Source of the DNA: Halostagnicola larsenii XH-48
GTDB lineage: Archaea; Halobacteriota; Halobacteria; Halobacteriales; Natrialbaceae
DNA length: 64,000 nt
Reading direction: 5' to 3'
NCBI RefSeq assembly: GCF_000517625.1
Contig: NZ_CP007057.1
Coordinates: 62,001-126,000 of the forward strand
In this document: positions 1 to 64,000 of the stretch, piece by piece
Numbering within the stretch: position 1 is the first letter of the stretch
Layout of the letters: the number at the start of each line of letters is the position of its first letter
Notes under the pieces: generated by a model
What the model saw: the letters and a program-made list of their open reading frames with translations, nothing else
Database searches by the model: none
What the model was told of the DNA's origin: nothing
Program-made: the position numbers and the translations under genes

Positions 1-1058
1 TGGAAGTCCTCGCCCTCGACGTCGAGCGCTGAGACGCCCTCGAGGGGGAGGACGAGCGCGGTGGGTCCGGTCGCAGCGTTGAGCTTCTCGGCAATGATTT
101 CCCCGAGTTCGGCGTTCTCTTCGGGCGTCGTCCGCATGAGCGTTACCTGCGGGTTGTGGATATGGAATTGTCGGCCCTCGAACTCCTCGGGGACCGAATC
201 GCGCGGTCCGAAGTTGACCATGTCGAGCGCGCCCGTCGAGACGACCTGCGGGATCCCCTCGTCTCCCGCCGCCTCGAGTCGGTCCGGGCCGGCGCTCAGG
301 ACGCCGCCGACCAGTTCGTCGGCCCACTCGGTCGTCGTGACGTCGAGCACGCCGTCGATGACGCCCTCTTCGACGAGCGACTCCATCGCGCGCCCGCCCG
401 TTCCGGTCGCGTGGAAGACGATCGTCTCGTATCCTTTCTCCTCTAGTAGCTCGCGAGCCGCCTGTACACAGGGCGTCGTGACGCCGAACATCGTCATGGC
501 GATCGTCGGCCGTTCCTCGATATCGGTGTCGGGGTCGTTCGTGACCATGCCCACCATTGCCAGCGCCGCGTTGGAGATAATCTGCCGTGAGAGCTGGTTC
601 AACCCCTCTATGTCCGCGACCGAGTACATCATCGTGATGTCCCGGGCCCCGACGTACGGTTCCGTATCGCCCGATGCCATCGTCGAAACCATGAGCGTCG
701 GCACGCCGACGGGAAGCGTCCGCATGGCCGCCGTCGCGATCGAGGTGTTACCGGAACCGCCAAGTCCGAGGACGCCATCGAGGATGCCCTCCTCGTGGAG
801 TCGATCGACGATAACGGTCGCGCCCTCGCCCATCGCCTCCATCGCCTCGCCGCGGCCGGCCTCCTCGCGGAGGTGCTCGAGGGTCGTCCCCGCCGCATCG
901 GCGACCTCGCTCGCGGGCGTCTCCGGCTCGAACCCCGGTTCGCCCATCACGCCCGCGTCGACGACGTGGACGTCCACGCCCTGGGCTTTGAGAACGTCCC
1001 TGGCGAAGCCGATCTCCTCCGCTTTCGTGTCCAGCGTCCCGATGATGACGACGCTCAT
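1..1058 (-). CDS. Tm-1-like ATP-binding (UPF0261) protein, 3' end beyond window
   Basis: The product begins MSVVIIGTLDTKAEEIGFA and shows the glycine-rich GLGGSGNTS segment and the VFHATGTGGRAMESL segment typical of the Tm-1-like/UPF0261 family. In the plant protein Tm-1 this domain binds ATP and is fused to a TIM barrel; here the barrel is a separate gene at 1489-2340. The start codon overlaps the stop of the cupin gene by ATGA, so the three genes form one translationally coupled operon read leftward. About 352 codons are visible and the C-terminus lies off the left edge. The metabolic reaction of prokaryotic members is not established. Family call is firm, function open. Confidence 0.9.
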   Translation of the reverse strand, partial: MSVVIIGTLDTKAEEIGFARDVLKAQGVDVHVVDAGVMGEPGFEPETPASEVADAAGTTLEHLREEAGRGEAMEAMGEGATVIVDRLHEEGILDGVLGLGGSGNTSIATAAMRTLPVGVPTLMVSTMASGDTEPYVGARDITMMYSVADIEGLNQLSRQIISNAALAMVGMVTNDPDTDIEERPTIAMTMFGVTTPCVQAARELLEEKGYETIVFHATGTGGRAMESLVEEGVIDGVLDVTTTEWADELVGGVLSAGPDRLEAAGDEGIPQVVSTGALDMVNFGPRDSVPEEFEGRQFHIHNPQVTLMRTTPEENAELGEIIAEKLNAATGPTALVLPLEGVSALDVEGEDF

Positions 1059-1492
1059 GGGTCTACTTCGCTCGAGGTGGCGTTTTCCGCGGTCGGCAAT
1101 TCGCCGGCGGGGACGACCTCACACTCCGGCAGCTCCCGCAGTTGCGCTTCCGGTCCCGGCGGCGCGTAGACCGCGAGGAGGAGCAGCGGCTCCCAGCCGG
1201 TGTTCACCGTCCCGTGTTCGACACCCTCCGGAACGAACACCAGTTCGCCGGCTGCGATCTCGCGGGTCTCCTCGTCGACTTCCTGTCTTCCCTCTCCGCG
1301 AAGAACGTAGAGGATCTCGTCGCTCTCGGGGTGCGTGTGTCGCTCGTGGCCCTTTCCCGGCTCGAGCTTCACGACGCCCGCGCTGAAGCGGTCGCCGCCG
1401 GTGACGTCGGGGGTGTGCAGCCACTTGAGGACGCCCCAGTCGAACGCCAGGCTCTCGACGTCGTCCGGTTCGACGAAGTGCGTCCCACTCAT
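1055..1492 (-). CDS. Cupin-domain protein
   Basis: A 145-residue single-domain cupin. It has the metal-binding cupin motif 1 (GHERHTHPESDEILYVLRG) and motif 2 (PEGVEHGTVNTG), giving His and Glu ligands as in mononuclear-metal cupins. The ATG at 1490-1492 overlaps the stop of the upstream PEP-hydrolase-like gene, and its own stop overlaps the next start, so it is the middle cistron of a three-gene operon. An in-frame extension upstream lies inside the neighbouring gene and was not used. The role may be small-molecule sensing or catalysis for the pathway of its partners; nothing in the sequence fixes the substrate. Confidence 0.9.
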   Translation of the reverse strand: MSGTHFVEPDDVESLAFDWGVLKWLHTPDVTGGDRFSAGVVKLEPGKGHERHTHPESDEILYVLRGEGRQEVDEETREIAAGELVFVPEGVEHGTVNTGWEPLLLLAVYAPPGPEAQLRELPECEVVPAGELPTAENATSSEVDP

Positions 1493-2340
1493 GGTCGGAA
1501 CTCCATCGATTTGAACTCGCGGGCCTGGTTCTCGATGGCCTCTTCCGTCGGCAAGCGCTCGAGGCTGGACGCGCCGAAGAAGCCGACGACGCCCTCCGTG
1601 TTGTCGAGGACGTATTCGGCGTCGTCCGGCCAGGCGATCGGTCCGCCGTGGCAGATAACGAGCACGTCTTCGTTCACGTCTGTGGCGGCGTCGTGGTGGG
1701 CCTGCACCCGGTCGGCCGCCGAGTCGAGGTCGAGCGCCGTTTCGGCGCCGATGTCGCCCGACGTCGTCAGCCCCATGTGCGAGACGATCACGTCCGCGCC
1801 GGCCTCGGTCATCTCGCGGGCCTGCTCCGCGGTGAAGACGTACGGGCACGTGAGCATGTCCTGCTCGGCGGCCTCCCGGATCATCTCGACTTCCTTATCG
1901 TAGCCCATCCCCGTCTCCTCTAAGTTCCGGCGGAACTGGCTGTCCTCGTCGATGAGTCCGACGGTGGGGAAATTCTGGACGCCGGAGAACCCGCGGCGCT
2001 TGAGATCCTCGATGAAGACGTCCATCTGTCGGAACGGATCGGTTCCGTTCACGCCCGCCAGTACCGGCGTGTCCTCCACGACCGGCAGCACCTGCCGCCC
2101 CATATCGACCACGATCTCGTTGGCGTCGCCGTACGGCAGCAGGCCCGCAAGCGAGCCGCGGCCGTTCATCCGGTACCGGCCCGAATTGTAGATGATCAGC
2201 AGGTCGACGCCACCGCGCTCGGCGAACTTCGCCGACATTCCCGTCCCCGCTCCGGCGCCGACGATCGGTTCGCCGTTCGATACCGTCTCCTCGAGTCGTC
2301 GCATCGATTCGTCGTGTGTGAACTCCATGGCAGGTGCCAT
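1489..2340 (-). CDS. Phosphoenolpyruvate hydrolase family TIM-barrel protein
   Basis: The 283-residue product matches the PEP-hydrolase/IGPS-like TIM-barrel family (Pfam PEP_hydrolase): early GAGAGTGMSAKFAERGGVDL, then NSGRYRMNGRGSLAGLLPYG, VQNFPTVGLID and a C-terminal CHGGPI loop. In fungi and plants this barrel is fused behind a Tm-1-like domain; here the order is barrel, cupin, Tm-1 in separate overlapping genes. It is the first gene of the operon. The start at 2340 gives MAPAMEFTH; a second ATG at 2328 (MEFTHDES) is equally plausible. The physiological substrate is unknown; a 2-oxoacid or phosphoenolpyruvate-type compound is inferred from the family name only. Confidence 0.85.
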   Translation of the reverse strand: MAPAMEFTHDESMRRLEETVSNGEPIVGAGAGTGMSAKFAERGGVDLLIIYNSGRYRMNGRGSLAGLLPYGDANEIVVDMGRQVLPVVEDTPVLAGVNGTDPFRQMDVFIEDLKRRGFSGVQNFPTVGLIDEDSQFRRNLEETGMGYDKEVEMIREAAEQDMLTCPYVFTAEQAREMTEAGADVIVSHMGLTTSGDIGAETALDLDSAADRVQAHHDAATDVNEDVLVICHGGPIAWPDDAEYVLDNTEGVVGFFGASSLERLPTEEAIENQAREFKSMEFRP

Positions 2341-2464
2341 CGATCACGTGACATCTATTCAAGCTTTCCTCGAAGGAGAACCTCGGCGGACGTTTCAGGA
2401 CGAATCGGTGTCTCCAGCACGAACCCGTCTGCGTTCGGAGCAAGTGGGGTGATCGCAGCCCGGC

Positions 2465-2828
2465 TCAGGCCATCCGGTCCGGCGGGACGAGCATAACGTT
2501 CCCGTTCGCCCGCGCGACGACGTCTTCGGAGACGCTCCCGAGCAACAGTCGGCGGAGCCGGCTGTGACCACGCGAGCCGACGAGGATCGTCGTCGGTTCG
2601 TACCCGCCTTCCGCTACGAAGATCTCGTCGGCGGGATCACCCTGACGGACCGCGGTTCGCGTCTCGACCCCTCACTCCTCGAGTTGCGCCGCCAGCTCTG
2701 CTAGTCGCGCTTCGGGGGTCGGCATCCTCCGGAAGCCCTGGATCTTTCGGCGTCTCAACGTGGACCAGTGTCGCCTCTTGAGTCGCGTGTCGCAGGTACG
2801 AAAACGCCTCCGGGTCTATCAATATCAT
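2465..2828 (-). pseudogene. Universal stress protein (UspA), broken
   Basis: The C-terminal part encodes TILVGSRGHSRLRRLLLGSV, the ATP-binding G-x9-G(S/T) signature of UspA proteins, ending PPDRMA. The N-terminal part (from 2828) reads LRHATQEATLVHVETP and then shifts frame near 2720; the frame that continues into the C-terminus carries an in-frame TGA near 2670, after LAELAAQLEE. One frameshift and one nonsense mutation therefore separate the halves. The usual N-terminal strand with the DGS motif is also missing. Probably a decayed remnant. Confidence 0.8.
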
Positions 2829-2889
2829 AGTGGATCCATATTACCAGAATCCCACGGGGAAGTAATAGGTATGTTAGCTACCTCCTTAC

Positions 2890-2916
2890 CCTATTGCAAC
2901 TATTGTACCTATTACG
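2890..2916. repeat. Three tandem 9-bp CTATT iterons
   Basis: CCTATTGCA, ACTATTGTA and CCTATTACG follow each other in exact 9-bp register, preceded by weaker units (for example CCTCCTTAC). The same 9-bp pattern fills the region upstream of parA at 23.6-23.95 kb. No gene is visible between 2829 and 3408 apart from these units and the hairpin block. Confidence 0.7.
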
Positions 2917-3155
2917 GCCGCACGCTCTCGAGATGAGGTTCTTGACGTCGCTCTTGCTGCTGTCGGACTGCCGGCGTCGGATCCATTGTGTCAGTGAAGT
3001 CGTCGGTTACGAACGACACGGAGCGGCTTCGACGTGCGCACCAGTTCCATCCGACGGTGCATCGATTTGACATACTCTGCAGGCGGAGCAGGTCGAGTGA
3101 CTCGGGGTCGCTCGGAAGACCAGAAGTCCTCCGTGACTGAGCGAAGCAAAGCTAG

Positions 3156-3362
3156 GCGGGGGCTTTGCTCCCGCGAGGTCAAGCGGTGAGGACGTCCCGC
3201 CAAATTTCGTGAGGTTGTCGGCCTAAAGTCGCTCGAAAGATCTCCGATCTTTCGTGATGCCGAAAATCATAGATTTTCGGGCCACGCCGACGCTCGAGGG
3301 ATCTTTGATCCCTCGCTTGCTGATGAGACGCCGCTGGCGTCTCGAACCACTTGACCCCGAGG
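3156..3362 (-). repeat. Hairpin-rich dispersed repeat block
   Basis: Five short inverted repeats stand in a row: 3156-3174, 3234-3254, 3260-3280, 3295-3315 and 3325-3343. The last four have 8-9 bp perfect arms around a 3-nt loop (for example GAGACGCC-gct-GGCGTCTC). Read on the minus strand, 3313-3362 matches 15428-15477 on the plus strand at roughly 45 of 50 bases. It is probably part of a mobile or RNA-forming element; the family is not identified. Confidence 0.6.
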
Positions 3363-3408
3363 CGATTTTCACGTCAACAAACGGTGTCAAGTCCCAGTCG
3401 CTGGGTGC

Positions 3409-4242
3409 TTAGCTACGCTGACGGATTAACAGCAACGTTCCTACAAGCAAGGCAGAGAGCGTACCGCCGATGCCGAAGCCGGGAACTGATTCCTCCTCCT
3501 CGGATTCAGTGTCGTTGTCAGCAGTATCGTCAGCAGCGGTATCATCGGTAGCAGTGTCGTTCTCTGAGGCAGTAGTGTCGTTGTCTGTGGCTTCGGTGTT
3601 GTTGTTAGCGTCCTCGGTGTCGTCGTTAGCAGCAGTATCGTCAGTAGCAGTGTCGTTCTCCGAAGTAGTAGTGTTATCGTCAGCAGTATCGCTGTCAGTA
3701 GTGTCGTTATCAGCGGTCTCGGTGTCGTTGTCAGCAGTGTCGTTATCTGTGTCTTCGGTGTTGTTGTTAGCGTCCTCAGTGTCGTCGTCACCAGCAGTAT
3801 CGTTGGTAGTACCGTCGTCCGCAGTATCGGTAACAGTGAGTGTCCCCGAACGTTCCTCGTCACCGGCGGTGACTGTCCACTCATTGTCGCCTTCGGAGAG
3901 GGCAACCCCTTCAACGGTGAAGGTGACAGACCCCGTGTCGTCGGTGCTGGCAGTCACTTCCTCCTGGCCCTCCTCACCACTGATCTCGAAGACGACGTCG
4001 GTCGTGACCGGCTCGCCATCGGATGTGGTCACGGTGGCGTCGAACGTGGCCGATTCAGTCGTTGCGATCGAATCCGGTGCATCGACCGTCACCTCGAGGT
4101 CAGTATCAGCACTTTCGTCGGTATTCTGAGCGGCCGCGGTTGCTGCACCCGCAGCGACTGTCGACAGAACGAGCATCGACACGATCATCACTGCGGCGAG
4201 TACGGTCCATCGCGTTTCTCGAGTTGTTCTTTCGAATGTCAT
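3409..4242 (-). CDS. PGF-CTERM surface protein with Ig-like domain
   Basis: A 277-residue secreted protein. Residues 13-40 form a hydrophobic Sec-type signal ending in Ala residues. Residues ~48-137 look like a bacterial Ig-like domain (LEVTVDAPDSIATTESATFD; GSVTFTVEGVALSEGDNEW). Residues ~140-250 are an Asp/Asn/Thr repeat with many N-x-T glycosylation sites. The end, VPGFGIGGTLSALLVGTLLL then RQRS, is a PGF-CTERM tripartite tail, the sorting signal processed by archaeosortase A, so the protein is expected to be lipid-anchored on the cell surface. ATG at 4240-4242. The repeat uses AT-richer codons than the Ig part, suggesting slippage expansion. Binding partner unknown. Confidence 0.88.
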   Translation of the reverse strand: MTFERTTRETRWTVLAAVMIVSMLVLSTVAAGAATAAAQNTDESADTDLEVTVDAPDSIATTESATFDATVTTSDGEPVTTDVVFEISGEEGQEEVTASTDDTGSVTFTVEGVALSEGDNEWTVTAGDEERSGTLTVTDTADDGTTNDTAGDDDTEDANNNTEDTDNDTADNDTETADNDTTDSDTADDNTTTSENDTATDDTAANDDTEDANNNTEATDNDTTASENDTATDDTAADDTADNDTESEEEESVPGFGIGGTLSALLVGTLLLIRQRS

Positions 4243-4742
4243 GTGTTCTGGATGGTATCTGAGCGGGTTGCCATCGAATCGCCGGTGCCGTCTGCAGTCC
4301 CACGCCGTCAGTCCGGAGCGAGTACCGGCGGTTTCACGGCGTGCATTCGGCGGAGCTCGCGGCGGATGGGATGATTACGATCGGCGTTGGCCGTACGCGA
4401 ATCAGGTAGCGGCGATCAGTCCTGCTCCGCGGTTACCCCGCCTCGAGCCGACGCCGTCTCCGTTTCGCTACTCTGGTCGTTCGAATCTGTGGGGTTGATT
4501 ATCCGCCCGTGTTCTGATCCGTTAGCTATCACTTTTCTTGGATCCATATGATTATATTTATAATTGAATTAGTTATGATTTCCCAACCTTTTCACTCGAT
4601 ACATATACGTTGGTGACAGTTTCAATTAGTGAAACGGCAATTCGAAACTACGAATCTCCTCAACTGTCGGGCGTATGCCCGATTACTAAGGAGAGAACAA
4701 TTGCTTTCGCCGGTAGAACGCGGTGAAACGAGCTAGCAGAAC
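4243..4742. other. Gene-poor divergent intergenic region
   Basis: About 500 bp between two divergently transcribed exported-protein genes. No convincing coding sequence is visible. The right half is AT-rich (from about 4530). It should carry both promoters. Confidence 0.5.
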
Positions 4743-4750
4743 TATAATAA
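4743..4750 (+). promoter_or_regulatory. TATA box of the amidohydrolase gene
   Basis: TATAATAA lies 28 bp before the ATG at 4779, the spacing expected for a leaderless archaeal transcript. Confidence 0.5.
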
Positions 4751-4778
4751 AAGTACGTACCTCCGAGGTACCAATCAC

Positions 4779-5726
4779 ATGGGACCATTGCAGACATCTC
4801 GACGAACATTGTTGACAGCCGCAGCCAGTTGTGCACTCGCCGGCATCGCTGGTGCTGATCCGAGCGCAGAATCCGGTAGCGATCTCTCGAGACAATCATC
4901 TCAAATTCTCGAAGGCACCGATCACGAAACGACGGTGTACGAGACGGTTGCAAACGCCGACGGACCGACTGTCCTGGTCATTGGCGGAATACACGGCAAT
5001 GAGGTTGCAGGGTACGAGGTAGCAAGCGCTATTGCCGAGTGGGAAATCGATGCTGGCACGCTCGTAACGATCCCCCACGCGAACGCCGAGGCTGTCGAGC
5101 AGCGGACACGCACGGGCGACGATGGCGTCGACCTCAACCGCCAGTTCGCTGAAGGCGAGGAGCCAACAACAAACCTCGCCCAAGCACTCTGGAACGTCGC
5201 CGAAAACTACGATCCCGACGTGGTTATCGACCTCCACGAGTCGATCGGCATCTACGCCGGCGGCCCCGTCGACGGCGTTGGGCAGGCGATCTTCCACTCA
5301 GACAGTACCGAGACCGCGACCGATGCCGAGCAGGCTGCCGACACCGTGAACCGAAACCACGTCGATGAACGGGGGCTCGAGTTCACGACCGATACCTTTG
5401 CCAAGCCTGAAAACGAACCGAGCGGGTTGTTCGTCCACAAGGCCGCTCGAGACCTGAACGCACAGTCGTTTCTCATCGAAACCCTCTCGCGCGGCCCCGA
5501 CCTCGAGACGCGCATTAACTGGCACACACGGTTAGTCACAAATCTGATTGAAGAGGAACTGTTCGAAACTGAGACAACAACCGATGACTCGACTGGTGAC
5601 ACGTCGGACGCTTCCGATGACTCAACTGGTGATACAGCAGACGCTTCCGATGATTCGGCTGGCGATACAGCGGACGACTCCGATGACGAGACAGTCATCG
5701 AACAGTGCCGCGCAGACGCTTCCTGA
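4779..5726 (+). CDS. Tat-exported succinylglutamate desuccinylase/aspartoacylase-type metallohydrolase
   Basis: The 315-residue product starts with a Tat signal (TSRRTLLTAAASCALAG, residues 6-22). The M14-like zinc hydrolase core follows: GGIHGNEVAG supplies the HxxE zinc ligands H72 and E75, DLNRQF is the substrate-binding Arg loop, and DLHES (about residue 150) gives the third ligand. The tail from about residue 265 is a Ser/Asp/Thr repeat (DDSTGDT units), probably a surface spacer; there is no PGF-CTERM tail. The reaction is hydrolysis of an amide or peptide at the outside of the cell. Murein tripeptide amidase MpaA belongs to the same wider clan, but this gene is 27 kb from the murein-peptide-like cluster, so no link is claimed. 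Confidence 0.85.
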   Translation: MGPLQTSRRTLLTAAASCALAGIAGADPSAESGSDLSRQSSQILEGTDHETTVYETVANADGPTVLVIGGIHGNEVAGYEVASAIAEWEIDAGTLVTIPHANAEAVEQRTRTGDDGVDLNRQFAEGEEPTTNLAQALWNVAENYDPDVVIDLHESIGIYAGGPVDGVGQAIFHSDSTETATDAEQAADTVNRNHVDERGLEFTTDTFAKPENEPSGLFVHKAARDLNAQSFLIETLSRGPDLETRINWHTRLVTNLIEEELFETETTTDDSTGDTSDASDDSTGDTADASDDSAGDTADDSDDETVIEQCRADAS

Positions 5727-5779
5727 GAACGCCGCAGGACCGTCGTCTCCGACGGTCACAATGTTGAGCTCAACGCGAC

Positions 5780-5881
5780 GATATTAGCACCTCGTCAGCT
5801 GGCGTTCGTCCGCCGAGCGATTGATGCGGTCTCTGCTGGTTGTAGTAGTGCACATATTGTCAAGCCATTCGCGTGCGCTCG
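5780..5881 (-). pseudogene. Integrase-core transposase remnant
   Basis: Minus-strand translation gives YYNQQRPHQSLGGRTPA, the C-terminal signature of DDE integrase-core transposases. The segment just upstream (SAREWLDN) is in another frame, so only a frameshifted fragment of about 100 bp remains. Nothing else was recognised between 5727 and 6093. Confidence 0.7.
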
Positions 5882-6093
5882 TGACGGGACGAGCAGGCGC
5901 TATCGACTCGTCACTTACGGCCCCGTGGATGGTGTACCCGCACGGGGCACGGCCCACAACGCCGCGCAGACCACGCTGCCATCGTTACCCTAGTATCCGA
6001 GCGTGTCATAGCTGTACTTCCGATTTTTAACGTCACAGTTTACGGTGAGCGACCAGATTTCACAGGTTACGATGATTGAACGAAAAAGAATCT

Positions 6094-7809
6094 CTACATC
6101 CCGTACGGATCGAAGACTCGAGAGAGGAGTTTTCGCTCAGCCGCCCGGAGATGCTGTGTGAACGTCGCTCGAGAGACGCCGAATTTCGAGGCGATTTCGG
6201 TGGTGTTGTGTTCTCGCGGTCGTTCGAAGTACCCGGAGTGGTAAGCGAGTTCGATCGCCTGTAGTTGCTTGTCGGTCATCGACGCGAGGAGGTCTCCCAC
6301 CGTCGTCGTATTCGTCGGATGTCGGTTCGACTGGATCGAACCGACGCTCGCGTCGGGATAGCGCTCCTCGAGCGCCGATGAGAGCGCGTTGACGTCCCTG
6401 TCGTCGGGGCAGACGACCGTGACGGTCACCCGTCCGTGATCCGCGGCGGTGTCCAGAACGCGACCCCCGCGTTCGGCCAGCAGACCCTCAGGTGTGGGGG
6501 TGGTGACGACCAGTTCGCACCGTCCCGTCTCCGCGTCGATCGTCGCCGACGCGACGCCATCGACGCTGTCGGTGGCCGTCTGAACCGCGGCCTCGGAACC
6601 CGACTCGAGTTTGAGGAGGTAACACAGCCCGTCTTCGCGGTAGATCGCCGTCAACACTTCGAGTGTCGTCCCCTCTGGGAGGGTCGCGCTGAACGCGAGA
6701 AGCGGATGCCGGTCGTCCGTGAATTCGAACGTCACGATGACCGGTGTCGCCGATACCAGCGATTGCTTCCACTCGGCCGTGCGGAACGCGTACCCGATTG
6801 TTTCGCCGTATTCGCCGAGCACCTCGAGTTCGTGATCGTCGATTGCGTCGGGTTCGCTCCCGTAGACGGCGAGGACCCCGATGACGCTTCCGTCGTGCTT
6901 GACCGGGACTGCCGCAGCGGTCTCGAATCCGTGCGCCGTCGCGACGGCATGCCACCCCGTCAGCGTTGGTCTTGTTCCGTCCTCTCGACGCGATCGGTCG
7001 TCCGCGTCGGTAGCGTGAATCGACGGAACGACGACGGGTTCGCGTCGCTCGAGAGCGGCCAGTGCAGGCTCGAGATTCCGATCCGAGTTATCCTCCCGTG
7101 TGAACAGTTCGTCGACGTACGCCGCGTCGCCGGCGACGGACTGCGGGACGAACCCGCGCGCGTGATCGTCGGTGCCGATCCAGACGCACTCGTAGCCGTG
7201 TTCGGTCACGAGGTGCTGGCAAAACTCGCGTGCGAGTCCCCTTCGAGTCGTGGTCGCGGTGACGATCTCGAGCATCGCCTCTTTGCCCCGGCGCTCTTGG
7301 GCGAGGGCCCGTTCGGCACGATACGAGTGGACGGTCGTCTCGATTCGGCGCGCTAGCACGTCGTCGCGGCCGGCGAGCATCCGCTTGGGAAGATAGTCGG
7401 TGACCTGCCGACCGATGGCGTCGCTGGCGACGGTCTCGCTTCCGGCGCCGGTAACGAGCAGGAACGGTCGGTCGGCATCGATCTCTCGCACCGTCTCCAG
7501 TAGCCCGAGGCCGGTCCCATACTCGAGTTGATAGTCACAGACCACACAATCCGGATCGACCGTCTCGAACGCCTCGCGGGCCGACTCGAGCGTGGTTGCC
7601 GTCGTGACGATGAACGCTTCGCGTTGGTGCTCGAGGACCGCTCCGGTGGAGTCGACCCACGTCTCGTCGTCGTCGACGAGCAGGATATCGATGGCGTCCA
7701 TCCCCACAGATGAGTTGCCTTCCGGTCGGCGATCGAACTCGTCTTCGGCAGTCCGGCTGGGAGATTGATTTTCGGCAGTCCGGCGATCAGACTCGTCTCC
7801 GCCAGTCAT
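6094..7809 (-). CDS. Response regulator with GAF and bacterio-opsin-activator HTH
   Basis: Order of domains: CheY-like receiver (ILLVDDDETWVDSTG; phosphoacceptor Asp in CVVCDYQ; Lys in DYLPKRM), a coiled linker, a GAF domain (TATTTRRGLAREFCQHLV to VIGVLAVYGSEPD), a Bat-type linker domain, and the C-terminal HTH-10 DNA-binding domain (LTDKQLQA-type start, SKFGVSRATFTQHLRAAERK). Acts in the cytoplasm as a transcription factor. It is divergent from the 7TM histidine kinase at 8139, which may phosphorylate it. The start is uncertain: ATGs at 7836, 7809 and 7701; the last begins right at the receiver (MDAIDILLVDDDE). The 7809 choice gives 571 residues. Confidence 0.85.
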   Translation of the reverse strand: MTGGDESDRRTAENQSPSRTAEDEFDRRPEGNSSVGMDAIDILLVDDDETWVDSTGAVLEHQREAFIVTTATTLESAREAFETVDPDCVVCDYQLEYGTGLGLLETVREIDADRPFLLVTGAGSETVASDAIGRQVTDYLPKRMLAGRDDVLARRIETTVHSYRAERALAQERRGKEAMLEIVTATTTRRGLAREFCQHLVTEHGYECVWIGTDDHARGFVPQSVAGDAAYVDELFTREDNSDRNLEPALAALERREPVVVPSIHATDADDRSRREDGTRPTLTGWHAVATAHGFETAAAVPVKHDGSVIGVLAVYGSEPDAIDDHELEVLGEYGETIGYAFRTAEWKQSLVSATPVIVTFEFTDDRHPLLAFSATLPEGTTLEVLTAIYREDGLCYLLKLESGSEAAVQTATDSVDGVASATIDAETGRCELVVTTPTPEGLLAERGGRVLDTAADHGRVTVTVVCPDDRDVNALSSALEERYPDASVGSIQSNRHPTNTTTVGDLLASMTDKQLQAIELAYHSGYFERPREHNTTEIASKFGVSRATFTQHLRAAERKLLSRVFDPYGM

Positions 7810-8138
7810 GATCGCGATATCGCGGCGACGTTCCATGTGGCTCGCGATTGGGCAGGTATCTGATTGACCGTCCACCAGTTACACCCGGTGAATCGTCGGT
7901 GGTGGACCATTTCGTGTGACAGTCTCCGCCCCAGACCGTAAAGTAATACCCATCGTATGGTGGTACAGTGTGGGAAACGAAGGCGACTGCCCTCAACGAC
8001 CGGATACGGCTGCTTCCTAGCTGTATCTCCCGAATCGCGTTTTACCCGCACCACTTTCAGAATAGTACAACCGGGACACCGAGCGACAATTGATGACAAA
8101 ATAGTAAAGTATAGACGACTGGCGTGTGAGAGCAGCGT

Positions 8139-9968
8139 ATGACGTGGCAGTGGACCGTATTCACCGTCCCACTGGTCGTCGCGTTCTGTCTGTTATGTGT
8201 CGTGGCGGCGTTTCTGTTCGCCCGCTGGCGACGAAACGACAGCGTCCCCGGCATCGCACTCGCAACAGGCCTCGTCATATCCATCGCGGTGACCCTCGGC
8301 TGGTACGTCCTCGAGCTTTCGGCCGTCTCCCTCGAGACCAAACTGCTGTTCAACCAGTTACAGTACATCGGGCTCGCCCCCGTGACCCCGTTCATTCTGG
8401 GCTACGTGCTCGTCTACATCGGCCGTGGCGACCTTCTGACGCGTCGGGGATATCTCCTGTTGTTCGCCCCGGCTGTCCTCACCCTCTTTGCTGTTTTTAC
8501 CAACGACTTCCACTGGCTGTTCTGGGCCGACGTCTCGCTCCACCACGGCGAGTCGTCCGTCATGCTCACCAACTACTTCGGTCCGGCCTATGCGGGGTTC
8601 TTCGCGTACACGTGCGCATACGCGATCACCAGCATGGCACTTCTCGGTTGGAAGGCTATCGACGCTCACGGCGTCCACCGCTGGCAGATCGGGGCGCTGA
8701 TCGTCGGCATCGTCGCGCCGCTTTTCGGCGGAACCGTCTACGTCCTCGGGTTCGTTCCGCCGCAGTACCCGACGCCGACGTACGTCGGGTTCGTGGTGAC
8801 GGCGGTCGCGTTCGCCTGGCCCGTGTTTCGGCTGGACCTGTTCGGGTTAGTCCCCATCGCCTACCGGACCCTCGTCGAACAGATGGACGACGGCGTCGTC
8901 GCCTGCGACGAGAACGGAACCATCGTCACCGCCAACGACGGTGCGGCCACGCTCCTCGAGTCGACGCCCGCTGCCCTGGTCGGCGAACTGGTCGAGGACG
9001 AACTGGCCCTGATCGTGGCGGACGAAAACGGCGCTCCTCCTCATCTCGCCGACGGACCCGGTGAGTGGACGACGACCGTCGGGAATCGGGTCGTTGATGT
9101 CTCGGTCACGCGCCTCGAGCAATCGGACACCCGCGTCGGTCGGCTGTACCTCCTCACGGACGTCACGGAGCGCCACAACAGGGAGCGACGATTGAATCGG
9201 CAGAACACGTACCTCGACGAGTTCGCGTCGGTCGTCTCCCACGACATCGCCACGCCACTGACCATCATCGAGAACCAGGCGCAACTGGTCGAGATGACGG
9301 GCGACACCGACCACGTCGACGAGATTTTCGAATCGACCGAGCGGATCCACGAGCTGATGGACGAACTGCTCGAGTTGGCTCGGCAGGGGAAAGCGGTCGA
9401 CGAGACCGAGCCGGTCGACCTCGCGACGATCACCCGGACGGTCTGGCGGGACATTGACCGTCAGGAGAGCGGGCTCATTGTCGAATCCTCGAAGGGTTTT
9501 CTCGCAAGCGAAACGCGACTCGTTCAACTCCTCGAGAATCTCCTGCAGAACGCGGTGACACACGGTTCGCCAGCTCGCAGGTCGGAAACCGACGCCGGGA
9601 GCCACCGCGGGGGAGGCGGGGCAGGGGCCCGCGAACGCGACCTGACGATCCGTGTTGGGGCGCTCTCGGACGGTTTCTACCTCGAGGACGACGGTGTCGG
9701 TATCCCGCCTGACGACCGAGCCCAGGTGTTCGAACAGGGGTACACCTCGACCCCCGACGGAACGGGACTCGGACTGGCCATCGTCGAACGGATAGCCACC
9801 GCCCACGGGTGGACGATCACGGCGACGGAGAGCGACGAAGGCGGTGCGCGGTTCGAAGTCGTTGGCGTCGATGCCGTCCCCGCCGACAGTCTCGAGGACG
9901 ATACTGATCGGTTGCGGACAGGCGATCGGTCAGTTGGCGCGACGAACGGTCGCGTTCCCGAGCGCTGA
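8139..9968 (+). CDS. 7TM-sensor histidine kinase with PAS domain
   Basis: A 609-residue membrane kinase. Seven hydrophobic segments (residues ~5-235) form the haloarchaeal 7TM sensor region; a PAS-like domain follows (~240-345, DDGVVACDENGTIVTANDGA). The HisKA box is EFASVVSHDIATPL with H368 as the phosphorylation site, and the HATPase has N (LLENLLQNAVTHG), G1 (EDDGVGIPPDD) and G2 (GTGLGLAIVERI) boxes. A Gly/Arg/Ser-rich insert (RRSETDAGSHRGGGGAGAR) sits inside the ATPase domain. An AT-rich stretch near 8097-8113 fits a TATA box for a leaderless start. The divergent regulator at 6094-7809 is the likely partner. Confidence 0.92.
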   Translation: MTWQWTVFTVPLVVAFCLLCVVAAFLFARWRRNDSVPGIALATGLVISIAVTLGWYVLELSAVSLETKLLFNQLQYIGLAPVTPFILGYVLVYIGRGDLLTRRGYLLLFAPAVLTLFAVFTNDFHWLFWADVSLHHGESSVMLTNYFGPAYAGFFAYTCAYAITSMALLGWKAIDAHGVHRWQIGALIVGIVAPLFGGTVYVLGFVPPQYPTPTYVGFVVTAVAFAWPVFRLDLFGLVPIAYRTLVEQMDDGVVACDENGTIVTANDGAATLLESTPAALVGELVEDELALIVADENGAPPHLADGPGEWTTTVGNRVVDVSVTRLEQSDTRVGRLYLLTDVTERHNRERRLNRQNTYLDEFASVVSHDIATPLTIIENQAQLVEMTGDTDHVDEIFESTERIHELMDELLELARQGKAVDETEPVDLATITRTVWRDIDRQESGLIVESSKGFLASETRLVQLLENLLQNAVTHGSPARRSETDAGSHRGGGGAGARERDLTIRVGALSDGFYLEDDGVGIPPDDRAQVFEQGYTSTPDGTGLGLAIVERIATAHGWTITATESDEGGARFEVVGVDAVPADSLEDDTDRLRTGDRSVGATNGRVPER

Positions 9969-10016
9969 CCGCACCCCGTAGACGGTGTGATTCGAACCGG
10001 TGTCCCTCACGCAGGT

Positions 10017-10059
10017 GGCCACCACCATACACTGGTATCTGCTTCAAGTCCCGAGAGTG
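10017..10059 (+). repeat. 43-bp block upstream of first giant gene (copy 1)
   Basis: Identical over 43 bp to 15838-15880 before the second giant gene. It contains ATAC-actg-GTAT. It sits 33 bp before the leader ORF start and is better conserved than the coding sequence that follows, so a promoter or 5' leader role is possible. Confidence 0.75.
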
Positions 10060-10092
10060 TCTCGAGATTACCTGGGGGGAGGTTTTACAGAT

Positions 10093-10209
10093 ATGATCCG
10101 AGAACTGGAAGGAATAGCGGAGGGACGTTCGGACGACGCCACGCAATCACCGTGGACATCGGTCTCGAGACGTGCGATGGAAATGACGCAAACGGTCGAT
10201 TCACGATGA
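10093..10209 (+). CDS. 38-residue leader ORF, coupled to giant surface gene 1
   Basis: ATG at 10093 is preceded by a strong Shine-Dalgarno GGAGG at 10078-10082, and the stop overlaps the next start as ATGA. The paralogous ORF at 15917-16033 has the same length, the same overlap and a similar peptide (common core EGRSD, SPW, RRA, TQTVD). Between copies at least six codons differ only at the third base. No signal peptide or known domain. Possibly a translational coupler or regulator; function unknown. Confidence 0.55.
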   Translation: MIRELEGIAEGRSDDATQSPWTSVSRRAMEMTQTVDSR

Positions 10210-13200
10210 CAGCAGGAAGCCACCGTGCGGAGAGCATGTCGTTATCAATCGGTATCGCAGTCGTCCTACTGGCGGTAAGTGTCGGATTCCTTTCTGCTGG
10301 TGTCGTGGCGGAACCGATCGACGACACAGCGGGAATGTCCGGTGATGCGGCGGAAACGACTACCGTCGCACCGACGTACGAACTCGAGATCGATAACGAC
10401 GGCAGCGCCGCCGCCATCGGTTTCCCTGGCCCCGTCAACGGTACCGTCGACGATCTTTTCGTCAAGGGTACCGACGGCGTTTCCGCCGTCTACCGCTACT
10501 CGCCGGCCGACGCCACCTGGAACAACGTTCTCGAGGGTGACGGCGTCGACGACTTCGACGACGTCTCCGTCGACCCGATGGACTCATTGGTCGTCCTCAC
10601 CACCGGCCAGGGCGATTCCGAGACGATTTCGCTCAAGGTTAGCCTCAAGGCCCAGACCGACGAGACGGGTACGTCCGACCAGCGAGACGTCGACGCGGGC
10701 TGGAACTTCGTCTCCGCGCCGCAATACACCGACGCTGACGCGGCTTTCGGTGCGGACAGCGCCGCCACCGCGTCGCTCGTGCTCGAGCGCTACGACGGCC
10801 CGCGAACCGTCGCCGTCGAGCAGACGCCCGAATTCGGCGAGTACTACCTCGACAGCGGCCAACCGCCAGTGACGGATCCATTTAGCGGCTACTTCGTGTT
10901 CGCACAGGACGACGGCGCTCTCTCAACCGCTGTTAGCGACGTCGCGGATCGGGACGACGCTGACGCACAGTTAGGCCTCCCCGTCATCGAAGACGTCTCG
11001 ATCGGCGGCGAAATATCCTCGAGCGCCGAAGACGGGAACCTGGCCGACGAGGATGTCACGGTCCGACTCGACGGCGAGGAAGTCGACGTCGCTGACGGTG
11101 CCTACGAGACCACCGTCGACCCCGGCGAGTACACGCTGACCGTCGAGGCCGACGGCCACCGAACCGAGACGAGGGAACTCGACGCCCGTTTTGGTACCCA
11201 ATACGACGAAGACATCGCGCTCGATGGCCGGGTCGACAACGGTACCCGAACGTACGTCTCTGCTGCCGCCGCGACGGCGGACGCGGCCGAAGGCGACACC
11301 ATTGTGCTCCGTCCCGGCACCTACGACGAAGACGTCACGATCGAAACCGACGGCGTGACACTGCTCACAGCGGACGCCGCGGCGTCCCGCGCGGGTCCCG
11401 ATGCCGCCGCCGTCGAAACCGAAGCAGACGACGGGTCGACCGTCACGATCAACGGCGTTCTCGAGATCGACGATGCCGACAACGTGACCGTCGCGGACGT
11501 CTCGGTCCGGAGCGACCACTACGGCGTCTCCGTCGTCGACAGCGAGGATATCTCGCTCTCGGCGATAGACGCGACTGTTGGCTCCTCGGGTCTGCACTTC
11601 GACAACGCCTCGTCGGTCGAGACGACTGACTTTCGCGTCGAGGAGGGCCTCTACGGGGTAACCGTCCAGGCGGAAGGCGGCGACCTCGAGGACGTTTCGT
11701 TCGGGCGAGGCGTCGAGTTCGACGTGGCCGTCCCGGTCGCCGTCGTGGGCGAGGACGGCACCGACACGACGGCGGTCCCCGAGATATCGCTTGAGGACGA
11801 TCTGAACTACCGGGTTCCGATGTCGGACACCTACTTCGACGACGGAACCGGCTTCACGTTCGACGAAGCCGCCGCGATCGACGCCGCGATCGCGCTCGAC
11901 GGGGAGGACTCCGTCGACGCGGCCGCGGTTCAGCGAGTCTCGGACGACGCATTCGTCGTCTCGCCGGAGCTGTCGCTTCAGGCCGCGAACGATCTCGCCG
12001 AGGAGGGCGCGACGATCGAGGTTCGCGACGGCACCTACGACAAGGATGTCGAGATCACCACTGACGGGGTGACCGTCACCGGCGACGGAGCGACGTTCGA
12101 AGGGATTGTCAGCGTCAGCGACGCCCGGAACGTGACCATCGATGGGCTCAGAGTAATCGACGCGTTCAACGGCCTCATCCTCTTCGATTCGACCGACACG
12201 ACGATTACGGACGTTGAAGTCTCCGGAGCCGCCAACGGATTCGGGATTGCGGGTTCCGACGGCACCGAAATATCCGGGGTGACGGCTTCCGACAACGAAC
12301 GCGGTCTCATCGTCGCCGATAGTGACGTATACGTGACCGTTTCCGACAGCACGTTCGAAGGGAACAGGGACGGGATCCTCAACGCCGGAGACGGAACGCT
12401 CACCGTCCGGACCGGGACGATCGTCGGGAACGACGCCGGTGCCATCAACGAGGGAGACGGGGCCATCGACGCCGCCGAAAACTGGTGGGGAACTCCGAGC
12501 GGCCCAAGCGGCGATGCCGTTGGCATCGGTGACACCATCACGGACGGCGTCGAGTACGAACCGTGGCTCGACGCCCCACCGGGCGAGGATCCCGTGAGGG
12601 TCGAAGACGCGGGTCTCGCCGTTGAGAACTTCGAAACGGACACGACCGAAGCCGTCCGCGGCGATTCCATCACGACGAGCGCCGACGTAACTCACGAGGT
12701 CGAGAGCGTCGCGCCCGAGAACGCAGACGTGGCCAACGAGGTCGAGGACGTTACGTCCCAGAACGCAGACGGGTCGGAATACCGGATCGAATACGTGCTC
12801 GTCGACGGCGATTACGAGGAGACGATCGCAACGAAGCGCGTCACCCTCACCGTCGGCCAGACCGAACGCGTTACGTTCGAGGAGTCGATCCCGGAGCGCA
12901 CGACCGCCCACGAGCGACGAACCGTCGAGCACGTGGTTCGAGTCGCGGACGAAGGGGCTTCGACCGGCCGCGATCTCGAGCTGGCGAACTCGATCGAGAC
13001 CGCCGTCGAAACCGCTGACGCGACGGGGGCGAGCACGGTCGAGGTCGAACCCGGAACGTACGCGGAAGCGCTGACCGTGGACGTCGACGGCCTGACCCTC
13101 CAGTCGAGCGACGGCGCCGAGGAGACAACCCTCGCCGCGGAGACGGCGACGGTCGCCGGCGAAGACATCACGGTCGACGGATTCACGTTCGACGGCGGAG

Positions 13201-15425
13201 CGGGCGATGCCGCGGTCGTTCTCGCCGGCGACGGCGCGACGCTACGCTCGAGCGTCATTGACTCCGGAGACGCGACCGACGCCGTTCGCGTCGCCGCCGC
13301 CGATGTCGAGGTCACCGACAGCGAACTGTCCGGAGCGACCGACGCGGGCGTCCGGTTCACCGACGGCACTCCCGACGGTACCGTCTCCGAGAGCGACATC
13401 GTTGACAACGGCGTCGGCGTCGTCAACGACGGAACCGTCACCGTCGACGCCCGCTGGAACTGGTGGGGGAGCGCCGGGGGGCCCGGAACGAGCGGGGCCA
13501 ACGATGCCAGCGGCGACGTCGGCGTCGAACCGTGGCTCGACGGCCCGATCCCGGACGGCGAGGCGGTCACCGGCGACATCGCCGGGACGGTCACCGCGTC
13601 CGGCGAAACCAGCGGAACCGACGCCTCGGCGGCGGGAACGATTATGACTACCGCGACACCCGGCGAGACGGATCCGGTCTCCGACGCGGCGGTGACTGTG
13701 TACCCGTTCGATCCCGACGCGTCGGACGAGGAATCGATGGACCCGATCACCGTCGCGTCTGACGGGACCTACGGGATCCCCGACCTCCCGATCGGCACCC
13801 ACGGTCTCGAGGTCAAAGCGGACGGGTTCGCCTCCGAGGTTCGCGCCGTCACCGTCAAGCAGGACGCGAGGACGGATGCGACCGACTTCGCTCTCGAGTA
13901 CGCCGAGAGCGGGACGGTCACGGGCGAGGTCGATCTCGACTACGTCGACCCTGCCGAGGGCCTGACCGTCACGGTCGCCCTCGAGGGGACCGAGTACGCG
14001 ACGGATGTCGATTTCGATGGCGAGGCCGGCACGAAATCGTTCACCATCGACGGCGTGGACGTCGACGTCGACGACGGCTACGCGCTGACCGCCTCGACCG
14101 ACTCGGTTCACTACGGCGAGGAGGTCACGGTCGACGCCTTCGCGGTCGACGTCGGCGAGACCGTCGATGTCGGTCAACTGACGTTCGAACGCGATACCGA
14201 AACAGTCACCGGGACGGCGACGGCCTCCGGCGACACGGCAGACGGGGGCAAAATGATGACCACGGCCGCCACGCCGGGCACCGGCGAGCCCGTCACAGAC
14301 GCGACCGTCACGGTCCATCACTTCGATACCGAGGCGGCCGACAACGGGGACAGAACCGTCGACGTCACTGACGGGACGTTCACCGTTCCAGACGTGCCGG
14401 TCGGTACGCACGGCTTCGTCCTCGAGGGTGATTCGATCGCCAGTACCCTCGAGACGGAGACGGTCGAGACCGGCGGTGAGAACGTCGTCGACTTCGAACC
14501 CGCCTACGCCTCGGGCGGCACCGTCACCGGTACCGTTACGCTTCCACACGCCGCCGACGGCGACTTCGCGGTCGACATGGCGGTCCTCAACGGCGGGACC
14601 GAGGTGGCGACGGGGACGGCGACCGTCCCGGACGGCGAGCAGTCGAGCGAATACTCCATCGAGGACGTGGACGTGAACGTCGACGACGGCTACACGGTCG
14701 AGGCAACGACTGAGGCCTTCGTCGGCACTGAATCGGTCCAAGACGTGACCGTCGATGTCGACGAAACCGCCGGCAAAGTCGACATCGCGTTCGACAAGTC
14801 GGACGCGGTGGCCCAGAACGTCGCCCTCGAGCGCGATGTGAGCGGTACCGCCACAGTCGGCGAGACGGTCACCTACACGGCGACGGTGACCAACGACGCC
14901 GGGACGCCGATCGAGGGGACGACCGTCGACACGAGCGACGACGGCGAGGAAATCACCTACGCCGACGGGCAGTCTGCGACCACGGACGCCGACGGCCGGG
15001 CGACGTTCGAGGTGTCGACCGAGATGCCCCACACGGGCGATTTTGCTACGGAAGACCCGATCGAGTTCACGTTCACCGAGAGCGCGACCGGACACTCGGC
15101 CGGCGACACCGTCGAGTTCGAGGTTGGAGCGGCGGCGAATGTAGACGCCGAGGTGACCAGCACGTCGACGGCGACCTACCCGGTTGCTACGGTCGATATC
15201 GAGGTCGTAGACGAGTTCGGCAACGACGTCTACACCGAGGTCGAAATCGACGTCTCCGGGTTCGAGGAGTTGAAAGACCCGACCAGCGGGGACACGTATA
15301 CCACCACCCCCGGCCCGGTCAAGTTCCGATCCCATGCACTCGAGGATATCACGGAAGTCAGGATAACGGAACCCACCACCGGTGTCTACGACGACGTGCA
15401 CTTCGAACTCGACCCAGACAGGTGA
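10206..15425 (+). CDS. Giant beta-helix surface protein 1
   Basis: A 1739-residue exported protein. The ATG at 10206 was chosen because the paralogue at 16030 starts at the same point, followed by a hydrophobic signal (~residues 14-35). Then: a ~180-residue N-terminal module shared with the paralogue (GFPGPVNGTVDDLFVKGTDG; GWNFVSAPQ), a carboxypeptidase-regulatory-like unit, right-handed beta-helix blocks each closed by an NWWG motif (AENWWGTPSGPSG and WNWWGSAGGPGTSG) followed by an EPWLD segment, an intervening CARDB-like domain, several Cna-B/carboxypeptidase-like repeats (IGTHGLEVKADGF) and a terminal Ig-like domain. No PGF-CTERM tail, so attachment may be non-covalent. Likely an adhesin or matrix protein. 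Confidence 0.85.
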   Translation: MTAGSHRAESMSLSIGIAVVLLAVSVGFLSAGVVAEPIDDTAGMSGDAAETTTVAPTYELEIDNDGSAAAIGFPGPVNGTVDDLFVKGTDGVSAVYRYSPADATWNNVLEGDGVDDFDDVSVDPMDSLVVLTTGQGDSETISLKVSLKAQTDETGTSDQRDVDAGWNFVSAPQYTDADAAFGADSAATASLVLERYDGPRTVAVEQTPEFGEYYLDSGQPPVTDPFSGYFVFAQDDGALSTAVSDVADRDDADAQLGLPVIEDVSIGGEISSSAEDGNLADEDVTVRLDGEEVDVADGAYETTVDPGEYTLTVEADGHRTETRELDARFGTQYDEDIALDGRVDNGTRTYVSAAAATADAAEGDTIVLRPGTYDEDVTIETDGVTLLTADAAASRAGPDAAAVETEADDGSTVTINGVLEIDDADNVTVADVSVRSDHYGVSVVDSEDISLSAIDATVGSSGLHFDNASSVETTDFRVEEGLYGVTVQAEGGDLEDVSFGRGVEFDVAVPVAVVGEDGTDTTAVPEISLEDDLNYRVPMSDTYFDDGTGFTFDEAAAIDAAIALDGEDSVDAAAVQRVSDDAFVVSPELSLQAANDLAEEGATIEVRDGTYDKDVEITTDGVTVTGDGATFEGIVSVSDARNVTIDGLRVIDAFNGLILFDSTDTTITDVEVSGAANGFGIAGSDGTEISGVTASDNERGLIVADSDVYVTVSDSTFEGNRDGILNAGDGTLTVRTGTIVGNDAGAINEGDGAIDAAENWWGTPSGPSGDAVGIGDTITDGVEYEPWLDAPPGEDPVRVEDAGLAVENFETDTTEAVRGDSITTSADVTHEVESVAPENADVANEVEDVTSQNADGSEYRIEYVLVDGDYEETIATKRVTLTVGQTERVTFEESIPERTTAHERRTVEHVVRVADEGASTGRDLELANSIETAVETADATGASTVEVEPGTYAEALTVDVDGLTLQSSDGAEETTLAAETATVAGEDITVDGFTFDGGAGDAAVVLAGDGATLRSSVIDSGDATDAVRVAAADVEVTDSELSGATDAGVRFTDGTPDGTVSESDIVDNGVGVVNDGTVTVDARWNWWGSAGGPGTSGANDASGDVGVEPWLDGPIPDGEAVTGDIAGTVTASGETSGTDASAAGTIMTTATPGETDPVSDAAVTVYPFDPDASDEESMDPITVASDGTYGIPDLPIGTHGLEVKADGFASEVRAVTVKQDARTDATDFALEYAESGTVTGEVDLDYVDPAEGLTVTVALEGTEYATDVDFDGEAGTKSFTIDGVDVDVDDGYALTASTDSVHYGEEVTVDAFAVDVGETVDVGQLTFERDTETVTGTATASGDTADGGKMMTTAATPGTGEPVTDATVTVHHFDTEAADNGDRTVDVTDGTFTVPDVPVGTHGFVLEGDSIASTLETETVETGGENVVDFEPAYASGGTVTGTVTLPHAADGDFAVDMAVLNGGTEVATGTATVPDGEQSSEYSIEDVDVNVDDGYTVEATTEAFVGTESVQDVTVDVDETAGKVDIAFDKSDAVAQNVALERDVSGTATVGETVTYTATVTNDAGTPIEGTTVDTSDDGEEITYADGQSATTDADGRATFEVSTEMPHTGDFATEDPIEFTFTESATGHSAGDTVEFEVGAAANVDAEVTSTSTATYPVATVDIEVVDEFGNDVYTEVEIDVSGFEELKDPTSGDTYTTTPGPVKFRSHALEDITEVRITEPTTGVYDDVHFELDPDR

Positions 15426-15427
15426 AT

Positions 15428-15491
15428 CCCTCGGGGGAACGTGGTTCGAGACGCCAGCGGCGTCTCCTCAGCAAACGAAGCCACGGGCTTC
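15428..15491 (+). repeat. Second copy of hairpin-rich dispersed repeat
   Basis: 15428-15477 matches the minus strand of 3313-3362. It holds GAGACGCC-agc-GGCGTCTC at 15447-15465, then CGAAGCC-acg-GGCTTCG at 15475-15491, the same 3-nt-loop design with different stem sequences. It starts just after the stop of giant gene 1. The remaining 350 bp to the 43-bp block hold no recognised gene. Confidence 0.65.
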
Positions 15492-15837
15492 GCGGACATT
15501 GCGACGCTTCGATTCGCTCGGTTATGGACGATTCAGCTCTTCCGACCAACCTCGAGACACTGGGCTTGGGTATCCGTGGAGCCGGCCGTCACCCGCTCAT
15601 CTGTCGGGCTCTACGACCATCGGCGACCGAGCGGTGACGCCGTCCGCCGAGTACCCGACTGACAACGCAGTTACCGTCTCCTCCGAGCTGAGGTCGGCAG
15701 CGATAACCGATCCAGTTCGAAGAGGTGATCCGAGCGGTCGTCACGTCGTCGATGGAGTATCTCAATCCTTCGAGTTTCGGGTCGAAGCCGACCGTCCCCG
15801 CCGCGAAGTGGGTGATTGTGTCGGGCCTCGAACCGAC

Positions 15838-15880
15838 GGCCACCACCATACACTGGTATCTGCTTCAAGTCCCGAGAGTG
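15838..15880 (+). repeat. 43-bp block upstream of second giant gene (copy 2)
   Basis: Exact copy of 10017-10059. Its position relative to the leader ORF is conserved (36 bp versus 33 bp), so it was duplicated together with the gene and kept unchanged. Confidence 0.75.
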
Positions 15881-15916
15881 ACTCTTTCAGAGTATGTGGG
15901 GGTGCATTTCACAGAC

Positions 15917-16033
15917 ATGATTCGAGAATCGGAGAGGGAAACAGAGGGACGTTCGGACGGCGCCATGCGATCACCATGGGCGTCAGTTGCGAGACGTGCG
16001 GTTGAAACGACACAGACGGTTGATACACGATGA
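15917..16033 (+). CDS. 38-residue leader ORF, coupled to giant surface gene 2
   Basis: Paralogue of 10093-10209: same length, ATGA overlap with the next gene, and a GGGGGTG Shine-Dalgarno-like run at about 15897-15903. Peptide begins MIRESERETEGRSDG and ends TTQTVDTR. It is Arg- and Glu-rich with no signal peptide. Retention of an open frame of the same length in both copies suggests that it is translated; function unknown. Confidence 0.55.
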   Translation: MIRESERETEGRSDGAMRSPWASVARRAVETTQTVDTR

Positions 16034-19000
16034 CAGCGGAAAGCCATCGTGCTGAAACGGTATCGCTGGTGATCGGTATCGTCGCCGTTCTACTCATAGC
16101 GAGTCTCGGGTTGCTTTCTGCTGGCGTCGCAGCGGACACGATCGTTTCCGGGGCGGACATGACCGGTGGCGCGGCAGAACCGGCTGACGACGCACCGACG
16201 TACGAACTCGAGATCGACAACGATGGTAGCGCCGCCGCCATCGGGTTCCCCGGGCCCGTCGATGGCACCGTCGACGACCTCTTCGTCGAGGGCACCGACG
16301 GCGTTTCCGCCGTCTACCGGTACTCAGCGGCGGACGAGGGCTGGAATAACGTCCTCGAGGAGGAGGGCGTCAACGACTTCTCGGACGTCTCTGTCGATCC
16401 GATGGATTCGCTGGTCGTCCTCACGACCGGCCAGGGAGATTCGGAGGCGATTCCGCTCGAGGTCACCCTCGAGACGGAAACCGGTGACACGGTTACGCCC
16501 GGCCAGCGAGCCGTCGAAGCGGGGTGGAACTTCGTCTCCTCGCCACAACACACCGACGCCGACACCGTTTTCGGTTCGGGAACCGCCAATACCTCGCTCG
16601 TGCTCGAGCGCTACGACGGCCCGCGAACCGTCGCCGTCGAGCAGACACCCGAGTTCGGCGAGTACTACCTCGACAGCGGCCACCCGCCGACGACGGATCC
16701 CTTTAGCGGCTATTTCGTGTTCGCACAGGACAACGGCACCGTTCCGACCGTCGCGAGCGGTATCACGGATCGGGACGACGCCGACGCCCAATTGGATCTC
16801 CCGACTTTCGACGAAGTGACGGTCCGCGGGGACATCACGTCGGGAGCCGAAGACGGGGCGCTCACCGACGGGGATCTCACCGTTCGACTCGACGGCGAGG
16901 AGATCGACGTTACCGATGGCGAGTACGAGGAAACGCTCGCACCCGGCGAGTACACGGTGACCGTGGAAGCCGACGGTCACCAGACGGCGACGCGGGAACT
17001 CGACGCCCGTTTCGCCACGACATACGAGGAGGACATCGAACTCGAGGGTGCCGTCGTGAATCGGGACGGCGAGAAATCGTACGTCTCGGCGGCCGCGGCT
17101 GCGGAAGACGCTGGCGACGGCGCGACGATCTCCCTCGAATCGGGAACGTACGAGGACGATCTCGAGATCACCGCCGACAATGTCACCATCGAGGGAACCT
17201 CTGGAGTCTCGCTCGTGTCGACCGCTGCGAAGACCGGCGAGACGACTGTCGTCGGCGACATCGATATCGCGGCCAACGGGGTGACGATCAGGGACCTTTC
17301 GGTGCACGACGGAACGGTCTCCGCCGGTAGCTCCGACGACCTGGCGTTGTCCGGCCTCGACATCATGGGGGAGACCGGTACTGCTGATCCTGGAGTGAAT
17401 TCGGCCGGTATCGAGGTCGAAGGGGGAACAAACCTCTCGATCACGGACGTAGCGATCGAGGCCGACCGCGGTATCTCCGTCAGCGGCGTTCGAACCGCCG
17501 ATCTGCGCGGTATCGACGTGACGACCGACGACGGAACGGGGCTCGTTCTCTACGACGCCACGGGCGTCGACCTCGACGGAGTGGCCGTCGAGGGGGCGGA
17601 CCAGGCCGTCGGACTCATTAATCTCGCTGACAGCACAGCCGGGAACGTCACGATCGAAGACAGCAATCTCGGGCTCGCCGTCGGGAACGAAAGCGGTTCC
17701 CAGACGCGACCGGAGAACCTTACGTTGACGGGCGATCTCGAGCTGGGGGCTATCGTCCCGTACGCGGAGATGACCGAGGATACGACGGATCCGGTCGATA
17801 TCGATCGGCCCGACGGATTGACGTACGCGATTCGAACCGAACCGGTCAGCGGAGTGCCGGTCTCGATAACCGGCTTCGCGTACGACGAAACAAGTGCCAT
17901 CGCGGGTGCGGTGGCGCTCACCGATGCGAGCAGCGGGCAGCCGCTCGCCGAAGCCAGTGCGGTCCAACGGATCTCGGACGAGGTGTACGTCGTCGCGCCG
18001 GAAACGTCGCCCCAGGACGCCGCCGACATCGCAAGCGAGGGCGCGACGATCGAAGTTCGGGAGGGGACGTACGACGGGGAGATGTCGATCCAGACCGACG
18101 GCGTCACTGTCTCCGGCGAAAATGCGACGTTCGAAGAAAAATTCGAGATCGACAGCGCGAACGACGTCACCCTTGACGGACTGTCGGCCACGAACCACAC
18201 CATCGGAATCGAGGTGGCGTCTTCGAGTGGGGTGACTCTCAGGGATGTAAACGCGAGCGGAAACGAGTATGAGGGTTTGCTGGTCGATTCGTCCCAGAAC
18301 GTCGAGATCGTCGACGCGACAGCCAGCGATAACTACAACGGGTTGATCAACGTTGGCGACGGCACCTCCGTCACCGCGTCAAACAGCACGTTTGCCGAGA
18401 ACGAAGGGTGGGGAGTCGGGACCGACGGCGACGGCTCGCTCACCGTTCGAAACAGCACGATCAACGGCAACGGCGACGGCGCTGGCATTTGGAACGACGG
18501 GACGCTGGATGCCGCCGAGAACTGGTGGGGTGATTCGAGTGGACCGAGCGGCGAAGCCGACGGCACCGGCGACTCCGTCGACAGCGGCGTTGACTACGAG
18601 CCGTGGCTCGACGCCCCGCCGGGAGAGGGCCCCGGCGGCCTCGAGGACGCCGGCGTCGAACTATCGAACTTCGAAACGGACGCGACCGCGGCCAACCGCG
18701 GCGACACCGTCACCACGAGCGTCGACGTGACGAACGCGGTCGAAAGCGCCGGTATTTCGACGATGGCGATCAATGACGGCGCGGAATTCGAGGTGGAGTA
18801 CGTGCTTGTCGACGGCAAGGACGAAGCACAGATCGCGAGCGAGACGGTGACTGTCGTCGCGGGCGAGACGGAGACCGTCGAGTTCACCGAATCGCTGCCC
18901 GGAAGCACGACCGCTCACGAGGAACGATCCGTCGAACACGAAATCAGGATCGCCGGCGAAGGGGTAGGCGAACGCGCCGACCTCGAGCTCTCCAACCCGG

Positions 19001-21102
19001 TTCAGACCGCACTCGAGTTCGCCGAGTCGGAGGGCACGAACACGGTCGACGTCGAATCTGGGACGTACGACGAAACGGTCGACCTTGACGTTGACGGCCT
19101 GACAGTGACCGGTCCAGCCGACGGAACCGCGACGATCACGAACGACTCCACGCCGGTAACCGTCTCCGGAACCGGAACCACCGTCGAGGGCCTAACGATC
19201 GAATCGACCGATCTCGATTCTGCCGTCGAAATCGTCGATCCGGCGACCGACGTAACCGTGGCCGACAACGCCATCGACGGCGGGGTCTTTGTGGCCGCGA
19301 ACGACGGCAATCTCGACGGCGTCACGATCGAAAGAAACGAGATCGAGGCTGTGGAGAACAACGGCGTACTCGCGTCGGTTAGCGGCGATGATACGGTGAT
19401 CGACGGCCTCGAGATCGTCGACAACGTCTTCGGCGAGTACCACCAGAACGCGATCAGAGTGTACTCCGCCAGTGGCGGAGAATTCATTGCCCCGGTCGAG
19501 ATCACCGGGAACGAAATCGTCGAGGAGGATATCTTTGAATCCGACGGTATCTACGTCCACGCAGCGATAGAAAGCGTCTCGATCGAGAACAACGAGATTC
19601 GTAACGCTCAAAGTAGCGCGATCAACGTCCAAGGAGCTGCGGCCGAGATCACGGTTCGCCAGAATACGATCGCCGACAACGGAGCGGGGATCAAACTCTA
19701 CAGCTCCGGGACGCTCGAGGCGACCGAGAACTGGTGGGGCGACGCAAGCGGCCCGAGTGGGATCGGCGATGGTACCGGGGACGCAATCGAAGTTGACGGT
19801 GATGGATCCGTCGAGTACGAACCGTGGCTCGACGGGCCGATTCCCGACGGCGAGCCGGTCACCGGCGATGTAACCGGGACTGTGATCGCCTCCGGCGAGA
19901 TGACCACGCGGTCGACAGTCGGAAGTGCCGCCCCCATCACGGACGCGGACGTCACGATCCATCTGTACGACCCCGACGCGGTTGGCGACGGTAACGAGAC
20001 GGTCGCCGTGGACGACGAAGGGACGTTCCTCGCGGAGGACATCCCGATCGGAACGCACGGACTCGTCGTGGAGGCCGATGGTTACGCGACCGACGAGCGC
20101 ACCGTTCGGGTCGATCGCGACCAGACGACGACCGCCGATTTCGACCTCGATTACGCGGAGGGCGGTTCCATCGAGGGAACCGTGTCGCTGGGCGGCGAGC
20201 CGAGCGAATCGGTGAGCGTCGACGTGATCGCGACAAACGGCGACGAGACGTTCACCGACGCCGTCACGATAGACGACCAAAGCGATAGCGCGGAGTACTC
20301 GATCGACGCCGACGTCGACGTCGACGATGGATACGCGGTGACAGCCGAGGCGACCGGCGACGCTGCGGACGAGTTCGCGACCGAAACCGACGACGTCGAG
20401 GTCGGAATCGGGGAGACCGTCACCCTCGACCTCGCGCTCGAACCGCTCGCGACGCAGGTGGATTACGAGGCCGATCCTGCCGACGAGACCGTCATCGACG
20501 ACGGCTCGGACGCGATCACGTACACGGTAACCAGCGCAAACGCTCTGGGAATTTCGGTCGCCGGGATCGAGGTCGAAGCCGACGCCTCCGCCGGGGAGAG
20601 CGTCGATGTCAACGGCGACGGTGACACCGCGACGGAAGAGACGGACGCGACCGGCGCGGTCGAGTTCGTCGTCACCTCCGATACCATCCAAGACGATGTC
20701 GGGGTCGCTTTCACCGAGCGACAGACCGGAAACGAACACGGCGTGACCGGGACTCTCGAGGTCATCAATGAGGTTGACGAACTGAACCTGGCACTCGAGT
20801 CCCCGGTGCCCGACGCGACGGTCATTGAGATTTCCCTCGAGGTTATCGGCGTTCACGGCGATCCCGTTGACGGCGAGTCCATCAACTTGCAGATCAACGA
20901 GGGAAGCGGCCGTCTTCACCTTCACGGGATGGATCAAGGTGATCAGACGAACCACTACACGGACGGTAGCGGTGACTTCGCTCCCACCCAAAATACCGGG
21001 GACCAGCCCCAGTACATCGGTGAGTACGGAGAGCAAGTCGAGATCGAAGCGTCGGACGAAGACGGCGAGGTCGTCGAGACGGCCACAGCCGTGTTGGAGT
21101 GA
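16030..21102 (+). CDS. Giant beta-helix surface protein 2
   Basis: A 1690-residue paralogue of the preceding giant protein, with signal segment (~residues 14-38), the same N-terminal module (GWNFVSSPQHTDAD; PEFGEYYLDSG), two parallel beta-helix regions ending in AENWWGDSSGPSG and ENWWGDASGPSG, a CARDB-like domain between them, one carboxypeptidase-like repeat rather than several, and a C-terminal Ig-like region. The beta-helix parts have diverged more than the N-terminus and the EPWLD linkers, as expected for ligand-facing coils. No PGF-CTERM tail. Probably cell-surface adhesion or glycan binding; beta-helices of this kind can also be lyases, but no catalytic set is evident. Confidence 0.85.
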   Translation: MTAESHRAETVSLVIGIVAVLLIASLGLLSAGVAADTIVSGADMTGGAAEPADDAPTYELEIDNDGSAAAIGFPGPVDGTVDDLFVEGTDGVSAVYRYSAADEGWNNVLEEEGVNDFSDVSVDPMDSLVVLTTGQGDSEAIPLEVTLETETGDTVTPGQRAVEAGWNFVSSPQHTDADTVFGSGTANTSLVLERYDGPRTVAVEQTPEFGEYYLDSGHPPTTDPFSGYFVFAQDNGTVPTVASGITDRDDADAQLDLPTFDEVTVRGDITSGAEDGALTDGDLTVRLDGEEIDVTDGEYEETLAPGEYTVTVEADGHQTATRELDARFATTYEEDIELEGAVVNRDGEKSYVSAAAAAEDAGDGATISLESGTYEDDLEITADNVTIEGTSGVSLVSTAAKTGETTVVGDIDIAANGVTIRDLSVHDGTVSAGSSDDLALSGLDIMGETGTADPGVNSAGIEVEGGTNLSITDVAIEADRGISVSGVRTADLRGIDVTTDDGTGLVLYDATGVDLDGVAVEGADQAVGLINLADSTAGNVTIEDSNLGLAVGNESGSQTRPENLTLTGDLELGAIVPYAEMTEDTTDPVDIDRPDGLTYAIRTEPVSGVPVSITGFAYDETSAIAGAVALTDASSGQPLAEASAVQRISDEVYVVAPETSPQDAADIASEGATIEVREGTYDGEMSIQTDGVTVSGENATFEEKFEIDSANDVTLDGLSATNHTIGIEVASSSGVTLRDVNASGNEYEGLLVDSSQNVEIVDATASDNYNGLINVGDGTSVTASNSTFAENEGWGVGTDGDGSLTVRNSTINGNGDGAGIWNDGTLDAAENWWGDSSGPSGEADGTGDSVDSGVDYEPWLDAPPGEGPGGLEDAGVELSNFETDATAANRGDTVTTSVDVTNAVESAGISTMAINDGAEFEVEYVLVDGKDEAQIASETVTVVAGETETVEFTESLPGSTTAHEERSVEHEIRIAGEGVGERADLELSNPVQTALEFAESEGTNTVDVESGTYDETVDLDVDGLTVTGPADGTATITNDSTPVTVSGTGTTVEGLTIESTDLDSAVEIVDPATDVTVADNAIDGGVFVAANDGNLDGVTIERNEIEAVENNGVLASVSGDDTVIDGLEIVDNVFGEYHQNAIRVYSASGGEFIAPVEITGNEIVEEDIFESDGIYVHAAIESVSIENNEIRNAQSSAINVQGAAAEITVRQNTIADNGAGIKLYSSGTLEATENWWGDASGPSGIGDGTGDAIEVDGDGSVEYEPWLDGPIPDGEPVTGDVTGTVIASGEMTTRSTVGSAAPITDADVTIHLYDPDAVGDGNETVAVDDEGTFLAEDIPIGTHGLVVEADGYATDERTVRVDRDQTTTADFDLDYAEGGSIEGTVSLGGEPSESVSVDVIATNGDETFTDAVTIDDQSDSAEYSIDADVDVDDGYAVTAEATGDAADEFATETDDVEVGIGETVTLDLALEPLATQVDYEADPADETVIDDGSDAITYTVTSANALGISVAGIEVEADASAGESVDVNGDGDTATEETDATGAVEFVVTSDTIQDDVGVAFTERQTGNEHGVTGTLEVINEVDELNLALESPVPDATVIEISLEVIGVHGDPVDGESINLQINEGSGRLHLHGMDQGDQTNHYTDGSGDFAPTQNTGDQPQYIGEYGEQVEIEASDEDGEVVETATAVLE

Positions 21103-21107
21103 TCGAA

Positions 21108-21203
21108 ATGACACAACTACGAAACACTACCAAGGAATCGACGATTGGTCATCACCGTCTTTCGGCAACCAGCGCGCGGATTCGGACGGGGCGATCCGAA
21201 TGA
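21108..21203 (+). CDS. 31-residue leader ORF before PGF-CTERM gene
   Basis: ATG at 21108 follows a GGAG at 21096-21099 inside the end of the giant gene. The peptide starts MTQLRNTTKESTIGHH and ends RIRTGRSE, is Arg-rich, and its stop overlaps the next start as ATGA, exactly as in the two 38-residue leader ORFs. No sequence similarity to those is obvious, and a chance ORF is possible. Confidence 0.35.
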   Translation: MTQLRNTTKESTIGHHRLSATSARIRTGRSE

Positions 21204-21979
21204 CGGGGCCGACAGAATCCGGCCGACCCGCACTCGTAGCACTGCTCGTTTGCGCCTTGGCGCTCTCGACCATCGCTGCCGTCGGGCCGGTAGCCGCACA
21301 GGATGACGGGCCGCCGCCGCTGCCGGCCGCATACTACGGCGATCTCGAGATCAACGGCGAACCGGCCGACGCGGGCGTCGTCGTCGAAGCCGAAGTTGAC
21401 GGCGAGGTACGGGGCTCGAGTACAGTCGGTGAAAACGCCACCTACGGCGGACCCGACGCCGAGGACCCGAAACTCGAGGTCGACGGAACTGACGGCGACG
21501 CCGGCGAGAATGTCACGTTCTACGTCGAGAGTGAGGACTTCGACAGGACGGCGATCGACGACTACGACAACATCACATGGGAACCGGAAACCGTCAAGCG
21601 GATCGATCTCAGCGCTGCGGTCGAATTCGATGATGGTGATGATGGGAATAGTGATGATGGGAATAGTGATGATGGCGATGATAGTGGCGGTGAAGACAGT
21701 GACGATGGGGACGGCGGTGACGGTGATAATGGGAGTAGTGAAGATAACGATGATGGGGAGGTCGATGGTGGTAACGGCGATGACGGTGATGATGCGAATA
21801 GTGAAGATGGTGATGATGGTGGCGGTGAAGACAGCGCTGATGGGGACGGTGATGATGGAGGCAGTGAAGGCGGTGATAATAGTGATGGTAACCCAATCCC
21901 CGGGTTTGGATTTGGAGCTGCAGGGATTGCGGTATTCAGTGCGTTCGCGCTGCGTAATTACCGAGTGACTTCTCGCTGA
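21200..21979 (+). CDS. PGF-CTERM surface protein with Asp/Gly repeat
   Basis: 259 residues. Signal peptide (residues ~9-34, LVALLVCALALSTIAAVGPV then AAQ), a compact domain (~38-145; GDLEINGEPADAGVVVEAEV, FYVESEDFDRTAI) resembling secreted haloarchaeal carrier-like domains, then ~90 residues of DDGD/GNSDDG repeats, and the tail NPIPGFGFGAAGIAVFSAFAL, a PGF-CTERM archaeosortase signal. The repeat DNA is tandem GATGATGG-type with AGT and GAT codons, unlike the GC-rich codons around it. The gene follows giant gene 2 closely. It might anchor the giant proteins, which lack tails; that is inference from position only. Confidence 0.8.
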   Translation: MTGPTESGRPALVALLVCALALSTIAAVGPVAAQDDGPPPLPAAYYGDLEINGEPADAGVVVEAEVDGEVRGSSTVGENATYGGPDAEDPKLEVDGTDGDAGENVTFYVESEDFDRTAIDDYDNITWEPETVKRIDLSAAVEFDDGDDGNSDDGNSDDGDDSGGEDSDDGDGGDGDNGSSEDNDDGEVDGGNGDDGDDANSEDGDDGGGEDSADGDGDDGGSEGGDNSDGNPIPGFGFGAAGIAVFSAFALRNYRVTSR

Positions 21980-22187
21980 TATCCACTTGGCTGCAACGGC
22001 GAGGTTTCTCAAGCTGGGGGTATTGGTTATTGATTCACGGAGGCGGCTTGCGGGTTTCTATGCTCCTCGTTGGGCATTCACAGGGAGGAGAAAGTCGCCG
22101 CGTAGTGGTTCGGCATGAGCCGAGACTCATATCGCGAGGATTCCTCCACTTTAGACGCGATAAGGATATCAACGAGTGCTCTGTCCC

Positions 22188-22589
22188 TCACTCGAGGGAC
22201 TCTTCACGTGTCTTGTGGATTTGGTCTGGAACCTCGTCGATGTGATCGAGTGCAACTTTGAGTATAGCATCATGGACTTCACGAGTTTCCTCGTCTCGGA
22301 TCTCCATCCGGCGAAGCTCTGGCGTGACCTGTATCCCGAGTTTATCCTCGAGTTCATCCCACGTTTTGTCCCGCGCGTACAGTGGTTTTTGCCGAACCTC
22401 ACTGTATTCAAACCCTGGCCCTGCGTCTGATGGCGATTTCGGTTCTGCGGATGGCGTTTGGGGTTCCGTCGATTGAGTCGATGTTTGTGTTGGTGAACTC
22501 GATTCTGGTGCGGATTCCGATTCTGTTTCGCTCTTGGTATCGATACCATCGTCGTCACTGTCGAGATCGTCAAACGGGTTATTGCTCAT
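22188..22589 (-). CDS. ParA-associated small acidic protein
   Basis: 133 residues: an acidic, Ser/Thr/Pro-rich disordered N-terminus (~1-60) and a compact C-terminal half (KTWDELEDKLGIQVTPELRR). It follows parA with an ATGA overlap, the position of the DNA- or ParA-binding partner in plasmid partition operons. I recognise no ParB/HTH motif, so the partner role is inferred from position. The upstream parA carries the likely operator and iterons. Confidence 0.7.
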   Translation of the reverse strand: MSNNPFDDLDSDDDGIDTKSETESESAPESSSPTQTSTQSTEPQTPSAEPKSPSDAGPGFEYSEVRQKPLYARDKTWDELEDKLGIQVTPELRRMEIRDEETREVHDAILKVALDHIDEVPDQIHKTREESLE

Positions 22590-23476
22590 CGATTGACCCC
22601 TCCATTCGCGACGATCTCAGCGAGTTCTTGGTAGTACTGAATCTGGTCGCTATCTGGATCATACTCCTGCAGTGGCTGGTTTTCTTGTAGTGACCGCGAT
22701 AGCGCTGATCGGTGTCGAATTCCGGGTTTTGGGGCCTGCATTTCACCCGCATCGATTCGATCGAATTCCTCAGCCGTAATACGGGCAAATGTCGGCACCA
22801 CTTCTTGGAGTGATTGGCCGTCGTTGACCTCGTAGCTTGCCGTATTCAAATTCTCGAGCAATTCACGATCTTCTGTCTGCTGGTCGATTCGATCTGAGAG
22901 CTTGTTCGGGACCACCGCGAGTACGTCCACGTCGATATATTCACGTGCTGGCTCGATGAGTCGTTCCATTGTCCGTTTGTACCCACCGATCGCGCTCGAG
23001 CCGGGTTCGATCGGGATAATGACGTTCCCCGTTGCGACGAGCGCATTATTGTTGAGCATGCCCGGATACGCCGGACAGTCAAATACCACGAAGTCATACT
23101 CCTCACCAAGGAGCGGATCGACGATTTTCGATTTGACTCTGGCCGATCCCTGCATTGCCCCGGCCAAATCCTTCTCGACATCCTCGAGAGTGTTCGATGA
23201 GGGGAGTAGATCGAAGCCGTGATCGGTTGTTTGTATAATATCGCCAGGTGTCGCATCCCCCTCAAGGATTACATCACCAAGATTCGTCGTGTTCTGGTAT
23301 GCGTCTTCGAACCCTAGCCCGTTCGTTGCATGCCCGTTCGGATCGAGGTCTGCAAATAATGTTTGGCCGTGTTCTGCCAACTGACGGGCGAGGTTCATTG
23401 ACGTCGTTGATTTTCCAACTCCTCCCTTTAGGATAACTACGCTTACGGCTTGCGGAGTTTCTATACTCGTTTCCAT
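22586..23476 (-). CDS. ParA-type partition ATPase
   Basis: 296 residues. The deviant Walker A is KGGVGKST at residues 17-24 with the signature Lys K17; ADLDPNGHATNG is the A'/switch I segment, and FVVFDCPAY is Walker B. This places it with ParA/Soj ATPases that segregate plasmids on the nucleoid. There is no N-terminal HTH, so autoregulation would need another DNA-binding protein, perhaps the downstream partner. The gene is preceded by a perfect palindrome and a 9-bp-periodic array. No Orc/Cdc6 or RepH initiator is in the window. It supports a plasmid or integrated-plasmid origin. Confidence 0.92.
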   Translation of the reverse strand: METSIETPQAVSVVILKGGVGKSTTSMNLARQLAEHGQTLFADLDPNGHATNGLGFEDAYQNTTNLGDVILEGDATPGDIIQTTDHGFDLLPSSNTLEDVEKDLAGAMQGSARVKSKIVDPLLGEEYDFVVFDCPAYPGMLNNNALVATGNVIIPIEPGSSAIGGYKRTMERLIEPAREYIDVDVLAVVPNKLSDRIDQQTEDRELLENLNTASYEVNDGQSLQEVVPTFARITAEEFDRIDAGEMQAPKPGIRHRSALSRSLQENQPLQEYDPDSDQIQYYQELAEIVANGGVNR

Positions 23477-23508
23477 AGGTTATTTTGCTGCCGCACTTTT
23501 GCTTGAAC

Positions 23509-23522
23509 AATAGGTACCTATT
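23509..23522. promoter_or_regulatory. Perfect palindrome upstream of parA, possible operator
   Basis: AATAGGTACCTATT is a perfect 14-bp palindrome 32 bp before the parA start and is made of two inverted copies of the ACCTATT iteron core. Confidence 0.55.
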
Positions 23523-23613
23523 CCGGATATTATTCTTCTGAGGGCTTTCATTGGTGAACAAGAGTGTCATAGGAGGTGACTGGCTTAAAATTACCGAAGA
23601 TAGCTACTTGAGA

Positions 23614-23950
23614 TGCAATAGGTAGGATAGATAGAATAGGTGCACCACCCATCTCACCTAAAGTCCCTGACCTACCTATTGCATCTATTCTGACTATTGA
23701 ATCTATTCGATGGGTCTTTACTCAGCCACCTATTCCAGCTACTCTGTCTATTTCCCCTGTTGTACCTATCGGAGCTACCGCACCTGCTTAGGTCATGTTG
23801 GTAGAGGTCCCTTGTTTCCCTATTGAAGGAAAGATGCGTGAGTTAACAGTTGGAATCCCACTGGCGATACCTTAGGTACCTCAGGCACCTTATCTAAGGC
23901 ACCTCCCTCACCTATTGCACCTATTTTCCCTTTAGCAGCTAGTTACCCGG
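23614..23950. repeat. 9-bp-periodic CTATT iteron array, candidate centromere
   Basis: Clusters of 9-bp units with core NCTATT: an inverted set at 23614-23644 bounded by TGCA; four units at 23675-23710; seven degenerate units in register at 23728-23790 (pattern NNCTAYYNN); and another run near 23905-23945. With the palindrome at 23509 this fits the site bound by a partition protein. No gene is visible from 23477 to 24600. Confidence 0.6.
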
Positions 23951-24317
23951 TGAAGGCGAGAGAGTACCTGCGAAGCTGGAACTGTAGCCCTTTCTTGGAC
24001 ACACGATAAAAGGTGGAACCCCTCGCCAAAAGGATCAAAGGCGTCAATAGAAGCACTACAGATTGCCCCTTTTGAGTCGAAGATTGTGACGACGTATTTA
24101 TCACACTGCTGTCATTCCGGAGGCTCCTTGTCAGCTGGCTTTGTCTACGTTGTTTGAAGAGTTCGTGATAGAGCTCCGATCACGCATCACTTGAACTCAG
24201 GAACGATCCCGGCAAACGCGGTTGCCACCCTGTCTCTGTCTACCAATGGGCTTTGGCAAGACATTACGATTCCACGATACACTCTAAAATAGGAAACTAT
24301 TATTCAATAGCTGAGTC

Positions 24318-24339
24318 AGCTACCTCATCTGAGGTAGCT
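24318..24339. repeat. Perfect 10-bp-arm inverted repeat
   Basis: AGCTACCTCA and TGAGGTAGCT are separated by 2 bp. It could be a terminator hairpin, an operator or a transposon end. It has no T-run. Confidence 0.4.
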
Positions 24340-24549
24340 ACTTGTTCGTGATTCCCAAAGACATCTTCCCACCAAGCACTCGCCGCATAATCGCTTTCTT
24401 CACCATCTCGACCGATAGGGTATTTGTAGAATCGACACTATGCCGGTGGGTGATGGTCTCGTAACTGACTACGTCACGGGTCTCGAGGATTCGTCTCCTC
24501 GATCGCGAAATTGATTTCATCGGTACCGGTCTATCTTTCTTCGAGGAGA

Positions 24550-24582
24550 GAATCCCGCAGTTTACGGCGGGGAGGATGTCAC
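24550..24582 (+). mobile_element. Possible IS200/IS605-type right-end relic
   Basis: A GAATCCCGC stem paired with GGCGGG and followed by GGAGGATGTCAC resembles the right end of IS1341/IS605 elements as I remember it. No intact tnpB is present next to it. Confidence 0.4.
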
Positions 24583-24719
24583 CATAATCCGTCATGCCGT
24601 CCGTCGTCGAGTACTCCGATTCGGATTCACTGAGTGGGCTCGAGGAACTGGGTCTCCTCTATATACAGAATCATATATTCTATAATGCTATATGATATTT
24701 GGTCAAACGACACCGACCG

Positions 24720-25131
24720 TGGCATCGGTCGCATCGCGGACTGCGTTGATGTCCTCGACACCACCGTGATGGGTTCGTCTTGATCGAACTGTACCTCGCC
24801 AGCATACTTCGCTGCCACAAGCGGGATCAACCGTGGACCGTCACCCTCTCTTCGGAGGGAGTAGATCTTCCGTGATTCCGGGTTTGACGGGAGAATCTCG
24901 TCCGTCGGTGACCGGTGCACCACACACTCGGTCGCGTTCGGATCACTTGTTACACGCTTATCGAACCCCTCGAGGACGTCAGATAGTCCGACGACCTTGC
25001 CGATCGCCTACCGACTCGTCGGTCGCGTGACCCTCCATCGAGCGGGCGTGCAAGTCCGGATGCTCGATGAAGAGGTCCACCACCTCGGCAACCCCCTTCT
25101 CGTACTCGATAGTAAAGACGAATTCGCGCAT
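24720..25131 (-). pseudogene. HTH-10 regulator, frameshifted
   Basis: From the ATG at 25131 the frame reads MREFVFTIEYEKGVAEVVD and IEHPDLHARSMEGHATDES, the N-terminus of a haloarchaeal HTH-10-type regulator family. Past about 25000 the match continues in another frame (IGKVVGLSDVLEGFDKRV, SRKIYSLRREGDGPRLIPLV) and shifts again near 24760. The C-terminal HTH is not recognisable. It follows the copper ATPase on the same strand, so it may once have regulated metal resistance. Confidence 0.8.
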
Positions 25132-25319
25132 GATACTGTGTGTTTTCGCTCGACGCGTTTGATTTTGGTCGAGCGCGATTTTGTCTCCCACGGCGGTCTT
25201 GGCAGAGCAACTCCGACTCGTCGAGTGACCGTGGTCGGTCAGCTCAGCGGTCACCGTCTCGACAAAATACGTATGTCCCGTTCAGCGGGAAATAGTGGAT
25301 ACCGCCGGAGGGAAGACGT

Positions 25320-27941
25320 TTAGCGAAGGCGGCCGAGTAGCTTGTAGTCGTGGTCCGGCGTGTACCGCCGGAACAGCAGGCTGTTCGACAGCACCGATAC
25401 GCTCGAGAACGCCATCGCGACGGCGGCGAGCACGGGCTGGAGCAGGCCGAGCGAAGCCAGCGGGATCATCGCAGTGTTGTACCCCAGCGCCCACACGAGG
25501 TTCTGCTTGATCTTCTGGAGCGTCGCGTCCGAGATGCGGATCGCCTTCACGACGTCCACCGGATCGTCACGCATCAGGGTGACGTCGGCGGCCTCGATGG
25601 CGACGTCCGTGCCCGACCCAATGGCCGTGCCGACGTACGCAACCGCGAGCGCTGGCGCGTCGTTGACGCCGTCACCGACCATCATCGCCTTTCGACCGCT
25701 TTCCTGAATGGATTCCACGGCGTCGGACTTGTCTTCGGGAAGGACCTCCGCGCGGACGTTCTCGGGGTCGATCTCGACCTGCTCAGCGACGGCGCGGGCC
25801 GTCCGCTCGTTGTCGCCGGTGATCATCATTACGTCGACACCCCGCTCCTGGAGTTGGCTGACCGCGTCCTTCGCACTCTCCTTGACCGTGTCGGCGTCGG
25901 CGACCACGCCCACGAGTTCTCCTTCGTAGCCAACTAGCATCGCCGTCTTGCCCTCGCTCTCGAGGCGCTCCATCGTCCCCTGCGCGGGCGCGGGGTCGAT
26001 CCCATTGTCACGCAGGAGCTTCCGGTTGCCGACCAGCACCTCGTTGCCGTTAACAGTCGCTTTGACGCCGTGACCGGGGACGTTCTCGAAGCCGTCGGGG
26101 TCACTCACGTCGATACCGCGATCTTCCGCTCCGTCGACGATGGCGCGGGCGAGCGGGTGTTCGCTCCCACTTTCAGCGATTGCCGCGAGCCGAAGCACGT
26201 CGTCCTCGCTGAGCCGCTCAGCAGCAGTCAGTTGGCCCCCATCAGCGCTGGGAGTCCCCCCGTCGGTTCGCTCACCACCATCTGCGACGGGCTGGCCGTC
26301 GTCACCGAAGACGACGACATCGGTCAACTCCATCTCGCCTTGCGTGAGCGTCCCGGTCTTGTCGAAGACGACCGTATCGACGTCCTTCGCGCGTTCGAGG
26401 ACGTCGCCGCCCTTGAACAGGACGCCGTTCTGTGCACCGAGGGTCGTCCCGACCATCGTCGCGGCGGGCGTCGCGAGGCCCAGCGCACAGGGACAGGCGA
26501 TCAGCACCGATGAGGCGAAGACGATGATCGCGAACTCGAAGACCGAGACGCCGCCAGCGGCGACGGGGCCACCTGCGACGAGGCCCCACAGCGGGAGCGC
26601 GTCGACGAAGCCCGCGAGAGTCGTGGGGAACAGAGACCAGACGACGCCCCAGATCAGGGCGTTCACGATGACTGCAGGGACGAAGTACGCGGAGATGCGG
26701 TCCGCGAGGTTCTGGATATCGGGCTGGCGGGACTGTGCTTCCTTCACCGTTTGCACGATCTGCTGGAGCGCCGTATCCGAGCCGACCTTCGTCGCCTCGA
26801 TGACGAGCACACCGTTCTCGTTGATAGTCGACCCGACCACCTCGTCGCCCTCGCCCTTCTCGACGGGGACGGACTCGCCGGTCACCATCGACTCGTCGAC
26901 TGCCGACTGGCCGTCGACGACGACGCCGTCGGTGGGGATCTGCTCGCCGGGCCGGACCTTCATCCGGTCGCCGACCTCGACATCCTCGAGCGGGATCTCT
27001 TCCTCGTTTCCACCCTCGTCAATGACGGTAGCGGTGTCTGCCTCCATCTCGAGGAGTTTCCGGAGCGCCTCGCCGGCCTGGCCCTTCGAGCGGGCCTCGA
27101 GGTAGTTGCCGAGCGTGATGAACACCAGGATAAACGCCGCCGTGTCGAAGTACAGCCCGCCAGCGATGGTGCCGAGCAAGACTGCCACGGAGTAGACGTA
27201 CGCGGTCGTCGAGCCCAGCGCGATCAGCACGTCCATGTTGGCGCGGCCGTTCTTGACGAGCGCCTTGTAGGAGTTCTCGTAGAACGGCTTGCCGAGCACC
27301 AACTGGACGGGCGTCGCTAGTGCGAACATGATCCATCCAGACGAAAGGCCGAAGAGTTCGTCTCCGATGAGCCCGAGTTCCAGCAGGTGCTCAGCCATGA
27401 ACACCAGCAGGGGAAGGGACAGTACGGCACCGAACAGCGTCAGCCGGAGTTGCCGACGGACCTCTTCTTGCCGGGCGGCTTCTCGGGCATCGCCGCCTGA
27501 GCCATCGTCAGTCTCGGCGTCCTCTCGGACAGGCGAGTAGCCAGCGTCTTCGATGGCGTCGTAGAAGTCCCCCAGATTCGCTTCGGCGGGGTTGTACGTG
27601 ACCTGTGCTTCGTCGGTCGCGAAGTTGGCGTCGGCGGCGACGACGCCCGGCGTCTCTTCGAGTGTGTCCTGTATCGTCTCCGAGCAGTTCGCACACGACA
27701 TATCGGTGATCGGGATCGTGATCGAGTCCGTCACTGGCGAGTAGCCTGCTTCCTCGATCGTGTCGAATATCTCACCGAGTGAGACCTCCTCGGGGTCGTA
27801 CGCTACCGATCCCTCGTCGGTGGCGAAGTTGATCTTCGCCTCCGAGACGCCGTCGAGCGAGCTGACGGCATCGGAGATGGTTTGCGAACAGTTCGCACAA
27901 CTCATCCCCTGAACATTGATTTGGCTTTTTCGCTGACTCAT
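25320..27941 (-). CDS. copA: Copper-translocating P1B-type ATPase
   Basis: 873 residues. Two N-terminal heavy-metal-associated domains carry GMSCANC (C15, C18) and DMSCANC (~80-84). Then eight predicted membrane helices with the CPC transport motif (ACPCALG), the TGES actuator loop ([12 protein letters not shown]), the phosphorylation site [10 protein letters not shown] and the hinge [10 protein letters not shown]. These define a CopA-type Cu(I) exporter. A low-complexity insert ([18 protein letters not shown]) follows the P-site. ATG at 27939-27941. The Lrp-TRASH regulator 94 bp upstream on the same strand is the usual haloarchaeal partner. It pumps copper out of the cytoplasm. Confidence 0.93.
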
Positions 27942-28035
27942 TACCTATCCATACGGGCCCCGCATTTAGTGGAGTTTCCCTTTCAGAGGTTCAGCTATTG
28001 CGACCCAAAAGTTTCGAATACAAAGTGTGGCCCAT

Positions 28036-28635
28036 TCACTCAGCACCCTGCTGAAGTCGGTCGTATTTCTCCGTAAATCGAGTCTCACACGACGGACAAC
28101 AGAACTGGTACGACTCTCCGTCGATACGGGTCGCCGTTCCCTCGCTGTCGACCGTATTCCCGCACTGAGCGCAGGTGAGGGCAAACTCTGTACCGCCTAA
28201 GTCGGGTGCCCAGTCAGCCCCTGCCAGGAGTGTCACCCCGAAGTCGTCGAACGCGTCCGCATCGATAGTATCTGCAAGCCAGCTGGCGATGTCGTTGTCC
28301 GGGACTTTGGCGTAGATGATCAGGTCGGCTTCGGCCGTGGTGAACACGTGTTCGACTGCGCCGTCGTCCAGGAGGTCTGCTTTGATCGACGAAACACCGG
28401 GGCCCGCTGAGGCGATATCGAGTGTAATCAACACCGGAATACCGCCTCGGAGTTGCGAGCGATCGACATCAAGCGTGAACCGATTGATGATACCCATCTC
28501 CTCTAATCTCGCTACCCGATCCGACACGGCCGGGGCCGAGAGCCCGACGGTATCCGCGATGTCACTGTACGGCCGACGAGCGTTCGACATCAGTAACTGG
28601 AGGATCTCGAGGTCGGTTTCGTCGAGGTTGTGCAT
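28036..28635 (-). CDS. Lrp/AsnC-family regulator with TRASH domain
   Basis: 199 residues. N-terminal winged HTH (residues ~5-50: LDETDLEILQLLMSNARRPY, SAPAVSDRVARLEEMG), a central ligand-type domain (~60-140), and a C-terminal TRASH metal-binding domain with C155, C158, C179, C180 and C183. Such proteins sense copper and control copA; here the copA gene lies just downstream on the same strand. Regulation of the pair by copper is inference from family and position. ATG at 28633-28635. Confidence 0.9.
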   Translation of the reverse strand: MHNLDETDLEILQLLMSNARRPYSDIADTVGLSAPAVSDRVARLEEMGIINRFTLDVDRSQLRGGIPVLITLDIASAGPGVSSIKADLLDDGAVEHVFTTAEADLIIYAKVPDNDIASWLADTIDADAFDDFGVTLLAGADWAPDLGGTEFALTCAQCGNTVDSEGTATRIDGESYQFCCPSCETRFTEKYDRLQQGAE

Positions 28636-28764
28636 GGTGGACCATCGGTGGCAGGTAACTAAAGCGCCACGCCGGAGATTGCTTCAATTCTAAAGTTTTG
28701 ATACCACTATTACTAATCGATCAAAGGAGAAATCCGCAAAAGAGTTCTTAATGCATACGCTCGC

Positions 28765-29124
28765 GACTCATTCTTGATGTCGCAGCCTTCGGATGATGGG
28801 GTACCGATGCAGTTGCTGGATTCTTGCATTTACTCATCGAAAAACACGATCTCGCCGATGCCGTTTTTTCTCGTCGATTGCTACAATACCTGGCTAATCT
28901 CTGTCGGTTACGGTTGAGCGGTCAACTCGATTACGTCGAATAAATTCTCATCGAAAGTGGTTTCACACGCTGAAGATGAGAGCCGATCGTTCCCATAATT
29001 CATTAGTGGAAAGTCGGGCGAACGTTAGAAGCCAAATTGCATAGTTAGAACATTACTACAACATACAATGACTGTATTAATAACTTAACAGATATATCAC
29101 CGGAGTGCTAAACTAGACAGTTCT
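28765..29124 (+). pseudogene. IS6-family transposase remnant (3' part)
   Basis: In mixed frames the sequence reads LDVAAFG, WGTDAVAGFLHLLIEKHDL, ADAVFLVDCYNTWL, LSGQLDYVE and SKVVSHAEDE/WFHTLKMRADRSHNS, the DDE core of haloarchaeal IS6 transposases. Several stops and frameshifts break it. It ends in the inverted repeat GTGCTAAACTAGACAG at 29105-29120, matching other copies here. The left end is missing. Confidence 0.75.
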
Positions 29125-29352
29125 CCCCACCGTTTGCGTCTGATAAGTTAAATGTCTGTGTTCGAGGTCTCAGCAGACATCAAATCGAGCGCCGCGAGGA
29201 TTGTTCCGTCGCGAACATGCACTTCTCGTCCCTTGTGACCCAAGGAATCTCTTTATAGTGGATGTAAGTTGAGAACCCCGAAGTCAAGCCTCGGGGGTGA
29301 AGCCGGTCACAGAATAACCGGGTTGGATCTTTCCGCCCTTGTGCAGCGATTA
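29125..29352. other. Intergenic, no gene seen
   Basis: Contains an imperfect hairpin with CCCCGA and TCGGGG arms near 29270-29295 that might be another transposon end. No coding sequence is visible. Confidence 0.4.
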
Positions 29353-30909
29353 TCAATTAGGATATTGAATTTCATCTTCTTCACAAATTGGATATATTTG
29401 GCGCTTAAGGTTTCGATGATTGAATTGGCGGGGATCCATAGCAGCTAGTCCCGGCGAGTTGACGGGAATAACGCGGCTAGCACGTGGTTCGTAGTCAGCT
29501 CGAAAGTGGTTAGTACTTTTCACGAGAAGGATGTCAAATCGCTCTGGCTGGGTTCCGACGTGCCTCCAAATTTCAGTGTCAGCCGGCTGAAGACGCTTTT
29601 CTGTTACAATTATTTGAACATCATTCTTTTGTTGACACTCGAGGAGAACCGTCCGACCCATGTCGTTTTTTGCACCGGTTGACTTCGGCCCATAGTTCAA
29701 AAACTTTCCATCTGTGATTGTCTTCACATATCCGTCAAGATCAACGATTGGTTCCCCGTGTCTATCATCCGTCTTTCCACCGAGCGTTACTGTGACTTTC
29801 TTTCCAACACCAGATTGAATACATGACTCGACCACCGCTGGATCACGAATAATCGCTACTCCTGTATTGTCCGCCCCCTGTTCAATGAGCTCTCGAAGAA
29901 CTGCCGTTCCGTCGGCTGTACCTCCACCGCCAGGATTATCGCCGACATCAGCTAGCACTACAGGATCGGTAGAACCTGTTGAACCTTCGATATAATCAAT
30001 GGCTTCGGAGACCGCTTCAGGAGGGGTAGGGAAGTCCATTACGAATTCTTCATGCATCTCCCAAACCATCTCAGCGAGATCGCGTGATGCATTCTTAGCT
30101 GCTTCCAAATCATCGTCAGCAACAACCGGTACTGAGAACCCCATAGCGGGCACATCACTGCGGCTAAATCCGGGCAGTACGTTGACCTTTACTATCGAAT
30201 CTTGCTCTTCTAATTTACGAGCAAATTCCATAACTTCTGCCATCGGCCCCTCACGTGTATTTTGAGTTGGTGTAACCGGACTCAGTGGGGGACGCTCAAT
30301 AGACATGACGGGGATAATTTCCCCATGAATAATTTGCAATAAACAATCCAGGCCTCGTTTCCCAGTTTTTGCCTTGTCTATATGCGGGTATGTTTCATAG
30401 GCAATGAGGGCGTCCGCATGATGGACGAGTTTATCTGTTATATTCCCGTGGAGATCCAATGTCACAATAATCGGGACATGATCTTCGATAATTTCACGGA
30501 TATTGGATATAAGTACTCCTTCCCCATCTTGGAGTCCTTCAACGACCATCGCACCATGAAGCGGTAATATAACTCCGTCGAGTTCATTTTTGTGTTGACG
30601 AATATCTGAGAGTAGCTTTTCCTGATAGAAATCGAATGTATCACGTGCTATTGTCGCACCTGGCATTGCGCTTACGGAAAGCGAGAGGAATAAATTGATA
30701 TTCGATTGCTCGGCTAAATTAATGATACCGCCTATTTCAGTGTTTGTACCGTGGAACTCCTCAATAATTTCATCGCCAAAATATTCCTTATGGTCTTGGA
30801 AGTCCTCTCTGGTCGTATACCCTGGTGCGAATGTATTTGTTTCATGATATATGCTGCCCAGCAACACGGTTTTGGTTGGCACGCATAGTGTTTCTGAGTT
30901 GCTGTTCAT
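29353..30909 (-). CDS. M81-family metallopeptidase (MlrC type)
   Basis: 518 residues matching the MlrC/M81 family in two parts: an N-terminal metal domain (SIYHETNTFAP; GVILPLHGAMVVEG; VTLDLHGNITDKLV; IAYETYPHID) and the MlrC C-terminal domain (ADVGDNPGGGGTADGTAVLR; LVKSTNHFRADYEPRA). Characterised members (microcystinase C) cleave linear peptides that contain iso-D-Glu and other unusual residues. No export signal, so it acts in the cytoplasm. Codon use and base composition are clearly more AT-rich than the surface genes at 10-21 kb, and IS6 remnants lie on both sides, so transfer is likely. A role in degrading imported D-residue peptides is inferred from the neighbouring cluster. Confidence 0.9.
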   Translation of the reverse strand: MNSNSETLCVPTKTVLLGSIYHETNTFAPGYTTREDFQDHKEYFGDEIIEEFHGTNTEIGGIINLAEQSNINLFLSLSVSAMPGATIARDTFDFYQEKLLSDIRQHKNELDGVILPLHGAMVVEGLQDGEGVLISNIREIIEDHVPIIVTLDLHGNITDKLVHHADALIAYETYPHIDKAKTGKRGLDCLLQIIHGEIIPVMSIERPPLSPVTPTQNTREGPMAEVMEFARKLEEQDSIVKVNVLPGFSRSDVPAMGFSVPVVADDDLEAAKNASRDLAEMVWEMHEEFVMDFPTPPEAVSEAIDYIEGSTGSTDPVVLADVGDNPGGGGTADGTAVLRELIEQGADNTGVAIIRDPAVVESCIQSGVGKKVTVTLGGKTDDRHGEPIVDLDGYVKTITDGKFLNYGPKSTGAKNDMGRTVLLECQQKNDVQIIVTEKRLQPADTEIWRHVGTQPERFDILLVKSTNHFRADYEPRASRVIPVNSPGLAAMDPRQFNHRNLKRQIYPICEEDEIQYPN

Positions 30910-30985
30910 AATTGTATGGGACGCGAAGACCGGCGTTCATTCGATTAGCATGCTTACAATATATTCTGATAATTATCAACAAACA

Positions 30986-31768
30986 GAACTGTCTAGTTGA
31001 GTCAGTTTGAGAAATAAGCAGGTCGTTAAGTGAATTAGTAGATGGTCGCAGACCTGCTCAACGAGAGCTATGCGGCGGAATTTGATGAACGGTAGGAGCG
31101 TGAGCGGACAGCGAACGTCTTGGCGGTGTCGCTGTCCGGTTCCACGCGACTGGTTGTTGCTTCAAGAGACACAGCGACACTTCTCACCTGACGTTGAACG
31201 GTCTCATAACAAATCTGGTGCTGTAACGTCGGTTTGTTGACAACGTGCCAAACCCGTCGACGTCCACGAGAGCGGAACTCTCGTGCGGCCCATCAGAACG
31301 CGAAGCGTTCTGAGGACGACGAAGCCGGCGTGGGTCGAAATTGATAAAATTACTGCCAGGACTGACAGCGACCGATATTGGATTTTTACTGCAATAGAGC
31401 TCGAGACAAACTTCAGTCTCGACGTGGCGTTCTTTGGAGGCGAGGCACCGATCCAGCTGCTGCGTTTCTGCATGGATTAGCCGAGAAACACGATCTATCC
31501 GATGCTGAGAGACTCATTGATAGTGCTGAGTATCTGACTGTCCTCGCTCGAGTAGGATCGGGCAGTCACCACGAATATGTCGATGAAATCATATCGAAAT
31601 GTGTTTTAGGCCCTCACAATATGGATCGACCGCTTCAATAACCCGTGGGTCGGCAGTCGGGTGAATTCGGGAGATTAGTTTGAACAGTTTGTCCACTACT
31701 ATACCACACAGAGACTCCACAAGTCACTTAACAAATAATTGTCAGCGGCGGTGCTAAACTAGACAATG
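30986..31768 (+). mobile_element. Degenerate IS6-family element
   Basis: Ends are AACTGTCTAGTTGAGTC (left) and the complement of GTGCTAAACTAGACAAT (right), imperfect inverted repeats. Inside, MVADLLNESYAAEFDER is a transposase N-terminus, and FTAIELETNFSLDVAFFGG and AAAFLHGLAEKHDLSDAE are pieces of the DDE domain in different frames. A hairpin-rich block at 31265-31312 interrupts the homology. About 780 bp in all; not functional. Confidence 0.75.
31265..31312 (+). repeat. Paired short hairpins inside IS6 remnant
   Basis: CACGAGAG/CTCTCGTG with a 5-nt loop, then CAGAACGC-gaa-GCGTTCTG. Same architecture as the blocks at 3.2-3.35 and 15.45 kb, with unrelated stem sequence. Confidence 0.5.
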
Positions 31769-31981
31769 CCCAACAAAATCGACGATCGTCCAGCGGTCAA
31801 CAACCCAGATCTTAAGGATCGGGGTACCTGGTCGGTCGTGGTTAAAAATGTTTTACACTTCGAGATAGTAACTATTGAAATTGGCTGACTCAACAATAGT
31901 TCCCGCCACGGGTCAAGTCCCTTGGAGGAAAGTATCCCAACCGTGGTCGGAGAGTGTCACTGTTCGCGCGATGAGTAACGA

Positions 31982-32830
31982 TCATTGAAGGAAGGTATAC
32001 ACAGCATCACCGATCTCTGCGATGATGTCCGCGCCGTCCGAGTCTCGATTCGTCTGATCGACGAACACGGAAAACACGAGCGGGTTGTCCGCGAACAGGA
32101 CACCTGTATCGAGTGCTGCAGTCGGAAGGAACCCAGTTTTGTGGCACAGTTCGATTTCAGAAGGGATGTATCGCGGGAACATTTCTGTGAAATTTTGATT
32201 TCGAAGTGGCACCTTCATACGGTCGTAGGCGGAGCATGAAAGAGTCTCTCGATGGACGAAATCTGCGAAGAATCGAGCGCAATCGCGCGGCGAGGTGACG
32301 TTAACAGGACGGTCATCGGGACGGTGGACATCATCGCCTGAATCCAGACCCGTCTCCTCGAGTCCGACCATCATCTTCCGCTGAAGAGCGGTCTGAGACA
32401 TGCCGAGGGTGTCCGCCGAATCGTTGATGCGGCCCCACCCCAACACGTCAATCAGCTCGTTCGTCGCAGTATTATCACTAATTGCGATCATTGCGCGTGC
32501 CAAGTCTTCAAGCGTCACCGTTGGATCATCGAAGAGATTGAGGACCCCGCTTCCGCCGACACAGTTCTCTCGAGACGGTGAGCGCACGGTACGGAGTTTT
32601 TCGAGATCGCCGTCGTAGTCGGCGTATAGAGCGTATTGGATCACGAGTTTGATGACGCTGGCACTAGCAAAACGCTCGCACGCTCGCCGTTCGTAGATGA
32701 TATCGAATTCTGACGCCGTTTTCGGGTATCCGAGGAAGACGCCGACTTTCTCATCTATCCTGTCCGTATACGAACCGAGATACGTAGCTAACGACTCTCG
32801 AGAATCGAGTTCGGGAACAGCGGGTCGCAT
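31982..32830 (-). CDS. Class A beta-lactamase-fold serine hydrolase
   Basis: 282 residues from the ATG at 32830, with all three penicillin-recognising motifs: S58-x-x-K61 (SASVIKL), SDN at 118-120 (ISDNTATNEL) and KTG at 231-233 (CHKTGFLP). An acidic pair (GLEETG, ~158) lies where the class A omega-loop Glu is expected. There is no signal peptide, so unlike typical lactamases it should be cytoplasmic. The start was chosen because ATATAA at 32856-32861 leaves 25 bp to this ATG, ideal for a leaderless message; an ATG at 32857 would lie on the TATA box. Likely substrates in this setting are peptides or amides with D-residues; antibiotic hydrolysis is possible but unsupported. Confidence 0.82.
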   Translation of the reverse strand: MRPAVPELDSRESLATYLGSYTDRIDEKVGVFLGYPKTASEFDIIYERRACERFASASVIKLVIQYALYADYDGDLEKLRTVRSPSRENCVGGSGVLNLFDDPTVTLEDLARAMIAISDNTATNELIDVLGWGRINDSADTLGMSQTALQRKMMVGLEETGLDSGDDVHRPDDRPVNVTSPRDCARFFADFVHRETLSCSAYDRMKVPLRNQNFTEMFPRYIPSEIELCHKTGFLPTAALDTGVLFADNPLVFSVFVDQTNRDSDGADIIAEIGDAVYTFLQ

Positions 32831-32855
32831 GGTCGCGACAACAAGGTCGAGTAGC

Positions 32856-32861
32856 ATATAA
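32856..32861 (-). promoter_or_regulatory. TATA box of the serine hydrolase gene
   Basis: TTATAT on the minus strand, 25 bp before the ATG at 32830; it decides the start of that gene. Confidence 0.5.
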
Positions 32862-33137
32862 CACTCGAAACGAGGGAAACCGTTTGTAAACCTCGCGAGA
32901 ATCCGCCGGCCGATATGCGGTAACGATGCGGGAAACCGCCACCATCAGTATGACTTCAATAAACCAGTGGTTCAGTAGATTGGTAGTCTATCCACCATCA
33001 GATACCATGTTCCTGCTTCGGAAATTGGGATCGGAAACCATTTCAAAAAAATTATGTCCTTTCGATCTGTTTAATCGAACAAGAACTGGTAGAACGGGCC
33101 ACCAGTATCGACTGCTAGCCCGGAACCAGAGATACAT

Positions 33138-34196
33138 ATGACCGAAATAGACACAATAGAAGCGAAGCGACTAACGCGTGATTTAACAACTTCGTTCGAA
33201 ATTTCGCTGGGCACACAGACCAGTATCTCGAACGTTGTAATCAAAGTCGAACTCACGGACGGTACCATTGGGATCGGCGAAGCTGCACCCGTATCCATGG
33301 TCACCCACGAATCCCAGGAGACCGTATTAGCGGCGATCGAACTCGCTCGCTCCCTCGTTACGGGAATGGAGATCGAAAACACTCGAGGAATTCACACTGT
33401 CTTGAAACATCACTTAGAGACTCAGCACGCCGCACGTGCCGGCATTGAAATGGCAGTTTTCGATGCACTTGGAAAACGGTGGGGCTGTTCGCTCGCAGCG
33501 CTAGCTGGCGGTGCTAACGCACCGGTAGTCACTGATGACACGATCGGAATGGTCGGGCCGAATACGGCCCAGTCACAGGCCGCAGCGGCTGTCGAATCCG
33601 GATTCGAGGACCTCAAAATCAAAGTAGGGGGCGACATAGAAGCGGACATCGAGCGCGTCGCAGCGGTTCGAGAGGCTGCACCCGACGCGGAAATCATCGT
33701 CGATGGCAACCAGGGATACTACCCAAAAGAGGCGATCCAGTTCGCGGATCGCACTGCCGACTTCGACATCGGTCTGTTCGAACAGCCGGTGGACAAGGAC
33801 GACCGTCGTGGGTTAAAACAAGTAACGGACGCGGTACGAATCCCAGTCGCAGCAGACGAAAGTGTATTTACCGCCGAGGATGCAGCAACAATAGCGACGA
33901 TGGGTGCAGCAGACGTCATTAACGTCAAAATCCAGAAAGCCGGTATCGTGGACGCACTTGCGATCACGAGAATTGCAGCGGCTCACGGCCTCGATCTGAT
34001 GATCGGAATGATGCTCGAGTCATCGATCGGAGTTAGAGCAGGTGCACACATCGTTGCTGGCACGGGAGCGATATCGTACGTCGATCTCGATGGCCATTTT
34101 TCAATCGCCGACCCGATCACCTCTTGGGAGTATCAACCAGCACACGACGTTCAGGGTCCCGGTCTCGGTCTCGACGTCGAATATGATGCCCTTTGA
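33138..34196 (+). CDS. Dipeptide epimerase (L-Ala-D/L-Glu type, enolase superfamily)
   Basis: 352 residues. The muconate-lactonising subgroup signatures are all present: K160-I-K162 (KxK), metal ligands D189 (VDGNQGY), E215 (FEQPV) and D240 (AADES), and K267 (NVKIQKAG) as the second base. D316-L-D318 matches the DxD motif that in Bacillus YkfB binds the free amino group of the dipeptide, separating dipeptide epimerases from other enolase-superfamily members. The reaction would be epimerisation of L-Ala-D-Glu (or a related dipeptide) to the L,L form that normal peptidases can use. It is divergent from the serine hydrolase gene. The exact dipeptide cannot be read from the sequence. Confidence 0.87.
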   Translation: MTEIDTIEAKRLTRDLTTSFEISLGTQTSISNVVIKVELTDGTIGIGEAAPVSMVTHESQETVLAAIELARSLVTGMEIENTRGIHTVLKHHLETQHAARAGIEMAVFDALGKRWGCSLAALAGGANAPVVTDDTIGMVGPNTAQSQAAAAVESGFEDLKIKVGGDIEADIERVAAVREAAPDAEIIVDGNQGYYPKEAIQFADRTADFDIGLFEQPVDKDDRRGLKQVTDAVRIPVAADESVFTAEDAATIATMGAADVINVKIQKAGIVDALAITRIAAAHGLDLMIGMMLESSIGVRAGAHIVAGTGAISYVDLDGHFSIADPITSWEYQPAHDVQGPGLGLDVEYDAL

Positions 34197-34410
34197 GTTC
34201 TCATCGGTTTCCGACAAAACCGTGGACCGACGGAACGGACTTGTTGTCTACCTGCCATTTTCCATTTGACGACTGACTGCCACGCCGCCGTTCCCAGAAC
34301 GATTCTTCCTCTCGCCTCTTGCGTCCATTCGAGATAGCCGTTGTGGAAAACTCTCTCCCGAAAGATTGGCCGCTATCTGACGGTCCTACACGTAGAGTTT
34401 CTTTTCTCAC

Positions 34411-35598
34411 TTAGAGGATCCGTCGTGCCTCCTGGAAGGATTCGTCCAGGTACTCGTAGTAGTCATCCGCATTCGGGTCGAAGCTGTTCGTCGTGGGTCC
34501 GTCCGCACTCCCCGACGAATGGATGAATTCGTCACCGCCGAGGCTGATGGCGATATGTCCGGGGAAACAGAGGAGGTCACCCTCGCGGAGGTCATCCCGA
34601 TCAACTTGTTTACCGATTTTCTGCTGTTGGTCGCTGTCCCGTGGGAGAGTGATGCCAGCAATTCGGTACGCCATCCACACGAAGCCAGAACAGTCGATAC
34701 CCTCGGTCGTCATCCCACCCCACAGGTATGGCGTATCCGTGCCGAGATAGTACTCGGCATTTTCGATGATAGTCCCCGTCGTCGGTACTGAATCCGGTTT
34801 CACGACCTTTTCTGCCGGAACCTCCGTAGAGATGCCAGTACGGAACGTCACTACGCGGGTTCCGTCTTCCGTATCGGATACGACCTCACAATCGGTTCCC
34901 GCATACACCGTCTCGGGTCCATCGCCGGACGCATCGATGTCCTCGCGGAGAATCGCGTCGAACTCACCATCGATCGGATCTGTGAGGCTGTCGGTTCGAA
35001 TCCATCCGAGATAGCCGTCAGGGACGCGAACCCGCGTCCAGCCGGACTCGCGTTCGAACGCTGTTACCTGGGCTCCGTAGACTGCTTCAGTGAGGAGGCC
35101 TGAATCACCGTCTGGATCGTCCCGAACCGGCGCGATAGCCGTTTGGACGGTCCGTACCTCGGCAATTTCGTCGAATACGTCGAGATCGGTCGTATCGATC
35201 GTGGTTCCAGTCGCGTCACGGGCCGCGTCAGCTGCCTGTTCCGGAAGGTTCGGAGCGGAGTCGGATGCAGGGCTCGCGCGCCGTGCGGCAGCAACTGCCC
35301 GTTCCTCGAGATACGAATTCTGTACTGCACCGTGGAGCGAGACGTGGTCGCCGTCATCACTCACCGTGGCTTCGACGTCGTAGTACGCGACGCGGGGATC
35401 GGGAGCATACTCCGTCTCGCATCGATCGATAGAGACGTTCACGAGTGTTTGTTGCGGGTGCGGATCGTTACTTTCCTGCCTTGCTGAGTCAGACTTCGCA
35501 GCCGCAACGCCGCCGAGATTCGCGACGGTGGCAGCGACGCCTGCCGTTTGCAAAACTGTTCTCCGCGTAACTCCGAATCGATTGTTATTGTCCACCAT
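34411..35598 (-). CDS. Tat-exported SH3b-NlpC/P60 peptidase (YkfC-like)
   Basis: 395 residues from the ATG at 35596-35598. Tat signal TRRTVLQTAGVAATVANLGG (residues 11-30), an unassigned N-terminal domain, an SH3b domain (~150-205, VRTVQTAIAPVRDDPDGDSG; GYLGWIRTDSL), a second weaker SH3b-like segment, and a C-terminal NlpC/P60 domain. The triad is C303 (GIDCSGFVW), H348 (FPGHIAIS) and H360 (FIHSSG). This is the layout of gamma-D-glutamyl-L-diamino-acid endopeptidases such as YkfC, which release L-Ala-D-Glu from murein peptides. Here the enzyme is exported rather than cytoplasmic. The 107-bp upstream spacer is very AT-rich and should hold its promoter. Confidence 0.88.
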   Translation of the reverse strand: MVDNNNRFGVTRRTVLQTAGVAATVANLGGVAAAKSDSARQESNDPHPQQTLVNVSIDRCETEYAPDPRVAYYDVEATVSDDGDHVSLHGAVQNSYLEERAVAAARRASPASDSAPNLPEQAADAARDATGTTIDTTDLDVFDEIAEVRTVQTAIAPVRDDPDGDSGLLTEAVYGAQVTAFERESGWTRVRVPDGYLGWIRTDSLTDPIDGEFDAILREDIDASGDGPETVYAGTDCEVVSDTEDGTRVVTFRTGISTEVPAEKVVKPDSVPTTGTIIENAEYYLGTDTPYLWGGMTTEGIDCSGFVWMAYRIAGITLPRDSDQQQKIGKQVDRDDLREGDLLCFPGHIAISLGGDEFIHSSGSADGPTTNSFDPNADDYYEYLDESFQEARRIL

Positions 35599-35720
35599 GC
35601 TGCAACCCAACAAATAGCAACATAATATTTATAATTTATCTTTTATTATATACACTAATGTATCCTAGTATTAGTATATTTTATACAAGGCTCAATAGAA
35701 CGAGACTGATCGCGAACGGG

Positions 35721-36725
35721 TCACTCCGAGTACGTATCGCGGTGCGATGGGGTGGGTATGTCCAACATCGTCCGTAATCCGGAACCGCTACCGAGTACAT
35801 TGTCGACGAGATTCGTCACTATCGCTGATGTCGAGTAATCACCATGGTAACCACCGTCGACGGTGACCGTGAGATCCTGACTGCCCTGTAATCGGATTTC
35901 GTCCCGTGGATTCTCCGCACCGACGTACATCTGAAGGTCAAGGACGATCTCCTTTCCAGAAGCCGTCGTTCCTCGAACGGTCTGGTTGACGCCTGCAACA
36001 TCGCCCGGCGTAACAGCCACGTGGGAGTCGACCGTTTCGTCGGCGACGACGGGTTCGATGGCCTCGGACACTTCGGTTAGCGACCACCCAACTCCATCAG
36101 CGAGCATGGCGACCGACTCGCGTGATCCGACGTGTCCGGCTCCGGTTGCGATTTGGCTGTCGAACTCGGCTACTGGGAGACCGGCGCCGATTTTTTGCTG
36201 CAACGAGATCCGTCGTTGTTCGGCGTCTTGAACCCGGTTCACGTGGATCGAATCCACTCTATTAACGGGCGTTGAGAGGAGTACTGGCAACGCATCCATC
36301 ACGAAACCGGGATTGATTCCCGTAGAGAGACACGTAACGCCGTTTTCTTTTGCGACTTCATCTATTCGCTTTGCAGCATCGTGATTCGAGTGTTGTGGAT
36401 AGCTCAGTTCTTCGCACGTCGAAATGACGTCACATCCCGCTTCGAGAATCTCGATCAACTGCGGTTCGGACTCCTCGATCGACGAGACCGTTGAGTGAAA
36501 CACGATACTCGGAGACTCGGATAGATGGATATCCGGATCATCCGACACTACTGCCGACTCAGTGGTCGTAATTTCGCAAACTTCGTCGATCGTCTTCCCA
36601 ACTTTTGCTGGATCGATATCGATACCACCGATTACGTCGATGCCCTTTCGCTGTGCAGATCGGACGATCTCTTGTCCGATCGGTCCGACACCATACTGGA
36701 CAGCTGTGATAGTGTTACTAACCAT
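35721..36725 (-). CDS. 2,4-diaminopentanoate-dehydrogenase-like NAD(P) enzyme
   Basis: 334 residues with an N-terminal Rossmann fold (VQYGVGPIGQEIVRSAQRKG) of the dihydrodipicolinate-reductase type and a C-terminal catalytic domain (STGINPGFVMDALPVLLS; TGAGHVGSRESVAMLADG). It resembles the Ord family that oxidatively deaminates 2,4-diaminopentanoate in ornithine breakdown, but the substrate of this member is unknown. Beside a murein-peptide-like set, a diamino acid such as diaminopimelate or ornithine is a reasonable guess. The IclR gene lies 146 bp upstream on the same strand. Confidence 0.75.
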   Translation of the reverse strand: MVSNTITAVQYGVGPIGQEIVRSAQRKGIDVIGGIDIDPAKVGKTIDEVCEITTTESAVVSDDPDIHLSESPSIVFHSTVSSIEESEPQLIEILEAGCDVISTCEELSYPQHSNHDAAKRIDEVAKENGVTCLSTGINPGFVMDALPVLLSTPVNRVDSIHVNRVQDAEQRRISLQQKIGAGLPVAEFDSQIATGAGHVGSRESVAMLADGVGWSLTEVSEAIEPVVADETVDSHVAVTPGDVAGVNQTVRGTTASGKEIVLDLQMYVGAENPRDEIRLQGSQDLTVTVDGGYHGDYSTSAIVTNLVDNVLGSGSGLRTMLDIPTPSHRDTYSE

Positions 36726-36871
36726 TGTGATAGTATTTGCTTACGGAGAGACCCAGCCCTGTTCATGAGTCCGGATTCACCAATGGAGTTTTTCTACATA
36801 AGTTTTAATAATCAGGATATACTATCTGCCTCTTCGAGAGGAATCGTACGACGAGGTTTAAAACCGGGTCG

Positions 36872-37639
36872 TTACGGGAGATTCTGCGTTTCGAGTTCTC
36901 GTTTGAACTCCTCGACACCTTCTGTAAGAACGTTAGATAGGTCCTGGTGGAGTTCCAAGTCTGATATTCGATACTCCGGCCCGCAGATACTGAACCCGCC
37001 GATGACGTTCCCCGAGGGATGTTCCACGGCCATTCCGATGGCCCGTTTTCCCGAACGGGACTCTTGGTTGTTGATCGCATACCCATTTTCTCGCACGGTC
37101 TCGAGTTCCCGAAACAGTTCTTCTCGAGAGGTGATCGTATTCTCGGTAACCTGTGGAAGTCCCCACCGATCGATTTCGTCCCGTATGCGCTCGTCCGAAT
37201 ACTTTGCGAGGATCGCTTTCCCGATGGAGGTCGTATGAAGGTATTGGTAGTACTCTCGTCTGCTGCTCGGTTTCGTTGAACCGCTTACCCAGTCGAAAAG
37301 CGTTACGAGGCGGCCGTTTTGTTCGATTGCGAAATCCGCTTCCTCGTTGGACCTGTTCGCTAACGTTACAACGCACTCGCCGGCTAGCCTGTAGGTTTTG
37401 TCGTGCGTTCTCACATGCATTCCGAGATCGTACAGTCGACCCCCGAGGAGATACTCATCTCCCTTATTGACGACGAATCCGTGCTTCATCAACGTAGAAA
37501 TGTGTTTATACACTGTCCCCCTCGAAACCTCGAGGAAGTCAGCGATATCGTCTACTCGGACCTGACCGTGATTCTGAATGAATTCGAGTATCGTGATCGA
37601 GGTTTCGGTCGTCGTCAATATCTGGGTGTCGTTGGACAT
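36872..37639 (-). CDS. IclR-family transcriptional regulator
   Basis: 255 residues. N-terminal winged HTH (~10-65: TTETSITILEFIQNHGQVRV, LEVSRGTVYKHISTLMKHG) and the IclR effector domain (~80-250: TSIGKAILAKYSDERI; NQESRSGKRAIGMAVEHPSG). Such proteins usually control catabolic operons in answer to a small acid or sugar. It lies between the dehydrogenase gene and the divergent transporter operon. An ATAGT-ga-ACTAT palindrome at 37678-37689 is 39 bp before its start and may be its own operator. Confidence 0.9.
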   Translation of the reverse strand: MSNDTQILTTTETSITILEFIQNHGQVRVDDIADFLEVSRGTVYKHISTLMKHGFVVNKGDEYLLGGRLYDLGMHVRTHDKTYRLAGECVVTLANRSNEEADFAIEQNGRLVTLFDWVSGSTKPSSRREYYQYLHTTSIGKAILAKYSDERIRDEIDRWGLPQVTENTITSREELFRELETVRENGYAINNQESRSGKRAIGMAVEHPSGNVIGGFSICGPEYRISDLELHQDLSNVLTEGVEEFKRELETQNLP

Positions 37640-37677
37640 ACACTACTCCCTCTCATAGAGATACTTGTATTTTACGT

Positions 37678-37693
37678 ATAGTGAACTATTATA
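37678..37693. promoter_or_regulatory. Possible IclR operator, copy 1
   Basis: ATAGT-ga-ACTAT is a small palindrome, and GTGAACTATTATA (37681-37693) returns as an exact inverted match at 38043-38055. Confidence 0.4.
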
Positions 37694-37699
37694 GGTGCG

Positions 37700-38690
37700 G
37701 CTTCGTTGTAGTCGACTTATGGACCGTCCGTAGCGGAACAGGAATTACACTGCGTGTGAATTAATCGGTACGAGAAAAGCACTTCCTGGTCTATCTCGGT
37801 TTGACCGGAGTTTATTACGTACATACATGTGTAAAGACGGGTACTGGCGAGTCCGCATGCAACGAAGCGATCGGAATGGGTTGTGGTGATAACTAGGTAA
37901 AATACGTTTACTCACTGCCCGAAGGCCCTCGTTGACTCTCACTACACGAACCGTCTCTCTATTTCCGATCCTCCGGTCGGAGGACCGATCAAGCGGGAAG
38001 ACTCTCGAGTACGTCTATTACAGACCTCGAAAAGAGACACCGTATAATAGTTCACGTATAATGAATCCTAAAAACGTCCGAGCTGACTACAGATGCTAAG
38101 CTATCATTTTCGGTGGGATGAGTCGAATTCGTCGTGGAAATTACGAGGAACAAGCGAAAAACGATCCAATGGAAGTCGTTAGTTGTAAACTGATGAAATT
38201 ATACACGAAAATTATGGTAAGATACGAACGAGTTTTAACCCGAATTGAGGGGAGTTCGATTACGGGGTATCCATCGTTCAATATATCGTAAAACGGGTAG
38301 AACCGAAAGCGAGGCCGACACGCTTGCGATCGGTGTGGGACGCGAACACCCATTACCCGCTATGAACTACCTAAATACCGATTCGAAGGCGAACCGTCGT
38401 ATCGCTGCCGCCCGAATCATCGAAAGTCGTTCACTACGAACGGATGCCAAATCCGAAAGTTAGCCGAGAAGCGATCCCCCAGAACTATATCGAAAAACAG
38501 ACGGCCAGTTGTCCGGCTAACCCCGCTGTCGCCGTATGGGAGTAGACTATCTGAAACACGGAAACATCTGTAACTCCCGCCAACCGAACTATCGAGCATC
38601 GTAGTTCTAAGTCAAATATCGGAATTTCGTGCCCTCACTGCTGTCGAATGGATCCTGGATTCGTGACCGTTATCAAGTGTGACCTGTTCC
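37700..38690. other. Long intergenic region before transporter operon
   Basis: Nearly 1 kb between the IclR gene and the substrate-binding protein gene, with no convincing coding sequence. It contains the second operator-like site. Confidence 0.5.
38043..38055. promoter_or_regulatory. Possible IclR operator, copy 2
   Basis: TATAATAGTTCAC is the reverse complement of 37681-37693. The 350-bp separation could allow a repression loop, or both may simply be TATA-like sequences. Confidence 0.3.
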
Positions 38691-38693
38691 GTT

Positions 38694-38704
38694 ACTATTA
38701 TAAC
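38694..38704 (+). promoter_or_regulatory. TATA box of the Dpp-type operon
   Basis: ACTATTATAAC lies 24-34 bp before the ATG at 38728. A Shine-Dalgarno AAGGAG at about 38715 is also present. Confidence 0.5.
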
Positions 38705-38727
38705 CACATCCTGAGAAGGAGCGATGT

Positions 38728-40377
38728 ATGCCACATTCAAACACAGTTAATAGACGATCAGTGCTAGCGGCGGTTGGTGGCGCAGCGGCAACAGTTTCCG
38801 TCTCAGGATGTCTGGGTGGTGATGTGGAAAGTGATGTGGGGAACCTCCTTCGATACGGGCGTGCTCAGGACTCATCGACACTCGACCCGCAAGCGACTTC
38901 ATCGGGTGAGGACGCCAAGGTAACCGGTCAGATATACGATCGGCTTATCCACTTCGAGCCAGGCGAATCGACGCTAGTCGAAGGATTAGCCGAAGAGTTC
39001 AGTCTCGAGGGGACGACGGTATCACTCACAATCCGCCAGGACGCCCAGTTCCACAACGGAGACGACGTGACGGCAGAGGATTTCGTCGCGACGTACCGAC
39101 GATTCCACGACGAGGACTACGAGCACTATATCGGCGCCGATAACGTCTCGTTCTACGGAGCGTACGTCTTCGGGTCAGTCGAGTCCATCGAAGCGACGGC
39201 CGAATCCGAACTTGAGATCGAACTTGAGTCCAGATACGCGCCATACCTACGGACGCTCGCGATGTTTGCAGCTGCGGTCTTTCCGAAGAGCGAGATCGAA
39301 AACGACCACGATTTCGCCGAGGATCCGATCGGCTCCGGACCGTTTGTATTCGACGAGTGGAGCAAGAGCGATCAACAGATCCGGCTGACGGCCAATGAGG
39401 ACTACTGGGGCCAAAAGGCGAGTGTCGGCGAGCTTGTCTTCGAGGCCGTTACCGAAAACTCGACGCGCGCGCAGTCTCTCGACAGTCGCGAACTCGACAT
39501 CATTGACGGAATCGGCAGCGGACAGGCTAATACTATCGAGAACTCCGAGAATGCCTCACTCGAGTCGAAGCCCGGAATGAACGTAGGGTACCTAGCCCTC
39601 AACATGGAACGCGTCGAAGCGTTCCGTGACAGGCGAGTTCGCCGAGCGATCAACCACGCGATAAACGTCGAGGGGATCATCGAGTCGATCTATCGTGGAA
39701 ACGCGACCGCTTCGGCCCAAGCAATCCCGCCGACGGTGATGGGATACAACGAAGATCTCGACCCCTACGAGTACGATCCGGAAACCGCACAGGACCTCCT
39801 CGACGATGCCGGATACGGCGACGGCCTCGAGTTCGAACTTGCGACGATGACCACCGCACGACCGTACATCGCCTCGCCTGTACAGACGGCAGAGACTGTC
39901 CGATCGAACCTGGCCGATGTCGGCATCGACGTCGAGATCAACGAGCAGTCATCGTTCGACGCGTACCTCGAGTACACCGACACGGGACAACACGACGCGG
40001 CGTTTGCCGGCTGGATCACCGACAATGGTGACCCGAACAACTTCTACGAACCTCTATTGGATCCCGGTGTCGATCCCGATGAGATTCCCGAGGGACAGAA
40101 CTGGATCAGTCGCGACGTGGAAGGTGTCAACGACGGAAACAACTCCGCGTGGGCGAACACTGAGTTCATGGAACTGGTCGACGAGGCCCAGCAGACCTAC
40201 GACGAAGAAGAGCGAGCAGAACTGTATCGGGAAATCGGGCAACTCACCCGTGACGAAGCACCGTGGGCCTTCATGACCTACACTGACGAACTTCGAGGTG
40301 TCAGCGAGCGAGTCAACGGTTACATCGTGGAAGTGATCGGCGGTCCCTTCCTCAATCATGTCGAACTGGACGAGTAA
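38728..40377 (+). CDS. dppA: Peptide ABC transporter substrate-binding lipoprotein
   Basis: 549 residues of the SBP_bac_5 (DppA/OppA) family. The Tat motif NRRSVLAAVGG is followed by the lipobox VSGC (Cys ~27), so it is a Tat-exported lipoprotein. Family segments: RAQDSSTLDPQATSSGEDAK, DAQFHNGDDVTAEDFVATYR, DPIGSGPFVFDEW and FRDRRVRRAINHAINVEGII. It binds peptides or nickel-like ligands outside the cell and delivers them to the two permeases that follow in the same operon. The binding-site residues that would tell di- from tripeptides cannot be judged by eye. Confidence 0.92.
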   Translation: MPHSNTVNRRSVLAAVGGAAATVSVSGCLGGDVESDVGNLLRYGRAQDSSTLDPQATSSGEDAKVTGQIYDRLIHFEPGESTLVEGLAEEFSLEGTTVSLTIRQDAQFHNGDDVTAEDFVATYRRFHDEDYEHYIGADNVSFYGAYVFGSVESIEATAESELEIELESRYAPYLRTLAMFAAAVFPKSEIENDHDFAEDPIGSGPFVFDEWSKSDQQIRLTANEDYWGQKASVGELVFEAVTENSTRAQSLDSRELDIIDGIGSGQANTIENSENASLESKPGMNVGYLALNMERVEAFRDRRVRRAINHAINVEGIIESIYRGNATASAQAIPPTVMGYNEDLDPYEYDPETAQDLLDDAGYGDGLEFELATMTTARPYIASPVQTAETVRSNLADVGIDVEINEQSSFDAYLEYTDTGQHDAAFAGWITDNGDPNNFYEPLLDPGVDPDEIPEGQNWISRDVEGVNDGNNSAWANTEFMELVDEAQQTYDEEERAELYREIGQLTRDEAPWAFMTYTDELRGVSERVNGYIVEVIGGPFLNHVELDE

Positions 40378-40422
40378 GCTGGATCGAAAAACTTGTAATC
40401 GAGCAAATAACCCTCTAACATA

Positions 40423-41436
40423 ATGGTCAGCAAACGAATTATACTCAAACGATTGTTGCTACTTGTCCCAGTGTTGTTGGGTGTAGCGACATTCGTTTTC
40501 GCGATCCTCCATCTTTCGCCGGGGAATCCCGCACGGACAATCGCGGGCGAGCGGGCAAGCGAGGAGTTCGTTCGACAAATCGAAAGCGATCTCGGGTTGA
40601 ACGATCCAATATACGTTCAGTACGGCCGCTTCCTGCTCGATGCAGCCCAGTTGGACTTCGGCAACTCCTATGTCCTCCGGCAAGATACCGCTGTAATCGA
40701 GGTGCTGAGACATCGGTTCCCGGTCACCCTCGAGTTGGCAATCTACGGCCAGATCGTGGGTATTCTCTTCGGCATTCCTCTCGGCATCCTGAGCGCCGTC
40801 AAGCAGGATTCCCTGACTGATCACATCACTCGAATCGGAGCATTGACTGGTATCAGCGTCCCGATCTTTTGGAGCGGCCCCCTCTTGATCATGATATTCG
40901 CTCAAGGGCTCGGTATCTTACCGACCAGCGGGCGTATCGCATCTATTTACTCTATCCCGCATTTCACTGGATTGATCACCGTCGACGCAGCGCTCACCGG
41001 ACATCCGGGAGCATTCCTCTCGGCGGTCAAGCACATGTTCCTGCCGACCCTCGTCCTTGGAATCTACTCGATGGCGCTGATTTCGCGGATGATGCGCTCG
41101 TCGATGCTCGAGGTAACCCGTCAGGACTACATGCGAACCGCTCGCGCGAAGGGACAGGGGATGAACATTACGATCATGAAGCATGGATTTCGGAACGCCC
41201 TCGTGCCCGTGGTGACGATTATCGGCCTCCAGTTCGGGTCACTCCTAGGCGGTGCGGTACTCACCGAGACAGTGTTCAGCATTTCCGGCATCGGAAACCT
41301 GCTCGTTGAAGCGATCTCCGTCGGTGACTATCCGGTAGTCCAGGGCACGGTGTTGCTGTTCGCGTTCCTCTACACGCTCGTGAATCTGGGCGTCGACCTC
41401 ACCTACTCGATACTCGATCCGAGGATAGATCAATGA
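40423..41436 (+). CDS. dppB: Peptide ABC transporter permease 1 (DppB type)
   Basis: 337 residues with six predicted membrane helices. The N-terminus RLLLLVPVLLGVATFVFAIL and the EAA loop (DYMRTARAKGQGMNITIMKH) are typical of DppB. Starts 45 bp after the binding-protein gene and overlaps the next permease by ATGA. It forms the membrane channel with the 41433 product. Confidence 0.93.
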   Translation: MVSKRIILKRLLLLVPVLLGVATFVFAILHLSPGNPARTIAGERASEEFVRQIESDLGLNDPIYVQYGRFLLDAAQLDFGNSYVLRQDTAVIEVLRHRFPVTLELAIYGQIVGILFGIPLGILSAVKQDSLTDHITRIGALTGISVPIFWSGPLLIMIFAQGLGILPTSGRIASIYSIPHFTGLITVDAALTGHPGAFLSAVKHMFLPTLVLGIYSMALISRMMRSSMLEVTRQDYMRTARAKGQGMNITIMKHGFRNALVPVVTIIGLQFGSLLGGAVLTETVFSISGIGNLLVEAISVGDYPVVQGTVLLFAFLYTLVNLGVDLTYSILDPRIDQ

Positions 41437-42395
41437 GTTACGACACAGATACCCAACGCGATACCGACGACCGCTTGAGTTTCGTCGACCGGCTACGCCG
41501 ATCGCAGTTCCTCAGCGAATTGTTCTCGAACAGGCTAGCGTTAACCGGGCTCGGAATTATCCTGTCCATCATCGCGATCGGCGTCCATGCCCGGCTATTC
41601 CTCGACTACAACGCCATCGTCAGTTCCCAGATCGGGACCGGATCGACGATGACCGGACCCTGCGGTGAGCGAGAGATCGTCGCCGCCATCCAGTCGGCGG
41701 GCTCCTGCGCCCATCCGTTCGGGACGGATCTACAGGGTCGAGACATCTTCAACCGCGTCCGCTACGGTGCATGGCTGGCGCTGAAGTTCGGAACAATCAC
41801 CGTCATCGCCTCGACTATCCTCGGCGTTGGACTCGGTATACTTGCGGCCTACTACGGAGGCTGGATCGACAACCTCATCATGCGAACGATGGACATCTTG
41901 TTGTCATTCCCCAGTCTACTACTGGCACTTGCGCTCGTCGCTATCTTCGGTGCCGGGATCTGGAAAGCTGTCATCGCACTCACTCTCGTCTATACGCCCC
42001 AGTTCGCGCGTGTCGTCCGCGGTACTGCGCTGAAAGTGCTGGAGGACGAGTACATCGAGGCGACAGTCGCGTTGGGTGCTCGCGACGCACGCGTCCTGAT
42101 CAGACACGTCCTGCCGAACTCCATCGCGCCGATCACGGTCCAGAGCACCCTCAATTACGGGATGGCGATCATCGACATTGCCGCGCTGTCATTCCTCGGA
42201 TTCGGTGCCAGCGCCGGGACTCCCTCGTGGGGGCTCATGCTCTCGAACGGAGTCAACGAGGGGCTCCTCTCCGGCCACTGGTGGTGGTCCTTCTTCCCGG
42301 GACTGTTACTGGCGTTGGCCGTCCTCGGGTTCAATCTGCTCGGCGATGGTATGCGCGATGCGCTCGACCCGCGAATGCGAGAAAACATCGACTGA
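41433..42395 (+). CDS. dppC: Peptide ABC transporter permease 2 (DppC type)
   Basis: 320 residues. Cytoplasmic N-terminus (~35 residues), first helix LALTGLGIILSIIAIGVHA, the DppC motif HPFGTDLQGRDIFNRVRYG and the EAA loop EYIEATVALGARDARVLIRH. It heterodimerises with DppB. Overlap with the upstream gene shows tight coupling. Confidence 0.93.
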   Translation: MSYDTDTQRDTDDRLSFVDRLRRSQFLSELFSNRLALTGLGIILSIIAIGVHARLFLDYNAIVSSQIGTGSTMTGPCGEREIVAAIQSAGSCAHPFGTDLQGRDIFNRVRYGAWLALKFGTITVIASTILGVGLGILAAYYGGWIDNLIMRTMDILLSFPSLLLALALVAIFGAGIWKAVIALTLVYTPQFARVVRGTALKVLEDEYIEATVALGARDARVLIRHVLPNSIAPITVQSTLNYGMAIIDIAALSFLGFGASAGTPSWGLMLSNGVNEGLLSGHWWWSFFPGLLLALAVLGFNLLGDGMRDALDPRMRENID

Positions 42396-42398
42396 CCG

Positions 42399-42749
42399 AT
42401 GGTGAACAACGATAGCAAATCGACAGTTCCGCCCGTTGCCCGCCTGGCCGGTGCGTTCGGTCTCGGTGCCGGTTCCGGAATCGGTCTCGCCATCGTCCTG
42501 GCCGTTCAGGGTGATCCGAATGGGGGGACGGGAACGGCGTTCGCGCTCGGCGCACTCGTTTTCGGCGTCGCCCTGCTCGGCTGGTCCGCCGCCGTGATGG
42601 GAGGACGCGGCTTCGAGACGATGAACGAGTACCTCGAGGGAGGGAGCGACTGGACCGAAGCCGGCGGACGGCGGGCGATGGTGTTGCTTTGTAGCGTCGG
42701 CCTCGGCGACATGGTCGGTTCCTCGATCGTTGCCGCAGTGATCGTCTGA
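42399..42749 (+). CDS. Small membrane protein of the Dpp-type operon
   Basis: 116 residues with three likely membrane segments (~12-35, 46-68, 95-115), Gly/Ala-rich. It starts 3 bp after dppC, so it belongs to the operon. I do not recognise the family; it may be a transporter accessory or assembly factor. Confidence 0.7.
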   Translation: MVNNDSKSTVPPVARLAGAFGLGAGSGIGLAIVLAVQGDPNGGTGTAFALGALVFGVALLGWSAAVMGGRGFETMNEYLEGGSDWTEAGGRRAMVLLCSVGLGDMVGSSIVAAVIV

Positions 42750-42886
42750 TCTCGCGGCGCGATAGCGACTATTGAGCCGTTGTACAACCCGATCGCTCAG
42801 CTATCGTTCGATTGGGTGTAGAGTGAGCACTGACCGAAACGACAGGTTTTGTTTGAGCTACGGCGGATAGACGACCGAAAGTGCCC

Positions 42887-43423
42887 TCACTCGCTCGACG
42901 ATTGTGCGGTATCCGATGGGAGTTCGAAGAATAGGGATGGCTCGTCGTGACTGAAAGATACTACCCGCCGGCGTGAAAGGGGACGAACAGTAGCGTCAAT
43001 CCGTCCGCGTTCGAGGGCTAACCGTTCGAGGCGCTCAACGGTATCCGGGGCATAGTACAGCGGGACGAACACCGCCTCACGCTGGTCGTCATCGAGCTCG
43101 GCGATGAGAGAGAACCCGCTGGCTTGGTAGACTTCATATCGAGAGACGGTGAATCCCGTCCCGAGACGGTCCTTGAGTTCCTCAAACTCGTCGTCGGGGA
43201 CGACGACGTCGAAGCCGATGCTTCGGTATTCACTCTCGTAGTCATTGGTCTCGTCATCGATACTAGGACGGTCGGACGGCCCCGGTTGGGGGGCAACGTC
43301 GCCGGGATGTAACTCGAGTACCGACCAGTCGTCTTCACGGTATTCGTCGGCGATCGACTCGGCATCCGCAACAAATGCTTCCCAACGGTCATTGGCAGGG
43401 TATGATTGCTCCTCGCCGTGCAT
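42887..43423 (-). CDS. Haloarchaeal hypothetical protein inside the transporter locus
   Basis: 178 residues from the ATG at 43421-43423 (MHGEEQSYPANDRWEAFVAD). Soluble, acidic, no signal or membrane segment. It seems to be one of the haloarchaea-specific conserved proteins; no function is known to me. It sits in opposite orientation between the permease genes and the ATPase gene and so splits the transporter operon. Confidence 0.7.
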   Translation of the reverse strand: MHGEEQSYPANDRWEAFVADAESIADEYREDDWSVLELHPGDVAPQPGPSDRPSIDDETNDYESEYRSIGFDVVVPDDEFEELKDRLGTGFTVSRYEVYQASGFSLIAELDDDQREAVFVPLYYAPDTVERLERLALERGRIDATVRPLSRRRVVSFSHDEPSLFFELPSDTAQSSSE

Positions 43424-43521
43424 ACTGATGCGTAGGCGTAGCAACGGACAAAAGCTTTTGCCTCGGTTCTCCGGCCAGTCTGGCCCGATAATGGCCATCG
43501 CAGATCCGTTCGAAAAACAAG

Positions 43522-43529
43522 ATATATAA
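43522..43529 (+). promoter_or_regulatory. TATA box of the ATPase gene
   Basis: ATATATAA ends about 25 bp before the GTG start at 43554, so the fused ATPase has its own promoter and a leaderless GTG start. Confidence 0.55.
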
Positions 43530-43553
43530 TCCTGCGGTAACATACCTCATGTA

Positions 43554-46025
43554 GTGAGTTCACTACTCTCCCTCTCGAACCTGCAGACGTACTTCCGGAC
43601 GGATCGAGGGACCGTCAAGGCCATCGATGGTCTGGACCTCACCATCCGGGAGGGTGAAACGGTTGGACTCGTCGGGGAGTCCGGAAGCGGCAAAAGCGTG
43701 ACCGCTCTCTCGGCGATGCAACTGGTCGACCACCCTGGCGAGGTCGTCGGCGGCTCGATCGAGTTCCGTGACGACGACGTCGCCAGTAATCTTCTCAAAC
43801 AATACCCGGACCGCGGGCCCGAGTTCGTCGATTCCGAGTCGGGGATCGTCGAGTTGACGGAGACGCCCGACGCGGCGATGCGTCAGCTCAGAGGCCGGGA
43901 GATGAGCATGATCTTCCAGGATCCGATGACGTCGCTGAACCCGGCGGCCACCGTCGGCAATCAGGTCGCGGAGAGCCTGCTATTACACCAGTATGACCGC
44001 AAGCGGCCCGACACTTGGTGGAACGCCGTCCGTGAGATTACACCGTCCCTCGGCCGGGATCCGATCGAGGAACAGGCGCTTTCGGATGCTGTCGATATGC
44101 TCGAGCAGGTTGGTATCCCCGAGGCTAAATCCCGGATCGACCAGTACCCACACGAGTTCTCAGGTGGAATGCGCCAGCGTGTACTCATCGCGATTGCACT
44201 CGCTTGCCAACCGAAATTACTCATTGCCGACGAACCGACGACCGCCCTCGACGTGACCATCCAGGCACAGATCCTCGAACTGATAAACGACTTACAGGAG
44301 CAATTAGGGATGGCGGTACTGTTTATTACGCACGATCTCGGTGTCGTCGCCGAGACCTGTGACCGCGTCGCCGTGATGTACGCAGGCGAGATTGTCGAGG
44401 AGGGCCCCGTCGAAGAGGTGTTTACCAATCCCTCACACCCCTACACCTACACGCTACTCGAATCGATCCCGACTGAAGACAGGGACCGACTGACACCGAT
44501 CGAAGGCAACGTTCCAGACCTCATCGATCTCCCCGATGGCTGTCACTTCGCGCCGCGATGTCCGTGGTCACAACCCGAGTGTACAGACGAAGAGATACCG
44601 TATCTACAGCACGGCTCCGAGGATATTAACCACCGTTCGAAGTGTATTCACTCGGAGTTCGACGAGAGCGTCTACGCCGACGAGAGAGAGGGTATTAACA
44701 CCAAAAACGATGGTTCCTTCGACGAAACCCTGGTTTCAGTTAACGAGGTGAAACGACACTTCTCGCAGGCAGATGGAATGCTCGACCGGTGGCTCGCCGA
44801 CGAGTTGCCACCGGTCAAGGCAGTCGACGGAGTCAGCTTCGACATCTACCAGGGCGAGACGCTCGGACTCGTGGGCGAAAGCGGTTGCGGGAAGTCGACA
44901 ACCGGTCGCACTCTCTTGCGACTACTCGAACCGACTGACGGCAACGTCGTCTTCTCCGGCGTAGACCTTAATGATCTCAGCGAGAACGCTCTCCGGGAAA
45001 CGCGCAAGGAGATGCAGATGATCTTCCAGGATCCAATGTCCTCGCTCGATCCGCGGATGACAGTCGCCCAGACGATCGCCGAACCCCTGAAGATTCACGA
45101 CCTCCCAGTTCCGGTGGAGGGCGACGATCGCTCACAGCGCGAGCGCCGGCGTGATCGTGTCGACGAACTCCTCGATGCCGTCGGCCTCGATTCCTCGCAA
45201 CGCGATCGGTACCCCCACGAAATGTCCGGTGGGCAGCGCCAGCGCGTGGGGATCGCCCGTTCACTTGCCGTCGATCCCGATTTCATCGTCGCAGACGAAC
45301 CGGTCTCCGCTCTCGACGTGTCGGTGCAGGCGCAGATAATAAACCTGCTCGAGGATCTGCAAGAGGAGTTCGACCTGACGTACCTGTTTATCGCCCACGA
45401 CCTCTCGGTCGTCAGGCACATCGCCGATCGCGTTGCGGTGATGTACCTCGGCGAAATCGTCGAACTTGCCGAGACGGAGGAACTGTTCGAAGCACCGAAA
45501 CACCCCTACACAGAGACGCTACTCTCGGCGGTACCCGAACCGGACCCTTACGCGAGCGGGGATCGAATCATCCTCGAGGGAGACGTCCCAAGTCCAATCG
45601 ATCCGCCATCCGGGTGTCGGTTCCGGACGCGCTGCCCGAAGGTCGTTCCGCCGGACGACCTCGATATCGAGCAAGCGGCCTATCGCGAAGTGATGAGCTT
45701 CCGGGAACAGATCGAGAAGGAGACGCTCACGATCGATCGATTCGACGGGGAAGACGGCGAACCGGCCACGCCGGAGGCCGTCGCCGACGGGGGAAGTCAG
45801 CGGTCCGGGCAAGACATCGTCGATGAATTCTTCGACGAATCATTGTCTCCAGATGTCGAGGTGACGCTCGTAAACGCTGCCTCCCGCCTGACCGGCGGCG
45901 AATGGGACGAAGCAGCGTCCCTGTTGCGCGATGAGTTCGAATCAGTGTGCGAGCGTCGTAGCCCAGTTCTCGACGGTAATCGCCACCTGTCTGCCTGTCA
46001 CATAACTGATAGCAACGCTCGCTAA
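43554..46025 (+). CDS. Fused DppD-DppF peptide transporter ATPase
   Basis: 823 residues holding two complete ABC ATPases. First half: Walker [10 protein letters not shown]-loop [12 protein letters not shown], signature FSGGMRQRV, Walker B LLIADEP, and the oligopeptide-transporter C-terminal Cys-containing extension ([15 protein letters not shown]) that binds an Fe-S cluster in some homologues. Second half: [38 protein letters not shown] and [10 protein letters not shown]. In most bacteria these are two genes. A C-terminal ~90-residue tail is unique to this arrangement. It starts with GTG. It powers the DppBC pore. Confidence 0.93.
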
Positions 46026-46245
46026 GCCGGTTCATCGCTTGCCGGGAGAACGTATCGTTAGAAGTAAACAGACCACACTTGACGTAAAGGAGACCCTCAC
46101 AGAATGAGCGTTCGTATCGTACTATTCGTCGTGCCACTGATCACCCTTGGTAGCGGCCACACTGTGAACGTCCAGCTGGCCAATCAAAGGACATGTTCCA
46201 CAGTCGAATCAAACGCCTATCGACAGTCGCAATTCAGTCACTAAC

Positions 46246-47055
46246 ATGGCCGGAGAGCATCTCGAGTATGATACCAAATTGACCGCGAAGACGAGGGTGG
46301 ACAACGATGGAACCGAAGATGATAGTGATCGTGCTGACGGTTTCTCCGATCAAGCGCCAAGCGGGTACCAGTTGACGTTCAAACTCTGGCACCCGAACTG
46401 CTGGATGACCACTGTAACCGCGAAAACGGACGGAAACCTGCTCGTGAACTCCGTCTACATCGTCGACGAACACGTGAAAGCCCACGTCGTCGCGTACGCG
46501 AACACTACCGAGGCTCTCGAGACGCTCATCGAAGCAACGCACATGTCGGAGCGGACATACTCGGTCAGCGAACTGCACAACCGGCATCAGTATGGGGAAT
46601 CCACCGAGCCGGTCCGTAAGATGACGCGAAATCTGTTAGTTGAGTACGATCCGGCCAACAGTATCTACGACGCACTCGTTTCACGCGGGTTCATTCCGGT
46701 GGAACCACTTCGTGTGCGTGATGGGTACGAGTACTGGACTGTAGCCGTCGACGACCCCCGTGAGCGAATGCAAGAGAAGCTCGCGACCGTCTGTGAGACG
46801 AAGAACGCGGAAATCACCGTTCAGCAGATATCGACGCAGCGACCGATAACCGACACCGACGTCGACGCGGGAACCTGCTGGGAAACGCTCTCCACTCGTC
46901 AGCGCGAAGTTTTCAAACACGCACGTGATCAAGGCTACTACGAGTGGCCTCGGGCCGTGTCCGGTGCAGACCTCGCCGCGGAACTCGACATCGCCAAAAC
47001 AACGTTTTTCGAACACCTCCGGAAGGCGGAAGCGAAACTCCTCGGCAGGAAGTGA
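46246..47055 (+). CDS. HTH-10 (bacterio-opsin-activator-type) regulator
   Basis: 269 residues. N-terminal domain YQLTFKLWHPNCWMTTVTAK shared by one-component haloarchaeal regulators, then the Bat-type linker, and the C-terminal HTH (LSTRQREVFKHARDQGYYEW; DIAKTTFFEHLRKAEAKLL). It follows the ATPase gene by 220 bp and could be a second regulator of the locus beside IclR. Effector unknown. Confidence 0.85.
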   Translation: MAGEHLEYDTKLTAKTRVDNDGTEDDSDRADGFSDQAPSGYQLTFKLWHPNCWMTTVTAKTDGNLLVNSVYIVDEHVKAHVVAYANTTEALETLIEATHMSERTYSVSELHNRHQYGESTEPVRKMTRNLLVEYDPANSIYDALVSRGFIPVEPLRVRDGYEYWTVAVDDPRERMQEKLATVCETKNAEITVQQISTQRPITDTDVDAGTCWETLSTRQREVFKHARDQGYYEWPRAVSGADLAAELDIAKTTFFEHLRKAEAKLLGRK

Positions 47056-47145
47056 GGGATTGTTCTGATTGCCGTATTTTGACGAGACATCGTCGCCCAA
47101 GTGATCGGTACCCGTCTCCCGCTACTCGACGATGATAGAAATGCG

Positions 47146-48129
47146 TCAGATAGTTTGAATTAACGATGAGGCGGCCGTCTCTTCGTCGGATGCCTCGTAA
47201 ACGACGTGTGCAGCGGCGACGTCCTGAATAGCGAGTCCGGTTGAGTCGAAGACCGTGACGCTATCCTCGGGCGTTCGACCCGCCAGCTTGCCGGTCGCGA
47301 TTTCGCCGATTTCACCGTGGATATCCTCCTCAGTAAGGACGCCGTTATCCCATGGAACGTTAATCTCGCCCGAGTGTATGCACTGTTCGAAGTCGTCGAT
47401 GACCAGCAATGCGTTCAACAGCACCTCGTCCGTGAGTTCGTGCTTGCCGGCAGCGTCGGCCCCCATCGCGTTAACGTGGGTGTGTGAACAGAGATCGTCC
47501 GTCTCGACGATCGGCGCTTCGACCGGCGTCACCGTCGAAAGGACATCACAAGCGGCCGCCGCGGCGATAGAACCGCGTCGGATGGCAAACTCTTCGGCAT
47601 ATGTGTCGACGAATTTCTCGACGCGTTCGTCGTCGGGGTCAGAGATGACCACTTCTTCGATCGGGCGAACTGCCGCGATGGCCTCGAGTTGCGTGTACGA
47701 CTGAACACCGGCACCGACGATTCCCATCGAAGTTGCGTCCTCGACGGCTAAATAATCAGTTGCGACCGCAGCTGCCGCACCGGTACGGCGCATTGTGAGC
47801 TCTGTTCCGTCCATAATAGCAAGCGGGAACCCGGTTTCCGGATCGGAGTAGATCATTGTTCCCATGACCGTCGGGAAATCGTGAGTAGACGGATTATCCG
47901 GATGGACGTTCACCCACTTGATGCCTGCTGCGTCCCAGTCGTCAGCAGCCATATACGCTGGCATCGACCGAAAGTCTCCGTTGTATGTCGGTAGGTCGAT
48001 GTAGGACTTGGACGGCATCTGTGCGTTGCCCGTCGCATACGCTACGAATGCGGCTTCCATAGCAGGGACGAGGTCTGTCATTGACGAGCGCTGTCGAACA
48101 TCGGTGCTGTCGAAGAGAGAAGTCTCCAT
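47146..48129 (-). CDS. Ornithine cyclodeaminase / alanine dehydrogenase family
   Basis: 327 residues from the ATG at 48127-48129 (METSLFDSTD); a longer in-frame start at 48147 exists. Family signatures are the substrate region (DGTELTMRRTGAAAAVATDY) and the Rossmann motif (SMGIVGAGVQSYTQLEAIA). Members deaminate or reduce amino acids or imino acids with NAD(H); substrates range from ornithine and alanine to ketimines and diaminopropionate precursors. At the end of the peptide-use cluster it could handle alanine or a diamino acid from imported peptides. The reaction cannot be fixed from the sequence. Confidence 0.85.
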   Translation of the reverse strand: METSLFDSTDVRQRSSMTDLVPAMEAAFVAYATGNAQMPSKSYIDLPTYNGDFRSMPAYMAADDWDAAGIKWVNVHPDNPSTHDFPTVMGTMIYSDPETGFPLAIMDGTELTMRRTGAAAAVATDYLAVEDATSMGIVGAGVQSYTQLEAIAAVRPIEEVVISDPDDERVEKFVDTYAEEFAIRRGSIAAAAACDVLSTVTPVEAPIVETDDLCSHTHVNAMGADAAGKHELTDEVLLNALLVIDDFEQCIHSGEINVPWDNGVLTEEDIHGEIGEIATGKLAGRTPEDSVTVFDSTGLAIQDVAAAHVVYEASDEETAASSLIQTI

Positions 48130-48237
48130 ACACCAACCAATTGTCAATGACTACTTATACAATACCCCTCTCATGTGCGGCATTGTTCAGATAAGCCGAA
48201 AAGTGAGTCGGTAGAACTTTCAAGCTCTCATTCTTGG

Positions 48238-48360
48238 GCACTGTCTAGTTGAGTCGGTTTGAGAAGTGAGCAGGTCGCTGAGTGGATTGGGTAGATGCTC
48301 GCAGACCTGCTCAGCGAGAGCTATGAACCGGATTTAGAAGAATATTGGGAGAACGTCCGT
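48238..48360 (+). mobile_element. IS6-family left-end fragment
   Basis: GCACTGTCTAGTTGAGTC and the following TTTGAGAAGTGAGCAGGTCG match the left end at 30986, and MLADLLSESYEPDLEEYW is the transposase N-terminus. The coding frame stops matching at about 48355. Nothing recognisable lies between 48361 and 48596. Confidence 0.75.
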
Positions 48361-48596
48361 ATCCTCCGAAGCTCTAAAACTCCCACAACCTCGGAGGATG
48401 GAAATGATGCGTGCCTTACTTGCAGATTGGGTGCATTAGAAATATTCGGCCGGTAAGCTTGCTTGCGTTAGTGCCTACACAATCAATCAGCGAGGGCATT
48501 TGGTGAGGTCCAGACAGTCATTTCAGGACCAGCCCCGGCCTTCCATAGAACGTCCTATTTCTCGGATATAGACTCTGTGGAGAGAGTATCCATTTC

Positions 48597-49217
48597 TCAA
48601 TCGCCACCGACCCGTTCGGCGACAAGGACACCCACTTGGTCATGCACACGCTCGACTGCCGTGACCACGAATCCGACGTCAGTGAGTACGTCCACGAGCA
48701 TCCCGACGGTAGCCGCATCGACCCCGTGGCCGAATAGCGGTTCCTCAGGGTCGGGTGAGCCGAAGAACATCGCGTCACCGAGAACGAACCGATGCGGGCC
48801 GAGGTCGGCGATGGCCTCGATAGCCTCGCGCTTTTTCTCGTCGGGAAGATGGTGAAGGGCGAAATTCGAAACGACAACGTCCACGTCGCCGTCGTATTGC
48901 GGGTTGCGGAACTCGCCATAGCCGAACTCGGCGTTCTCGATACCGCTGTCGGCGGCTTTCGACCGTGCCTGCTCTATCATTCCGTCACTGATGTCGCGAC
49001 CGACGACGTGGCCGGCATCCCCGGCCAACGCGAGCGCGATTAAGCCCGTCCCCGTTCCGAGGTCGAGGACGACGTCGTCGGGGCGAGGGTCGGCGTGTTC
49101 GATAACGAGTGTGGCGCACGCATTGTAGATCGGCTTCTCTTTGCTGCCGTGCTTGTCGTCGTATTGATCGGCGATCTGTGAGAAGCGATCGGCGAGGTCC
49201 TCAAGAGGCTCGTCCAT
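48597..49217 (-). CDS. SAM-dependent class I methyltransferase
   Basis: 206 residues. Motif I VVLDLGTGTGLIALALAG, an acidic residue after strand 2 (GRDISDGMIEQAR) and the post-motif VVVSNFALHHLP define a Rossmann-fold methyltransferase. The ATG at 49217 shares a base with the upstream stop (TAATG), so it is coupled to the reductase gene; a GTG at 49226 is a less likely start. Substrate unknown; small molecules or thiols are typical for such short enzymes. Confidence 0.87.
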   Translation of the reverse strand: MDEPLEDLADRFSQIADQYDDKHGSKEKPIYNACATLVIEHADPRPDDVVLDLGTGTGLIALALAGDAGHVVGRDISDGMIEQARSKAADSGIENAEFGYGEFRNPQYDGDVDVVVSNFALHHLPDEKKREAIEAIADLGPHRFVLGDAMFFGSPDPEEPLFGHGVDAATVGMLVDVLTDVGFVVTAVERVHDQVGVLVAERVGGD

Positions 49218-50164
49218 TATTGCCACCCCCCGTTGAAATCTTCCTTCGACAGTTCCATATTCACGGTCGTGCCGATTGCGTATCCATCGGAGACGGCGGA
49301 CGGGATGGACGGAGGACCCCCACTACAGGCGTCGCCAGCGATGAACAGCCCTTCGACAGACGTGAACCCCATTCCACGCTGAGACCGTGTTGCATCGACG
49401 AGTCCAGCCTGATTCACTTCGAGACCGAGCTGTTCTGGGAGCTCGCTGTGTTGCTCCATCGGTGGAGGGTAGAATAGAGCGTGGCGAGCTACGTCGCGGC
49501 CATCCGCAAGGGAGATGCTTTCGAGATCGCCATGGGAGCCGTTGAGTGCGGTAATCGGTTCGTCTTCGATTTTGATTCCTCGTTCGACGAACACCGACCG
49601 GGATTCTTCATCGAAAACGTCCTGCCCATCGGTGAATACGACGAGGTCCTCACTCAGGTTGTAGATGAGCTTCGCGTAGTCGACCATGTGTTGGTTCGTG
49701 ACCATCACGCCGAGCGGTTCACCACGGACTTCGTAACCGTGACAGTAGGGACAGTGATGCACGCCACTCCCCCAGAACTCCTCGAAGCCGTCGGTCTCGG
49801 GAAGATTGTCCCTGACACCAGTCGCTAGTACGACCTTCCGACTCGTGACGGTCTCGCCGGAATCCAGGGTACTGGTGAAGCTGTTGTTGTCTCGACTAAC
49901 ATCCGTTACATTCGTGTCCCGAAACTCGCCTCCGTATTCCAGAACTTCCTCGTAACCGAGCCGACGGAGCTCCTCCGGTGAGATACCGTCCCTCGTCAGG
50001 TATCCGTGGGCTTCAGCTGCTGGACCATTGCGCGGTTCGCCGTTATCACAGACCAAGACACTGCGAAGTGAGCGCCCTAACTGGAGGGCTGCACTCAAAC
50101 CAGCAGGCCCGCCCCCGATGATGAGAACGTCGTATTCCAAATCACCGCCATCAGTTGTTTGCAT
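49217..50164 (-). CDS. Thioredoxin-reductase-like FAD/NAD(P) oxidoreductase
   Basis: 315 residues. FAD-binding motif VLIIGGGPAGLSAALQLGRS, redox-active CPYC (C138, C141), and the C-terminal FAD motif GLFIAGDACSGGPPSIPSAV. It is close to bacterial TrxB in domain order, but the NADP loop is divergent. The start at 50162-50164 was chosen over an upstream in-frame codon because it begins shortly before the FAD motif. It forms an operon with the methyltransferase and is divergent from the HTH gene at 50382, which may control it. Confidence 0.9.
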   Translation of the reverse strand: MQTTDGGDLEYDVLIIGGGPAGLSAALQLGRSLRSVLVCDNGEPRNGPAAEAHGYLTRDGISPEELRRLGYEEVLEYGGEFRDTNVTDVSRDNNSFTSTLDSGETVTSRKVVLATGVRDNLPETDGFEEFWGSGVHHCPYCHGYEVRGEPLGVMVTNQHMVDYAKLIYNLSEDLVVFTDGQDVFDEESRSVFVERGIKIEDEPITALNGSHGDLESISLADGRDVARHALFYPPPMEQHSELPEQLGLEVNQAGLVDATRSQRGMGFTSVEGLFIAGDACSGGPPSIPSAVSDGYAIGTTVNMELSKEDFNGGWQ

Positions 50165-50381
50165 ACTACCTGCAATGAGGTAGAGAGCGATAAGTCCATC
50201 GCTGCCAATAGTGGAGCCTATCAAGCCTTGTATATTGGAGAAATATGGACTCAGTAGCTCGTATTCTTCATAATAGATGTTCTGGCCTCTCCGCTCAATT
50301 TCATCATGTCGATTCCGAACTCGCGTTTGATTGCATAAGAGTGCAAACTTTATGTAGGCACGGCACCAATCCCCGACAACA

Positions 50382-50771
50382 ATGCCAGACGCCGTACAAA
50401 AGCAACTCGGGGATGAACGGGAGTGTGAGGGCCTTCTCGACTGTATGTTCGGAATGAACGAGCTCGACAGGGCCGTATTTAGACTGTTAGCGGAATCTTC
50501 TGAGCCGCTTACTGTGGATCATGTTGCGAAGTTCATCGGTAAAGAGCGGACGACCGCGTACCGTTCGGTCAAACGACTCGAAGAGGCAGGGGTTGCTGTG
50601 CAAGAACAGGAAAGTTGTCCGAAGGGAGGCTATCACCACGTGTATCGAGTCTCTGATCCTGACGAGATAGCGAATGAGCTCCAACGAATGCTCAACCAGT
50701 GGTACGCTGAGACTGGCCAACTCATTCAGGAGTTCCGGGATACGTATGTCAAGGACCGTTCTTCTGAATAG
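50382..50771 (+). CDS. TrmB/MarR-like HTH regulator
   Basis: 129 residues. The winged HTH runs from residue ~25 to 90 (DRAVFRLLAESSEPLTVDHV; KERTTAYRSVKRLEEAGV), then a C-terminal helix for dimerisation. Cys at 15, 21 and ~79 could give redox or metal sensing, which would suit its divergent thioredoxin-reductase-like neighbour. A TTTATG at ~50349 fits a TATA box. Confidence 0.82.
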   Translation: MPDAVQKQLGDERECEGLLDCMFGMNELDRAVFRLLAESSEPLTVDHVAKFIGKERTTAYRSVKRLEEAGVAVQEQESCPKGGYHHVYRVSDPDEIANELQRMLNQWYAETGQLIQEFRDTYVKDRSSE

Positions 50772-50817
50772 ATCAATAACTTTCCCGCCTCATGATGTTT
50801 TATATTAGGAATAGCTG

Positions 50818-52353
50818 ATGGGAGAACGTGGCCGCCGATTGACTAACGCATTTGTCGCTGCCCTCGAACTCTGCGAACATCTCCGTGAAGGTACAGGCTT
50901 TTGTACTGCTCTCGTCGAGCTCAAATTCCAAATCGAGACGCTCGAAGACGGGTATCCCGAGTGGCACCCCGCGTCATACCCGTTTCGCGGAATGCTCAAA
51001 CTCTTCGTTTATTTGGAGGTCACGGGCGACAGCTATCGGTCCCTCACGCACCATCCGGAACTCGCAGACGTATTCCGACTCGAACGAATCCCAGATGAAT
51101 CGGTTCACTCTCGAACGTGGCATAACCGCTTCGATGACGATATTCGAGGCTACATCACTGCCAGCGCTCACTTATTAGTCAGAGAGATACACAATGAGAG
51201 CCTCTCTGTTCCGAAAGTACGACCGCTGGAGGAGGTGAGAAGATCACCCGACGGTGATTCTGAAGCCTCTAAAGCCACCACCGAGTTCTCCGATGAGGAC
51301 ATTTTCCAAACAACCCGCCTCGCTCGTGAGCATGGCTTTGGTCCGGTCGACTCTGGGAGAGCTCAGAATGCGACATACGAGGACACGCGATTCTTTGAGT
51401 TCCAGACGTTCATCGGAATGATCGGCTGCGGTACTCCACAAGGCGCAGCACGGTTCAAATTCCGTCGAGGCAAAGAGTACGGTCCTCACGGGGATACACA
51501 CCTTCGCGCAGTCAAGCAGTTCGACCCAGAGAATCTAATCGATGGATTTCAACAGGCGACAGACCGGCTCCTCTCGGTGATTCAGTCGGAATCCTCGTTT
51601 CGCCGTCCAGTCACTGTCGCAATTGACATCACGACCATTCGCTACTTCGGTAGCGTGGAGGGAATGTCGATGGTCAGTGGGACGAAAGACGGCGAGGGAA
51701 GAGCGTTCAAATTCGCCACGCTCTCGATTGTCGGGTGGAACATCCCGCTTATCCTCGCTGTTGAGCCAATCCGTGAAAGTTCCTCGTGGGACGAGAACCC
51801 ACCGAATCGGATTCATCGTGTAGTCCGACGACTCGTTCGACGCGCACAGGAGCACGTGCCGATTGAGACGGTGCTGTGCGACCGGGAGTTTGACTCGAAA
51901 GCGGTGTATCAGACGCTCTCGAACCTCGACGTGAACTACCTCATCCCGAAGCGGATTCACAGCGCCGAGCGCGAGGCTATCGAGACGATGGACGAAGATG
52001 GACAGGAGGTCGCCGTTGAATCGGCGACCGTCCATGTCGATCGCGGGTCGCACGCGATGCAGTTTCTGTACGTTCCCTCAACGAAAGGAGAGGGCACAGC
52101 GGTCTTTGCGACGAACCACTCAGTCGGGACAGACGAGGCTGAGACGTTCACCCGTCGGTACAGCCGCCGCTGGCAGATCGAGAACGAGTATAAGAGTATC
52201 AAGAACGACTTCCTCGCAAAAACCTCTTCGAAGGATTACCGCGTCCGGCTGTTCTACTTCGTGTTCGCGGTGCTGCTGCACAATATCTGGCGGCTCACTG
52301 ATTTCCTGTTGAAGCTGGTGTCAACGGTGAGATGGATTACGCGCCAGTTCTGA
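50818..52353 (+). CDS. IS4-family DDE transposase
   Basis: 511 residues and apparently intact. The catalytic triad is D270 (VAIDITTIRY), D355 (LCDREFDS) and E455 inside Y448-x2-R451-x3-E455-x6-K462, the YREK signature of the IS4 family. An N-terminal DNA-binding region (~1-130) precedes it. I could not define matching terminal inverted repeats by eye, so element borders are open. It sits directly after the HTH regulator gene. Confidence 0.88.
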   Translation: MGERGRRLTNAFVAALELCEHLREGTGFCTALVELKFQIETLEDGYPEWHPASYPFRGMLKLFVYLEVTGDSYRSLTHHPELADVFRLERIPDESVHSRTWHNRFDDDIRGYITASAHLLVREIHNESLSVPKVRPLEEVRRSPDGDSEASKATTEFSDEDIFQTTRLAREHGFGPVDSGRAQNATYEDTRFFEFQTFIGMIGCGTPQGAARFKFRRGKEYGPHGDTHLRAVKQFDPENLIDGFQQATDRLLSVIQSESSFRRPVTVAIDITTIRYFGSVEGMSMVSGTKDGEGRAFKFATLSIVGWNIPLILAVEPIRESSSWDENPPNRIHRVVRRLVRRAQEHVPIETVLCDREFDSKAVYQTLSNLDVNYLIPKRIHSAEREAIETMDEDGQEVAVESATVHVDRGSHAMQFLYVPSTKGEGTAVFATNHSVGTDEAETFTRRYSRRWQIENEYKSIKNDFLAKTSSKDYRVRLFYFVFAVLLHNIWRLTDFLLKLVSTVRWITRQF

Positions 52354-52734
52354 CCGCTGGCGAGTGTGTCGAGTTGGTTTGTTCAGCACTGATTCCGCCG
52401 GATTAACGCTTAACGCCGACTCGGGCCGCCCATCGTGAGTGGCGACGCTCTACAAAACCTCGAATTTTGAGCTGTTTTCGCTTACTTGCCGAGATTCACC
52501 CGAGAGAGATAGCTGAGTCCTCGCCAATGTGGTTCATTCGAGCCACGATTAACCTGGAAAACACCCGAATATAGCCCATCCTCCGAGACCCTGACTCCCA
52601 ATGATAGCTATTCTATATCGCGATATGCAATTTATATTCTGCCGGTCCGGAAGTAGAACGCTTCTATCCCCAGATATACTGTAGTAGCGCCCTTTTGTGA
52701 TCCACTTCGTTAAACACCAGTTTAACCAAGTGAA

Positions 52735-52740
52735 TTTATA
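52735..52740 (+). promoter_or_regulatory. TATA box of the recombinase gene
   Basis: TTTATA, 27 bp before the ATG at 52768. Confidence 0.5.
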
Positions 52741-52767
52741 TGGGTCGACACTGTACCCCACAAGTGA

Positions 52768-53865
52768 ATGTCTGGATCCACTGATCGACGGGCTGATCGC
52801 GGGGGGAAGAGCGTCGAGGAGGCGGTTTCGCGCTATCTCGGCTCGCTGGACTCGGGCGGCTCCCGGTCGACAATGCGATCGCCGCTGAACGAGTTCGCTA
52901 CGTTCTGTGACGGCGAAGGTGTACAACGAGTCGATGCACTCGAGACGAACACGCTTCGCGAGTACGGGATGTACCTTCGCGAGCGTACCATCGAGCAGGA
53001 GCTGGCAGCGTCGACGGCGAATACGTACTTCAACTACGTGCGCGCGTTTCTCTCGTTCTGCGTCCGTGACGAACTACTAGACACCAACCCGGCGAATACA
53101 CAGCGAGCAGAAGAGTTCCTCCCTGAGGACAAAGGCGATCGTAACCGCCAGTTCTGGGACCCTGAACACCGCCAGCAGCTCATCAACTACGTCACCGAAC
53201 GCGTGGATATGTCCCTCGAGGATTCGATCGATGTCTCTCGCGAGATTGCTTATCGCGACCGGGCGATCGTGGTTTTGCTCGCCGACGCCGGCGTTCGTGG
53301 CGCTGAGCTGTTCCGGGATCCGCGCGACGATGCCCGCAACGGCGTGACCTGGGGCGATATCGATCTCGAGAACCACTCTCTCGAGGTGTTCGGGAAATCT
53401 CGCCAGTACGAACGCGTTGGTCTTCCGTCAGCCGCTCGAGAAGCGCTCGATCGGTATCGGCGCGTTGTTGAGCCGCCGACTGATGCGTGGCCGATCTTTC
53501 CGACTGGGCATGCTCCCTCGAAGTATGCTGCATACCGTGAGGTGACTGGGGAAGATCCGAATGAGGATATGGCTATCGACGATGCGCTCCGAAGTGAGGA
53601 AATCCCACCGCCGTCACTCACGAAAGCTGGCGGCCGGTCAGTGATGAAACGGCTTACGAAGGAGGCTGGTATCGACCTCGAGGATGGCGAGTATCTGAAA
53701 CCCCATGGCGCGAGGCGGGCGCTTGGGGCTGAGCTTTATGAAAAAGGCCACTCCGAACTTGCCCAATCGGCACTTCGGCACAAATCGATCGAGACAACCC
53801 ACGAGTCGTACTCCGATATCCAGGCTAAAGACGTTGCACAGGGGATTGATGAGGTACGAGAGTAG
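52768..53865 (+). CDS. Tyrosine recombinase (XerC/D-like, haloarchaeal)
   Basis: 365 residues. N-terminal SAM-like core-binding domain (~14-110) and catalytic domain with R177 (GVRGAELF), K210, H313-x2-R316 (KPHGARR), H338 (LRHKSIE) and nucleophile Y348 (THESYSD). All catalytic residues are present, so it should be active in integration, excision or dimer resolution. No tRNA or obvious att site is next to it. It may belong to the plasmid maintenance functions represented by parA. Confidence 0.9.
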   Translation: MSGSTDRRADRGGKSVEEAVSRYLGSLDSGGSRSTMRSPLNEFATFCDGEGVQRVDALETNTLREYGMYLRERTIEQELAASTANTYFNYVRAFLSFCVRDELLDTNPANTQRAEEFLPEDKGDRNRQFWDPEHRQQLINYVTERVDMSLEDSIDVSREIAYRDRAIVVLLADAGVRGAELFRDPRDDARNGVTWGDIDLENHSLEVFGKSRQYERVGLPSAAREALDRYRRVVEPPTDAWPIFPTGHAPSKYAAYREVTGEDPNEDMAIDDALRSEEIPPPSLTKAGGRSVMKRLTKEAGIDLEDGEYLKPHGARRALGAELYEKGHSELAQSALRHKSIETTHESYSDIQAKDVAQGIDEVRE

Positions 53866-54343
53866 GAGTACTGCAATATTTGGACACTAAGGACTTGATC
53901 AACTGCTATGTTTCTCCATAGATTAAACGAGAAAAACAGTCTCTGTGATCCTTCCTTTTTATCGATGGCTACAGGGTTCTGATCGTCCTTATTAACTCCT
54001 TATTGAGTAGTCAATTCAATTATTCCGAGTAAAAACATTTCTCGAACCATATTTACTATAAGTTACAATAGTCTTATTATGCATGGTGTAATTCCATATA
54101 ATGGAGCGGATTGTTGGACAGAAAGGTGTTACTGTTTCCCGCTCCCACCCTTCCCCTTCCGATCGGGTACAGACGCCCGTATATGTATCCATGTTTCCAC
54201 GGATGTACGTCGCCCCTCCCTCACAATTTCCTCGAGCAAGGGGTCAACTCGCGCCCGAGGCGTGTCGGGGCACCGCTATTTCTGCCGATAGCAGCATCAT
54301 GATCCAGGGGCAATGTGACAAACGTATCACAAAAATGTACTGA
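53866..54343. other. Gene-poor stretch after recombinase
   Basis: About 480 bp, AT-rich at 53980-54070. Short open frames at 54079-54345 look random, and no RNA gene is seen. Confidence 0.4.
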
Positions 54344-54555
54344 TCAGGTCAAATTGACAGCATCATACTTGTTGGCTAGATACTGGCGGATTTGATTGAC
54401 TTCGCTCTCGGATAGTTCCCTGTCGTACAGGAGAACTTTCGCCACATTTCCTTCGATGAAGTCGAGACCTCGCTAGTAGGCACCGAGCGTTAGATCAGTG
54501 GGGTACTCATCTTCTGATATCCGGAAATATAGATGCGGAGTGATTATTTTCCCGT
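54344..54555 (-). pseudogene. LamG-domain C-terminal fragment
   Basis: Minus-strand translation ends LLYDRELSESEVNQIRQYL and NKYDAVNLT, closely matching the end of the LamG domain in the protein at 56712-59141 (VFDRELSESELGEVHQYL). An in-frame TAG interrupts it. It lies downstream of a paralogue (54749-56374) that lacks this domain, so it is probably the cut-off tail of that gene. Confidence 0.75.
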
Positions 54556-54748
54556 GGTGAACTGTTCGAATGGGGTCTGGGGCGTGTGAAATATGCCCGT
54601 GTTCACGTCCCTGCAACCTGCCGGCGATCACCGCGTCTGGACTACTGACGACTGGTTCGCCCGACCCCGATCGTTCGCTGGAGACGTGTTCGGAGTTCGT
54701 CTGTTCAGAGATGGGTGTGCGTAAGGGGCAGTGGTTTGGGCCGATCCC

Positions 54749-56374
54749 CTAGGGGTACCGCCCGAGGTTGGCCTGGGGTCGGTCGACGATGTAGTCGAGG
54801 TCCATGTCCTGGCCGGGATCGGTCGTCCATTCGATGATGAGGTCCCACTGGCTGCCGTCCCACTCGAACCGGTGGTCCCAGCCCATCGCCGAACTGGGTG
54901 GGCTGACTGGCTTCGCCCGGAGATCGAGGGTGACGTCACCAAAACTGTCGACGCCCTTGACGCGGGCGGCGGGACTGCTCCCGGAGGTGAGCGTGACTGT
55001 GCCCTCCGAGACACCAGCACCGACGTTGTCTCGGACAACTGTTGTGGGTGAGGCGAGCCTGATGAGTTCGTTGGTGCCGCCGTCGCGGAGGTCGTTATCC
55101 ACGTACTGGTTGTTCTGGGCGTTGCCGCCCTCGTCGATCGCCTCCGTTTGCTGAGGGTCGTCCCGGTCGTCGTAGATCCGCATGTTCGTGACCTTAATGC
55201 CGTCGGCCCGTTCTTCGGGATTGGTCGACGGATCGTCGATCGTGTAGACGTCGATGGCCTCACCGTTGCAGTTCTTGATCACGCCACCGTTGAGGATCGT
55301 GTTCGGACAGCCGTTGAGGACGGCGCCCTTGCCTCGCGGATTGGCGATGTAGACGTTGTTGATCGCGATCTCCCCGGAGCCGCCGTGGATGTGCAGACCC
55401 CGGTCGGCCTGGTGGCTCACGATGTTGTCGGCCGTGACTCGACCTTGCTGATAGGTCGTCCGGAACGTGGCGTAATCCGTCGTGCCCGGCGGATTCGGAC
55501 TGTACTCCATGATGTCGCCGACCGTGGCGTCGCCCGTTTCGTTCAACAACAGGGTACAGCCCGAGACGTTTTTGCCGAGAACCCGGCCGACCTGGAGGCG
55601 GTCGACGCCGCGGGTTTCGACGCCGTGGTTGTCCGCCCGTTCAATGAAGACCGAGTCGATCCGGACGTCTTCGCTCCGCCCATTATCACCACTAGCGTCG
55701 ACGCGGACCCCGAGGCCCGAGCCCTGCAGGTCCATCCGAACGTCGCCGATGTGGAGGTCTTTGACGCTCTTACAGAAAATTCCCCAGTCCACGGAGCCTT
55801 GGAGCCGGAACCGCGGGATCTCGACGTGTTCGGTGTCCTGGGACTTGATCGGGATGAAGTCGTCGCCGGCGGTGATGACGATCGGCGCGGCAACATCGAA
55901 GACGGTGTAGCTCGGAACGAAGATTTCGTCGCTTCTGTCGGTCTCGCCAGGCGAGACGACTCTGACCGTTTCCTTCCACGTGCGGCCGCTGGTCAGGCTG
56001 TCGAGTGCGCTCTGTGTGACGGAGACGAAGTCCTCGCCGCTGGCGACTTCGCCGTCCTGGCCGTCGGCGTGATAGACGTCGTTGTCGTCGCGCCAGACGA
56101 TGACCTCGGCTTCACGCGCCGATGCGTGGACGTGCTCCGTGTCCAGAGAGTGGAGGTTCAGCAGGTCGTAGTTGTTCGCGTCTTGGTTTTCGTTCCACGT
56201 GGTCGCGCTGCTGCCACCCCCGTGACTCGCAGTCGCAGATCCCGACGCTACAGCAGCCACGCCGCCTGCCCCCAGCAACGCCATCACGGTCCGGCGTGTC
56301 AGCGCTAGCCCGTCCAGCTCGTTTTCTTGTTCTATGCTATCGTGGGACTCACAGTTTCGAACCACGACCCACAT
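54749..56374 (-). CDS. Tat-exported parallel beta-helix protein, LamG tail lost
   Basis: 541 residues. Tat signal LTRRTVMALLGAGGVAAVAS, then a short domain (DANNYDLLNLHSLDTEHVHA) and a right-handed parallel beta-helix (~140-450) with pectate-lyase-like repeats (GRVTADNIVSHQADRGLHIH; NTILNGGVIKNCNGEAIDVY), and a C-terminal beta domain ending QANLGRYP. The paralogue at 56712 continues into a LamG domain at this point; here a stop and the fragment at 54344-54555 follow. Probably a secreted polysaccharide-binding or -cleaving protein. No catalytic residues were identified. Confidence 0.82.
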   Translation of the reverse strand: MWVVVRNCESHDSIEQENELDGLALTRRTVMALLGAGGVAAVASGSATASHGGGSSATTWNENQDANNYDLLNLHSLDTEHVHASAREAEVIVWRDDNDVYHADGQDGEVASGEDFVSVTQSALDSLTSGRTWKETVRVVSPGETDRSDEIFVPSYTVFDVAAPIVITAGDDFIPIKSQDTEHVEIPRFRLQGSVDWGIFCKSVKDLHIGDVRMDLQGSGLGVRVDASGDNGRSEDVRIDSVFIERADNHGVETRGVDRLQVGRVLGKNVSGCTLLLNETGDATVGDIMEYSPNPPGTTDYATFRTTYQQGRVTADNIVSHQADRGLHIHGGSGEIAINNVYIANPRGKGAVLNGCPNTILNGGVIKNCNGEAIDVYTIDDPSTNPEERADGIKVTNMRIYDDRDDPQQTEAIDEGGNAQNNQYVDNDLRDGGTNELIRLASPTTVVRDNVGAGVSEGTVTLTSGSSPAARVKGVDSFGDVTLDLRAKPVSPPSSAMGWDHRFEWDGSQWDLIIEWTTDPGQDMDLDYIVDRPQANLGRYP

Positions 56375-56711
56375 TAAACGTGAATATTAAAATAATTTTC
56401 TTCTAGATATATACATTATCTATTATGGATGGATAAAGAAAAATAACGATTGGGCCGAGCTGTAAGCCGACGCTGGTACCATACCCCGTCCGTAACGAGC
56501 GGCCAGAGCCACGCACCGACGACCGCATCGTCCCACACGTCGTCCGGCGGTAGTGGTCGCGCCCCGCACCGATTGGTGGGCACGACTCCGGACGGTCACG
56601 GGTTCGCCCGCTGAATGGGGTACTACTGGTCCGGGCGAGCGTGTCGGCGGCAACGCGTGTCTCGGAGAGCCGAGATCCGTTCTGGGAGGCGAAGGCCGGT
56701 TCCGAGTGCGA
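56375..56711. other. GC-rich spacer between beta-helix genes
   Basis: No gene recognised; the part next to 56374 is AT-rich and would contain the promoter of the 541-residue protein. Confidence 0.4.
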
Positions 56712-59141
56712 TCAGGCGAGACTGACCGAGTCGTACTTGTTGTCCAGGTACTGGTGGACCTCTCCGAGTTCGCTCTCAGATAGCTCCCGATCGAACACGA
56801 GAACCTCCGCGAGATTGCCATCCCAGAATCCTCTGCCTCGCCCCTTAGACCCGAGCGACAAGTCAGTCGGGTATTTATCGGTTGCCGTGTTCTCCTCCTT
56901 CATATCTGGTGCTTTTTCACCGTCGAAATACACGTTCATTGAGGAGTCTTCGACGAAGAGATGGGGCTCGTTGTCTGGAGTACCGAATTCTACGTTGCCG
57001 GTGCCCATGCGCCAGGTGAATCCTTCTGTCCCGTCCCAGTTACCGTAGTTAGCAATGCGGTATCGAGCGCCCTCTACTCCAAGACCCTTATCTTGTCCAA
57101 CGATATATTCTCCTTCGTCAAGGCTGCCAGTAAACTGGCCGACGGCAATAAACGTGGTGCTGCCGACAGTAGCCATTTCATCGTAGAGCGCCAGCCGCGT
57201 TTCGTCGGCTCGAGTGAACTGAACCGCCGGATCACCGTTCATAGCGTCGGGAGAGTAGGCGGGTTGCTCTTCTGTCGAGTCCTGATAGGCGTAGTTGCCC
57301 GCTTCCGAGCGGTCCGGCCACGTTTCGATGGTGTCCCCGTCGTTGAGGTAGTCAAGCGTGGTGGCGTCTAGGTGCATCTTCAAGCCGTCGGTGACCGGCA
57401 GATCGGTGGCAGGCACATCCTCGGTGTCGACGTCTTCAACGTAATCTTCGTCGGGTTTCTTCGGGAAGCGCCCGATGGTGGCCTGTGGCCGGTCGACGAT
57501 GTAGTCGACGGTGAGATCCTCGCCGGGGTCGGTCACCCACTCGAAGACGAGGTCCCACTGGCTGCCCGTCCATTCGAAGTGGTGGTCATACTGGAACGCC
57601 GTATCGGGCCCCTCAAACGTCTTTGAACGGAGCTCGAGTGTCACGTCGGAGTGGGGGCTGACGCCCTCAACCCGGGCCGCCGGGTCCGACCTGGCTGTCA
57701 GCGTCACCGTCCCCTTCGCGACCCCATCACCGACGTTGCCCGAGATCACCGACGTGGGGGAGGTACTGGTGATGAGCGCTTCTGTCCCGCCGTCGCGGAC
57801 ATCGTTGTTGACGATCCGGCTGTTCAGGGCGGTGCCGGCTTCCTTGATCGCGTGGGTCTGTGTCCGCTCCCCTTCTTGGTCGTCGTAGATCCGCATGTTG
57901 GTGATGTTGACACCCTCGGCTCGCCGCGCCGGCGTGAATTCCGGATCTGTGGTGGAGTACAGGTCGATGGCTGCGCCATCGCAATTCTTGATGATACCAC
58001 CGTTGAGGACGGTGTTGGGCGGGGCGTTGATGACCGCGCCGCGGTTCCTGGCGCCGTCGATGTACACGTTGTTGATGATGATTTCGCCCGACCCTCTGTG
58101 GATATGGAGGCCACGTCCGCTCTCGTGGCTCACGATGTTGTCTGCCGTGACCCGCCCCTCCTGGTATGTGGTCCGGAACGTTGCGTACCGGTTGTGACCC
58201 GGAATGTCGGGACTATACTCGATAATATCGCCGATGGTCGCGTTCGACGAATCGTTCAGTAGCACGACGCACCCGTTAATGTTCTTGCCGAGTACCTGAT
58301 CGATCTGTATCCGATCGACGCCACTCGTCTCGAACGCATGATAGTCAATGCCCTCCGCGTAGATCCGATCGACCTGAATGTCTTTCGGACGCTTGGAATT
58401 TACGTTTGCCTCGTCACCGGCGTCGATCCGGATACCGATCCCGATGTCGTCAAGTTCGATGTTGATGTTGCCGAGGTAAAGGTTCGAGACGCTACTCATC
58501 ATTATGGTGTATCGGGGACTTCCCCGGACCGTGAGGTTCGGCACTTCGATGTGATGAGCGTCTTGCGCGCGGACTGGGATCGCCCACGGGTCTCCCCCCG
58601 CGTTCTCGACCGTGATCGACGCCGGAACGTCTAGGATGGTGTAACTCGGGAGATCGATTCCTGGCCCCTTCCGAAGGTCCTGGTGAAGGTCGGTCTCACC
58701 TTGTTGATCGTCGTAGATGGTCGCGGGGGAGACGACGGCAACCTTCTCCTTCCAGTCTCGGTCATCCGTGAGGCTGTCGACGGCGGCCTGTGCCACCCCG
58801 ATGAAGTCCTCGCTACTCGCTACGTGCTCGTCCGCACTGTCAGCATGATAGACGTCATCTTCGTCCTTCCAGACAACGACATCAGCATCCCTAGCTGCAG
58901 TGTAAACGTGTTCGACATCGACCGAACGAAGGTTCAACAAGTCATGATTCTGTGCATCGACATGTTGGTTCCACGGCCGAGCATTGTCTGGGCCGGAGCC
59001 GTTGGAAGCCATCGCTGACTTACCGAACGTCGCGCTTGCCCCGCCAGCACCAAGCAATCCGAGTGCTGTTCGTCGGGTTAGCGATAATCCGGAATCTTCC
59101 GTGCGCTGCTCCTCTATATTTGGTGAGTTATGTTTCACCAT
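56712..59141 (-). CDS. Tat-exported beta-helix protein with C-terminal LamG domain
   Basis: 809 residues. Tat signal LTRRTALGLLGAGGASATFG, the same N-terminal and beta-helix layout as the downstream paralogue (GRVTADNIVSHESGRGLHIH; NTVLNGGIIKNCDGAAIDLY), then an acidic linker (~560-580) and a LamG/concanavalin-like domain (~580-805) ending RELSESELGEVHQYLDNKYD. LamG domains bind carbohydrates, so the protein probably works on extracellular glycans, in keeping with the GH115 gene next door. Substrate and activity are unknown. Confidence 0.85.
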   Translation of the reverse strand: MVKHNSPNIEEQRTEDSGLSLTRRTALGLLGAGGASATFGKSAMASNGSGPDNARPWNQHVDAQNHDLLNLRSVDVEHVYTAARDADVVVWKDEDDVYHADSADEHVASSEDFIGVAQAAVDSLTDDRDWKEKVAVVSPATIYDDQQGETDLHQDLRKGPGIDLPSYTILDVPASITVENAGGDPWAIPVRAQDAHHIEVPNLTVRGSPRYTIMMSSVSNLYLGNINIELDDIGIGIRIDAGDEANVNSKRPKDIQVDRIYAEGIDYHAFETSGVDRIQIDQVLGKNINGCVVLLNDSSNATIGDIIEYSPDIPGHNRYATFRTTYQEGRVTADNIVSHESGRGLHIHRGSGEIIINNVYIDGARNRGAVINAPPNTVLNGGIIKNCDGAAIDLYSTTDPEFTPARRAEGVNITNMRIYDDQEGERTQTHAIKEAGTALNSRIVNNDVRDGGTEALITSTSPTSVISGNVGDGVAKGTVTLTARSDPAARVEGVSPHSDVTLELRSKTFEGPDTAFQYDHHFEWTGSQWDLVFEWVTDPGEDLTVDYIVDRPQATIGRFPKKPDEDYVEDVDTEDVPATDLPVTDGLKMHLDATTLDYLNDGDTIETWPDRSEAGNYAYQDSTEEQPAYSPDAMNGDPAVQFTRADETRLALYDEMATVGSTTFIAVGQFTGSLDEGEYIVGQDKGLGVEGARYRIANYGNWDGTEGFTWRMGTGNVEFGTPDNEPHLFVEDSSMNVYFDGEKAPDMKEENTATDKYPTDLSLGSKGRGRGFWDGNLAEVLVFDRELSESELGEVHQYLDNKYDSVSLA

Positions 59142-59255
59142 GTCATAGCAATATAATCAAGAATACTTATAACTAGTCCTAATAGTCATGCGGATTAGAT
59201 GAAAGTTTATGAAATTTAATTCAATAGAAAATCAGATCTGTAGTACTCCCGAAAA

Positions 59256-60098
59256 TCACTCGTATGTCGCACTCACGTTCTCAAGACACGAAAACAGTGC
59301 TTCGGCCGCGACTTCGTACCCTTTCGGTCCGCTATACCCACTCATCGGTCCCGCGACGGTGAGGTGTGGCTCGAGGGAGACAGGCCCCTCAAAGCCGCGA
59401 GCTTTGAAAGCCGCGAGCGTTTCGGGAATCCGACCGTCCCCTTCACCGGCAGGAGCGATGTCACCGCGCTCGCCGAAAGTCGCGTCCTTGATGTGCAGTT
59501 GTTCGACATACTCGATGACCTGCAAGAGCGAATCTGGATAGGCTGTAACGCCGATCTCGAGAAAGTTTGCAGGATCGAAGATCGCCTGAAAGTGAGGCGA
59601 GTCGATTGTCGTAAGTAGATCTCGGCATCGTTCGGGCGTATCGCCGTATATATCCTTCTCGTTTTCGTGTAAGAGCGTTAGGTTGGCCGCTTCGGCCCGG
59701 TCGACTTTCGCCTGCATACGTCGGAGTACTTCCGCTCGGTGAGCGGCCGGATCATCTTCATCTGGAATGTAATAGGAGAACAACCGAATGTACTCCGTAT
59801 CGAACGTTTGTGCCATCTCGATGGCCGTCTCAAACCGTTCGAGATGAGGTTCGAAGTCATCTGTGATATCGATTTTACCGATCGGGGAACCGATCGAGGT
59901 GACATCGATTTCTCGGTCCTCAAGCGCGGTAGTAATACGTTCTATCTGTTCGTCTGAGAAATCGAGCACGTTCGTCTCCTCGACAATGCGTAGATCTAGG
60001 TGATCGATACCGAGGTTTTCGAGCACATCGAGCTGTTCTTCGAGATCAGATCCGATCTCGTCGGCGAAGCCGCTAATAACGAAGTTGTGCGCTGACAT
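59256..60098 (-). CDS. Sugar phosphate isomerase/epimerase-type TIM barrel
   Basis: 280 residues from the ATG at 60096-60098. The xylose-isomerase-like (AP endonuclease 2) fold shows metal-site segments LLHENEKDIYG, IFDPANFLE, EQLHIKDA and VSLEPHLTVAG. Such proteins isomerise or epimerise free or oxidised sugars. It lies between the beta-helix genes and GH115 and is likely part of the catabolism of the released sugar acid; the specific reaction is unknown. Confidence 0.88.
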   Translation of the reverse strand: MSAHNFVISGFADEIGSDLEEQLDVLENLGIDHLDLRIVEETNVLDFSDEQIERITTALEDREIDVTSIGSPIGKIDITDDFEPHLERFETAIEMAQTFDTEYIRLFSYYIPDEDDPAAHRAEVLRRMQAKVDRAEAANLTLLHENEKDIYGDTPERCRDLLTTIDSPHFQAIFDPANFLEIGVTAYPDSLLQVIEYVEQLHIKDATFGERGDIAPAGEGDGRIPETLAAFKARGFEGPVSLEPHLTVAGPMSGYSGPKGYEVAAEALFSCLENVSATYE

Positions 60099-60208
60099 AC
60101 GAACCAACAATGACGAGGATTCAAATTAATCTTCTGATTCCTGAAGATCAGTTGAATTGAAATAGTAATCCTCTATCCACCATTGGAATAAAGAACAATA
60201 CTGGAGTT

Positions 60209-63076
60209 CTAATACCTTTGACTGTTTTGACAACCCACCATAGTTTCACGCGGACCAAGGTATGTGGAACGCTCACCTCCCTTGTAGATAATAATCCGAT
60301 CTACGATCAATCCGGGGTCGAGTGCTGACAATCTCAACGTCTGTTTCCCAGGTTCAGTAACGCGATGTTTGCTCACACCGATTGCAGCTCCTCTCAAGAC
60401 GTTCTGCTGCCATTCCGGATCGTGTTCGCCACCATTGGGAGCGATGGATACTGCACGCCGGTCTTCCTCATCTAGCGCGACGGCGTAGCGGAGATCACGC
60501 TCTGAATTGATAGCCTGTGTCGGAACACAATGGACCTCGATCTCAACGAGTCCGGAAGATGTGAAGTTGACATCATATTCCAGCGATGGAGCGTCATCGC
60601 TTTCAAGGCCATAGCTCGAAAACAGGGACGGACGAATGGCCATCGTTTCTCCGGAGACACGGCCCGGAACCTCACATCGTTCCCACGTTTCAGACGAGCC
60701 ACCGACAGCATAGCTGAAGTGCTCCGCTTCAATAGCAACGACGCCGTTAATCTCAACGAAGTCGCCGTCGAGATCGTTAGTTGGGTTGATTGTCTCGATA
60801 CCGACTGTTTTTCGCACGTCTGGGCCCTCGATAGTCACCTCGCCTGCCGTTCGACCCTCGGGGACTATATCCCAGTCGATTCCAACCCATATTCGACATT
60901 CTTCGCTGGCGGTCCCCTTCTCCTCCGACAGTCGGATCCACTCGTTGCTCGTCGTTGTCGACCACTCGACAGGATCGCTTCCGCGGGCATAGATATCGAC
61001 GAAGTGCCTGTGATCGACGTGACTGTGGAATGTTGGGAGTACTGGAGGGCACACTTCGTCCCTACGGACTGGCATAAAACGCCCTTCGATAGCAATGCCG
61101 AGGGCGGCACCGTCGATTGGCTCGTAGTGTCCCGTCCCGGGAACGTCGAACACTGGCAAGTCGTGCGGGTGATCGGACATCATCCCCTCCCACTTGCCCT
61201 CGACCAGTGTCTCATTGTAGTATCGAGTTTCGGCTTTGATACGATCTCGAGCACGCTCTGACAATTCGGCATATCGGTTCGCAGTTGTCCGTCCCTGCCC
61301 TGCATAGAGTCGACTTCGAGCGGCATACAGGAACTTTTCAGACATCAGTGCGGCACATCGTATCTGATGCAGTACAAGCTGGTAGAAGCCCGGTCGTTGG
61401 TCTACCGGCAGCGCCTCAAAGACTTCCTCTCCCCGGTCGACTAACTCCTCGAACGTCTCAATGCGTCGTCGAGCCTCGTCTCCGCTGTTCGTGAAGCTAA
61501 ACGCCGGCTCGTCGGTTTCCGTATCCGGATACACCGTCGACCAGCCCATGTGCTCTGGCATGCGAGCGTGCGATAGGCGGTAGTACTCCGTGAGAATCTT
61601 GGCAATCTCTGCAGCGTGTGCTTCTTCAAACTCGCGAGCGGCCCACCGTTTCAGCCACGTCAAAACTGACTCCGAGCGGACTGCCTCTGTATCCCACGCA
61701 AGATCAAGGAAATATTCCATCTCCTTTTCGGTGGGCTTGATGTCGCCGACATTGGCGATCCAGTATTCCGCTGCACCGGCGTCATATGCTTTGCCCATCT
61801 CGGTTTGAATAAGACTCGGTGGAATACTCGACAGCCAGAGGTAATCGTGGGGGCTGCCCCAGTAGGAAAGGTGGTAATAGATCCCCGATCCACCAGCGCG
61901 CTCGCTCTCAGATGCAGTCGGGAGTTCACGGATGTAACCGAAGTTATCATCAGGCCACATCAAGCAGACATCTTCCGGGATATCGAGCCCCCCACGATAG
62001 ATGTCTAGCACCTCTTTATAGGGGCAGAACACCTGCGGTATTTCTTCAGCGGGTTGGGCATGCACCTCGTCGAGGATCTTGCGTTGATCGTCAACTACCT
62101 TCTGAAGCAGTTCGAGTTTCTCTTCTCTACTATCTCCTCCCGGCATTCCGGAGTCGTGGATACCGCGCATACCGATAGTGAAGATGTTACCGTAGGCACT
62201 GACATCTTCTACCCGTGTCCGCCAATAATCCCGGATCTGTCCGTCGTTGGTCTTGTAGTTCCACTCCTCACGCGGCGTCTCCCACTCGTCGACGTTATTG
62301 CGGTGCATCGGCTCGCAATGGGAGGTACCGACTATCATTGCATACTGATCGGCGACCTCGGCATTCTCTGGATATCGATAGAACGCCTTCGTCCCTGGGT
62401 GCATCGCCGGCCAGATCGTGTTTGCTTTCAGGCGGAGGAGTAATTCGTAGATCTTGGCATACGTCTTCGGACCGAGGCCGTCGCGATCGGTGGCCTCTTC
62501 TGGCGCAAAGGTTTCTGACGCCCAGGGCCGAATGCCCCAATCCTCATCGTTCAGAAAGATCCCTCGGTAGGTGACGTCCGGAGGCCCCTCTCGATAGGTG
62601 CCAGCCTCGACGACGAGTGACTCACGCGTCTCAGACGGAATGTCTGCCCACCAGTACCACGGCGACACACCAATCCTCTCGGAGAGTTCGTAGACACCGT
62701 AGGCGGTACCGCGCTTGTCGCTTCCTACGATCAGAACGCATGAGTCGACTCCCGAAATTGATGGTTCTACTGTTGTAATAACGAAGCTTTCCTGTTTCTT
62801 AGAAAGAGATGCCGCGTCAATGCTGTCCTCCGGTAGGCACGTTTCGACGCCTGTAGAATTGCCTAACGTACCGACAATCACGGCTGGACCAGCCAGATCG
62901 TCGAGGGAACTGGACACTGGTGGTTTGTCACCGGTAACCCTCTGCACGTCAGCTGCGAGATCGCGAGCCGAAATTCCGACGACATCATGATCATCCTCAT
63001 CAAAGTAGATCGTAGCCAACTCGTCATCAATTACAAGCGGTACATCGCTTTCGGACGGTGATTCTGTTAGCATCAT
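60209..63076 (-). CDS. Glycoside hydrolase family 115 (alpha-glucuronidase)
   Basis: 955 residues. GH115 signatures: RGIFLNDEDWGIRPWASETF, RLKANTIWPAMHPGTKAFYR, GTSHCEPMHRNN, CLMWPDDNFGYIRELP and the long C-terminal Ig-like region (VVAIEAEHFSYAVGG). GH115 enzymes remove 4-O-methyl-glucuronic acid or glucuronic acid from xylan. There is no signal peptide, so the enzyme acts in the cytoplasm on imported aldobiouronic fragments. The family placement is strong; the precise glycan (xylan or another uronic-acid polymer) is not shown. Confidence 0.9.
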   Translation of the reverse strand: MMLTESPSESDVPLVIDDELATIYFDEDDHDVVGISARDLAADVQRVTGDKPPVSSSLDDLAGPAVIVGTLGNSTGVETCLPEDSIDAASLSKKQESFVITTVEPSISGVDSCVLIVGSDKRGTAYGVYELSERIGVSPWYWWADIPSETRESLVVEAGTYREGPPDVTYRGIFLNDEDWGIRPWASETFAPEEATDRDGLGPKTYAKIYELLLRLKANTIWPAMHPGTKAFYRYPENAEVADQYAMIVGTSHCEPMHRNNVDEWETPREEWNYKTNDGQIRDYWRTRVEDVSAYGNIFTIGMRGIHDSGMPGGDSREEKLELLQKVVDDQRKILDEVHAQPAEEIPQVFCPYKEVLDIYRGGLDIPEDVCLMWPDDNFGYIRELPTASESERAGGSGIYYHLSYWGSPHDYLWLSSIPPSLIQTEMGKAYDAGAAEYWIANVGDIKPTEKEMEYFLDLAWDTEAVRSESVLTWLKRWAAREFEEAHAAEIAKILTEYYRLSHARMPEHMGWSTVYPDTETDEPAFSFTNSGDEARRRIETFEELVDRGEEVFEALPVDQRPGFYQLVLHQIRCAALMSEKFLYAARSRLYAGQGRTTANRYAELSERARDRIKAETRYYNETLVEGKWEGMMSDHPHDLPVFDVPGTGHYEPIDGAALGIAIEGRFMPVRRDEVCPPVLPTFHSHVDHRHFVDIYARGSDPVEWSTTTSNEWIRLSEEKGTASEECRIWVGIDWDIVPEGRTAGEVTIEGPDVRKTVGIETINPTNDLDGDFVEINGVVAIEAEHFSYAVGGSSETWERCEVPGRVSGETMAIRPSLFSSYGLESDDAPSLEYDVNFTSSGLVEIEVHCVPTQAINSERDLRYAVALDEEDRRAVSIAPNGGEHDPEWQQNVLRGAAIGVSKHRVTEPGKQTLRLSALDPGLIVDRIIIYKGGERSTYLGPRETMVGCQNSQRY

Positions 63077-63244
63077 CCTTCGGAAGGTCTGCCTAGATAT
63101 ACAAGGGTTTCGGAACTAGTGACATTAAATTCACAATAGGTAAAAATAGACTATTTTAAGCGCCACGCATGGATTAGAACCTATGATATCTGCTTCTAAT
63201 TTCTGGGTTAAAACTGCCAGCTGAACTGTGGATACGTGTTACTC

Positions 63245-64000
63245 TTAGTCCGTGTTCGTCGGCGCGAGTTCACCGGCCTCAACCAGTTCGGTCAGGGCGT
63301 TCCCGTCAGCCTCGAGCGGAAGATCGATTCGCGACCGCTGACGAGCAGATTCCCATATCCCGAAGATTATCTCGGTTGCCCGGAGGGCGTGGTCACCAGA
63401 GATAACCGGCTGGTCTCCGGATTCAAGACAATCACAGGCGTGCTCGATAGCGCGCCCAATCGCAAAAGCATCCTCGAGTTCGAACGATTCCCAACCGGTT
63501 GTCTCATCACTGCGGTAGCGAACGTTGGCGTCAGCCCCATCCGGTTGAATTTCGATCACCCCTCGGCGGCCGGTGAGTCGCTGGTCACAGCCGATCACGT
63601 TGGCACCGGATTCGTATCCGGTTGAGGCGATTCCATGGACGCCGTTTCCGTATGACCACGACGCGAGCCCCTGATTCTCGTTGTGGACGCCGTAACGGAC
63701 GTCTTCTTCCGTGTAGTGGATTTGGCCTATAACCCATTCGGCACTTCGTTCGCCCGCGAAGTGATTACTGAGATCAAAGAGGTGCGATCCGAAATCGTAG
63801 AGGTTCTTGCCGCCCATTTCAATACGCTCTAAGTCGCCGATCACGCCGTCGTCGAGTAGGCTCGATGCCTTCTGCCAAAATGGATGAAACCGGCGTTGAT
63901 GGTTTAACGTTAACTGGATGTTCTTTTCACGGGTGACTTCAACCATCTGCCTGGAATCGGACCAAGTGTGAGCCATCGGTTTTTCACAGTGGATTGCACC
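63245..64000 (-). CDS. Gfo/Idh/MocA-family oxidoreductase, 5' end beyond window
   Basis: The visible 250 residues run from GAIHCEKPMAHTWSD, which holds the EKP motif that closes the NAD-binding domain of this family, through the C-terminal catalytic domain (LNHQRRFHPFWQKASSLLDD; GGKNLYDFGSHLFDLSNHF) to the stop at 63245. The N-terminal Rossmann fold is off the right edge. These enzymes oxidise or reduce sugars and inositols with NAD(P). Position next to GH115 and the TIM-barrel isomerase points to a glycan catabolic operon. Confidence 0.88.
   Translation of the reverse strand, partial: GAIHCEKPMAHTWSDSRQMVEVTREKNIQLTLNHQRRFHPFWQKASSLLDDGVIGDLERIEMGGKNLYDFGSHLFDLSNHFAGERSAEWVIGQIHYTEEDVRYGVHNENQGLASWSYGNGVHGIASTGYESGANVIGCDQRLTGRRGVIEIQPDGADANVRYRSDETTGWESFELEDAFAIGRAIEHACDCLESGDQPVISGDHALRATEIIFGIWESARQRSRIDLPLEADGNALTELVEAGELAPTNTD

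Follow-up and report, generated by a model that had tools for sequence, protein, structure and literature searches.

Short reading frames joined by ATGA to large surface-protein genes in Halostagnicola larsenii: a duplicated unit with candidate translated leader cistrons

The window analysed here is a 64-kb stretch of a 465-kb haloarchaeal contig (Halostagnicola larsenii XH-48, NZ_CP007057.1), and it carries on its forward strand three consecutive genes, each of which is preceded by a short open reading frame (ORF). Surface gene 1 (10206..15425, 1739 aa) encodes a protein with a signal peptide, a conserved 190-aa domain, beta-helix/NosD repeats, and a carboxypeptidase-regulatory-like domain. 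Surface gene 2 (16030..21102, 1690 aa) is its paralogue; the two proteins share 50% amino acid identity overall and ~72% over the first 300 residues, and the 190-aa domain is N-terminal in both. Gene 3 (21200..21979, 259 aa) encodes a secreted domain followed by an acidic linker and a PGF-CTERM-like tail (NPIPGFGFGAAGIAVFSAFALRNYRVTSR), which was recognised by eye and matches the NCBIfam model only at an E value of 0.11. On the 5′ side of the surface genes, a gene for a Bat-like HTH_10 regulator (6094-7875, reverse strand) lies divergent from one for a 7TM histidine kinase (8139-9968, forward strand), and these two proteins are possible candidate regulators of the surface genes.

The short ORFs, all on the forward strand, comprise leader 1 (10093..10209, 38 codons, MIRELEGIAEGRSDDATQSPWTSVSRRAMEMTQTVDSR) and leader 2 (15917..16033, 38 codons, MIRESERETEGRSDGAMRSPWASVARRAVETTQTVDTR), and leader 3 (21108..21203, 31 codons, MTQLRNTTKESTIGHHRLSATSARIRTGRSE), the sequence of which is unrelated to the other two. 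As the initial annotation had described, the TGA stop of each leader overlaps the ATG of the following gene (10206, 16030, and 21200, respectively) as ATGA. The frame of leader 1 stays open on its 5′ side as far as a GTG at 10057, which would make it 50 codons long, and further still, while leader 3, if read from the GTG at 21099, which shares a GTGA with the gene 2 stop codon, would comprise 34 codons.

Leaders 1 and 2 are parts of one duplicated unit, which consists of a 43-bp block, a leader, and a beta-helix surface gene of ~1.7 kaa; the three leaders are not a single phenomenon, leader 3 being separate from the other two. The two 38-codon leaders had been called paralogous and equal in length, and this is confirmed by the comparison, with 68% amino acid and 77% nucleotide identity between them. 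The 43-bp blocks (10017..10059 and 15838..15880, forward strand) are identical at 43 of 43 positions, form the sharp upstream edge of the duplicated unit, and end with a GTG codon in the leader frame; a single indel of 3 nt separates the two copies between block and leader, and the copies of the surface gene are 70% identical in their first 120 nt. The block contains the motif ATAC-ACTG-GTAT and occurs only twice in its own genome. Since divergence at synonymous sites of the two genes is 31–52%, the full identity of the block points to strong constraint or local conversion, and the block, judged from this identity, is probably a promoter or operator.

The expected frequency of such overlaps was estimated from a 400-kb sample of the organism's own chromosome, in which gene starts were assigned approximately, by a simple caller based on codon usage. 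ATGA starts occur in 105 of the 254 sampled genes (41%), and of the 86 ATGA genes that have no called upstream partner, 10 are preceded by an overlapping ORF that begins with ATG and is 30 or more codons long. Where the upstream space is 100 nt or longer, an overlapping ORF in the same phase is found in 11 of 72 ATGA genes versus 9 of 111 other ATG genes, which is not a significant difference in rate (Fisher p 0.15); upstream ORFs of at least 30 codons are expected by chance at 8–15% of gene starts. Because the whole unit has been duplicated, only a single event should be counted for leaders 1 and 2, and the presence of three overlapping ORFs is only mildly unusual. An overlapping ORF alone is thus weak evidence, and the weight rests on the comparison of the paralogues; the baseline also serves as a caution that ATGA-coupled ORFs arise cheaply by chance in these genomes.

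This comparison bears out the claim that at least six codons differ only in the third base, with eight synonymous third-base codons counted, but 12 other codons differ non-synonymously. In total, leaders 1 and 2 are separated by 12 synonymous and 14 non-synonymous changes, corresponding to a pS of 0.416 and a pN of 0.164, which resembles the conserved N-terminal part of the surface proteins (pS 0.31–0.44 and pN 0.15 over the first 300 codons; pS 0.52 over the whole gene). Among the six possible frames, the ratio of non-synonymous to synonymous change is lowest in the leader frame (+0; 0.39), followed by its mirror frame (0.45), an order also seen in the real gene. Antisense coding as the cause of the conservation was considered and rejected, as the reverse frames do not score above the leader frame and are mirror images of it, just as in a real gene. 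When the changes are permuted with their kinds preserved, the probability of as few non-synonymous changes as observed, or fewer, is 0.026 for the 38-codon leader (0.011 jointly with an open frame) and 0.024 for the 50-codon version beginning at GTG 10057/15878 (0.007 jointly), values that derive from one sequence pair under a simple substitution null and are only modest because just two leader sequences exist. Taken by itself, the bias among codon positions does not reach significance (8, 6, and 12 changes at the three positions, p 0.12).

In both copies, the leader frame has better codon usage than the two other frames and in this respect matches the signal peptides next to it. The predicted isoelectric points are 4.7, 6.1, and 11.8 for leaders 1, 2, and 3, such that only leader 1 is clearly acidic. 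The suggestion that the peptide is under selection thus gains moderate support for leaders 1 and 2, whose substitution ratio is the lowest of six frames and equals that of the surface N-terminus, and does not extend to leader 3. The translation of leaders 1 and 2 can be proposed with moderate confidence from their single pair of sequences. As the coding pattern continues on the 5′ side of the leader ATG up to the GTG that closes the block, a leader of 50–51 codons on a leaderless mRNA is also possible.

The further claim that each leader has its own Shine–Dalgarno (SD) sequence holds for leader 1, which is preceded by GGAGG, and not for copy 2, where the aligned site (GGGGGTGCA) is without the GGAGG core; ahead of leader 3, the candidate SD (GGAGTGATC) shares bases with the gene 2 stop codon. 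In any case, the argument from SD sequences fails for haloarchaea, as SD motifs have been shown to be non-functional at the 5′-UTRs of Haloferax volcanii (PMC3986360); in that species they matter, to a variable degree and with no absolute need, for reinitiation only (PMC6728339). No SD is found before the restart codons at 10206 (ACGGTCGATTCACG) and 16030 (ACGGTTGATACACG), and only GATCC precedes that at 21200. Folding of the leader regions is no better than that of shuffled sequences (z +1.2 and +1.0), giving no sign of attenuator-type RNA structure at the leaders, and the leader region has no Rfam match. Across 282 upstream regions of the 400-kb chromosome sample (L041-L060), a BRE/TATA signal is seen at a fixed distance of about -36 to -26 from the start codons, suggesting that leaderless mRNAs dominate this genome. 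In the window, the promoter scan found no match common to both copies by which a leaderless mRNA could begin at the ATG of the surface genes themselves.

The reading that we favour, at a probability of roughly one half (about 0.52), is that both 38-codon leaders are translated as first cistrons and coupled to their surface genes. The ORFs, their ATGA overlaps, the duplication, and the codon-structured conservation are observed directly, and the transcription start, leader translation, reinitiation, and any regulatory role are inferred from them. The conserved promoter or operator block would drive an mRNA with a short coding leader at its 5′ end, of 38 codons from the ATG or possibly 50–51 codons from GTG 10057/15878 on a leaderless mRNA. 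Ribosomes would end the leader at the TGA overlapping the surface-gene ATG, and some would restart there, such that the output of the 1.7-kaa surface protein would depend on translation of the leader. Translational control of the surface genes by the leaders is plausible by analogy, as haloarchaea use strict termination–reinitiation at ATGA overlaps (PMC6728339, PMC10666635).

The same region may instead be regulatory DNA or untranslated mRNA that is kept for the control of transcription, its open frames being due to chance, and we regard this as somewhat unlikely. It would account for the fact that the most conserved part is the 43-bp block, whose complete identity goes beyond coding constraint, and it agrees with the expectation of such upstream ORFs at about one in ten starts; moreover, when the same changes are placed at random, an open frame survives in 31% of cases. 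What it does not predict is that the changes in the leaders are structured by codon in the leader frame and that the synonymous divergence of the leaders equals that of the genes. The GC content at third codon positions can be read both ways, being only 0.46–0.57 in the leaders compared with 0.80 in long genes, yet equally low in the neighbouring signal peptides (0.55 and 0.58). A more specific proposal, which appears improbable, takes GGAGG-TTTTACA as a BRE/TATA box rather than an SD, so that the mRNA would start at ~10113/15937, with a 5′-UTR of ~93 nt for the surface genes; a start set by TTTTACA at 10083 would lie downstream of the leader 1 ATG. In a scan with a profile learned from the organism's own genome, this site is the best match in copy 1, within the top 0.07% of positions, and the disuse of SD sequences at haloarchaeal 5′-UTRs fits such a role. 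However, a hit this good has a chance of about one in six over the ~267 positions scanned and is not significant, the aligned site in copy 2 is a weaker match (top 1.5%), and the coding-like pattern of the leaders is left unexplained.

Reinitiation is itself a known mechanism in haloarchaea: ATGA gene pairs in Haloferax volcanii are strictly coupled by termination–reinitiation (Huber et al. 2019, PMC6728339), and a short 3′ part of the upstream gene suffices for the coupling (Huber et al. 2023, PMC10666635). The leaders resemble these pairs in their -4 nt ATGA overlap and in coming from the same class of organism, but differ in that the upstream partner in H. volcanii is a normal gene, often encoding a subunit of a complex, whereas in the present case a single surface gene has a 38-codon ORF of its own in that position, and in that no SD precedes the restart codon at leaders 1 and 2. 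The upstream ORFs found by dRNA-seq in long 5′-UTRs of H. volcanii (PMC4983044) are a further parallel, with a short ORF of 15–31 aa lying ahead of a normal-sized gene as in the present locus; the available part of that account does not describe them as ATGA-coupled, whereas the leaders are, to judge from sequence alone. An acidic peptide is among the marks of that class, and of the present leaders only leader 1 clearly has one. If the two paralogous leaders are translated, haloarchaeal reinitiation would link individual, very costly surface proteins each to a short cistron of its own, a use that goes beyond balancing the subunits of complexes.

Searches for relatives returned little. Beyond leaders 1 and 2 themselves, no leader homologue was detected in the same genome or, by DNA search, in 60 relatives, and a protein search of 391 genomes of the class gave none that was credible, two hits with internal stops being taken as chance. 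Nothing close to the surface N-terminus is present in the family and class samples (best match, 40% identity), the genome_contigs and viral_contigs collections hold no relatives of it, and plasmid records gave no match. The 190-aa domain, which is N-terminal and duplicated together with the leader here, lies elsewhere mostly C-terminal to a subtilase or beta-helix.

Leader 3 requires a separate treatment. Its codon usage is non-coding, with its own frame not the best of the frames, and its predicted product is basic; taken alone, such an ORF is expected by chance, and leader 3 may be a chance ORF. The alternative, that it is a functional relay cistron which takes over ribosomes at the stop of gene 2 (through GTGA at 21099 or, after a gap of 5 nt, at 21108) and delivers them to the gene 3 ATG, is less likely than a chance ORF and on its own doubtful. 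In favour of a relay, coupling in H. volcanii is lost at ~20 nt (PMC10666635), and leader 3 exactly closes the 97-nt gap between the two genes. The order of a large surface protein followed by a gene 3 homologue is common in other haloarchaea, including many members of the family and order, and the arrangement of genes 2 and 3 matches the haloarchaeal pairing of a large beta-helix/NosD surface protein with a small PGF-CTERM-like anchored partner. At six such loci in five genera of the family (L062:1442-1477, L064:1460-1495, L078:1454-1489, L080:1466-1501, L066, and L079), the gene 3 homologue is preceded by an 11-codon ORF ending in ATGA or GTGA, with GGAGG or GAGGT within most of them. The encoded peptides are MTHNTTEDATR (twice), MKQNTTEVTAR, MIQQTTARCSE, MIQQIPARWSE, and MTRNAIEVFAA, and mini-ORFs of 9 and 10 codons are present in another family (L115 and L107); in the chromosomal baseline, only one of 86 orphan ATGA genes has an overlapping ORF of 9–11 codons. 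Their recurrence at the same place in five genera implies that short coupled leaders recur before gene 3, and this recurrence in the gene neighbourhood also counts in favour of the coupled reading of leaders 1 and 2. Leader 3, however, is unlike these mini-ORFs in length and sequence, with a pI of 11.8 and non-coding codon usage, most other gene 3 homologues are without any such ORF, and leaderless gaps of 20–80 nt are common. At one further locus (L088), the mini-ORF start is in frame with the gene 3 homologue, and some mini-ORFs may thus descend from an alternative start that went out of frame and was rescued by ATGA.

In its broadest form, the proposal would have dedicated leader cistrons gate giant surface proteins through leaderless mRNAs, SD-less ATGA reinitiation, and a selected peptide, with related mini-cistrons gating the membrane-anchor partner in other genera; this full combination is quite unlikely.

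Outside the window, the chromosome of the same organism carries a multi-copy element of ~150 nt on the 5′ side of small HalOD1-like genes (L129:1395-1560, L130, L131, and L135-L158). It is predicted to fold into a three-way junction (GGAAGCCA(C)/TGGCTTCC, GGGGC/GCCCC, and CGGGTG/CACCCG) with a nearly invariant core, which is followed by an almost invariant ATGATTGGATATCTTCTCCGCGGGCTTAAACATCCCGTCCGACAGACGAATCG. The element has no Rfam match and displays little covariation, as its sequence hardly varies. Its exact core is present in 48 of 125 family genomes, with ~10 copies in some and 0 for the reversed control, and the element is a candidate for an undescribed RNA or cis element.

Follow-up and report, generated by a model that had tools for sequence, protein, structure and literature searches.

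The par locus of the C3 replicon

The window, i.e., the whole 64-kb stretch analysed here, comprises positions 62001-126000 of contig C3 (464,581 bp), one of the five contigs of the 4.13-Mb genome. It contains a parA gene, a small partner gene and a repeat array upstream of parA, arranged as follows (positions in the window; array segments called with a cyclic 9-state model, with an additional pattern search for the distant satellite):

22586..23476, minus strand: parA, an ORF coding for a 296-aa ParA-type ATPase with a KGGVGKST Walker A motif (Pfam AAA_31, E 3.5e-30)
22188..22589, minus strand: the partner gene, an ORF of 133 aa overlapping the end of parA by 4 bp; candidate centromere-binding protein
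22563..22580, minus strand: N-terminal NPFDDL motif of the partner, a putative ParA-contact motif; all 15 aligned partners have F6 and L9
22371..22397, minus strand: VRQKPLYAR, partner residues 65-73, a candidate recognition strand co-varying with the array word
23509..23522, no strand: inverted unit pair (palindrome) AATAGGTACCTATT, promoter-proximal, 33-46 bp before the parA ATG; candidate operator
23589..23856, no strand: main 9-bp array, with units in plus orientation at 23590-23644, in minus orientation at 23645-23786, and short mixed segments thereafter
23866..23944, minus strand: array tail in a different 9-bp phase
24286..24342, no strand: satellite array segment with both orientations
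2864..2913, no strand: distant satellite, in which AATAG occurs three times without mismatch in 9-bp register

ParA proteins of type Ib are recognised by size and domain content, as ParA-type ATPases with a deviant Walker A motif and no N-terminal DNA-binding domain. The parA product agrees with this definition in its length and its AAA_31 domain, the Walker A motif lying inside the first ~25 residues with only a short leader ahead of it. As in type Ib loci, a small partner gene lies directly 3' of parA and a repeat array 5' of it. The partner itself carries an acidic linker besides the N-terminal NPFDDL. By ParA, the nearest named relatives are Natrialbaceae plasmids, and annotated named plasmids repeatedly show the partner gene immediately 3' of parA. 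The gene pair is present in 141 of the 155 loci examined (eight of the 14 loci lacking it belong to the 13-bp family described below), while the partner has relatives in 138 of 293 genomes from the order.

The 9-bp array

The original prediction placed CTATT units in an exact 9-bp register, in both orientations, at 23509-23950, and proposed autocorrelation at 9 bp against shuffled sequence as a check. In this segment the self-identity averaged over lags 9, 18, and 27 is 0.387, above every one of 5000 dinucleotide shuffles (0.253 +/- 0.012, maximum 0.303), and CTATT/AATAG occurs in 13 copies versus 1.6 expected. CTA positions between 23604 and 23820 keep a single 9-bp phase, with the sole exception of 23672, and units occur in both orientations. 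The register and the mixed orientation are thus borne out, as is the palindrome just ahead of parA. The predicted extent needs adjustment: the array does lie there, but it ends at about 23944 and has further segments at 24286-24342 and 2864-2913. The last of these, an isolated 50-bp cluster 20.7 kb from parA and outside the larger ORFs listed, is a possible second binding site.

The raw lag-9 score alone reaches its window maximum at ~21.6 kb, in a low-complexity coding stretch that scores above the array, so that harmonics and codon lags are required to set the array apart. The 9-specific score is 0.138 for the array and exceeds 0.05 in none of 414 stretches of 450 bp elsewhere in the window.

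Conservation of the layout among haloarchaea

In a first set comprising the window locus, 16 named plasmid loci, and 28 related loci, all with parA and not all independent, the top lag upstream of parA (range 4-40) was in all 45 cases a multiple of 9. Mean identity was 0.345, 0.342, 0.317, and 0.312 at lags 9, 18, 27, and 36, and ~0.25 elsewhere, including the codon lags 12, 15, 21, and 24, which showed no excess. Among 1402 control windows drawn from these loci a multiple of 9 came on top in 31%, and the 9-specific score exceeded 0.05 in 33 of the 45 arrays versus four of the controls. The larger set consisted of 139 usable loci among the 141 with the gene pair; those left out were L072, whose upstream region runs beyond the contig end, and L019, with too little upstream sequence. 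A multiple of 9 was the top lag in 127 of the 139 and in 92 of 102 non-redundant loci, the other ten peaking elsewhere. For non-redundant loci outside the named genomes, some of them perhaps from the same species as named ones, the count was 60 of 68. Compared with their own shuffles, 90 of 103 loci exceeded z 3 (one of the 103, L072, represents the wrong sequence). The 9-bp layout is therefore kept across haloarchaeal families despite different array words. An inverted pair resembling ACAATAGGtnCCTATtg is likewise found ~33-46 bp before the assigned start in most of 21 window-class loci inspected, on the basis of which autoregulation is proposed.

Another ParA and partner family shows a different period. 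The proximal 250 bp upstream of parA peaks at multiples of 13 bp in 9/9 loci, i.e., one on contig C2 of the same H. larsenii genome and eight on named plasmids (L114-L121; 8 of 40 listed, taken from the best matches), with controls less full than those for the 9-bp family. Partners of the eight plasmids start with MTGxKxG, and the C2 partner starts likewise; the 13-bp arrays also vary in word. In the sampled loci, the period thus goes with the partner family. A profile comparison of the two partner families aligned 27 columns near the C-terminus only, with a probability of 47%, too little to establish common ancestry for the two putative reader domains. Contig C4 of this genome codes for a ParA-like protein that lacks a canonical Walker A motif, at a locus with no visible 9- or 13-bp array.

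Replicon specificity and co-resident loci

Three AATAG in 9-bp register, with up to two mismatches, match the H. larsenii genome 11 times, and all 11 matches are on C3, which makes up 11% of it. They occupy four places: the array, the satellite at 2864-2913, and single weak matches at C3:282438 and C3:453799. The reversed control pattern gave eight matches in this genome, at positions not given. Contig C5, another plasmid of the strain, carries a related parA-partner pair and a 9-bp array of a different word, GTGTACAC, whose top lag in the 450-bp test is 7, slightly above the multiples of 9.

Of 30 pairs of loci residing in the same genome, 18 were left after removal of 12 with a weak word; they are few, non-independent, and cover part of the multi-locus genomes. 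Close words were found in two of these 18 pairs versus 36% of 4833 between-genome pairs; in one of the two, a 12-kb contig (G162) carries an identical copy.

The array word and the partner strand

The array word differs among clades, being CAATAGGT, TCGTACGA, TTGTACAC, ATCTACAT, and others. Grouping the loci by the partner segment corresponding to VRQKPLYAR gives the following averaged words:

V[RQK]Q[KR]P[LF]YAR: AcCTATTgt (CAATAGGT on the opposite strand)
VKQSPLYAR: nCTnAGnta
DLRRSIY[TA]R: TCGTAcGAA
TT[AP]KS[VI]YVR: tTgTacAcn
TDMHGFYVR: ATctACAta

Co-variation was assessed in 80 of 103 loci, words with a model score <45, L072, and L087 being excluded. Word distance correlates with the distance in the strand (Mantel r 0.751), with that in ParA (0.742), and with that in the remainder of the C-terminal domain (0.531). 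The strand retains a partial r of 0.462 when ParA is removed and of 0.631 when the remainder of the domain is removed; the remainder falls to 0.098 once the strand is removed. ParA distance still tracks the word after removal of the strand (partial r 0.438), indicating that common descent accounts for part of the correlation. Within the partner, it is the strand VRQKPLYAR that carries the word information, though descent matters too.

By column, with ParA removed, P69 (0.57) and Q67 (0.50) are the highest, followed by L110, Y62, and A72, which rank ahead of V65 (0.30), and K68 is at -0.16. Loci alike at V65, Q67, and P69 have closer words in each ParA-distance bin. The alternating signal of P69, Q67, and V65 is what would be expected of a strand lying in the DNA groove, and a groove-bound strand is what we infer from it.

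The dyad symmetry of single-locus words is barely above that of column-shuffled ones (0.47 vs 0.40). Only in certain clades do the averaged words suggest a palindromic unit (0.77-0.95), and the window clade is not among them (0.31). One partner clade with the DLRRSIY strand (L139, L142, L143, L152) has near-palindromic TCGTACGA units.

The partner domain

Searches of Pfam, NCBIfam, PHROGs, and PDB sequences with the partner gave no credible family, and no ribbon-helix-helix family was found among the Pfam matches of 32 partner C-terminal domains. The Pfam and NCBIfam scans agree with the original prediction that the partner has no recognised DNA-binding domain. Weak matches to TFIIE lay mostly over the acidic linker and were discarded. 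In two single-chain AF2 models of the domain (mean pLDDT 72.3 and 82.8), three helices come after a segment to which no structure, and hence no strand, is assigned; the first helix is 21 residues long, and that of ribbon-helix-helix proteins is generally shorter. A ribbon-helix-helix-like topology is a possibility. Foldseek returned no matches for the first model and three insignificant ones for the second, and a comparison with VIA-align 2 yielded nothing usable. No relative of the domain was found in the viral contigs scanned with it; the haloviruses phiH and PhiCh1 do encode relatives of ParA, 26-34% identical.

Relation to known partition systems

The locus shares several features with the ParABS system of pSM19035 (delta/omega; PMC9499535): a ParA-type ATPase with a small partner, there a ribbon-helix-helix ParB reading 7-bp heptads, short units that adjoin one another in both orientations and overlap the promoter, and several separate arrays on the plasmid. 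It differs in the 9-bp unit, the far longer array, the haloarchaeal host, and the partner, which has no recognisable sequence relation to omega, carries NPFDDL and the acidic linker, and is encoded 3' of parA in a gene overlapping it. With SegAB of Sulfolobales it shares an archaeal ParA-type ATPase and a partner which in SegAB binds sites 5' of its own operon (PMC12284271) and is predicted to do so here. SegB, however, reads 13-bp palindromes dispersed over the chromosome, in contrast to one phased plasmid array, and no sequence link between SegAB and the present partner was found. The AspA-ParB-ParA cassette of pNOB8 is likewise an archaeal plasmid partition system with a site 5' of the cassette (PMC5120986), but it has three genes and a 23-bp palindrome, and no 9-bp array is described there. 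In Deinococcus radiodurans the par loci of secondary replicons also have a direct-repeat array 5' of parAB (PMC7671480); these are bacterial, and the comparison covers array placement.

The nature of the centromere on archaeal chromosomes and plasmids has been named as an open question (PMC5120986). In the open literature searched, no description of a haloarchaeal plasmid centromere was found. The idea that both site and binder may be new holds in this literature, but the architecture matches that of type Ib partition loci already known.

A candidate centromere and its predicted reader

The recurrence of the layout on haloarchaeal plasmids and the change of word in step with the partner strand make the array probably a centromere and the partner its reader. 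More fully, the 464-kb replicon probably has in this array both the centromere (parS) and the operator for a partition locus similar to type Ib, with the 133-residue partner as its predicted reader. The archaeal centromere originally predicted here has thus gained comparative support, position, period, and mixed orientation being conserved, the word co-varying with the strand and being confined to this replicon.

The periodicity might have arisen by chance, from coding periodicity, or by simple-sequence drift, as a lag-9 excess occurs elsewhere too, at ~21.6 kb and in the 31% of control windows. This reading is ruled out by the controls: the array is non-coding, the codon lags lack an excess, the 9-specific score separates arrays from control windows, and the pattern persists across families with different words. 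It is also very improbable that the units are replication iterons at which a plasmid initiator binds. Iterons are generally short phased repeats, and Orc1/Cdc6-type genes do lie near parA on some plasmids, but no such gene adjoins the array on C3, where the sole Orc1/Cdc6 family match, at 1542, is about 83 kb from the array (~85.5-85.9 kb of the contig); other named loci have no annotated initiator gene in the flanks examined, and the array word follows the partner strand.

An operator without any centromere role, the partner being a parA autorepressor and the long array regulatory, has in its favour the conserved inverted pair 33-46 bp before the start codon and the likely promoter overlapped by the array, yet we consider it unlikely. 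A simple operator would not need some 430 bp of units, nor satellites as far off as 20.7 kb, and ParA adjoins the array throughout. A single array, moreover, does both jobs in a known system, the ParB-pSM sites overlapping promoters (PMC9499535).

If the array is a centromere with operator function, its mode of action may be sketched by analogy with omega/ParB-pSM, of which each dimer occupies one 7-bp unit and at least four contiguous units are required for ParA activation (PMC9499535). The partner, probably a dimer, would read one 9-bp unit through an N-terminal strand of its C-terminal domain. Copies in either orientation would occupy the ~430 bp next to one another, with loading that may be cooperative, to form the partition complex. 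NPFDDL on its acidic linker would then stimulate nucleoid-bound ParA-ATP, leading to plasmid movement and segregation, and partner bound at the promoter-proximal pair would act as repressor of the operon.

A wider rule can be formulated, the prospects of which we judge evenly balanced. The partner family would set the period (9 bp with NPFDDL, 13 bp with MTGxKxG) and a few alternating strand residues the word, so that coexisting plasmids differ in word and form partition incompatibility groups; the reader domain would represent an undescribed DNA-binding family. The candidate centromere crosses haloarchaeal families and is testable in laboratory haloarchaea, e.g., Haloferax volcanii, since a reader has been named for it, its unit is defined, and there are residues that could be mutated. 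It would also offer a rule, based on sequence, for the incompatibility of plasmids in haloarchaea, which hold several large ones per cell, as well as building blocks for stable vectors.

Neighbouring genes

A heavy-metal P-type ATPase gene lies beside that of a TRASH-domain regulator of the AsnC type at 25320-28635, a likely metal-efflux pair adjoining the par locus. On the other side, 9987-15425 and 16030-21102 code for two very large adjacent proteins with NosD-like right-handed beta-helix and carboxypeptidase-regulatory domains.
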